From the NCBI GenBank assembly GCA_025361625.1, contig JANYKL010000084.1, forward strand, positions 1 to 35,429: a DNA stretch of 35,429 nucleotides, written 5' to 3'. The position numbers and the translations under genes are program-made. Shown here one piece after another: positions 1 to 35,429 of this stretch. How positions within the stretch are numbered: position 1 is the stretch's first letter; every line of letters begins with the position of its first letter. Source of the stretch: Acidobacteriaceae bacterium (lineage in GTDB: Bacteria; Acidobacteriota; Terriglobia; Terriglobales; Acidobacteriaceae). Under the pieces are notes generated by a model. That model saw only the letters and a program-made list of their open reading frames with translations. It was not told the DNA's origin and ran no database searches.

Positions 1-746
1 TACTGCGAGCGATTAATGAAGCGCAAGCCAAGAAAGCCGATCTGCTCTCTTATTCGCCCGAGCAAACCGTAGTCACATTGACGGAACGCGCGGTGATGCC
101 CGTCATTTTTTCCGAACTCGCATCTCAATATCCTTTCCGCGAAATCCGCGGTCAGAATTTAGAAAGGGTTGCCGCGAACGGCCAATACATTTTAGTAAGC
201 CGGACGGCTTATGAGGTGGTTGGCGGGCACGCCGCTGTCGCAGCTGAAATTCTTGAAGATGTTGCCTTGGCAACACGCTTCCGTAACTCCGGATTTCGGG
301 TCTACTTTCGCTACGGCGGAGATTCCGTCCGAACACGTATGTATCGCAACTGGCAACAGCTTCGCGAAGGGTGGACGAAAAACCTTGTTCTTTTGTTTCC
401 GAGCCCCATTCAAACGACTCTCCGAAGTTTATTGGTGTGGTGCCTGGCCTCGTCATCACTCATCTTTGCTTCGTCCGGGATATTCGCGAAACGTCCGCTC
501 CGCCTCATCGCCGCCGCGTTGTTGTTCCCGGCATACAAGCGAATTCGCACCTCTCACTTCTCGTGGATAAACAGCCTCATCGCCTTGGCCTTTGGTCCGC
601 CAATCTTCGCTTATCTTCTGATGCGATCGAGCAAGGCGCACCGACAAGGCGAGATAATGTGGAAAGGCCGTGCTTACGCTCGCAATGAACTCGATTGCAC
701 CGGCGGAGGCAGCGCCATCAAGAGGGAATTGAGAGCTGAAAACTGA
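1..746 (+). CDS. Glycosyltransferase family 2, C-terminal part (start lies outside the window)
   Basis: The reading frame is open from the first bases (frame 3, about 247 visible residues), so the gene begins upstream. The visible part has the late half of a membrane-bound GT2 fold: an ILEDVALATR segment (the conserved ED of processive GT2 enzymes), then a YRNWQQLREGW stretch like the (Q/R)xxRW region, then three hydrophobic segments near the C-terminus (around LLVWCLASSSLIFASSG, LIAAALLFPAY and SLIALAFGPPIFAYLLM). It probably transfers a sugar to a lipid or small acceptor at the inner membrane; the substrate cannot be read. Its TGA overlaps the ATG of the following pterin synthase by one base, so it belongs to the same operon. 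A carotenoid or hopanoid glycosyltransferase is possible. A role in glycosylating a pterin is only inference from context. Confidence 0.75.
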   Translation, partial: LRAINEAQAKKADLLSYSPEQTVVTLTERAVMPVIFSELASQYPFREIRGQNLERVAANGQYILVSRTAYEVVGGHAAVAAEILEDVALATRFRNSGFRVYFRYGGDSVRTRMYRNWQQLREGWTKNLVLLFPSPIQTTLRSLLVWCLASSSLIFASSGIFAKRPLRLIAAALLFPAYKRIRTSHFSWINSLIALAFGPPIFAYLLMRSSKAHRQGEIMWKGRAYARNELDCTGGGSAIKRELRAEN

Positions 747-1162
747 TGTCTATGGTTTACCTAACCCGCAAAGCGGAGTTTTCCGCATCGCACTATTACC
801 ACAATCCAAAGCTCTCTGCCGACGAGAATCTGCGCCTATTTGGCAAGTGCAATAACCCGAACGGTCACGGACATAACTACACGCTCGAAGTAACGGTGAA
901 GGGTGAAGTGAATGGCAAGTCAGGCTTCGTCGTCGATCTTCGGGACGTGAAAAACATCATGGGAAGGGAGGTCCTCGATGCGCTCGATCACCGCTTCCTC
1001 AATAAGGAAGTGCCTGAGTTCGCTACCGCCATCCCGACCACCGAAAATCTGGCAATCGCCATTTGGCAACGCCTGGAGCCAAAAATGACCGCGGCGCAGT
1101 TGCATCGCGTGCGAGTCTATGAGACCCCGGACCTCTTTGTCGATTTTTACGGTGAAGCATGA
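746..1162 (+). CDS. 6-pyruvoyl-tetrahydropterin synthase family protein, copy 1
   Basis: 138 aa, a full-length T-fold PTPS. Zinc ligands are His16 (SASH), His41 and His43 (GHGH); the catalytic cysteine is Cys35 in GKCNNPNGHGHNY. Asp81-His82 (LDHRFLN) complete the triad, and Glu126 (VYET) is the pterin anchor. The spacing between the cysteine and HGH is five residues, as in animal PTPS that make 6-pyruvoyl-tetrahydropterin for tetrahydrobiopterin; bacterial QueD usually has three (CxxxHGH). The enzyme therefore most likely removes triphosphate from dihydroneopterin triphosphate, the product of the GTP cyclohydrolase encoded two genes downstream. It overlaps the glycosyltransferase by one base and the next gene by four (ATGA), so the genes are translationally coupled. 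A QueD-like role in queuosine synthesis is less likely on the motif but not excluded. Confidence 0.93.
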   Translation: MSMVYLTRKAEFSASHYYHNPKLSADENLRLFGKCNNPNGHGHNYTLEVTVKGEVNGKSGFVVDLRDVKNIMGREVLDALDHRFLNKEVPEFATAIPTTENLAIAIWQRLEPKMTAAQLHRVRVYETPDLFVDFYGEA

Positions 1163-1581
1163 GTGCAAAAAGATACAAAGCTCATCTCAGTCGGCGTTAT
1201 ATGATTTCTGCATCGCATCGTTTGCACAACGACGACCTCTCGGAGCTGCAGAACGACACCCTCTATGGAAAGTGCAATAACCCCTTCGGCCATGGGCACA
1301 ACTACATGGTCGAAGTGACCGTAAGCGGTCCGGTCAATCCAGAAAGCGGCATGCTCTGCAACCTGTCGGATCTTGACGCCTTCGTCCGCGCCGAAATCGG
1401 GGAGCGTTTCGACCACCAGAACCTCAACCTGCTTCCCCAATTCGCAAAGCTGGTTCCAACCACGGAAAACCTTTGCATCGCGATCTACGAAATTCTGAAG
1501 CGCGGCTTCAATTCGGCTCATCTTGAGAAGGTGCGCATCGAAGAAACGATGATGAATTCGTTCGAGTATGCCGGGGAGTGA
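1159..1581 (+). CDS. 6-pyruvoyl-tetrahydropterin synthase family protein, copy 2
   Basis: 140 aa, a diverged tandem paralogue of the previous gene. All key residues are kept: His20 (SASH), Cys39, His45 and His47 (GKCNNPFGHGHNY), Asp85-His86 (FDHQNLN) and Glu129 (IEET). Like copy 1 it has the five-residue spacing of the animal-type enzymes. Most other positions differ, so the duplication is old. The start overlaps the copy 1 stop (ATGA), and folE begins 12 bases after its stop. Two intact copies suggest either a heteromer or enzymes using different pterin substrates, for example 6-pyruvoyl versus 6-carboxy products. The sequence alone does not decide this. Confidence 0.92.
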   Translation: MSAKRYKAHLSRRYMISASHRLHNDDLSELQNDTLYGKCNNPFGHGHNYMVEVTVSGPVNPESGMLCNLSDLDAFVRAEIGERFDHQNLNLLPQFAKLVPTTENLCIAIYEILKRGFNSAHLEKVRIEETMMNSFEYAGE

Positions 1582-1593
1582 CGCTCAAATCCT

Positions 1594-2193
1594 ATGAAGC
1601 CAAGCACTGAAACCTCTACTTTGACTAGCGCCACCTTCGAAGAATTAGTACGGGAAACGATCGTCCGCCTTGGCGAAGATCCGGAGCGCGAAGGCCTGGT
1701 TCGTACCCCTGCGCGAGTGGCGAAGGCCATGCAATTTCTAGTGAAGGGTTACCATGACGACCCGGCGGCTTTGCTGAAGAATGCGCTTTTCACGGTGAAC
1801 TATGACGAAATGGTTATCGTTAAAGACATCGAAATGTTCAGTCTTTGTGAGCACCACATGCTGCCGTTTTTCGGCAAGGTACACGTTGCTTATATCCCGA
1901 ATGGAAAGGTGATTGGATTGAGCAAGATTCCACGCCTGATTGAGGCCTTCTCGCGCCGCCTGCAAATTCAGGAACGCCTCACAACCCAAATTGCCGAAAC
2001 GATTCAAAGCGCCATTGAGCCGCAGGGAGTCGGCGTCGTGATTGAGGCCCGGCACCTTTGTATGATGATGCGCGGCGTAGAAAAACAGCACTCCGCGGCG
2101 GTGACGTCCTCCATGCTCGGATGTTTCCGCCATGGCGAAGAAACGCGAACCGAATTTTTATCTCTTATCCGGCAGCACACAGACGTCATCTAA
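1594..2193 (+). CDS. folE: GTP cyclohydrolase I (FolE)
   Basis: 199 aa, normal length for the type IA enzyme. It converts GTP to 7,8-dihydroneopterin triphosphate and formate, the entry step for folate, biopterin and 7-deazaguanine pathways. The zinc ligands are visible: Cys85 and His88 in [10 protein letters not shown] and Cys156 in [10 protein letters not shown]. Other family signatures are [13 protein letters not shown] near residues 33-45, [18 protein letters not shown] and the C-terminal TRTEFLSLI. The preceding ATG has only a weak ribosome site, consistent with coupling to the upstream gene. Placement directly after two PTPS genes points to tetrahydrobiopterin-like synthesis rather than folate alone. 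No sepiapterin-reductase-like gene is present in the window. Confidence 0.97.
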
Positions 2194-2228
2194 TAAGTCA
2201 GCAGCGAGATAACTGCGAGGGCCGCCCA

Positions 2229-2642
2229 ATGCCACTTATCTTACAGTTCAAGAATTACTTTAACTCGCTGACGAAGCCCGAACACCGTGCGGCATGGGCG
2301 ATCGCGCTAGTTGCCGATGCCTTGCAAATCGCCGCGTTTCCGCTTTTTGCGGAGGGTGCAATCTCTCCCGCCGACACTCTCCTCGATTTCGTCGTCGCTT
2401 TTATGATGGTCCGTCTGCTTGGATGGCATTGGGCCTTCTTACCAACCTTGGCGAACGAACTGATTCCAGGTGCCGATCTATTTCCGACGTGGACGGCCGC
2501 CGTGTGGTACGTCACGCACCGGCACAGATCAGCCGCGCAAAACAATTCGGTTGAGGAAGTCGAACCCGGCGGCTATCTTGACGCGCTTTCAAGCGAGTCC
2601 GAAATTTTGCCTCCCGGACCTGCCCCTCAACCCAGACGCTAG
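2229..2642 (+). CDS. Small membrane protein of unknown function
   Basis: 137 aa. The ATG at 2229 is chosen because GAGGG lies eight bases upstream and the frame before it only overlaps folE. The middle is hydrophobic, with about three possible membrane segments (around AAWAIALVADALQIAAFPLF, LLDFVVAFMMVRLLGWHWAF and the following FLPTLANELIPGADLFPTW). The tail after YVTHRHR is acidic and proline-rich. An amphipathic start (LQFKNYFNSLTKPEHRAAW) precedes the first segment. I do not recognise a named family. It follows folE by 35 bases on the same strand and probably shares its transcript, but no pterin-related function can be claimed. Confidence 0.72.
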   Translation: MPLILQFKNYFNSLTKPEHRAAWAIALVADALQIAAFPLFAEGAISPADTLLDFVVAFMMVRLLGWHWAFLPTLANELIPGADLFPTWTAAVWYVTHRHRSAAQNNSVEEVEPGGYLDALSSESEILPPGPAPQPRR

Positions 2643-2750
2643 CGTACCCTTTTTATTTGGGAAGGTTGTTATCTGGCCATTTGGGCCGCGGGCGAGCTCA
2701 CCCGATTACCCCCTTGTAGTTCGTCGCGCGTCTGCAGCTCTTACCCCTGT

Positions 2751-3449
2751 CTACCAAGTCCCATAGCGCACCCGGTGAGGCCGCTCGTGAAACAGTTTCA
2801 CCATCACAATCCCGGAGATGAACCCGCCAACGTGCGCCCAGAAGGCGATTCCGCCAGAAGTCTGGCTCGTGTAAGCAATTGCCGTCGAAGTTCCACTCAA
2901 GAAATTCGTCAGGAACCAATAGCCCAGCATCAGCCATGCCGGAACGTGGAAAAAGAAAATGGGCGGAAACCAGATCAACACTCGCGCCCGCGGGTACAAA
3001 ATAAAGTAAGCGCCCATCACCCCGGCAATCGCTCCGCTGGCGCCCACGCTCGGAAGATTCGAGTTCGGATTCACCAGCGTGTGGGTCAGCCCCGCAACGA
3101 CTCCACTCAATAAATAAAACAACAGATAGTTGAAGTGGCCGAGATAGTCTTCCACATTATCGCCAAAAATCCACAACGCAAGCATGTTTCCCGCCACGTG
3201 CCAGAACGAGCCGTGTAGAAACATCGACGTAAGAAATGGCAGAATCGCCGTAGCAATCGGGTCGGTTGACTGCCCGGTCAGCACCGCCAAGGTATGATGA
3301 GGAACTACCGCGAATTCCTGCACGAAAGTGCTGAGAGCGCGATGGCTGACCGACAGCTCCCACATAAAGACGAGCACGTTCACCGCGATCAAATAATAAT
3401 TAATGAACGGCGTTGAAAATATGGGCTGATCGTCGCGAAGGGGAATCAT
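2751..3449 (-). CDS. Rhomboid family intramembrane serine protease
   Basis: 232 aa with six or seven membrane segments. The catalytic serine is Ser138 in GASGAIAG and the partner histidine is His206 in AHVGGFISG. The oxyanion and structural motif HxxxN is present as His84 and Asn88 (HVAGNM), followed by WIFGDNVED, a typical loop of bacterial rhomboids. It cleaves membrane proteins within or beside a transmembrane helix; substrates cannot be inferred. The gene is divergent from truB, with 117 bases between the starts for both promoters. Its stop is about 110 bases from the preceding gene's end, tail to tail. Confidence 0.95.
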   Translation of the reverse strand: MIPLRDDQPIFSTPFINYYLIAVNVLVFMWELSVSHRALSTFVQEFAVVPHHTLAVLTGQSTDPIATAILPFLTSMFLHGSFWHVAGNMLALWIFGDNVEDYLGHFNYLLFYLLSGVVAGLTHTLVNPNSNLPSVGASGAIAGVMGAYFILYPRARVLIWFPPIFFFHVPAWLMLGYWFLTNFLSGTSTAIAYTSQTSGGIAFWAHVGGFISGIVMVKLFHERPHRVRYGTW

Positions 3450-3566
3450 TGAGTTAATTTTGCCATTTAAAATTTGTAATTGTAGGCCGCTCTTCCGGCA
3501 GCGTGCTTTTTTCCTCGCTTCAATGAACGCTTCAAACTAACAGATCACCTTAGGCAACAAGCACGC

Positions 3567-4454
3567 ATGAACGGCGTCATCATTATCGATAAGCCTTCCG
3601 GACTCACGTCGCATGATGTAGTCAATCGCGTGCGACGTATTTTAGGGCAGCGTTCGGTAGGGCATCTCGGCACGCTCGATCCGGCCGCTACCGGAGTCCT
3701 CCCCGTAGTGGTCGGAAACCTTACCCGCCTCGCACAATTTTATCTCCACTCAGAAAAGATGTATGAGGGGGCGATTCGATTCGGCTTCGCAACCGATACC
3801 TATGATGCCGAAGGCGAACCGTCGACCGTTGAACAGGAAGTCACGCTGAACGCTGACGAGATTTGCGGCCTGGCCAAGCAGTTTATAGGCACGATCGAGC
3901 AGATGCCGCCCCCATATTCCGCCAAAAAAATTGCTGGAATTCCGGCATACAAGTTTGCCCGCAAAAAACTGGAAGTGAACTTGAAGCCCGTTCAAGTTGA
4001 GGTAAAGAGCCTGGAGATACTCGAAATCTCAGGCGATCAAGCTACGTTCCGCGCACGCGTATCCGCGGGAACTTATCTGCGTTCCATCGCTCACGATATT
4101 GGCCGGCGGCAGGGCTGCGGAGCTCACCTCCGTACCTTGCGGCGGACTGCGGTTGCCGAGTTCTCGATCGAAGACGCACACGCGCTCAGCGAACTCGAAG
4201 CCGCCAAGCAGCAGGGAAGTGTCGAATCTTTGTTCGTTCATCCCAGAAAATTAGTGCCGCAACTTCCCTGCGTGACCGCAAACGAGCAAAGTGCCGCCCT
4301 CATCCGCAGCGGACGCGCCGTTAACCTGCCCGAAATGTCGCAATCCTTACAAGTGAAAGTCTTTTACGGACAGCGCGATCTGATTGCCATCGCCACCCGA
4401 ATCGCAGGCACGCTCTTCCACCCCGCCATCGTGTTTTCGACTCCAGGGTACTGA
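3567..4454 (+). CDS. truB: tRNA pseudouridine(55) synthase TruB
   Basis: 295 aa, usual size. It isomerises uridine 55 of the tRNA T-loop to pseudouridine. Seen: the N-terminal GVIIIDKPSGLTSHDVV, the catalytic motif GHLGTLDPAATGVLP with the nucleophile Asp38, the region PPPYSAKKIAG, and RVSAGTYLRSIAHDIG before a C-terminal PUA-like part. In many bacteria truB follows rbfA or nusA-infB; here it stands alone, head to head with the rhomboid gene. No clear terminator follows; 4455-4620 up to the next convergent gene shows only weak dyads. Confidence 0.97.
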   Translation: MNGVIIIDKPSGLTSHDVVNRVRRILGQRSVGHLGTLDPAATGVLPVVVGNLTRLAQFYLHSEKMYEGAIRFGFATDTYDAEGEPSTVEQEVTLNADEICGLAKQFIGTIEQMPPPYSAKKIAGIPAYKFARKKLEVNLKPVQVEVKSLEILEISGDQATFRARVSAGTYLRSIAHDIGRRQGCGAHLRTLRRTAVAEFSIEDAHALSELEAAKQQGSVESLFVHPRKLVPQLPCVTANEQSAALIRSGRAVNLPEMSQSLQVKVFYGQRDLIAIATRIAGTLFHPAIVFSTPGY

Positions 4455-4620
4455 CTGACCTCAGTAGCCACTGCAGTCCGATGCAAGGGGTGTTGAGCCC
4501 ACTCAGAAAGCCCACAGAATGCCAATGTCCGATAACAGGTATTATGTAAACTATTGTAGATTGAGGCTTTACTTTTCATCTCCGCCACTCGAAGGCAAAT
4601 TTAACCTGTGGCCTGTCTGT

Positions 4621-4935
4621 CTAACCCGGCCGCCCAAGCGTTGAGAGCATGTCTTTCTTAAACTGCTTGAGCGCCTCGATCCGCTCCGGCGTCGCCTCAG
4701 CGATTTCGCTCTTCGCCTGAAACACTTTTTTTCCCTCAACTTCTGTGAGCACGCCCATCACCTCTCCCATGCGCCATCCGACGGTGCCGAGTACCTGCAG
4801 TCCGTCGACCCCCGGAACGAGCAAGGCGACGCAGTTGTCGCGGATTATGCCGATACATTTAGGAAAGCGCTCAAAGGTTTGTAGTTCGAATCCCGCGACA
4901 TAGAGCGCTTGCAGTTGTTCGGCTGAGTCTGGCAT
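4621..4935 (-). CDS. Conserved hypothetical protein, small soluble
   Basis: 104 aa from the ATG at 4935; an in-frame ATG at 4983 would add 16 mostly charged residues. I prefer the shorter start because the extra N-terminus (DDERQAEANEVRSFL) looks like upstream leader, and a GAGG sits upstream of the shorter start, although rather far from it. The protein is compact alpha/beta: FELQTFERFPKCIGIIRDNCVALLV, then GWRMGEVMGVL and a charged helix ATPERIEALKQFKKDML. There are no signal or membrane segments and no recognised catalytic motif. It lies downstream of the MFS gene on the same strand (about 90 bases, or 43 with the longer start) and is possibly cotranscribed. Function unknown. Confidence 0.65.
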   Translation of the reverse strand: MPDSAEQLQALYVAGFELQTFERFPKCIGIIRDNCVALLVPGVDGLQVLGTVGWRMGEVMGVLTEVEGKKVFQAKSEIAEATPERIEALKQFKKDMLSTLGRPG

Positions 4936-5026
4936 GAGAAAACTTCTTACCTCGTTCGCTTCTGCTTGTCGTTCATCGTCCAAAACAGCGGCGTATGCAA
5001 TAGCCCATGAATTTTAAGCGGAGCTC

Positions 5027-6337
5027 TCATGCCGTGCTCAATTCGTTCGCCGCATTCCGCCGCATCGACAATCCCCATAAGATTGCCGGAATTAGCATCA
5101 GCATGCCCGAAACACTGGCAACACTTCGCGCGGCCAAGCCGGAATCGACGAAGACCCCCGCCAGATACGCGCCAGCCGCGATTGTAAACATACACAAGCC
5201 CAGGTCTGCGGCGAAGACCCGTCCGCGGAATTCGTCCTCGGTCTGCATTTGCAAAAGCGTGGTCGAAAATACCCATAGGATGGAGCTACCAAAGTGCGCC
5301 AGCATCACGCACAGGCATGCCTGCCAGAGCCGCCCCGCAACGCCGAGCATGGTGTAGCCGACGGCCGTGCCCAGATATCCCCAGAAAATTGCAACTTCCA
5401 AACGCCGCTTCGCGTGGCCCGCCCACCGCGCGGTAAATACGGGACCAAGCAACGCGCCAAGGCCTCGAGCGCCAAGCAGCAGGCTCATGCCGAGAAAGGC
5501 GCTGCGCTCCAAAGTCAGGCCTCTCCGGTGCACGGCAAATTCATTCTGGCCCATCACCGTAAACAGCACCCAACTGGGCCCAATCACCAGATTGCCAAAC
5601 TTCACAAAGATGGTTGACCGTAAGCGCGCATGCGAGCGCACGTAGCGAATTCCTGCGATGATCGGAGAAAAGTCGATTAACTCCCGCGCCTTGAAACGCC
5701 CGCCCCGCGAGGCGTGGGGCTCCGAGAATCGCATTCCGGCAAGCAACGCCGCGGATACCATGAATGACAACGCGTTGAGTACGAACACGGCATCGCGCCC
5801 AAGCAACGCCGCCACCAAGCCGCCAAGCGCCGCGCCCAGCATCAAGTTGACCGACCAAGTCGTCGATGACAGAGTGTTCGCAACCACAGTGTCTTCGCGC
5901 TCCACAATATTTGGAATCACCGCGTTCCGGGCCGGCTCGAAAAAAGCCGCGAGCAAAGTCTCCGCGACCAAGAGCGCATAGACCAACCACACTTTTTCTT
6001 TCGAGCGAACAAGGAGCATGCAGAAGACGATCACCGTGCGCCCGATATCGCTCGCGATCATCACGTGCTTACGACGCAGGCGGTCGTTCACCACTCCCGC
6101 GGTAGGGCCTATAAACGTCTGTGGCAAAACCTGTAGCACCAAAGCGAGCGCCACCGAACCCGCTCGACCTGTCAGTTGCAGAAGCAGATTGTAGATTGCC
6201 AGAGTGTAGAACCAGTCTCCAATTTCGCTGACGATTTGCGCGCTCCACAGGCGGCGAAAGTTTCGGTTGCTCCGCAGCAGGCGCGCATACGAGGCGAACG
6301 ATACCGGACTGACCTGCAATTCAGGGGCGATTTCCAT
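5027..6337 (-). CDS. MFS transporter, EntS/MFS_3-like exporter
   Basis: 436 aa, with about twelve hydrophobic helices. After a soluble start, NRNFRRLWSAQIVSEIGDWFY is the usual opening of MFS_3-type permeases. The loop between helices 2 and 3 reads GVVNDRLRRKHVMIASD, the MFS signature (GxxxDRxxRR). A mid-protein FEPARNAVIPNIV segment is also typical of this family, and EDEFRGRVFAAD appears in the second half. It probably exports a small molecule using the proton gradient; the substrate is unknown. The start at 6337 keeps an amphipathic leader. No regulator is adjacent, and the small unknown gene follows. Confidence 0.9.
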   Translation of the reverse strand: MEIAPELQVSPVSFASYARLLRSNRNFRRLWSAQIVSEIGDWFYTLAIYNLLLQLTGRAGSVALALVLQVLPQTFIGPTAGVVNDRLRRKHVMIASDIGRTVIVFCMLLVRSKEKVWLVYALLVAETLLAAFFEPARNAVIPNIVEREDTVVANTLSSTTWSVNLMLGAALGGLVAALLGRDAVFVLNALSFMVSAALLAGMRFSEPHASRGGRFKARELIDFSPIIAGIRYVRSHARLRSTIFVKFGNLVIGPSWVLFTVMGQNEFAVHRRGLTLERSAFLGMSLLLGARGLGALLGPVFTARWAGHAKRRLEVAIFWGYLGTAVGYTMLGVAGRLWQACLCVMLAHFGSSILWVFSTTLLQMQTEDEFRGRVFAADLGLCMFTIAAGAYLAGVFVDSGLAARSVASVSGMLMLIPAILWGLSMRRNAANELSTA

Positions 6338-6379
6338 TGGATTCGGCTGCGACTCGGACGTGCGAAATTTTTAAGGATA

Positions 6380-6392
6380 CCTGAGCGAAGCG
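6380..6392 (+). repeat. Core of a dispersed intergenic repeat (partial copy)
   Basis: CCTGAGCGAAGCG lies 43 bases upstream of the MFS start. It matches the conserved end sequence of the elements at 14130-14204 and 17965-18043. Only the core is present, with no second inverted arm nearby, so this may be a decayed copy or a chance match. Confidence 0.35.
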
Positions 6393-6525
6393 CTCCGGAT
6401 CCGAGTACGACCCGCACTTTGGTAACAGCACCTGCGTGATGCTGGAAGACTTTCTCCAACAAAAGAATAGCGATGCCGCTGCTCTCTCGACTGGTCAACC
6501 ACTCACACCTTGGTAACAGCCGATT

Positions 6526-6767
6526 ACTGCAAAACCCGTGTCAGAAGCCGGATTTGACGATACTCTGGTTTCTATACCCTTTTCGAACCTATTTCTGCTT
6601 TGGGAAAAGTGTTCTTCACGATGACCTTTACCAGCGCTTCCTTGATTACCGGCCCGCTGCATCTCGTGATGCAAGTTACGCCTCTTCATGAGCCGGCGGT
6701 CCTTATCATGATCGGAGCGGCGCTGGTTGGAATCGCGACGATGGTGCGCGGCCGGTTTAGCGACTAA
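6526..6767 (+). pseudogene. Degraded gene fragment ending in a PEP-CTERM-like sorting signal
   Basis: The last 48 codons (ATG at 6621, TAA at 6765-6767) encode a C-terminus with the layout of a PEP-CTERM signal: HEP at residues 23-25 of this piece in place of PEP, a hydrophobic run (AVLIMIGAALVGIATMV) and a basic end (RGRFSD). The signal normally directs exported proteins to exosortase processing. Upstream the same frame closes at 6555. A neighbouring frame reads a protein-like TAKPVSEAGFDDTLVSIPF from 6526 and stops just where the first frame continues. This fits a secreted protein gene with at least one frameshift and a lost 5' part. No signal peptide or ribosome site is visible. It could also be a chance ORF; the evidence is the motif layout alone. 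Confidence 0.35.
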
Positions 6768-6820
6768 ATTCTTCCTGCGATTGGCCCAATTTGTTGGTTC
6801 GCCAATTCCAATAACCGCTA

Positions 6821-7393
6821 TCACTTCCCTGTCTTTTTCCCGTCCGCAACCAGATCAAGAAAATATTGGTGAATGCGCGGATCATCGCTAAGCTCAGGAT
6901 GAAAGGTCGAAGCCATGGTCTTACCGCTGCGAACAAGAACGGGATCTTTCCCTTCCGTAGCCACCACTTCGACTCCAAGCCCTAGGCGTTCAATTTTAGG
7001 CGCGCGAATAAACACCATCTCGATCGGATCGCTTAGAAATTTCCCTTCCCGAATCGAGCTATCAATCTGCCGCCCATAGGCGTTGCGACGGACCGTCATG
7101 TCGAGCGCGCCGAGCCCAGCCTGCTTGGGATTCTCCACGTCAGTCGCGAGCAGAATGCATCCAGCGCAAGTGCCAAAGCTCGGCTTCGAGAGTACAAAAT
7201 CTTTCAGCTTCGCGAACCCGGCGTCGCCCAGCAACTTGAGAATCGTCCCCGATTCTCCGCCCGGGATGACCAGTCCATCAATCTCATCCAATTGCTCCGG
7301 CTTGCGAACGAGAATAACCTCAGCGCTCAATTCTTCAAGCCGGCGACGATGGGCGTCAAAATCGCCCTGCAAAGCTAAGACACCAATTTTCAT
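6821..7393 (-). CDS. pdxT: Pyridoxal 5'-phosphate synthase glutaminase subunit PdxT
   Basis: 190 aa from the ATG at 7393 (MKIGVLALQGDF); a TTG three codons upstream is also in frame but less likely. This is the class I glutaminase that releases ammonia from glutamine and passes it to PdxS. The triad is visible: Cys76 in FGTCAGCILLA, with His165 and Glu167 in TFHPELSDD. The oxyanion region PGGESGT (residues 44-50) and the PdxS contact segment NAYGRQ are intact. pdxS lies upstream on the same strand, but 300 bases separate them, more than in most pdxST operons. pdxT may have its own promoter or be cotranscribed. Confidence 0.96.
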   Translation of the reverse strand: MKIGVLALQGDFDAHRRRLEELSAEVILVRKPEQLDEIDGLVIPGGESGTILKLLGDAGFAKLKDFVLSKPSFGTCAGCILLATDVENPKQAGLGALDMTVRRNAYGRQIDSSIREGKFLSDPIEMVFIRAPKIERLGLGVEVVATEGKDPVLVRSGKTMASTFHPELSDDPRIHQYFLDLVADGKKTGK

Positions 7394-7693
7394 AAACTTC
7401 AATGGACAAGAGGTCGATCGTCAATATGTGAATGGTGGGCCTTACGACGCAGAGTCGAACTACAAAGAAGTTCCGGGGCGGACAGCATGATGTGCGCAAG
7501 GGTTACAGAAATGATTACCAGAGAAGATCAAGAATAAGCCACTCACTAAAAGCAGACCAGTGGCGGAAAAAGTGTCGTGTTCGCGCGGTTCATTCATTTG
7601 CTCACCGCCGCTCTTTAGCCTGCAGCCTGCGCTCGCAGCCGCTCACCAATTGCCCGGGTTGTAATTTCAAATTGTTTTTGAGAGTGCTTACCG
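7394..7693 (-). other. pdxS-pdxT spacer without a recognised gene
   Basis: 300 bases between the two vitamin B6 genes. ORFs here are short, on both strands, and resemble nothing I recognise. No strong hairpin followed by a T-run and no clear -35/-10 pair was found. The length suggests either a separate pdxT promoter or a lost small gene. Confidence 0.4.
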
Positions 7694-8614
7694 CTACCAC
7701 CCTCTGGTCTGCAGCAAATGCGCCTCATCGAGCCCCGAAACGGCCAACCCCTTCATAGCCCCGATCAAATCCTCACTGACCTCAAGTAAAACTTTAGGAT
7801 CTTTGAAATGCGTAGCCGCCTGCACAATCGCCTTGGCGCGCTTTTCGGCTTCGGCCGGATCGGCGAATTCGGTTGAGTTCTTCATAAAAATTCCACTTCC
7901 CACGAACACCGCTTCGGCTCCCAGTTGCATGACTAGAGCCGCGTCGGCGGGGGTGGCGATGCCTCCAGCGGAAAAGTTCGGTACTGGAAGCTTGCCATCG
8001 CGCGCGACCATCTTGATCAACTCGTACGGAGCCTGATGCTCCTTCGCCTTCGCGTAGAGTTCTTCTTCCCCGAGTACGGTGAGAATCCGCATCTCCATCA
8101 CGATCTGGCGAATGTGGCGTACGGCGTGAACCACGTCTCCGGTGCCCGCTTCCCCCTTGGTGCGAATCATGGCCGCGCCCTCGGCAATGCGGCGCAGGGC
8201 CTCCCCAAGATTGCGCGCCCCGCAAACGAACGGAACTTTGAACGCGTGCTTATCGACGTGATGCGCCTCGTCGGCGGGAGTAAGAACTTCGGACTCGTCA
8301 ATATAGTCGACGCCGAGCTCTTCGAGAATTTGCGCCTCGGCGAAATGCCCGATGCGGCACTTCGCCATAACCGGAATATCGACCACGGCCATGATCTCGC
8401 GAATCTTCTTCGGCGAAGCCATACGTGCCACTCCGCCCTCGGCGCGGATCTGCGCCGGCACCCGCTCGAGCGCCATCACGGCGACCGCTCCAGCACGCGC
8501 GGCGATCTCCGCCTGCTTCGCGTCCGTGACATCCATAATCACGCCGCCTTTGAGCATTTCTGCGAGTCCGGTCTTCAGGCGTAGGTTGGTGTTGTGGCCG
8601 TTATTCTTCGACAT
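7694..8614 (-). CDS. pdxS: Pyridoxal 5'-phosphate synthase lyase subunit PdxS
   Basis: 306 aa. The ATG at 8614 ([20 protein letters not shown]) is preceded by a GAAGAGAG ribosome site; the longer in-frame extension to 8782 would overlap the next gene and is low-complexity, so it was rejected. PdxS condenses ribose 5-phosphate, glyceraldehyde 3-phosphate and ammonia to pyridoxal 5'-phosphate. The catalytic lysines are Lys85 (MAKCRIGH) and Lys153 (RTKGEAGTG), and phosphate-binding loops [11 protein letters not shown] and VFVGSGIF are present. It forms a dodecamer with PdxT, encoded downstream. An imperfect 13-15 bp tandem repeat lies in its leader (8641-8688). Confidence 0.97.
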
Positions 8615-8640
8615 GGTTTGCTCTCTTCTGAACCTTAATT

Positions 8641-8688
8641 GACGATCTTTGACTGACGAACTTTTGATTGACGAACCTTGATGACGAG
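8641..8688. repeat. Imperfect tandem repeat in the pdxS leader
   Basis: Three units of 13-15 bp and a partial fourth, each starting GACGA and followed by a T-rich part ending in GA(C/T)T or GAT (units start at 8641, 8655, 8670 and 8683). The array lies 26 bases upstream of the pdxS start codon, so on the transcribed strand it reads as repeated TTCGTCAATCAAA-like boxes. It may be an operator array or a slipped-strand duplication. Confidence 0.6.
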
Positions 8689-8759
8689 ATGCGCTGGGCG
8701 CGTCTTTACTTCCCTGCTTCATTTTACAGGCGCTTAGCCATTCGCGGTACCCCTTTAAG

Positions 8760-9272
8760 CTAGCGCTCGACGAACTTTGCAAACACTTTTTGCGGATCGA
8801 TGGCGATAAAAAGCCCCTGGCTTCGCGCCAGCACTGCGCCCTTTTCGTTGAGTATCTCAGCCATGTTGATGTGTCTGCGGCCTTTCACTTTGACCTCGCG
8901 CGATTCGACGCGCAGCGGTTGCCGCAAAGGAACCGGTTTCAAATAGTTCACGGTGATTTCAGATGTAAGGGCGATTACATGCCGCAGCTTATTCACCTTG
9001 CCCATGGCTTCATCTAAAATCGTCGCAATAATGCCGCCGTGGCAGTGCCCCGGCGGCCCGGTGAAACGTTTGCCTAAGCGGAAACGGCACACGAAACATC
9101 CGCGCTCTTTGTCATAAACAAACCGCAGGCGCATGCCGTCGGGATTATTGGTGCCGCAACCGAAACAGTTATTTTTTTGCAGCTTGATGTAGCGCGTGTC
9201 GTGCCCTGCCTCGGCCTTTAGCCGCGCCGATATCACGGTTATTTTCTTCCTGGTTGTTTTCTTCTTTAGCAT
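8760..9272 (-). CDS. PaaI-type hotdog-fold thioesterase
   Basis: 170 aa. After a basic leader ([18 protein letters not shown]) comes [17 protein letters not shown], the typical opening of 4HBT/PaaI-like acyl-CoA thioesterases. [19 protein letters not shown] follows, where the HGG loop and the Asp/Glu on the long helix form the active site. [14 protein letters not shown] and the [14 protein letters not shown] strand complete the hotdog fold. It presumably hydrolyses an acyl-CoA or related thioester in the cytoplasm; the substrate is unknown. The gene lies between the inositol-phosphate synthase and pdxS genes on the same strand. The start at 9272 is the longest; a shorter start near the hotdog domain cannot be excluded. 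Confidence 0.85.
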
Positions 9273-9312
9273 CGTTTTAATTATTCAAAGCGCGCCGACG
9301 AATGCTAATGGA

Positions 9313-9353
9313 GAATGAGCGAGGGTAGACGGGCGTCACCCATCCCCTCATTC
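9313..9353 (-). terminator. Hairpin between the inositol-phosphate synthase and thioesterase genes
   Basis: GAATGAG at 9313-9319 pairs with CTCATTC at 9347-9353, and inner AGGGT/ACCC extends the stem across a G/C-rich loop. It lies 14 bases beyond the end of the inositol-phosphate synthase gene. There is no T-run on the minus-strand side, so this may be a weak or Rho-assisted terminator or an mRNA-stabilising stem. Confidence 0.45.
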
Positions 9354-9366
9354 TTTCCCCGTTGAT

Positions 9367-10794
9367 CTAGTCGTAGTACTCCAATCCCAGATGCGTGATC
9401 AGCTCTTCGTTCTTCAGATATCGCAAGGTGTTCTTCAGCTTGATCAATTGAATGAAGAGATCATGCTCCGGGTACAGGCCCGGTGCGGTCATTGGAGACT
9501 TGAAGTAAAAGCTGAGCCACTCTTGAATTCCTAGGCGGCGCAGCTCTGGAGTCCGTTGCGCCAAGTCGAGCAAAAGAACCAGGTCGAGAACGATGGGCGC
9601 GGCAAGAATTGAATCACGGCAAAGAAAGTCCACCTTAATCTGCATCGGATAGCCGAGCCATCCGAAAATGTCGATGTTGTCCCAGCCTTCTTTGTTGTCG
9701 CCACGCGGCGGGTAGTAGTTAATACGAACTTTGTGGAAAATATTTCCGTAGAGTTCAGGATAGAGGGCGGGCTGTAGGATGTGTTCAAGCGCTCCAAGCT
9801 TCGACTCTTCCTTGGTTTTGAACGATCCCGGATCATCCAGCACTTCCCCATCGCGATTGCCGAGAATGTTGGTCGAGTACCATCCATTCACTCCGAGCAA
9901 TCTCGCCTTGAAAGCCGGTGCAAGCACGGTCTTGATTAAAGTCTGTCCCGTCTTAAAATCTTTGCCGCAGATTGGGACTTCACGCTCACGCGACAGCTCA
10001 AGCATCGCAGGGATGTCGACCGTCAAGTTCGGAGCGCCGTTGGCAAACGGCACGCCTTCCATCAGCGACGCATAGGCGTAGATCATCGAAGGAGCAATAT
10101 TCTCGTCGTTCTCCTTCATCCCCTTTTCCAGCGCTTTCACACTCTGGTGAGCAGCGCTTTGTTCAATAAAGGTTTCGGTCGAAGCGCACCAGATAGTAAT
10201 CAATCGTGCCGCGCCACTCGTCTTCTTGAAGTTGCGAATGTCCTGCCGCAGTTGCTCGGCGAGATCGAGTTTATTTTTGCCCTTCTTCACATTGGGGCCG
10301 TCGATCTTCTTCACGTAATTATGATCAAATACGGCTTTCATGGGCGTGATCGAACTTAGGCGGCCCTTGACCTTGGCGAGCAGATCTCGCTCGAGCACGC
10401 CCGCCTTGCGCGCCGCCGCATACATGTTGTCTTCAAAAATATCCCAGCCCGTGAACACGAGATCGTTCAAACCCGATAGCGGAACAAATTCTTTAATCTT
10501 GGGCGAGCGGCCATCGGTGCGCTTGCCGAGGCGAATCGTCCCCATCTGAGTAAGCGAACCGATCGGCGCTGCGATGCCTTTGCGCACGGCTTCCACGCCC
10601 GCGACAAACGTTGTGGCGACCGCTCCCATGCCCGGAATCATGACGCCCAATTTGCCTTTAGCGGGCTCGATCTGGCCGTGATCGGCGGGAACTTTGCCTG
10701 CGGATGACTCCGTGTCAACGGATTTAAATTCAACGCTTGCTGTTCGGCTCGCGGCTTTGCCGGTGCCCGCGACAGACTTTTTTACCTTCGCCAT
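9367..10794 (-). CDS. ino1: Myo-inositol-1-phosphate synthase (inositol-3-phosphate synthase)
   Basis: 475 aa from the ATG at 10794 (MAKVKKSV), which has AGGAAG upstream; the frame is open 16 codons further to 10842. It cyclises glucose 6-phosphate to inositol phosphate with NAD. Seen: a lysine/alanine-rich leader of about 45 residues, then the nucleotide-binding strand GKLGVMIPGMGAVATTF. Later come the family segments GWDIFEDNMY, LTVDIPAMLELS, CGKDFKTGQTLIKTVLAPAF, NGWYSTNILGNRDG and KVDFLCRDSILAAPIVLDL; the lysine-rich stretches match known catalytic lysines of the family. The product feeds inositol lipids or compatible solutes. No inositol monophosphatase is adjacent, although a HAD phosphatase is divergently encoded next door. 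Confidence 0.95.
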   Translation of the reverse strand: MAKVKKSVAGTGKAASRTASVEFKSVDTESSAGKVPADHGQIEPAKGKLGVMIPGMGAVATTFVAGVEAVRKGIAAPIGSLTQMGTIRLGKRTDGRSPKIKEFVPLSGLNDLVFTGWDIFEDNMYAAARKAGVLERDLLAKVKGRLSSITPMKAVFDHNYVKKIDGPNVKKGKNKLDLAEQLRQDIRNFKKTSGAARLITIWCASTETFIEQSAAHQSVKALEKGMKENDENIAPSMIYAYASLMEGVPFANGAPNLTVDIPAMLELSREREVPICGKDFKTGQTLIKTVLAPAFKARLLGVNGWYSTNILGNRDGEVLDDPGSFKTKEESKLGALEHILQPALYPELYGNIFHKVRINYYPPRGDNKEGWDNIDIFGWLGYPMQIKVDFLCRDSILAAPIVLDLVLLLDLAQRTPELRRLGIQEWLSFYFKSPMTAPGLYPEHDLFIQLIKLKNTLRYLKNEELITHLGLEYYD

Positions 10795-11144
10795 AGTTGG
10801 CTGCTTCCTGTTGGATCTGTGGGATAAATGCAAACCAATCATATTCTCGTATCCGCTGAGCTTTTTGCAAACGCGGTAGCTTGAGTTGCGGAAAATTTGG
10901 TTTAACGGCGTCTGAGATACATTGGTTGGAACGTGACAGTTACTGGCGTTCGATGCTTTGAATCACTGTAATTAATTTTTTTGTTGGACGCTCAGCCCAC
11001 CCTCGCCGATAGCAGCTATAAGTTCGACACCGCTCGGAACAGAGTCATTCGAAGATTGTTCGCTATAGACGGCGTCACTGGCCGTGACTCTGATCGCTGT
11101 GAAACCGACCCCGGCCGCTGCGGACGGAGGTTTTGAACCGTTGG
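10795..11144. other. Divergent intergenic region, no gene recognised
   Basis: 350 bases between the starts of the inositol-phosphate synthase and HAD phosphatase genes. It includes an A/T-rich stretch with a seven-T run at about 10976-10982. A minus-strand frame across 10972-11140 has protein-like composition but no start or family match. Both flanking promoters must lie here, but no convincing -35/-10 pair was identified. Confidence 0.4.
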
Positions 11145-12050
11145 ATGGTAAAATTGACTGTGCCTGCCGATTCGCTCCGCCTGATAGCCGTCGATATTGA
11201 TGGCACCCTCCTGAATCCACGATTTCAAATATCAGACGTCGATCTGCAAGCTCTGCGGCGCGCGCATTCCGAGGGAGTGGAGATTATCGTGGCCACCGGG
11301 CGGCGGCACGCGTTTGCTTTGCCGGTTGTGCAGCAACTTGGCTTTGACCTTTGGGTCATCAGCTCCAACGGAGCCGTCACTCGTTCGCTTGCGGGAGAGA
11401 CCTTCCATCGCGACCTTCTCCCGGCTGAAACTTGCCGTCAGTTGGTTATGCTGATGCAGGAATTTCGCGGTCAAACCGTCCTAACCTTTGACAACTCCGC
11501 CGGAGGTACCATCGTGCTCGAGCGGTTGGACGAACTCGAGGGCAGTATTCAGCGCTGGCTCGAGAAGAATTTGCAGTACATACAGTTTTTTGTTCCGATC
11601 GAAAACTCACTCACGACCGACCCTGTTCAGGCGATGTTCTGTGGCCACCTGGACCAGATGCGGCGCGCACTAGACTATCTCGGACCTTGCGGCTTGCCGA
11701 TTACGGTCTTGCGGACTGAATACCCTGAGCGCAACCTTTCGATGGTTGATGTCTTGAACGCCCGGTGTTCTAAAGGGCACGCTTTGGAGCGCTGGGCGAA
11801 TCATCGGGGCTTGCGATGCGAACAGGTCATGGCCATTGGTGACAATTTCAACGATATCGAAATGCTCGCCTTCGCTGGACATCCCTTTATCATGGGAAAT
11901 GCCCCGGAAGAATTGCAACGCCGTAGTTGGCAGGTGACTCGGACGAATGCTGAAGGCGGGGTGGCAGCAGCGGTTGAATATATGCTCTACGGCAAAGAAA
12001 TCTGCAATGGCAGTGTCATTACGAGATCGGCGACCGGGGTCACTTCGTAG
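11145..12050 (+). CDS. HAD-superfamily Cof-type phosphatase
   Basis: 301 aa from the ATG at 11145; a TTG four codons earlier is also in frame. HAD motif I is DIDGTLL with nucleophile Asp17 and acid/base Asp19. Motif II lies in VATGRRHAFA and motif IV in AIGDNFNDIEML near the C-terminus, with the type IIB cap between them (LRTEYPERNLSMVDVLN). Cof enzymes dephosphorylate sugar phosphates, nucleotides or pyridoxal phosphate. Because pdxST and an inositol-phosphate synthase lie just to the left on the other strand, PLP or inositol phosphate are possible substrates, but this is inference from proximity. Confidence 0.9.
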   Translation: MVKLTVPADSLRLIAVDIDGTLLNPRFQISDVDLQALRRAHSEGVEIIVATGRRHAFALPVVQQLGFDLWVISSNGAVTRSLAGETFHRDLLPAETCRQLVMLMQEFRGQTVLTFDNSAGGTIVLERLDELEGSIQRWLEKNLQYIQFFVPIENSLTTDPVQAMFCGHLDQMRRALDYLGPCGLPITVLRTEYPERNLSMVDVLNARCSKGHALERWANHRGLRCEQVMAIGDNFNDIEMLAFAGHPFIMGNAPEELQRRSWQVTRTNAEGGVAAAVEYMLYGKEICNGSVITRSATGVTS

Positions 12051-12069
12051 CTCGGCCAAATTCATAAAA

Positions 12070-12948
12070 ATGCAGGCGAAATTCATCAGCGCGTTGCTGT
12101 CGAAACAACTTGCAGCGAGGTTCGCTGCATTCTTGCTGATCGCAATCGCATTTTCCGTCTATCCTTCTTCGGCGGCTGAGCTGGCTATCCTGCGTAATGG
12201 CTTCACAATTCGTCACGAGCGTCGACAGGTAATCGGGCCAACAACACGTCTTTTTCTTGGCGCAGATAGCTCGAGCTTCATGGATGTACCAACAGCCGAG
12301 ATTACAGGGTACGAAAAAGATCTTTCACTTCCTACGACAGTCATCCCGGAAGCACCACCTTCCGCCGGGCCAATTGCCGCGCCGAGCGTCTCCCTTAAGC
12401 TCCCAGTGAAAGTGCCACCCACCCCCTTAAGCGAAGTTGTCAACTCTGCGAGTGCGACTTATCACCTCGATCCCGATCTTGTGAATAGCGTAATTCATGC
12501 TGAAAGCGGCTTTAACGCGCATGCGGTGTCCCCGAAGGGCGCGCGCGGGTTGATGCAGCTTATGCCTCAGACCGCCGGCAACCTTGGAGTTAGTGATGCT
12601 TTCGATCCGCTGGACAATGTGACCGGCGGCACTCGATATTTGCGCGAACTTTTGGAGCGCTACAATTTTGATCTCGTGAAAGCGCTGGCTGCCTATAACG
12701 CTGGCCCGCAACGCGTCCAGCAATATAAAGGAGTGCCGCCGTTTCGCGAGACGCGCGCTTATGTGGCCCGGATTGTGCATGAATACAACACCAAGAAGAT
12801 AGCGCAGGAAAAAGAAGAGAAGAGAAAAGCGGCGGCAAACTTCTCCGCCGAAAAGAAAGCGCCGGCGCGCAAGCCTTTGGCGAAGGTTCACATGATCCAA
12901 CCACGCACCGCTGCTATTGCCCCATCTCCAGAGCCCATCTCACGTTGA
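12070..12948 (+). CDS. Secreted lytic transglycosylase (SLT domain)
   Basis: 292 aa from the ATG at 12070, which gives a signal peptide (MQAKFISALLSKQ, a hydrophobic core AAFLLIAIAFSV, then SSAAEL); a longer frame back to 11947 overlaps the HAD gene and was rejected. The catalytic domain starts near residue 115: Glu145 in HAESGFNAHAVSPKG is the single acid/base, followed by GLMQLMPQTA, NVTGGTRYLRELL and ALAAYNAGP. It cleaves glycan strands of peptidoglycan to 1,6-anhydro ends in the periplasm. A lysine/alanine-rich tail (residues about 245-292) may bind cell wall or DNA. It lies 19 bases after the HAD gene. Confidence 0.92.
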   Translation: MQAKFISALLSKQLAARFAAFLLIAIAFSVYPSSAAELAILRNGFTIRHERRQVIGPTTRLFLGADSSSFMDVPTAEITGYEKDLSLPTTVIPEAPPSAGPIAAPSVSLKLPVKVPPTPLSEVVNSASATYHLDPDLVNSVIHAESGFNAHAVSPKGARGLMQLMPQTAGNLGVSDAFDPLDNVTGGTRYLRELLERYNFDLVKALAAYNAGPQRVQQYKGVPPFRETRAYVARIVHEYNTKKIAQEKEEKRKAAANFSAEKKAPARKPLAKVHMIQPRTAAIAPSPEPISR

Positions 12949-13030
12949 CCCGTCGCCAATGGTCGGTTACCTTCAGTGCTGGAGTCTCACCGCACTATTA
13001 GGCGATTTGCAACAACAATAACCAATAATA

Positions 13031-14140
13031 ATGACAAAGAAAAAATATGGGGCCTTTGCAATCGTCTTCGTCGTGCTGGCGCTGCTCGTCTATCTTCAAT
13101 TCCGAACCTGGCGAAACTTCGACTGGGCAAAACTCTTTCAATACGGATTAAGCTGGCGACACATCGCCCTCGGCATCGTCTACATCTTCATCGCTTACGC
13201 CCTGCGCGCGGTGAGATGGAAGCTATTCCTCAAACCGGTGCGTAAGGATGCATCGATCGCAGGTCTCGTCCCCCCTACACTCATAGGTTTTACCGGCCTT
13301 GCCTTACTCGGGCGTCCCGGCGAATTGATCCGCCCGTACTTGATTGCGCGACGAGAGAATCTACCTTTCGCTTCACAAGTGGCGGTGTGGGCGGTAGAGC
13401 GAATTTTTGACGCTGGCGGATTCACCGTTCTAATGGTTTCCGCGATTTTTCTGCCTTCGCAATTGCGCGAATTCACTCGCGACGCGCCTGCAGACGTCAA
13501 CCACTGGATTCATTTCACCGGCTACGCCCTGGTACTCCTCGTGCTGGGACTTTTGTCGGGCGCTATGCTGATGGCTTATCGCGGGAATGACATCGCCCAG
13601 TGGGTCGAGGCGCGCTTCTCTCACCTCGCGAAAAACCTCGGCTACCGTATCGCACAGAAAATTCGCGAGTTTACCTCAGGCCTCAACACTATTCATGGGC
13701 CTGTTGCCTTTCTGCAGATTTCGGCAGCTTCGGTACTGATGTGGTGGGTGATCGCCCTGACTTACAACGAAGTGGCGCGGGCCTACGGCGCTTCGATGAG
13801 CGAAATGAGCCCGACAAAAGTCTTGTTAATTATGGGTGCGAGCATGCTCGGCTCGATGGTGCAACTTCCCGGCGTCGGCGGCGGGTCTCAACTTGCCACG
13901 ATCAGCGTCCTTGATCACGTCTTTGGCGTTGTGCCGAGAGAACTGGCAGTCAGTTGCGGAATCATGCTCTGGCTGGTCACTTTTGTCGCGGTCGTTCCGG
14001 TCGGATTGTATCTTGCCCACCACGAACGTCTCTCTCTGCGCAAACTATCGGAAGAAAGCGCTCATGCCGAAGAAGACGAAAAAGTGGAAATTAAGAAAAG
14101 TAACCTCGCTCCTGCTATAAAGAATAGTCTGTCATCCTGA
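13031..14140 (+). CDS. Flippase-like membrane protein (lysylphosphatidylglycerol synthase TM region/UPF0104 family)
   Basis: 369 aa with about eight membrane helices, starting with GAFAIVFVVLALLVYLQF. The family signature is AYALRAVRWKLFLKPV, then GFTGLALLGRPGELIRPYLIARRE (the GR.GE.xRPxL motif), and VERIFDAGGFTVL. Later GGGSQLATISVLDHVFG is typical of the C-terminal half. Relatives act with or without a soluble aminoacyltransferase domain; this one lacks it, so it may move or modify a lipid-linked compound. The last codons (TCA TCC TGA) fall inside the repeat element that starts at 14130, so the native C-terminus may have been altered. Confidence 0.88.
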   Translation: MTKKKYGAFAIVFVVLALLVYLQFRTWRNFDWAKLFQYGLSWRHIALGIVYIFIAYALRAVRWKLFLKPVRKDASIAGLVPPTLIGFTGLALLGRPGELIRPYLIARRENLPFASQVAVWAVERIFDAGGFTVLMVSAIFLPSQLREFTRDAPADVNHWIHFTGYALVLLVLGLLSGAMLMAYRGNDIAQWVEARFSHLAKNLGYRIAQKIREFTSGLNTIHGPVAFLQISAASVLMWWVIALTYNEVARAYGASMSEMSPTKVLLIMGASMLGSMVQLPGVGGGSQLATISVLDHVFGVVPRELAVSCGIMLWLVTFVAVVPVGLYLAHHERLSLRKLSEESAHAEEDEKVEIKKSNLAPAIKNSLSS

Positions 14141-14204
14141 GCGCAGAGAACGCCTGAGCAATGGCCGCCGGAGTAGCAAATCCTTCCCTCGGCTTGTGAT
14201 ACTA
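14130..14204. repeat. Inverted-repeat intergenic element, copy 1
   Basis: It begins TGTCATCCTGAGCG at 14130-14143. Its other end, around 14178-14203, reads ATCCTTCCCTCGGCTTGTGATA, a decayed inverse of the same end (expected form ATCCTTCGCTTCGCTCAGGATGACA-like). Total length is about 75 bp, like the element at 17965-18043. The TGA of the flippase-like gene is part of the left end. The family resembles short non-autonomous repeats common in acidobacterial intergenic regions; that is recollection, not a search. Confidence 0.55.
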
Positions 14205-14244
14205 ATTGTCAAAGATTTAGCAGCTATATCCGTTCACTCACAGC

Positions 14245-14275
14245 TTGTTAGCGGTTCAAGCTCCCCTGCTACAAT
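14245..14275 (+). promoter_or_regulatory. Candidate promoter of the nrdR-isocitrate dehydrogenase pair
   Basis: TTGTTA at 14245-14250 and TACAAT at 14270-14275, 19 bases apart, 31 bases before the nrdR start. The -10 is good; the spacing is long for a sigma-70 promoter. Confidence 0.35.
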
Positions 14276-14306
14276 CGTCTAGCTATCCTGAAGCAAAAAC
14301 GAAATC

Positions 14307-14792
14307 ATGAAATGCCCTTTTTGCGGCTTTGAAAACGACAAGGTCGTGGATTCGCGCGAGAGTAAAGAGGCCGATTCCATCCGTAGGCGCCGGGAATGCT
14401 TGAAATGCGAAAAGCGCTTCACCACCTACGAGCGCATCGATGAAATCCCGTACATGGTGGTAAAAAAAGACGGCCGGCGCGAACGTTTCGACCGCCAAAA
14501 AGTTCTGAATGGCTTAATGCGAGCTTGCGAAAAGCGCCCCGTTCCGATTAGCAGACTCGAACAGATCGTCAACGAAGCTGAGACGTTCGTAATTGAGTCG
14601 GCGGAGCGCGAGAGAAAGACGAGCGAGATCGGCGAACTGATTATGAATCGTTTGCGACGCCATGACAAAGTCGCTTATGTGCGCTTTGCGTCGGTCTATC
14701 TCGACTTCAAAGACGTACAGGAATTCATGGCTGAATTGAAAGACTTACTCAAAACCAAAGATTCCGAGGCAAAAGTTAAAGGCACCAAGTAG
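14307..14792 (+). CDS. nrdR: Transcriptional repressor NrdR
   Basis: 161 aa, standard length. It represses ribonucleotide reductase genes according to the ATP/dATP ratio. The zinc ribbon is Cys3, Cys6, Cys31 and Cys34 (MKCPFC and CLKCEKRF), with DSRESKEADSIRRRREC between. The ATP-cone domain starts near VVKKDGRRERFDRQKV and ends with YVRFASVYLDF. No nrd gene is in the window. The next gene follows after 14 bases, so a common transcript with isocitrate dehydrogenase is likely. Confidence 0.98.
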   Translation: MKCPFCGFENDKVVDSRESKEADSIRRRRECLKCEKRFTTYERIDEIPYMVVKKDGRRERFDRQKVLNGLMRACEKRPVPISRLEQIVNEAETFVIESAERERKTSEIGELIMNRLRRHDKVAYVRFASVYLDFKDVQEFMAELKDLLKTKDSEAKVKGTK

Positions 14793-14806
14793 TTCGATCA
14801 ACAATC

Positions 14807-15817
14807 ATGGGTTATAAAATTACGCTGATCCCCGGGGACGGCATTGGTCCTGAAGTCATTAAAGCGACGGTTCGCATTCTCGAAGCGACAGGAATTAAGT
14901 TTGATTGGGAAAGTTTTGCTGCCGGCGCCGAGGCCTTCGAAAAGTACAAGGAATACATTCCTAAAGAACTCAGCGAATCAATCGAGCGGACAAGGGTTGG
15001 CCTGAAAGGACCGGTGACCACTCCCATTGGGGGCGGGTTTTCGAGCATCAATGTAGAGCTTCGAAAGCGCTTCGAACTTTACGCAAATTTTCGTCCCATC
15101 CGAAATCTGCCGCATATTCCTACGCGTTATCCCGGCGTCGATCTGATCGTCGTGCGCGAAAATACTGAAGGATTGTATTCAGGCATCGAGCACGAGGTAG
15201 TTCCGGGAGTCGTCGAAAGCCTCAAGATAATCACCGAGAAGGCGTCGACGCGCGTCTCGCAGTTTGCATTTGAGTATGCGCGCAAAAATAAGCGCAAGAA
15301 AATTCATTCCATCCACAAAGCAAACATAATGAAAATGTCGGATGGACTTTTTCTCCGTTGCTCCCGCGCAGTGTCCAAGGAATATCCGGAAATCACCTAC
15401 GGCGAGCACATCGTCGACAATACCTGCATGCAACTGGTAATGAACCCTTACCAATACGACATGCTCTTAATGGAGAATTTTTACGGTGATATCCTGTCGG
15501 ATTTGTGCGCCGGCCTGGTTGGAGGGTTGGGGCTCGTGCCGGGGGCGAATTTCGGCGACAGCTGTGCGATATTCGAAGCAGTGCATGGCTCGGCCCCCGA
15601 CATCGCCGGCAAAAATGTCGCTAACCCTACCGCTGTGGTGCGTTCCGCCTTACTCATGCTTGGACATCTCGGCGAGCATGCCGCCGCCGCACAAATTAGC
15701 AATGCTCTTGACGCGGTTTACAATGACGGAAGTAAATTGACCAGGGATGTAGGTGGAAGCGCCGGAACTTTAGAATTCGCCGACTCGGTGATCGAAGCAA
15801 TGGCTTCGCAAACGTGA
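14807..15817 (+). CDS. Isocitrate/isopropylmalate dehydrogenase family protein, likely NAD-dependent isocitrate dehydrogenase
   Basis: 336 aa, the short form of the family. It oxidatively decarboxylates isocitrate to 2-oxoglutarate in the TCA cycle, probably with NAD. Seen: LIPGDGIGPEV at the start, the substrate region SSINVELRKRFELYANFRP (Ser80, Asn82, Arg86, Arg96), VVRENTEGLYSGIEH, HKANIMKMSDG (catalytic lysine), VDNTCMQLVMNPYQYD with catalytic Asp, and AVHGSAPDIAGKNVANPTA at the cofactor site. SxN and ANxRP resemble eukaryotic IDH3-type NAD enzymes rather than LeuB (which lacks SxN) or the longer E. coli NADP Icd. Homoisocitrate or isopropylmalate activity cannot be fully excluded. It follows nrdR by 14 bases. 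Confidence 0.88.
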   Translation: MGYKITLIPGDGIGPEVIKATVRILEATGIKFDWESFAAGAEAFEKYKEYIPKELSESIERTRVGLKGPVTTPIGGGFSSINVELRKRFELYANFRPIRNLPHIPTRYPGVDLIVVRENTEGLYSGIEHEVVPGVVESLKIITEKASTRVSQFAFEYARKNKRKKIHSIHKANIMKMSDGLFLRCSRAVSKEYPEITYGEHIVDNTCMQLVMNPYQYDMLLMENFYGDILSDLCAGLVGGLGLVPGANFGDSCAIFEAVHGSAPDIAGKNVANPTAVVRSALLMLGHLGEHAAAAQISNALDAVYNDGSKLTRDVGGSAGTLEFADSVIEAMASQT

Positions 15818-15951
15818 ACCGTCGATTAAAAACAAATGGAGCCCCATCTATTTCAACTCCATAACCGGCTTTGATAAAGTATTTTGTTATTGTTGCTACC
15901 AGATGTTGCTACAGGATATAGATTGGTGGCTTTGTCTTGAAAAGTCTGGAA

Positions 15952-16875
15952 ATGCCCTATAACCGCGGCCTTCACCGCTTCGCCACGTTTGTCGCGTGCG
16001 CTACGTTTTTCCTTATCGTCGCGGGTGCGCTGGTTACAAGTAATGACGCAGGGCTTTCTGTTCCCGATTGGCCGACTACTTTCGGATCGTTTTACAAAAT
16101 GCCTGCAATGGTGGGCGGAGTCAAGTACGAACACGGCCATCGCATGGTAGCCGAATTCACCGGCCTGATGACCGTCATCCTCGCCGTTTGGACCTGGAGA
16201 GTTGAAAAGCGGCGATGGTTGCGCATGTTGGGCTGGGCTGCCTTGGCTACCGTGATCACGCAAGGCATTCTTGGCGGCATGACTGTCCTGTTTTACCTGC
16301 CTGCGCCAATTTCAAGTGCGCACGCCGCGGTTGCGCAAACGTTTTTCTGTATTGCAGTCGCTATCGCATTGTTCACCGGGCGCCGCTGGATCCAAGAGCA
16401 ACCGCGTACTGAACTCGATCAGCGTCGCCCTGCTCTCTTCACTTTGACCTTGCTTTCCATTTTTGTTCTCTACGTGCAGCTCGTTTTGGGAGCGATGTTT
16501 CGTCATCACGGCCTCAGTTGGTGGCCGCACGTCATCAATGCCGGAGTCGTCGCCATCGTTCTTTCCTGGACTGCCATACGCGCCATCTCTGTGCACTCAC
16601 AAGTTGACGCCGTCCGGCGTCCTGCCGTCCTTATGCTCGGCCTTATGGTTGCTCAACTTTGCCTCGGTTTCCTGGCATTCATCACGCGGGTCATGTGGGG
16701 GCGGAATGCCTCGCAGCCAGAATTGCCGATGATAATCTCTACCGTCGTCCACGTGGCCGTCGGCGCTTTGTTGCTCGCAACAACCGTGATCCTCGCCATT
16801 CAAGTCTGGCGCCACGTGCCAGTCGCCTTCGAAGAACGCGTTCGAGGACGAAAGCAAGACCCAGTCGCTGCTTGA
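15952..16875 (+). CDS. ctaA: Heme A synthase, COX15/CtaA family
   Basis: 307 aa from the ATG at 15952; an in-frame TTG at 15937 would add five residues. It oxidises heme O to heme A for aa3-type cytochrome oxidase in the inner membrane. About eight helices are visible. The paired heme-ligand histidines appear as YEHGHR, ISSAHAAVAQ, RHHGLSWWPHVINA and STVVHVAVGALL. The first loop has NDAGLSVPDWPTTFG, the conserved CtaA/COX15 segment. Heme O synthase (ctaB) and oxidase subunits, usually neighbours, are not seen. The ABC ATPase gene starts about 70 bases downstream in the same direction. Confidence 0.92.
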   Translation: MPYNRGLHRFATFVACATFFLIVAGALVTSNDAGLSVPDWPTTFGSFYKMPAMVGGVKYEHGHRMVAEFTGLMTVILAVWTWRVEKRRWLRMLGWAALATVITQGILGGMTVLFYLPAPISSAHAAVAQTFFCIAVAIALFTGRRWIQEQPRTELDQRRPALFTLTLLSIFVLYVQLVLGAMFRHHGLSWWPHVINAGVVAIVLSWTAIRAISVHSQVDAVRRPAVLMLGLMVAQLCLGFLAFITRVMWGRNASQPELPMIISTVVHVAVGALLLATTVILAIQVWRHVPVAFEERVRGRKQDPVAA

Positions 16876-16944
16876 ACTGCTCGCTCAGCCCATAGATTGG
16901 TTCCGTCAAGGTGATATTCGGCTACTGCCGTCGTAGAATGACGT

Positions 16945-17973
16945 GTGACCCCAAATCCCCTCGCTCTTGCCGAGCCGCCGCAACAGTCTTCCGATAGCAC
17001 TTCCCCGGCCATCATCTCGGTTCGCGATGTCGTGCATCGCTATCAGGATCGCACCGCGCTTCATGGCGTTTCCTTTGACGTGCAATCCGCTGAACTATTC
17101 GGACTTTTAGGTCCAAACGGAAGCGGCAAGACGACACTCTTCCGCATTCTGTCGACCCTGATGGTCCCGACTTCGGGCACCGCAACCATCGCCGGCTTTG
17201 ACGCGGTGCGCGAGCCTGCGTCGTTGCGACGCCACATCGGCGTCGTCTTCCAGGCACAAAGCATTGACCCTAAGCTTACTGCCTACGAAAATCTGTGGCA
17301 TCAAGGGCATCTCTACGGTTTGCGCGGCAGCGACCTTAAGCGCCGTATCGAAGAGATATTAAGCCGCGTTGGTTTAATAGATCGCAAGGCCGACCGCGTC
17401 GAAACCTTTTCCGGAGGAATGCAGCGCCGAATTGAATTGGCAAAGGGTCTGCTGCATCATCCGGAAGTATTATTGCTCGACGAACCCACGACCGGATTAG
17501 ATCCTGGGGCCCGCCATGATCTCTGGCAATATCTGCAAATCCTTCGCGATCAGGAACGCGTGTCGATCATCGTTACCACTCATCTGATGGAAGAGGCTGA
17601 GCGCTGTGATCGACTCGCGATCCTGAATGAGGGCAACCTGGTTGCTCTGGGCACACCGGAAAGCCTTACCCGCGAGATCGGCGGCGACGTTGTTTCGTTC
17701 GAGTCCAGCGATGCTGAGTCCTTAGCTGAACGTATACGTAGAAGGTTCCGCGTCGATGCTACCGTGATGAACAATCAGGTGCGCCTCGAAATTGAGAATG
17801 GACATCGCTTCGTGCCCGATGTCGTCGAAGCTTTCCCGGGAGAGATCCAGTCTTTAAGCGTGAGCAAGCCGACGTTAGAGGACGTCTTTATCCGCCGGAC
17901 CGGCCACCGCTTCTGGAGTGAAGACATCGTTCCAGAGAAGAAGTCGGGCAAGAGAAAGCGTTCATCATCCTAA
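16945..17973 (+). CDS. ABC transporter ATP-binding protein, DrrA-like, without a partner permease
   Basis: 342 aa from a GTG at 16945. Walker A is GPNGSGKT (56-63), the Q-loop lies in VVFQAQSIDPK, the signature is FSGGMQRR (155-162) and Walker B is LLLDEPTTGLDP (176-187), with the switch histidine in TTHLMEEAERCD. A C-terminal domain of about 100 residues (ending TLEDVFIRRTGHR) is typical of ABC-2 exporter ATPases. These need an ABC-2 permease, normally the next gene; here the next gene is a convergent response regulator and only a repeat element separates them. The final codons (TCA TCA TCC TAA) are inside that element, so the permease may have been lost or moved. Confidence 0.93.
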   Translation: MTPNPLALAEPPQQSSDSTSPAIISVRDVVHRYQDRTALHGVSFDVQSAELFGLLGPNGSGKTTLFRILSTLMVPTSGTATIAGFDAVREPASLRRHIGVVFQAQSIDPKLTAYENLWHQGHLYGLRGSDLKRRIEEILSRVGLIDRKADRVETFSGGMQRRIELAKGLLHHPEVLLLDEPTTGLDPGARHDLWQYLQILRDQERVSIIVTTHLMEEAERCDRLAILNEGNLVALGTPESLTREIGGDVVSFESSDAESLAERIRRRFRVDATVMNNQVRLEIENGHRFVPDVVEAFPGEIQSLSVSKPTLEDVFIRRTGHRFWSEDIVPEKKSGKRKRSSS

Positions 17974-18043
17974 GTGAAACGCCGCCTGCGCCCCGGCCGA
18001 CGGCGGGTATGAAATAGATCTTGGTCGCTTCGCGAGGATGACA
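17965..18043. repeat. Inverted-repeat intergenic element, copy 2
   Basis: The left end, TCATCCTAAGTGAAACG at 17965-17981, is mirrored by the right end at 18026-18043, whose complement reads TGTCATCCTCGCGAAGCG. The two arms enclose a G/C-rich centre, so the whole 79 bp can fold as a long hairpin. The left arm supplies the TAA of the ABC ATPase gene, and the element lies between two convergent genes, where it could also act as a terminator. The ends match copy 1 at 14130-14204. Confidence 0.65.
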
Positions 18044-18071
18044 TTTTGTGGGCGAACTCCCGTTGTGCAAT

Positions 18072-18506
18072 TTACGACGGCAGTTTGCCTCCCCATCCCC
18101 ATCCGGCTTGCAGACTGGTTCGAATGACTCCGAGCAGTTCTTCGTTATCGGCGGGCTTTTGAAAGAAGGCCACGGCGCCCAATCCTAACGTCCGCGTCTC
18201 GTTGCCTTCAGGGTCGCGTGCCGTTAGAACTATGACCGGGATATTGGCTAACGCAGGAAGTTGCTGCAAGTTCTTGAGCACAGCAAACCCGTCGCCAGCG
18301 GGCAATCCAAGGTCGAGAATGATGAGTTGGGGCTTCTCTTTCTGAGCAAGTGCGATCGCGGAATAGCCATCACATGCATTGATAGCGTCGAAGTTGTTGG
18401 CTCGCAAACGCAGGGTCAGCGCTTGCCTGAGATCAGGGTCGTCGTCCACCACCATGATCTTGGCTCGATTTACAGTTGGCGTTTGGCCGTTGCTCTCAGC
18501 TCGCAT
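18072..18506 (-). CDS. Single-domain response regulator
   Basis: 144 aa, one receiver domain and no output domain. The acidic pocket is Asp21-Asp22-Asp23 (VVDDDPDL), the phosphoacceptor is Asp65 (LIILDLGLP), the conserved Thr lies in VIVLTARD and the Lys in FFQKPAD. A short glycine/tryptophan-rich tail follows. It overlaps the end of the kinase-half gene by 11 bases and is last in the two-component cluster, so it is the likely receiver of phosphate from that kinase. It may act by protein-protein contact, like CheY. Confidence 0.93.
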   Translation of the reverse strand: MRAESNGQTPTVNRAKIMVVDDDPDLRQALTLRLRANNFDAINACDGYSAIALAQKEKPQLIILDLGLPAGDGFAVLKNLQQLPALANIPVIVLTARDPEGNETRTLGLGAVAFFQKPADNEELLGVIRTSLQAGWGWGGKLPS

Positions 18507-19581
18507 TGATAGTCATCTCTTTCTCGTTCGGTTTTGTCCAAAGTCCTTGTTGAATAACTTCGGTGACGTAGTCAGCTACGCCCCACACTTGTTGTTCGAG
18601 CGTCCTCGCATCCATGGCGGGTGCTGGTGGTATCGATTCGGCCATCACCCGCATCGTGCCGCTTGCCTTCAACTGTGGCAGGTTTCCAACCTGCTCTCGA
18701 ATGCGATCCATCAGAGCCGTGACCCTGGCCATGTCAGTCGAAGCGAGCACAAAAAACGTTTGCGCAAGGCCGCTGTTTCCGGTTGGCGGCAGCACCAGAT
18801 CTTTGTCGACAAAGATGCAGCGCCGAAGGATTTCCAGACTTTGCTGGCAAGTTTCCCGCCAGCTGCCGCGAAGCGATTGATTTCGCGGAGTAAGTTCCAC
18901 TCGCAGCAGAACCATTTCCGTCCGAAGTCGCCCCTGGTAAGTGATGATCGGGAACAATAACTTCGTCAAAGAGTACAAAGGAAGCGTGAAAGAGAAAGTG
19001 CTTCCGCTGCCTGTTTCACTCGCAACCCAGATTCTGCCGCCCTGAAGGACGACAATCTCTTTTGCGATAAATAACCCGAGTCCCAATCCGGAGCGATTGC
19101 CGTCGATTGCGTCCGGGTCCTGGTAGAGCCGCTCGAAGATTTGTGGAACCGACCCTTGTGGAATTCCGCGTCCTGTATCGTTCACCGAAAGGTAAACCGA
19201 ACTTGGATCGGTCTCGACAAGCGATGCCTTGACCTGAATGGTTCCCGCCGCCGGGGTGAACTTGATGGCGTTGTCGATCAGGTTGATGAAGACCTCCAAG
19301 GTACGGTCCGGGTCGGCAAAGACCAGCGGAATCGCCGGATCGACACTGACATCGATGGATACACGCTTCTCGGCGGCCGTCGGCTTCATCATGGCAACCG
19401 CCTGCCGCATCAATTCACCGATATCGATGCAGCGCGGTTCAACGCGCAGCTTCCCACTATCGGCCCGGGTTGCCTCGAGCAAGTCTCGAATCATTGCGTG
19501 AAGCTGGTTCACGCTCTTGAGCACAATTTTCAAGTGGTCCATCTGCTCGGGAGAGACTGGTCCGGAGAGGCCATCCAGCAT
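18496..19581 (-). CDS. Histidine kinase, ATPase half of a frameshifted REC-HisKA-HATPase protein
   Basis: 361 aa. It starts inside the dimerisation domain just after the H-box: LDGLSGPVSPEQMDHLKIV and LHAMIRDLLEATRADSGKL form the second HisKA helix. The HATPase follows with N-box INLIDNAIKFTP, G1 VNDTGRGIP and G2 SGLGLGLFIAKEIV. An unusual C-terminal extension of about 150 residues without a recognised domain follows the kinase core. The ATG at 19581 is only five bases beyond the TAA that ends the upstream frame, so termination-reinitiation could still give a two-piece kinase. Without the H-box this half cannot autophosphorylate on its own. Alternatively one intact gene is broken by a small indel or a base-calling error. 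Confidence 0.8.
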   Translation of the reverse strand: MLDGLSGPVSPEQMDHLKIVLKSVNQLHAMIRDLLEATRADSGKLRVEPRCIDIGELMRQAVAMMKPTAAEKRVSIDVSVDPAIPLVFADPDRTLEVFINLIDNAIKFTPAAGTIQVKASLVETDPSSVYLSVNDTGRGIPQGSVPQIFERLYQDPDAIDGNRSGLGLGLFIAKEIVVLQGGRIWVASETGSGSTFSFTLPLYSLTKLLFPIITYQGRLRTEMVLLRVELTPRNQSLRGSWRETCQQSLEILRRCIFVDKDLVLPPTGNSGLAQTFFVLASTDMARVTALMDRIREQVGNLPQLKASGTMRVMAESIPPAPAMDARTLEQQVWGVADYVTEVIQQGLWTKPNEKEMTINAS

Positions 19582-19586
19582 CAGCG

Positions 19587-20075
19587 TTACGTACAGGTGA
19601 GCGGTGTGCGGAGTTCGTGGGAAACGTGCGAAAGAAACTGGTTCTTGAACTCCAGTTGCTGTTTGCGTGTGATTTCGAGCGAGCGCAAGAGGCCTTGACG
19701 CTCAACGGCGTATCGCAAGGCGCGCTCTAACTGCTTGCTCGTAACGTCGCTCTTCACGAGATAATCCTGCACTCCCTGATGGACGGCCCGGCTGGCCAGC
19801 GCCTCGTCGTCTTGACCGGACAAGATGACAATTGGAACGTTCGGCGCCTTCTGCAGAATCTTCCGAAAAGTATCCGCTCCGTGGCTGTCGGGCAGATTCA
19901 GATCTAATAGCACCAGCGCGGGAGTATCTAAAGCGAGACAAGCCAGAGCATCGGAGAGCCGCGGAACACAGTTGATCTGAACAGCGCTTTTCGATTCCAC
20001 CAGCCGGAGACGCACCAGGTCTGCGTCACCTGGATTGTCTTCGATTAGAAGAATATGGGCAGGTTCCTCTACCAT
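19587..20075 (-). CDS. Receiver domain plus histidine kinase H-box, N-terminal half of the frameshifted kinase
   Basis: 162 aa from the ATG at 20075, which overlaps the previous response regulator gene by seven bases; the longer frame to 20180 was rejected because it runs through that gene. The receiver has Glu12-Asp13 (LLIEDNPGD), phosphoacceptor Asp58 (LVLLDLNLP) and VIVLSGQDD. After a coiled linker (QLERALRYAVERQGLLRSLE) comes SHVSHELRTPLTC with phosphoacceptor His153; two residues later the frame ends at TAA. The expected continuation (an IYVTLMLDGL-like segment) is in another frame immediately downstream, so the break is a net one-base shift (or equivalent) in the middle of HisKA. Confidence 0.8.
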   Translation of the reverse strand: MVEEPAHILLIEDNPGDADLVRLRLVESKSAVQINCVPRLSDALACLALDTPALVLLDLNLPDSHGADTFRKILQKAPNVPIVILSGQDDEALASRAVHQGVQDYLVKSDVTSKQLERALRYAVERQGLLRSLEITRKQQLEFKNQFLSHVSHELRTPLTCT

Positions 20076-20512
20076 TGTTTTCCCTCTTGTGGCAGGCTGG
20101 CTGAGCCTAACCAAAATTCTTCGATCGATTTCACTGTCTGGAAATATTCCCCCAAATTGACTGGCTTGCTGACGTAACAATTCGCCCCCAGCTCGTAACT
20201 CCGCACAATCTCCGTTATCGAGCGCGAGGTGCTGAAGACGATAATCGGAATCGACCGCAGCTTCGCGTCCGCCTTGATCTCCGCCAAAACGGCACGCCCG
20301 TCCTTTTTTGGCAAGTTCAAGTCGAGAATCATAAGGTCGGGACGAGGTGCATTCGCGTATGGGCCCGTCCGATTCACATACGCTATCGCCTGCTTGCCGT
20401 CGGCGACACTGTTGATGCAGCCCTTAGATTGCCCTCCAGTCAAAGCTTCCTGCATCAAGACCACGTCGGCCGGGTTGTCATCCACCAGAAGAATGTTGGG
20501 CAAGGAATTCAC
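20069..20512 (-). CDS. Response regulator of the Rcp1 (phytochrome-partner) type
   Basis: 147 aa. The start is GTG at 20512, or possibly the TTG two codons later. Acidic pocket LLVDDNPADV (Asp11-Asp12), phosphoacceptor Asp64 in LMILDLNLPKKDG, then IPIIVFSTS and CYVSKPVNLGEYF. The sequence ANAPRPDL before the phosphoacceptor and the tail FQTVKSIEEFWL are typical of Rcp1-like regulators that pair with phytochromes or other bacterial hybrid kinases. It is the first gene of the cluster, followed by the kinase with a seven-base overlap. No photoreceptor gene is in the window. Confidence 0.93.
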   Translation of the reverse strand: MNSLPNILLVDDNPADVVLMQEALTGGQSKGCINSVADGKQAIAYVNRTGPYANAPRPDLMILDLNLPKKDGRAVLAEIKADAKLRSIPIIVFSTSRSITEIVRSYELGANCYVSKPVNLGEYFQTVKSIEEFWLGSASLPQEGKQW

Positions 20513-20766
20513 CTTTCGTGTTGCATGCCAGCGGCCACATTGCTTCCTGCCATGGATCCAGCCGCACCCATTTAGCCCGGCTTATGGTGATCCATCGGCG
20601 CTGTAAAGCAGAAGTTGAGTCTCGAAGGTTTAGACCAAATTCCCTGCGTGCGCGTGAGATTGTAGAAGAGCTTAGGTACTCATCGGTGGATTGCAGGAAG
20701 TATCGAGGGGTAATGCGAAGTAACACCGACCCTGATATTCAAACCACATCAACGGAAGGTATCGAC

Positions 20767-21228
20767 CTATTTACGATACACAGTAGGCTGCGGACCACGT
20801 TCGAGAGTCTTCATATCCCAGATCATGCCTTCGCGGGTGTAGCTTGCGAGTTCGAAGTCTTGCGTCAGTTCGAGCGCGTCCGTAGGGCAGGCATCCTCGC
20901 ACAAGCCGCAGAACATGCAGCGGCTCAGGTCGTAGGTGAAGGCCACGAGTTCCTTGCGCCGCGTCTTCTCATTACGCTCGCTCGTCACCACGATCAAATT
21001 TTCAGGACAGGCTATGGCGCACAGATCGCACGAAATGCAGAGGGTTTCGTCCGTATCCGGATTAACGTTCAGGCGTGGAGCGCCTCGGTACCGTTCTGCC
21101 ACTTGCGGCCGCTCGAGCGGATATTGCTCGGTATAGATTTCTTTGGGATTCTGGTAGCGAAAGGTAACGAGCAGGCCTTGCACCAGGTCAAGCAGAAAAA
21201 TCTTCCGCAGCGTCGCTCGCAACCGCAT
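20767..21228 (-). CDS. nuoI: NADH-quinone oxidoreductase subunit I (NuoI), alone
   Basis: 153 aa. It carries clusters N6a and N6b in the peripheral arm of complex I. Two [4Fe-4S] motifs are intact: Cys64, 67, 70, 74 (CISCDLCAIAC) and Cys104, 107, 110, 114 (CMFCGLCEDAC), each followed by Pro. The N-terminal amphipathic helix (LRKIFLLDLVQGLLVTF) and the YPLERPQVAERYRG segment are the usual NuoI opening. All other nuo genes are missing from both sides, which is unusual. A role with another oxidoreductase is possible, but the N-terminus is that of NuoI and not of a generic ferredoxin. Divergent from tadA. Confidence 0.93.
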   Translation of the reverse strand: MRLRATLRKIFLLDLVQGLLVTFRYQNPKEIYTEQYPLERPQVAERYRGAPRLNVNPDTDETLCISCDLCAIACPENLIVVTSERNEKTRRKELVAFTYDLSRCMFCGLCEDACPTDALELTQDFELASYTREGMIWDMKTLERGPQPTVYRK

Positions 21229-21409
21229 ATTTGCCTAGCATATCACCGGCACAACCTTGGCGAGGGTTCCCGCCATCTCGCGAGTTTGCGCGGATGGGAA
21301 ATTAGCGGCGGAAGGTGCAGTCTTAGGAACAGAACATCGGACCAGCGCATCGGCACCGAACTTTGCCTCCAATCGTCACGAACCAGCACACTATGCTATT
21401 TTGCAAACA

Positions 21410-21967
21410 ATGAGTGAACGTGAGCAGAAGGTTGCTTTGCCCAGCGCTGAACCTGATGGCCCGGCAACGAGCGTATTTAAATCCGCCTCTGACGAAAGCA
21501 TGATGGAGGAGGCATTGCGTTGCGCCCATCGTGCACTTCAAGCCGGAGAGGTACCCGTCGGCGCGGTCGTAGTAGCAGCGGGAAAGATTGTGGGGCGGGG
21601 CTGGAACCGCAACATTACAGAGCACGACCCGACCGCGCACGCTGAAATTGTGGCCCTGCGCGAGGCTGGGAGGAACATCGCTAACCATCGACTGAGCAGC
21701 TGCGACCTCTTTGTTACAATTGAGCCCTGTCCCATGTGTGCGGGAGCGGCAATCCACGCCCGCCTTCGCCGCCTGGTGTATGGAGCGAATGATCCAAAGG
21801 CTGGCGCTGTACGCTCGATTTTGCCGGTGATCAATCACCCCGGACTGAATCACCGCATGGAAGTTATGAGCGGCGTTTTAGCCGGAAGATCGGCCGATAT
21901 GCTGCAAGAATTCTTTCGAAAACGGCGCGAGACGAACCGCGAAGTAACAAATGACTATGGAGACTGA
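21410..21967 (+). CDS. tadA: tRNA-specific adenosine deaminase TadA
   Basis: 185 aa from the ATG at 21410; the open frame before it (back to 21257) overlaps the divergent promoter region and has no homology. It deaminates A34 of tRNA-Arg to inosine. Zinc site and proton shuttle: His77-Ala-Glu79 in TAHAEI, and Cys107 and Cys110 in EPCPMCAGA. GEVPVGAVVV and RLVYGANDPKAGAV are family segments. About 30 residues before the deaminase core are polar and poorly conserved, so a start at the Met-Met near residue 31 is possible. Close deaminases with other targets (guanine, cytosine) differ in the PCPMC neighbourhood. Confidence 0.92.
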   Translation: MSEREQKVALPSAEPDGPATSVFKSASDESMMEEALRCAHRALQAGEVPVGAVVVAAGKIVGRGWNRNITEHDPTAHAEIVALREAGRNIANHRLSSCDLFVTIEPCPMCAGAAIHARLRRLVYGANDPKAGAVRSILPVINHPGLNHRMEVMSGVLAGRSADMLQEFFRKRRETNREVTNDYGD

Positions 21968-22075
21968 CACAACATCGACACCGCCAGACCTTTTCCCAGT
22001 GAATTAGACTTATCTCGTTTGCTTGCAGTTCTTGTAAGGGCCGTTCTTTTACGTTTTTAGTCTGCTCGTCCCAAC

Positions 22076-22165
22076 GGAGAGGTGCGTGAGTGGTTGAAAC
22101 GATCCGCCTCGAAAGCGGACATACCTTAACGGGTATCGTGGGTTCAAATCCCACCCTCTCCGCCA
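22076..22165 (+). tRNA. tRNA-Ser, anticodon CGA
   Basis: A 90-base cloverleaf with encoded CCA (22163-22165). Acceptor GGAGAGG (22076-22082) pairs with CCTCTCC (22155-22161). Anticodon stem TCCGC/GCGGA encloses a loop with CGA at 22110-22112. The long variable arm (ATACC...GGTAT) and the T-arm GTGGG-TTCAAAT-CCCAC are standard for a class II tRNA. It reads UCG. It lies about 110 bases after tadA. Confidence 0.97.
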
Positions 22166-22342
22166 TATTTATGTCGTTTAATTCCCCGTGCCAATGACCT
22201 ATGAACCGATTCCTGACGCCAAAGCTCGAGGTTTTGGCATAAGGCCTATCTTGCAATCGTAGTCGGAATCGCTCTGGCGATATTGAAGGCCTTCGTCTGG
22301 TCAAATGGCGTGTTAACGTCCGAAAGTATTAGGCTATGCCCT

Positions 22343-22372
22343 CGCCGGGTGCTCTGATGCCCGGCGTATTTT
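22343..22372 (+). terminator. Hairpin with short T-rich tail between tRNA-Ser and the FG-GAP gene
   Basis: CGCCGGG (22343-22349) pairs with CCCGGCG (22360-22366), with a ten-base loop, followed by TATTTT. It lies 15 bases past the end of the convergent FG-GAP gene and could stop transcripts from the left. The T-run is on the plus side only. Confidence 0.55.
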
Positions 22373-22386
22373 CAGCCTCTGCCCGG

Positions 22387-23070
22387 TCATGGTGTGTTGA
22401 GAAGCACCGTAATTGTCCCCACAAGAGGATCGAGAATCGCCAAGTCCGGGGTGCCGTTCCCATCAAGGTCTGCTGCCAGCAAGGCGTGAAGCCCAAAGGA
22501 TCCCGGGGTGAAGTAGAAAGACGGCACTCCAAATTTTCCACTGCCCTTGCCCGGCAATATCGCAACGCCACCGGTAGGAATGGTCATCGCCAAATCTGCA
22601 TTGCCGTCAGCATTGAAATCGACTGCCACTACGCCGTCGGGACCATCTGCTTGACCCAGATTGATTCCAGTATTCAGAGCAGTGGCCAAGGTACCGTCCC
22701 CATTTCCGAGGAAAATCCTGGCTAGCATCCCCGTTGGGGCGGGTGATACCTCGGCCAGATCAAGCTTGCCGTCGTTGTTGAAATCACCCGTTGCGAGCCT
22801 CCCCCCTGGTCGTGCCCGATAGAACAGTGCTGGCTGGAAAGTGCCGTCTCCATTCCCCAACATGATGCCAATACCTTGTGGGACCAGGATCGCTAGATCC
22901 GATTTTCCATCGTTATTGAAGTCTCCCGCGAGAAGCGTCTCGATTCCCGACGGTAAACTTAGACCGGTTCGAAATGTCCCATCGCCGTTTCCTAGCAAAA
23001 CCTGCCCGGGGCTGCCATTCGCAGCGATGTCAGGGATGCCGTCATGGTTGAAGTCGGCAAGCACGAGCAC
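22387..23070 (-). pseudogene. FG-GAP/VCBS repeat protein, C-terminal part after the frameshift
   Basis: 227 aa as an isolated frame beginning at a GTG (23070). It carries about five beta-propeller-type repeats with the calcium-binding core DFNxDGxxDLA or DFNNDGKSDLA, and LGNGDGTF linkers. The upstream frame reads ...SPTRARACRLQP and stops within 30 bases, while this frame would continue the repeat as SPT-VLVLADFNHDG. Removing one base, for example from the CCC at about 23071-23073, joins them. The piece has no start signal or signal peptide of its own, so I treat it as the 3' part of one gene. Confidence 0.75.
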
Positions 23071-24478
23071 GGGTTGGTGATGCCGCCGAGTAGCTTACCG
23101 GCAGTTGCAACTTGGTGCCTCCTAGCCCAAGGCGCACGTTGATAGAATCTTCGCTGGCCGTTACAACATCAATCTTGCCATCGTGATTCAAGTCGGCCGT
23201 AGCGACGAAACGACTTTGCCTGCCCCCAGTAAGCCCAGCTACTTCAGAGCCAAAAGTTCCGTCACCCTTTCCAATTAGCCGGACCAACTCTCCTGCGACA
23301 CCATTGGTGAAAGTCCCGCAGACCGCCAAGTCCGGTTTGCCGTCTCCATTGAAATCCGCCGCGGTCATGGAAGCCGGAAAATCATCATTTAGATATAGAA
23401 CGCTATAAACGTGCGGAGCAACAAACGTTCCATTCGGCTGAGCAAAGGCAACGCTGATGCCAGGGCTTCGAACGACCCCGAAGATCACATCAGACCTACC
23501 GTCTCGGTTCACGTCGGCCAAGAGAGCAACCTGCCCAAACCCGTACCGCACAGAAGGCCGAAATGTCCCGTTACCGGCGTTTAACAAGATAGTACCGTCT
23601 GATAAAAAAAGGTCTGGCTTGCCGTCGCCATTGAAATCGGCAACCAGCAACTTTGTTGCAGTTTCTCCTGCTTTGTAGGTGACGCCGGACTGGAACGTGG
23701 CATCGCCATTGCCAAAGAAAACCGTCACTCCGTTACCGTCCAGGAGAGCAACGTCCAACTTTCCATCTCCGTTGAAGTCTGCAATCGCGGGGCAGCCCCC
23801 GGGGCCTGGCAAAGATGTTTGAGCCTGGAAGGTGCCGTTTCCGTTTCCCAGAAAGATGCCATTGCCAACAAGATCGAGCTTCCCATCACCGTTGATGTCA
23901 ACCAACTGGCACGGCAAACCAGGCACTGAAGACTGCAGTGCTTGAAAAGTACCGTTACCGTTTCCGAGATAAACCTGTATTGTTTCGGGCGGGAAATCTA
24001 GCACCACCACGAGGTCTAACTTGCCGTCTCCATTTACATCTCCAACCATGAGTGATTGTGGCGGAGCTGCTAAAGGGAGATTAAAAACCGGGCCAAATGT
24101 TCCGTCTCCATTTCCCGGGGCAACGCTAATGAACGGGGTTGGCGGACCATACGAGAGGAAAGCAACATCCAACTTGTGATCGCCATTAAAATCGCCAACG
24201 ACCGCTGGACCTTGGAAGAGGTGAGTGGGGGCAGATGAAATGGGAGCGCGGAAACCATTCGATCCGTTGCCTAAAGCTACAGTGATTGAGCAAGAATCAG
24301 CGTCACATGGTGCGAAACTCAGTAGATCGACTTTGCCATCCCCGTTGAAATCTCCCGCAACAAAAGGAAATGGCGCCCGGTAGGAAGGAAAGGTTGGAAA
24401 ACCCTTCGCAGGCAGGCGGGCCGAGACAAGTAAGCAGATGACAAAAGCACAACACTTTAGCTGACACGACCCTTGCAT
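23042..24478 (-). CDS. Secreted FG-GAP/VCBS repeat protein, N-terminal part
   Basis: 478 aa; with the downstream frame the original protein would be about 700 aa. The ATG at 24478 has GGAGGA upstream and begins a signal peptide (CCAFVICLLVSARLPAKG). About nine repeats follow, each with DFNGDGKxDL or DVNGDGKLDL (Asp-rich calcium loop as in integrin alpha and VCBS proteins) and LGNGNGTFQ linkers. Such proteins are exported and probably bind surface or extracellular ligands; no catalytic domain is seen. The reading frame ends early at 23042 because of a one-base shift. The repeats are nearly identical in DNA, which favours slippage or assembly error. Confidence 0.82.
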   Translation of the reverse strand: MQGSCQLKCCAFVICLLVSARLPAKGFPTFPSYRAPFPFVAGDFNGDGKVDLLSFAPCDADSCSITVALGNGSNGFRAPISSAPTHLFQGPAVVGDFNGDHKLDVAFLSYGPPTPFISVAPGNGDGTFGPVFNLPLAAPPQSLMVGDVNGDGKLDLVVVLDFPPETIQVYLGNGNGTFQALQSSVPGLPCQLVDINGDGKLDLVGNGIFLGNGNGTFQAQTSLPGPGGCPAIADFNGDGKLDVALLDGNGVTVFFGNGDATFQSGVTYKAGETATKLLVADFNGDGKPDLFLSDGTILLNAGNGTFRPSVRYGFGQVALLADVNRDGRSDVIFGVVRSPGISVAFAQPNGTFVAPHVYSVLYLNDDFPASMTAADFNGDGKPDLAVCGTFTNGVAGELVRLIGKGDGTFGSEVAGLTGGRQSRFVATADLNHDGKIDVVTASEDSINVRLGLGGTKLQLPVSYSAASPTRARACRLQP

Positions 24479-24608
24479 GACTCAATCCTCCACGGAAGCT
24501 GCCAGAGCTTTCGTAACTCGGAATATACTCCAAAGCAGAATGACGCACCGATTATTCATTGTCCTTTGTCAAGTGATGAAACCGCGGGCTTTAGTCGATG
24601 GTCGTTGA

Positions 24609-24624
24609 AAATATCGCGATATTT
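24609..24624. promoter_or_regulatory. Perfect 16-bp palindrome upstream of the TonB receptor promoter
   Basis: AAATATCGCGATATTT, an exact inverted repeat with no spacer, 29 bases upstream of the TTGACA of the receptor promoter. A second dyad, GTAAG-CAAATT-CTTAC, follows at 24628-24643. The position fits an operator or activator site for the receptor or for the divergent FG-GAP gene. Confidence 0.6.
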
Positions 24625-24653
24625 CGAGTAAGCAAATTCTTACGCGATTTGGC

Positions 24654-24683
24654 TTGACAGTCGCTCCAGAACGAAAGTAAAAG
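24654..24683 (+). promoter_or_regulatory. Promoter of the TonB-dependent receptor gene, shared element
   Basis: TTGACA at 24654-24659, 18 bases, then TAAAAG at 24678-24683, about 73 bases before the ATG. From 24673 it reads GAAAGTAAAAGTA followed by AGCATTCGTAA; the same 13-mer, with nearly the same flank, lies behind a TTGACA on the minus strand at 31320-31361. Confidence 0.65.
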
Positions 24684-24756
24684 TAAGCATTCGTAACAAG
24701 GCGCCTAGGGTCCATCATCGGCGTCCGCTTCATTGTCGATTCGAAGGAGCTTCCTC

Positions 24757-27700
24757 ATGAGGATCTTAAATTCCGGACGTGTTTTTGCCGCGACTGTATT
24801 CCTCCTTAGCATCATTCTTAGTGGACCCGCTTGGGCCCAGAAAGATACCGGCAGCATCGTCGGGACGGTTAAAGACCCCAGCGGCGCCGTTGTGGCGAAC
24901 GCCAAAATTTCCGTTACCGATATTGAACGGGATCAAACCTTTACCACAAGCACCGATAGCAATGGCGAGTATGTTGCAAGTCCGCTTCGGGTGGGCAAAT
25001 ATACCGTAACAGCGGAACTAGGAGGCTTCAAAAAAGCATTCTCTACATCTGTCGATCTCGATGTGCAACAGCGCATAGCCATTAACATAACTTTGCAAGT
25101 CGGACAGATCAATGAGAGCGTCGAGGTGTCTGGAGCCGCTGCCCTGCTGGAGACCGAGACTTCCGAGCTTGGGCAGGTAGTGGATAGCCGCCAGGCCTCT
25201 AATCTTCCTTTAAACGGCCGCAACTTTGCGCAGCTTGCATTGCTAAGCACCGGGACCGCCCCAAGCGAACCCGGTGCTCGGGACGAGAAAAGCTTCGGAT
25301 TCAGCGCAGGAGGCGCCCGTTCACTGCAAAACAATTTTCTGCTCGATGGGGTGGATAATAATTCCAATCTCCCAGACTTGCTGAATGAAACTAACTTTGT
25401 CATTCAGCCCCCGATCGATGCTTTACAAGAATTTAAAGTTCAGAGCAATGCATACAGCGCAGAGTTCGGGCGCGGAAATGGCGCAATTATTAATGCAGTC
25501 ATTAAGTCTGGGAAAAATACGGTGCACGGATCTCTGTGGGAGTTTTTGCGAAATGACAAGCTGGACGCTCGCAACTATTTCGACGATCCTACGAAACCAA
25601 CGCCGCCTTACAAGCAAAACCAGTTCGGCGGAACTATAGGGGGGCCGGTATATCTTCCGCACATTTACGATGGGCGAAATCGCACATTTTTCTTCGCCGA
25701 TTATGAAGGTCTTCGCATTCGGCAGGCACAAACTCAGAGTGCGTTTATTCCGAGCCTTGCGTGGCGCCAGGGAGATTTCTCCAACTTAATTGATTACACG
25801 TCGACGACCGGAGTTGATTGCAACGGCGTGGCCACTTACGCGGGTGAGATTTTTGACGCCCGGCTGGCTCAGGCCAACTGTGGTGTTCCTTTCCAATACA
25901 ATTCTGCTGGCCAGCCGCTGAACATCATTCCTACAGCTCCGGTCACCGCAGGAGGTGGCTTTCTTGACCCGTTGGCGCTGCGCCTCGCCGCCCTTTATCC
26001 ACTCCCAAACGTCGCGAATAATCCCAGCATCAACTACCTTGCAAACCCAGTACTTAAGGAATCACGGTCTAATTTCGACGTTCGAGTAGACCAAAAGTTC
26101 TCCGATCGTGATAACAGTTTTTTCCGTTTTAGTTTTGAGAACCAACCGAGCAGTATTCCCGGAACCTTTAACGGTCTCGCCGATGGGGGCGGATTTTTTA
26201 GCGGCATTGAGGACAATTCTTATCGAAGTTTCGCCACGAGTTGGACCCACCTCTTCACTCCGCGAGTTATCAATGAGATTCGTTTGGGCTACAACCGGAT
26301 AAATTCGCATCGTTTTCAGCTCAATGCGGATACCGATGTTTCAGGTCAGATCGGGTTCCCAGGCGTGCCTTTTGTGGCGGGAATTGGCGGCTTGCCGCAA
26401 CTCACCTTCAATGATGTCTCCACCCTTGGCAGCCCGACGTATTTGCCTTCCAAGGAATTACAGAACTCTTACACACTTTCTGAAAATCTGACGTGGGTAA
26501 AAGGCCGTGGCACTTGGAAATACGGCACGGAAATTCGTAGAGAAGAATTCACGATTTTTCAGCCAGCCTCTCCTCGTGGAAACCTGGGCTTTGACAGCAC
26601 TTTGACTGATAACCCTGCAGTTCCGGGCACTGGCGGTACGGGTTTCGCATCTTTCATGGCGGGACTCACGAATGGCGGCGGAATTAATAATTTGCATAAT
26701 GTTGACTATTTCCGTACAACCTATGCATTTTACGGGCAGGATGATTGGAAGATCACTCCATCATTGATGCTGAACCTCGGACTGCGTTATGAAGTGTTTC
26801 TGCCGGTGACGGAGCGCCACGATCAGCTAGGTACTTTTGATCTTACAAATCCAAGCACGCCGACGATCATTGTGCCCAAAGGCCAGAATGCGCAGTTAAC
26901 GCCTACCATAGCTTCGGAAGTGCAAATCAGCCGCACTGGCAGCAGAGGTCTAGTAAATAAGGATCTGAACAATTTCGCTCCACGCATCGGTTTAGCCTAT
27001 CAATTTCAGGAGCACACAGTGTTGCGAACTGGGTACGGAATATTCTATGGAGGCCAGGAGAACGGCCCTTATTCGAATCCCAGCCCGGGATTTAATCCAC
27101 CTTTCTTCGTAACGCAATCGTTCACTACTCCCTGCGGCGCATCCAGTGCAAACCTGAGCCCTGGGCAATTGAACTGTTCTGTACAGCAGATCCCGTTTCT
27201 GGCGAATGGATTTCCAACTAACTCGCTCACTGATCCCAACTCGCCCCTTTTCTTTTCGGTTGATCAACATCTACGCACGCCTTATATGCAGCAGTGGCAT
27301 CTCTCTATCGAGCGTCAATTGCGCGGAGATGGGGTATTTGAGATTACTTACGCTGGCTCCAAAGGCACGAAGCTGTATACGTTTTTCAACGGCAACCAGG
27401 CCCTGCCCAGCCCGGATCCGAATGCGCCAACTGCGCCTCGACGACCGGTGCCGTTGATTGATGCATCAATCGACCGGTTTCGTTCGACCGGAGCGTCCAG
27501 TTATAACTCGCTACAGGCACACTATGAAAAGCGCTTTTCCCATGGATTGCAATTTCTCGCGTCCTACACGTGGGCGCACTCGATTGACAATGCTTCCAAT
27601 GCCAACCTGGGCCCTACGCAGAACAATAGCGACTTCCGTGACTTCAGGCATCCGGAGCGAGAGTTCGGCAGCTCTGATTTCGACATAAGGCATCGTTTTG

Positions 27701-28260
27701 TCACCAGCTTTCTTTACGAGCTACCCTTCGGACACGGAAAGGCCTTTGTTGGCAATGCAAGCGGCGCTCTGGATCAGATTGTCGGGGGTTGGCAAATCGC
27801 GTCGATATTTACCTTATCGACGGGAAACTACTTTACGGTGCTCGATAGCAATGCAAATTTCTCGAACTCTGACGGCGGGGCTGGTGGCGCGTCTCAACGT
27901 CCGGACCAGGTCGGCGACCCTCACGGCCATCCATGCATACCGGGAACATTTTTTAATACATGCGCCTATGCGGACCCCGCCGAAGGCTCGTTCGGAAACG
28001 TAGGACGAAACACCGTCGAGGGTCCAGGCTATAAGACATGGGACTTCTCGCTGTTCAAGAATTTCAACGCGGGCGAGAGGGCACGTGTGGAGTTCCGGGC
28101 GGAATTCTTCAACGTCCTGAACCATACGAACTTTCTGTTTTCCAAAACGGGTCCCCAGAATTCGAATAATTCAACGATATTAGGGACCCCCCAGTTTGGA
28201 TTTTTAACGGCAGCCCGCGATCCGAGGCAAATTCAGTTTGCCTTGAAGTTGTCGTTCTAG
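24757..28260 (+). CDS. TonB-dependent outer membrane receptor with N-terminal carboxypeptidase-regulatory-like domain
   Basis: 1167 aa from the ATG at 24757, preceded by AAGGAG at about eight bases. Signal peptide RILNSGRVFAATVFLLSII with cleavage near PAWAQ. Residues about 30-110 form a Cna B/carboxypeptidase-regulatory fold (GSIVGTVKDPSGAVV, SNGEYVASPLRVGKYTV). A plug domain follows with LPLNGRNFAQLALLSTG and NNFLLDGVDNN. The rest is a large beta-barrel with alternating aromatic segments, ending in the typical terminal Phe (FALKLSF). This is the acidobacterial Oar-like type, without an adjacent SusD. It probably takes up a large nutrient, perhaps an oligosaccharide, given the glycosidases nearby. 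The promoter element is shared with the GH2 side. Confidence 0.95.
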   Translation: MRILNSGRVFAATVFLLSIILSGPAWAQKDTGSIVGTVKDPSGAVVANAKISVTDIERDQTFTTSTDSNGEYVASPLRVGKYTVTAELGGFKKAFSTSVDLDVQQRIAINITLQVGQINESVEVSGAAALLETETSELGQVVDSRQASNLPLNGRNFAQLALLSTGTAPSEPGARDEKSFGFSAGGARSLQNNFLLDGVDNNSNLPDLLNETNFVIQPPIDALQEFKVQSNAYSAEFGRGNGAIINAVIKSGKNTVHGSLWEFLRNDKLDARNYFDDPTKPTPPYKQNQFGGTIGGPVYLPHIYDGRNRTFFFADYEGLRIRQAQTQSAFIPSLAWRQGDFSNLIDYTSTTGVDCNGVATYAGEIFDARLAQANCGVPFQYNSAGQPLNIIPTAPVTAGGGFLDPLALRLAALYPLPNVANNPSINYLANPVLKESRSNFDVRVDQKFSDRDNSFFRFSFENQPSSIPGTFNGLADGGGFFSGIEDNSYRSFATSWTHLFTPRVINEIRLGYNRINSHRFQLNADTDVSGQIGFPGVPFVAGIGGLPQLTFNDVSTLGSPTYLPSKELQNSYTLSENLTWVKGRGTWKYGTEIRREEFTIFQPASPRGNLGFDSTLTDNPAVPGTGGTGFASFMAGLTNGGGINNLHNVDYFRTTYAFYGQDDWKITPSLMLNLGLRYEVFLPVTERHDQLGTFDLTNPSTPTIIVPKGQNAQLTPTIASEVQISRTGSRGLVNKDLNNFAPRIGLAYQFQEHTVLRTGYGIFYGGQENGPYSNPSPGFNPPFFVTQSFTTPCGASSANLSPGQLNCSVQQIPFLANGFPTNSLTDPNSPLFFSVDQHLRTPYMQQWHLSIERQLRGDGVFEITYAGSKGTKLYTFFNGNQALPSPDPNAPTAPRRPVPLIDASIDRFRSTGASSYNSLQAHYEKRFSHGLQFLASYTWAHSIDNASNANLGPTQNNSDFRDFRHPEREFGSSDFDIRHRFVTSFLYELPFGHGKAFVGNASGALDQIVGGWQIASIFTLSTGNYFTVLDSNANFSNSDGGAGGASQRPDQVGDPHGHPCIPGTFFNTCAYADPAEGSFGNVGRNTVEGPGYKTWDFSLFKNFNAGERARVEFRAEFFNVLNHTNFLFSKTGPQNSNNSTILGTPQFGFLTAARDPRQIQFALKLSF

Positions 28261-28321
28261 CGAACAGTCTAGGGACCGACTCGTCGTTATGCTCGGTAAT
28301 CCGTTGTTAGGCCTGAGTGGC

Positions 28322-31051
28322 CTATTGGGGTGCGATTTCAACCGGGAATACGCTGCTTTCGGTGTTGAACCCCTCAACTCGCAAGTGAGGGCGTTGGCCA
28401 TGAAGCAATGATCTTTCGAACTTTGCGGTGATAATCCGCTGTTCGTGGGGAAACACAGTTACATAGTTATCGTCGTAAGTTATGGGAAGGATCTCTTCTC
28501 CATCTCTTCCTTTGGTAAGTTCAGCCCGAACAAAGAAAGCCACGTGGTCGGAATTGTTCCTCAACGTAATGGAGGCAAGGCCCTTCTCGTTTTTCGATTC
28601 TAAATTCGCACTCACGTCCACACTAGCTTTTGGCATTGTGTTCAGTGCTGACATGTCCGCCCAGTTCGCGAGATCGGTTTTGAACTGCTCGTCCTTCTTA
28701 GGACCGCCAAGATCGTCATCGGTTGCGGACGCCCAATACACATTGTCACTCAACATCTTGTTGTTCTGATCCCGCAGTTGACAGCGCACGAAGTAAGTCG
28801 GGTCGAGGTCCATAATCCGCCCCACAGTCATGGCTTCCGCAGATGTTTGAGCTTCTATATTGAAGGCATTCACTTCTTTAAAAAACTTTTTCGTGCCGTC
28901 GAGATTGTAGAAGGTAACCGACACTTTGAGCTTCTGATGCGGCTCCAGAGTTTGGTTCGCGACGTAAACTTTGGCCGAACTGCGATCCCCGGTCGCATAA
29001 TAGTCCCAGATCACCGTCAAAGGTTGCAGCGCCTTCTTCGCACCGAAATATCCGCCTCCTTGTTTATAGTAATAATCGAAAAGGTGGCCGAACAAAGACG
29101 GCCACGGGTTATTCATCATCCAGTGAATCGTCATCTTGCGGTTGCTCCAGTGCGTGGCATATGTCTCGTACTGGGCGCGCACGTCTTCGTAGTGGGCGAG
29201 TTGGGCCTTCTTGGAAAATTCTGCTGCGCTATTGGACGACCCGTAGCGGCGATTCAGCACTCTTTGGACGCTCTCCAGAGTACTGTTTCCTTCATTCGCG
29301 CCGGAGTGAAAAAACCAATATTCATTGATGGGCCAGAGTTTGTCGGCGGGAATAAATTTTTTGAGACTCTCCAGCGGCGGAATAGTCTCGTTGTCCCCTT
29401 CTTCCGCCGAGGAACCACGTGCCGGGCCGTACTTATCACTGAACCAATAATAAGGAGGGCGCCATACGTATGGTCCGGCCATATGGATTCCGCTCGAAGA
29501 GCGATTGACGTGAGAGACGGTATCCACAACTGCATTCTGCCAATGCGATTCCCGAATGATTTGATGATAGTCACCAAGCACCGGGTCGGGAGGCAGCCCG
29601 TCACTCCCGTTTGCCCATATAACGACGGATGGATGCGAACGAAGCTCGCGCAGTCGAGCACGAAGGCTCGCGCGAGCGACCCACTGGTCTTCAGCACTCC
29701 ACTGGTCCCAGTGTTCCCATTGCGCGCAACACATCCAGCCCAACATCACCGGCATTCCCTCCCGGTCAGCCCGCTCAATCATGGTGTCGTCAGCAACCTT
29801 CAGTTCCCACCGAAGCAGGTTAAGACCCAGATCCTTGGCGTACTGCATCGTCGAAGCGTCGCGCGCCGGATCGCTGCGAAACAGCAGGTCTGGAGCGTAT
29901 ACGCCTCCGCGAATCAAATAATCTCGCCCATTAATCTGCAAGTAAAAATTGCCGACGTTTCCCAAATCAGAGAATACTTTGTCAGCATCGTGTTGTTGCG
30001 TGACCTTTCGAATTCCAAAGTTTGTTGACTGTGAATCGGAGGACTTGCCATCAATTGTGAAATCCAATTTCAACTGGTAGAGATTCGCCTTGCCCCACAA
30101 ATAGGGCCACCAGAGATCGGGATCGGCAACGACTAGGGTGGGAAAATCCGCCGGAGTGATGGTGATCTCTCGGGTCTCGTTGCGGAAAAGGGAAACAGAT
30201 TTGTGAAATTTTATAGTTGGCTTGCCCTCCCGCGAGATCTGACCTGAAATCGTGCCGATTACCGGTCTCGATGAATTATTGCTCACATCACAGTACACCG
30301 TCAGGGACGCAGGGCTGGTAGCCGGCAGTGGGAGGTCAGTTGCGACGTAGGGATGGCGAATGCTCACAGCGCCGGTGCTGCTCAGGTATACCCGCTTCCA
30401 TATTCCGGCGTTTCGGTCTGGGACGAACGAAATGTCCACATGTTTTTCAACATCTTGATAGCCGAGATATTTCCAATTAATCCAGTCCAGCCAACTGTCG
30501 CCTAACTCAACACCGTGTTCACCGGTGAGAGCGCGTTCCGGAGTAATTTTCACGGCCAAAACGTTCTCGCCAGGATGAATGACTTCCGTGACGTTCAATT
30601 CGAACCGGTCGTACATACCAACAATTTGTGAATTGTTGGCAATCTTGTGCCCATTAACCCACAAGTCTGCCCGGTAATTGATCCCTTCAAAAATAAGCGA
30701 GTAAACTTCGTGTCCGGCGGGCGCTGTAAAAGTGGTGCGGTACCACCAGTCTTGCTTCCAGAGATCGCCAGGTTTCGCTAGGTTCATTCCGAAATAAAGC
30801 TCTGGATAAACCCCGTTGTCTTCCAAGACCTGCAGCACGGTGGCCGGCATGCGTTGAATCGGGTACCACTTGGAAGTGTCATAACCGGGCTGCGATGGTG
30901 CCAAGTCATCGGTGACAGCGCTGGCCGAAGTCATTTGCCAGCCACGGTTGATCTCAACAATGTTGGGGGACTCGGCAGCGTTTGCGGGCATGACGAGAAA
31001 CGCCACTTTTAAAAAGAACCATAAGAAGATTAACGGCCGAATAAGTCTCAT
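28322..31051 (-). CDS. Secreted glycoside hydrolase family 2, exo-beta-D-glucosaminidase-like
   Basis: 909 aa from the ATG at 31051, which opens a signal peptide (MRLIRPLIFLWFFLK, cleavage near ANAAES); an in-frame ATG at 31102 is less likely. Domain order: jelly-roll sugar-binding domain (YRADLWVNGHKIANN), immunoglobulin-like domain, TIM barrel (FYLQINGRDYLIRGGVYAPD, LLRWELKVADD), then C-terminal beta domains. Candidate acid/base is Asp484 in WANGSDGLPPDP and candidate nucleophile Glu550 in SSAEEGDNETIPP, matching the GSD and (T/A)E...IPP pattern I associate with exo-beta-D-glucosaminidases of GH2. Beta-mannosidase is the main alternative. It would remove terminal glucosamine in the periplasm or outside. 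Confidence 0.85.
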   Translation of the reverse strand: MRLIRPLIFLWFFLKVAFLVMPANAAESPNIVEINRGWQMTSASAVTDDLAPSQPGYDTSKWYPIQRMPATVLQVLEDNGVYPELYFGMNLAKPGDLWKQDWWYRTTFTAPAGHEVYSLIFEGINYRADLWVNGHKIANNSQIVGMYDRFELNVTEVIHPGENVLAVKITPERALTGEHGVELGDSWLDWINWKYLGYQDVEKHVDISFVPDRNAGIWKRVYLSSTGAVSIRHPYVATDLPLPATSPASLTVYCDVSNNSSRPVIGTISGQISREGKPTIKFHKSVSLFRNETREITITPADFPTLVVADPDLWWPYLWGKANLYQLKLDFTIDGKSSDSQSTNFGIRKVTQQHDADKVFSDLGNVGNFYLQINGRDYLIRGGVYAPDLLFRSDPARDASTMQYAKDLGLNLLRWELKVADDTMIERADREGMPVMLGWMCCAQWEHWDQWSAEDQWVARASLRARLRELRSHPSVVIWANGSDGLPPDPVLGDYHQIIRESHWQNAVVDTVSHVNRSSSGIHMAGPYVWRPPYYWFSDKYGPARGSSAEEGDNETIPPLESLKKFIPADKLWPINEYWFFHSGANEGNSTLESVQRVLNRRYGSSNSAAEFSKKAQLAHYEDVRAQYETYATHWSNRKMTIHWMMNNPWPSLFGHLFDYYYKQGGGYFGAKKALQPLTVIWDYYATGDRSSAKVYVANQTLEPHQKLKVSVTFYNLDGTKKFFKEVNAFNIEAQTSAEAMTVGRIMDLDPTYFVRCQLRDQNNKMLSDNVYWASATDDDLGGPKKDEQFKTDLANWADMSALNTMPKASVDVSANLESKNEKGLASITLRNNSDHVAFFVRAELTKGRDGEEILPITYDDNYVTVFPHEQRIITAKFERSLLHGQRPHLRVEGFNTESSVFPVEIAPQ

Positions 31052-31319
31052 CTTGTGCAGCCCTCTGGAGCGCTTCGATTTTGTGAGTCCATCAATCAGC
31101 ACCGGTAGCGTCTCAATTGGCGATACTCGATACCGCGAGCCGCTTCTCTGAGGTCAAAGCTATTCCGGCGGATTAAAACTGTTTTTACATTCGGAAAGTT
31201 GGGTTTGGACATGACGGAACGTGGTTTCCCTTCCCGTCCTATAGCAAAAGCGGTGAAACCTGCCGGAAGCTCCGGTACTTGCGCCGCTCCGGTGAGGCTT
31301 TTCCCTCTGTTTCGCTTCC
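31052..31319 (-). other. Long leader between the shared promoter element and the GH2 start
   Basis: About 270 bases with no recognised gene. The ribosome site GAGGG lies about ten bases before the GH2 start. It contains several short dyads but no clear riboswitch or terminator. If the shared element is the GH2 promoter, the mRNA has an unusually long 5' leader. Confidence 0.4.
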
Positions 31320-31361
31320 TTGCGTATGCATACTTTTACTTTCTGATCGAAACCCTGTCAA
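31320..31361 (-). promoter_or_regulatory. Promoter or operator in the GH2/deoR intergenic region, copy of the TonB receptor element
   Basis: On the minus strand TTGACA (31356-31361), 17 bases, TAAAAG (31333-31338), with GAAAGTAAAAGTA at 31331-31343 and then TGCATACGCAA. It matches the receptor promoter at 24654-24697 in 13 consecutive bases and most of the flank. Within it GTATGCATAC (31324-31333) is a perfect palindrome. It points towards the GH2 gene and lies about 130 bases before deoR, so it could also mediate autoregulation. Confidence 0.6.
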
Positions 31362-31488
31362 CCCTCTCGCAGGCATTTTGATTTCTACTAGACAAAAGCA
31401 AGTTGGCCGGGATACAACGATAAAGCAATACGTCACGACTGGTGTCTGGCACCTCGAGCTAAGTATCGATCTGACTCCGAGATAACTT

Positions 31489-32250
31489 GTGTTAAATGAA
31501 GAACGCCGAAGGGCTATTCTTGAAACTCTGAGCCGGGATGGCCGCGTCCTGGTCGGCGACCTTGCGAAAGAATTCGACACCTCTCAGGTGACGATTCGTA
31601 AAGACCTCGATATTTTGCAGGCGCATGGAAGAATTCACAGGACGCACGGAGGCGCACTCCCCATGCAGCAAGGTGCGCTGGAAGATCCCACCTTGCTGGA
31701 GAAAGAGAAACTCCACCGCAGAATCAAGCAAAAGATCGCCATGGCTGCCGCTCGCATGGTGAAAGAAGGTCAGGTGCTTATTCTGGACTCTGGCACTACT
31801 ACCACTGCCATAGCACGTTCTCTTCGACACTTTCAAAATCTTACGATCATTACTAATGCGGTGAATATCGCAGTGGAGTTATCTGGTACTTCTATCGAAG
31901 TCATTTTGACGGGCGGTACATTGCGAAAAAACTCTTTCTCGCTGGTAGGACCAATCGCAGAGGAAACGTTGCAGCGTCTCAATGCCGACATTCTATTTCT
32001 GGGAGTGGATGGCTTCGATGTCCATCACGGTCTTAGTACTCCAAACGTGCTGGAAGCGAAAGTAAACCAGGCGATGATGGAAAGTTCGAAGCAGACCGTT
32101 GCGGTATGCGATTCCACTAAATTCGGACGGCGTAGCTTATCTCTGATTGCGCCTCCATCCGCAATTCAAGCCGTAATTACTGATCGCGATGCTCCTAAAG
32201 CGGACTTAAATATTTTAAAGAAGTCCGGGATTGAAGTAACTCTGGTTTAG
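31489..32250 (+). CDS. DeoR-family transcriptional regulator (AgaR/GlpR-like)
   Basis: 253 aa from a GTG at 31489. The N-terminal winged helix-turn-helix is complete: ERRRAILETLSRDGRVLVGDL, recognition helix TSQVTIRKDLDIL (31-43) and wing GRIHRTHGGAL. The effector domain has the family motifs LILDSGTTTTAIA, TIITNAVNIA, LTGGTLRKNSFSLVGP and FLGVDGFDVHHGLSTPN, ending with VCDSTKFGRRSL. Family members respond to sugar phosphates such as N-acetylgalactosamine or tagatose derivatives. Placed between two secreted glycosidases, it probably controls the locus. A CTGGTTT/AAACCAG dyad (32242-32272) overlaps its stop codon. Confidence 0.95.
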   Translation: MLNEERRRAILETLSRDGRVLVGDLAKEFDTSQVTIRKDLDILQAHGRIHRTHGGALPMQQGALEDPTLLEKEKLHRRIKQKIAMAAARMVKEGQVLILDSGTTTTAIARSLRHFQNLTIITNAVNIAVELSGTSIEVILTGGTLRKNSFSLVGPIAEETLQRLNADILFLGVDGFDVHHGLSTPNVLEAKVNQAMMESSKQTVAVCDSTKFGRRSLSLIAPPSAIQAVITDRDAPKADLNILKKSGIEVTLV

Positions 32251-32404
32251 TTTCGCACGCACTCGAAACCAGCTTAATCCCATCGTCTTCCACAATGCTC
32301 TTCCGCAAATCACAAGCAAAATAAAGCGTGGCGCTTGCATCATCGGCAGACTCACCTTTGTTGACGGAACTGGCAGATTTTCGAATTGCAGGATCAGTCT
32401 GCAC

Positions 32405-34891
32405 TCATTGTTTCTCCTGATAACGTTTCTTGGTCGAAGGCGCGAAGCGAGTGTTCACCTCCCCGGTTACTTTGATGGATACTGATTTTTCAAAGGGCAA
32501 TCCATCAAGACCTTCCGCAAGCAAGTGCGTTGTGAACTGACCTGCATGGGTATATGCGTGGTTTACCACGGCGGCGTCGGCCACGGTCCCATCGCCAAAA
32601 TCCCAGTGATATTTCACCACCGGTACCCCGGCCCGATCTGTCTCTGCGGAGAATTGAGTTGCCTTACCGACTTCGATCTCTTCTGCACCGTGCAGAGTTA
32701 CTGTGGGCGCCGCCCTCACGATGGACGTATCAACGATCTTCAGCACCTTCACGGAATGCGGTGGTAACTGGAACGCGAGTGTATCCAGGTTTTCGCGCGC
32801 GACATCAGAACCGAACACGTCCAGTACCTGGGTATGGCCGTGTAAGGGTAATCCTAAGGTGCCCGCCAGATCGAAGCTGTGTTCGGTTGGTTTCTCCGTC
32901 CAGTTGAAAACTGTCAAAATTGCCTGGCGCTTGCTCTCTTTCAAGAGGAAGATGCTGGGCATGCCGTCTTGCTGCGTGTAGCTCATCAGATCAAGTGGCA
33001 CGGATGCCCGGCCCAGACGCGACATGTTCAGAAGGTCTTGATTTTTCACCAGAGCTACTCGGTCCGGATCGGCGCCCAGGGTGGGTAGATCATCTCCAAT
33101 TTCGTACATTCCTCCGGCGATGGCGGCCAAAGCAATGGAAACTTTGGCTTCGTCGAGCGTGAGCGGACGCTTGCCCCCATGCCACTCCTGCTCGGAGACG
33201 ATTTGCCGCGAAACTGTAAAAGCATCGGGGTCAGAGACATAGAAATTGCGATTCATGTAGTATCGGGCAGCAATGCCCGGAGCCGCTTCCCTGCTGGCCT
33301 CGAACGTATGACCGGTATCGACCGAAGTACGGCCGGTGTCGACAATGCCTACTGGATTTAGCATCGGGCTGCCGTCTTTATCGAGTAGAACGTTATCGCC
33401 AACGGTGTCGCGAATCACCTGCAAGCCGATGCGTTGTGCCTCGAGAGCGGTCGTATTCGGCCTGTAGTAAATGCCCTCAATTGCGGTGTCATCCATAAAA
33501 TCCAGCTTGATGTAGCGGAAACCCCATTCCCGTGTCAGAGACGTATAAGTTTTCCGAAGATAATCTTGGGCGCCGGGTTGAGTGCAGTCGAGAACATAAA
33601 GCGCATCTAGTGGGGGATCCTCTCCAATGACCCAGCCTGCGTGTATCGGCTGCCCGGCGGCATTGTGCACCAGCCAGTCCTTGTGGTTCTCGTATACCCA
33701 GGATCGCTCGGAGACTTCGAAGGGAGCAGTCCACACTCCTGGGACGAGGCCAAGCGCGCGAATCTTGCCTGCCACAGCGTTCATACCGTTTGGGAACAGG
33801 TTGGCGTCGGGGGTCGCATACTCGCCGCGAGCATACTGATACCCCTCATCAATGTGGAAGAAGTTAAAGCCGATACTTTTCAGGTTCTCCGCAAGCCAGT
33901 TCGCGTTGGTCAAAGCAGTATCCTGGTTCAAGCCGAAGTAATAGGCCGTCCAACTCCACCAGCCCGCAAAGCTCGGCGCATTTACGCGAGCGTGGTGCAG
34001 CTCGCGAATAAGGCCACCGTAGGTTGCCAATTGCTGGTGATAGTCGGTTCCAGTGCTGATCAACAACCGTTCAGAAGAGAGTTCCGCTCCGGGCGCAACC
34101 GGCAAGCTCAATTCGATCTGGTCTTCGGGTGAGGATTTCTCGAGTGAATTCTCTTTTTCGAGCTCGGTCGTGCCGGTCGAATCGACTTCGTACGAAGCAA
34201 TGTGGTCGCTATTCATGTGGAGGCGGAGGATCGTAAGAAATTTGTTGGAGGTGAGCGCACCCAGAAAAAGACTCCGCTTCGAGTCACGGTTATAAATTAA
34301 CTGGCTGCCAACGGCGCGATGGATTCCATTCTTAGCGTCAGCGAGATCGTGAATGGTGATGCCAGGGCGGTCTTCACTAAAGCTATCGGAGAGCACGCGA
34401 TCAGAGGCATCAGCCGCACCGAGGCTGACGCCGACAGGAGCGACCGTCTCCACGGTGCGGAGCGTTTGAACCTCAACCGCCTTCGAACCACTATTTCGAA
34501 CTGTGGCGGTTATAGATGCGAAATCAGGATTGCCATGCAGTTCAAGGAAATAGACGAGATCGGGTTTTCCCGCAAGCCCGCTGTTAAAAACGGTGATTTT
34601 AACGGGTGATCCAGGCTCAACCGAGACGGAGTGTCGCGGATAATCACCGGACTTTACCCAACGATGATCAACTTCCGCCGCTACCAGGGAATGCAAAATC
34701 GGCTTTTTCGAAACTGGTTCGAAGATTGTGTAACTCCCGTCGGCACGGTCAACTGAAATGCCAATCGTATTTACCTGCGCGGTTTCGCGTGAACCCTTTC
34801 CAGTTGCGGTCTTCTGCCCGAACAGAACTCCCGGCAGCAGCAAAAAAAAGCAGACTGGCCGGAAAAACTTGCAATTGCCTTCCATTGACAT
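32405..34891 (-). CDS. Secreted GH36-type alpha-galactosidase with C-terminal PKD domain
   Basis: 828 aa. The ATG at 34891 has GAGG about nine bases upstream and opens a signal peptide (FFRPVCFFLLLPGVLFGQ). Residues about 40-300 form the beta-sandwich domain of clan GH-D enzymes, followed by the TIM barrel. FHIDEGYQ and YIKLDFMDD give the nucleophile Asp464; RTSVD in VDTGRTSVDTGHTF gives candidate acid/base Asp525. An all-beta domain follows, then a PKD domain at about 730-810 with the typical YHWDFGDGTV. Alpha-galactosidase is the likely activity; alpha-N-acetylgalactosaminidase is possible in this clan. PKD domains often help secreted enzymes hold polymers. It is convergent with deoR and has no copy of the shared element that I could find. 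Confidence 0.87.
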   Translation of the reverse strand: MSMEGNCKFFRPVCFFLLLPGVLFGQKTATGKGSRETAQVNTIGISVDRADGSYTIFEPVSKKPILHSLVAAEVDHRWVKSGDYPRHSVSVEPGSPVKITVFNSGLAGKPDLVYFLELHGNPDFASITATVRNSGSKAVEVQTLRTVETVAPVGVSLGAADASDRVLSDSFSEDRPGITIHDLADAKNGIHRAVGSQLIYNRDSKRSLFLGALTSNKFLTILRLHMNSDHIASYEVDSTGTTELEKENSLEKSSPEDQIELSLPVAPGAELSSERLLISTGTDYHQQLATYGGLIRELHHARVNAPSFAGWWSWTAYYFGLNQDTALTNANWLAENLKSIGFNFFHIDEGYQYARGEYATPDANLFPNGMNAVAGKIRALGLVPGVWTAPFEVSERSWVYENHKDWLVHNAAGQPIHAGWVIGEDPPLDALYVLDCTQPGAQDYLRKTYTSLTREWGFRYIKLDFMDDTAIEGIYYRPNTTALEAQRIGLQVIRDTVGDNVLLDKDGSPMLNPVGIVDTGRTSVDTGHTFEASREAAPGIAARYYMNRNFYVSDPDAFTVSRQIVSEQEWHGGKRPLTLDEAKVSIALAAIAGGMYEIGDDLPTLGADPDRVALVKNQDLLNMSRLGRASVPLDLMSYTQQDGMPSIFLLKESKRQAILTVFNWTEKPTEHSFDLAGTLGLPLHGHTQVLDVFGSDVARENLDTLAFQLPPHSVKVLKIVDTSIVRAAPTVTLHGAEEIEVGKATQFSAETDRAGVPVVKYHWDFGDGTVADAAVVNHAYTHAGQFTTHLLAEGLDGLPFEKSVSIKVTGEVNTRFAPSTKKRYQEKQ

Positions 34892-35103
34892 TTCTTTCGC
34901 CTCGTTGCGATGATCTGCAGTCTACACTTTGTCTAACCTTCAAGGTCTAAGCTTTCAGGGTTTTCACAGCATCTTCATTGCGACCATGAGGCCTGCGACA
35001 TTGGGGGAGGAATTTTGAATGATAGGACGCGGCCAAATCAAATAGCCTCAATACAATAAAACCCTGATGGACATGGAGGATACCGAATGGAGTTAATAGT
35101 TAT

Positions 35104-35370
35104 GTGCCCTCCCGCCGCGTGGATGACCGCATCCGTGAATTGTCGATTCGAGCGACTACGACTCCTGACGAGGAAGTGGAGCCTGTGCTTCGGGAGCTTC
35201 AGGGGGCGATCCGCGATAAGATCGAGCTCGTACGAGAATTAGCTGCCAAGAAGTTTCTTGGGGCTAATGGATCATTTCAAGATCGTCCATTTCAAGATCG
35301 CCGGACGACCGAGGAGGAGGAAAGGCGACTCCCCCACCTTGTACCATCCCGAAGAAAGATTGGCTCATGA
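35104..35370 (+). CDS. Small conserved hypothetical protein
   Basis: 88 aa from a GTG at 35104. RVDDRIRELSIRATTTPDEEVEPVLRELQGAIRDKIELVRELAAKKFL is a charged helical segment of the kind common in small acidobacterial proteins, followed by a polar tail (EEEERRLPHLVPSRRKIGS). Start is uncertain: a stronger site, GGAGGA plus ATG at 35087, is in another frame that closes after about 50 codons, so either the GTG is used with the weaker GGAG at 35089-35092 or a base has shifted. The TGA overlaps an ATG at 35367. Function unknown. Confidence 0.6.
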   Translation: MPSRRVDDRIRELSIRATTTPDEEVEPVLRELQGAIRDKIELVRELAAKKFLGANGSFQDRPFQDRRTTEEEERRLPHLVPSRRKIGS

Positions 35371-35429
35371 TTCGCGCTTTGGAAGGGGTGGGTATCGCCG
35401 GGCTCGCCGCCGGTTCGCCCGCTATTGTC
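35367..35429 (+). CDS. Start of a possible gene running out of the window
   Basis: ATG at 35367 overlaps the stop of the previous gene (ATGA) and the frame stays open to the window end (21 codons, MIRALEGVGIAGLAAGSP). Nothing can be said of its product; the overlap is the only support. Confidence 0.3.
   Translation, partial: MIRALEGVGIAGLAAGSPAIV

Follow-up and report, generated by a model that had tools for sequence, protein, structure and literature searches.

In the polysaccharide-utilization loci of Bacteroidota, a receptor and secreted glycosidases stand under one sugar-responsive control, which is of the hybrid two-component, SusR or ECF kind. In E. coli, AgaR binds several tandem repeats, according to a section of PMC5018945 that cites Leyn 2012; a section of PMC4694137 terms the AgaR sites palindromes and the ligand unclear. 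Here, we describe an element that occurs twice in a 35,429-nucleotide stretch of acidobacterial DNA (the window, by which we mean the whole stretch analysed). Each copy is most likely a promoter with a built-in AgaR-type operator, through which a repressor encoded at 31489-32250 would jointly control a TonB-dependent receptor, a GH2 enzyme and further genes on another contig, C12. For such an acidobacterial promoter-operator, no counterpart was found in the open-licence literature. The features of the window that matter to the argument are the following.

24654..24659, + strand: TTGACA, -35-like hexamer of copy 1 (from the sequence; TTGAC lies 12 or 13 bases ahead of GAAAG in 51 of 55 distinct sites)
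24672..24697, + strand: predicted operator copy 1, CGAAAGTAAAAGT...CGTAAC, two repeat units with a 20-base step (from matrix and comparison)
24678..24683, + strand: TAAAAG, putative -10-like hexamer of copy 1, within the operator (from the sequence)
24757..28260, + strand: TonB-dependent receptor with a carboxypeptidase-regulatory domain and an OMP_b-brl_4 barrel (PF25183, 3e-251; PF13620); proposed target of copy 1
28322..31051, - strand: GH2 enzyme with an exo-beta-D-glucosaminidase-type Ig domain (PF18368, PF22666, PF00703; ATG placed by eye); proposed target of copy 2
31319..31344, - strand: predicted operator copy 2, AGAAAGTAAAAGT...CGCAAG (from matrix and comparison)
31333..31338, - strand: TAAAAG, putative -10-like hexamer of copy 2 (from the sequence)
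31356..31361, - strand: TTGACA, -35-like hexamer of copy 2 (from the sequence)
31489..32250, + strand: DeoR-family regulator, AgaR by NCBIfam (PF00455, PF08220; NF040755); proposed repressor of both promoters
32405..34891, - strand: melibiase-like glycosidase with a PKD domain (PF02065, PF18911); neighbour

A first-pass annotation had described two copies starting with TTGACAG, at 24654 (+) and 31361 (-), that have a 13-mer and a W-GCAT-W-CG block in common, and both are present as described. In each, the identical 13-mer GAAAGTAAAAGTA runs into W-GCAT-W-CG and then Y-AA. The blocks, at 24673-24693 (+) and 31323-31343 (-), match GAAAGTAAAAGTAWGCATWCG with 0 mismatches, and none of 100 dinucleotide-shuffled windows held two or more matches to this pattern, even with up to three mismatches allowed. 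The same annotation had noted a conserved distance from TTGACA. Counted from the last base of TTGACA, GAAAG follows after 13 bases in copy 1 and 12 in copy 2; the 17 or 18 bases that it gave for the distance belong instead to TAAAAG, which follows TTGACA after 18 bases in copy 1 and 17 in copy 2. The natural reading of these hexamers is a -35 and a -10 element. Judged against the sigma-70 consensus, TTGACA is perfect, TAAAAG has four of the six bases of TATAAT and makes a poor -10, and the spacings of 18 and 17 fall within the range of 16-18 that we allowed. Copy 1 ends about 60 bases upstream of the receptor ATG (24757), and copy 2 about 268 bases upstream of the likely GH2 ATG (31051, a start placed by eye). 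Scored with a matrix built from other genomes only, the two copies reach 43.5 and 23.7, and nowhere else in the window does the score exceed 7.9. The window scan gave no strong site for the melibiase-like gene at 32405..34891, near whose start the matrix score is 5.2.

Two features further upstream were seen by eye. At 22387-24478 (-), just 5′ of the receptor, a protein with DFNGDGKxD-type repeats is spread over two overlapping frames. At 18496-20180 (-), a response-regulator frame stops at HELRTPLT and the next frame resembles the remaining part of a histidine kinase; this may be one interrupted hybrid kinase gene.

The product of the regulator gene has a DeoR-type helix-turn-helix (PF08220) and a DeoRC sensor domain (PF00455), and it scores 269.1 bits against the NCBIfam model for AgaR (NF040755), above the cut-off of 260. 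The same model accepts all five orthologs tested (261.9-287.2), hence six of six with the window protein, and rejects both paralogs tested (195.4 and 199.7); E. coli AgaR itself scores 465.3.

We then have to ask how the element is distributed in the genome of origin, an assembly of 3,828,529 bases in 196 contigs that is 95.69% complete. Finding the block at many unrelated genes had been named in the first-pass annotation as an outcome that would speak against a common control signal. The scan of the whole genome gave a different picture: the 13-mer GAAAGTAAAAGTA occurs just three times, and its reversed control not at all. The third copy (C12:29137) has TTGACA 13 bases ahead and lies upstream of a 718-aa melibiase-like gene. 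Nearby, on the opposite strand, a fourth and weaker site (C12:27793-27818, -) has TTGACA 12 bases ahead and precedes a second receptor. On the 3′ side of this receptor are a SIS protein of the AgaS family (269 bits, below the model cut-off of 529.2) and a 670-aa protein (L209 10239-12251, -) with a GHL10 match just below cut-off, homologues of which accompany the element at 11 of 47 loci; the GHL10-like protein is likely a further enzyme of the regulon. Since the C12 sites precede a melibiase-like gene and a receptor that is followed by an AgaS-family gene, the element is associated with thematically related genes on two contigs. We did not count two other places, C20:13187 (score 18.7, without TTGACA) and C177:10956, among the sites. 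Looser patterns add little. With two mismatches allowed, AAAGTAAAAGTAWGCA gave four matches in this genome versus seven in the control, which is weak evidence; a composite pattern at the wrong spacing (14-26 bases after TTGACA, a range close to the first-pass figure, the right spacing being 12-13) gave none in the genome and one in the control.

Among 61 genomes of the genus and its relatives, the exact 13-mer is found in 17 and the reversed control in nine. TTGACA lies at 12 or 13 bases in 17 of the 20 places with the 13-mer (it is absent at L019, L020 and L023), and it is this hexamer that separates real from chance matches. Of the 23 further genomes in the genus, 13 have a copy linked to TTGACA, as does one genome from another genus of the family. 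A pattern with three mismatches matched in 19 of 24 genus genomes, versus nine for the control, and is weak evidence. In a sample of 299 genomes of the class, a pattern with two mismatches matched 16 places in 15 genomes, and the control matched in nine, which again is weak evidence. Whole genomes were searched by patterns with at most three mismatches. A scan of species genomes for TTGACA-N12/13-13-mer returned 40 stretches; because TTGACA was part of this search pattern, its spacing there is not independent evidence. Acidobacterial titles belong to 31 of the stretches, each scoring at least 25 with a matrix in which the second unit is included, and at least 14 of these 31, which show the same site and flanks, come from genomes that the earlier searches had covered. 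The other nine carry non-acidobacterial titles: L095 and L115 score at least 25 and L132 scores 24.97, all three without the second CG unit, and the remaining six fall below 24.97 at the site.

From these searches we assembled 55 distinct sites with a score of at least 25, a set that includes the non-acidobacterial L095 and L115 and three sites that lack TTGAC (L077, L278 and L283); the cut-off of 25, like the ortholog threshold of E<=1e-90 used below, was set after seeing the data. TTGAC precedes GAAAG by 13 bases in 38 sites, by 12 in 13 and by 11 in one. If the first base of GAAAG is numbered 0, the core at positions 0-12 is conserved in 48-55 of the 55 sites, in part because it was used to find them. 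Past the core, C19 and G20 are each kept in 54, A22 in 55, A23 in 53 and C29, a position outside the matrix, in 46. Because C19/G20 and C29 are conserved, repeat units start at about -1, 19 and 29, with steps of 20 and 10 bases that place them on one helix face. Positions 14-18 are variable over the 55 sites; the palindrome GTATGCATAC of copy 2, considered as an operator core, was discarded on that account.

The gene behind the 55 sites encodes a receptor in 37 cases, a melibiase-like enzyme in four, GH2 and beta-helix proteins in two each and an AgaS-family protein in one, with an unlabelled frame in four and no gene within the stretch in five. Two further acidobacterial records, L126 and L122, have a site followed by a GH2 homologue (66-70%), immediately in the former and after a receptor in the latter, so that both target types of the window recur. 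Three loci hold two opposite-facing sites (L071, 9512 and 10653; L074, 9854 and 10822; L278, 9582 and 9920). In L071 and L074 the pair flanks the regulator gene, and the regulator may there control two promoters around itself.

Which regulator, then, acts at these sites? For 47 loci, we clustered the 386 predicted proteins encoded no more than 8 kb from a site, and 12 clusters were present in at least four loci. Receptors are found in 41 loci, melibiase-like proteins in 34 (and a second kind in five), the AgaR-type regulator in 20, SIS/AgaS proteins in 19, amidohydrolases in 16, PfkB in 15, GHL10-like proteins in 11, GH2 and GatZ/KbaZ-type (KbaZ) proteins in seven each, beta-helix proteins in five and a last cluster, without a Pfam match, in five. 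In the genus, eight of the 13 genomes with a linked 13-mer encode the ortholog on that contig, no more than 8 kb away. In the class, an ortholog at E<=1e-90 is present in eight of the ten genomes with a site scoring at least 25, versus 66 of 299 overall (p 1.2e-4), or in seven of nine when the genome of origin is excluded (p 4.4e-4), and in five of these eight genomes site and ortholog are on one contig within 8 kb.

A comparison of orthologs with paralogs points the same way. A site scoring at least 25 was found at 14 of 30 ortholog loci versus one of 20 paralog loci (Fisher p 0.0014), with a matrix trained partly on sites from ortholog loci; the counts include a split ortholog (G019:C446, in L230, no site) and a paralog at a contig end (G019:C70). 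Leaving out these two gives 14 of 29 versus none of 19 (p 1.6e-4). Three fragments (G008:C1, G019:C372 and G016:C10:803973) were placed in neither set. With the exact 13-mer and TTGACA alone, the counts are nine of 30 versus one of 20 (p 0.03). Two of the loci deserve mention in their own right. In L063 (13675-14243, G013:C42), an AgaR ortholog is in two pieces and a strong site is retained 3.8 kb away. In L206 (9406-12980, G000:C124), a regulator paralog (32%) adjoins a 50% homologue of the melibiase-like enzyme and has no such site; this is perhaps a parallel regulator-glycosidase pair with a different operator.

Thus, the earlier proposal of a common control signal, read as an operator of the local DeoR-family regulator, gains comparative support from the clustering of sites with orthologs rather than paralogs, from the receptor and glycosidase targets, and from a CGAAAG unit common to the AgaR regions of E. 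coli. It is also conceivable that a different regulator of the same genes binds the element, and that the AgaR-type protein is nearby because it serves the same pathway. Three observations fit this idea: 16 of the 30 ortholog loci have no strong site in the fetched stretch (some of these genomes have one on another contig, others have weak variants or none), two genomes of the class (G216 and G189) have a site scoring at least 25 and no ortholog at E<=1e-90, and a strong site is found 9.7 kb from the paralog G019:C70 (30%). We nonetheless consider it unlikely. The AgaR-type protein is the sole regulator among the 12 recurring clusters, a count that covers genes within 8 kb and that a regulator encoded elsewhere would escape; the two unlabelled clusters are the GHL10-like one and the one without a Pfam match. 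Moreover, the CGAAAG unit recurs in the AgaR regions of E. coli, and two of the four sites in the genome of origin are within 7 kb of its one ortholog.

The first-pass annotation had offered a second possibility, namely that the element is a class-wide, or constitutive, promoter of acidobacterial TonB receptors that answers to no specific repressor. That 37 of the 55 sites precede receptor genes is in keeping with it. Yet a site is present at only two of 30 receptor loci fetched from the genome of origin, those of the window and of C12 (the loci were chosen by the barrel family PF25183, with 45 matches listed, and some fetch the same gene twice). A promoter found before most receptor genes is therefore not what these counts describe, and in the class the two-mismatch match is confined to 15 of 299 genomes. 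The element also stands before glycosidase, beta-helix and AgaS-family genes, and its conservation extends beyond the -10 to C19, G20 and C29, which a plain promoter would not need. We regard this possibility as very improbable. Recent duplication or a mobile repeat, which would make the copies alike by descent rather than function, is suggested by near-identical blocks 6.6 kb apart in one genome and can be set aside almost entirely, since by eye the flanks differ and the likeness stops at the edges of the element, and since the core recurs with its spacing across many genomes of relatives, upstream of different genes.

Binding by the local AgaR-type repressor, with joint switching of an outer-membrane receptor and of secreted enzymes as the expected consequence, is thus the most likely reading. 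From the observed sites, their conservation and spacing, the genes downstream and the link to the regulator's orthologs, we infer binding, repression, inducer and glycan along the following lines. TTGACA would serve as the -35 and TAAAAG, 17 or 18 bases on, as a weak -10. The tandem units, CGAAAG, CGYAAK 20 bases on and, after another 10 bases, often a third one that begins with C, would form an array that reaches from within the spacer to beyond the -10. Seated on these units along one helix face, the DeoR-family repressor encoded at 31489-32250 could exclude RNA polymerase. Its release would be caused by an amino sugar, probably one of the galactosamine type in phosphorylated form, and would turn on the receptor (24757-28260) and the GH2 enzyme (28322-31051) together. 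The same release would turn on the melibiase-like glycosidase of C12 and the second receptor there, with the AgaS-family gene in the same run.

As to the substrate, the SIS/AgaS, PfkB and GatZ/KbaZ proteins near the sites of relatives, taken with the melibiase-like and GH2 enzymes, suggest glycans of galactosamine or N-acetylgalactosamine. KbaZ was not found in the genome of origin, and the sugar is therefore a guess of moderate strength. This matters because the cargo of the roughly 30 TonB-type receptor loci in that genome is not apparent from their sequence. A recognizable operator ties given receptors to given glycosidases and to one sugar pathway, and so yields a substrate guess that can be tested, for receptors to which none could otherwise be assigned. 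The wider proposal, that an AgaR-type site fused to a -35 forms a fixed cassette before receptors, glycosidases and an isomerase in several genera, and that a regulon for galactosamine-glycan uptake can be read from it, seems to us slightly better than an even bet.

Finally, we compare this arrangement with the described systems. The window regulator is 40% identical to E. coli AgaR over 251 aa and falls in the same NCBIfam equivalog. In E. coli K-12, CGAAAG occurs four times in the 248 bases between agaR and kbaZ and three times in the 350 bases between agaA and agaS, whereas a stretch of 50,000 bases from elsewhere contains 27; the unit is thus 30 and 16 times as dense in the two regions. 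Repeated CGAAAG-type units in control DNA, a trait we looked for in an AgaR regulon, are thus found in the columns of the 55 sites and in the E. coli enrichment. Of the 12 best matrix places in 15 kb of E. coli, some of them overlapping, nine are inside the 598 aga intergenic bases. The full matrix does not single out both regions: for agaA-agaS, none of 142 background windows is as good; agaR-kbaZ is not exceptional, with 12 of 201 background windows scoring as high. As in the E. coli aga cluster, AgaS-, PfkB- and KbaZ-type proteins are encoded near the sites of acidobacterial relatives. There are also differences. PTS genes accompany the aga genes of E. coli, whereas none appeared among the proteins scanned here, in a scan not aimed at PTS. 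The targets here are mainly TonB-type receptors and glycosidases, which are not seen in the aga cluster of E. coli. Here, one compact site lies 12-13 bases after TTGACA; in E. coli, several repeats are spread out, with another order and spacing of units. Compared with the polysaccharide-utilization loci of Bacteroidota and their modes of control, the arrangement described here would instead employ a repressor of the DeoR family.
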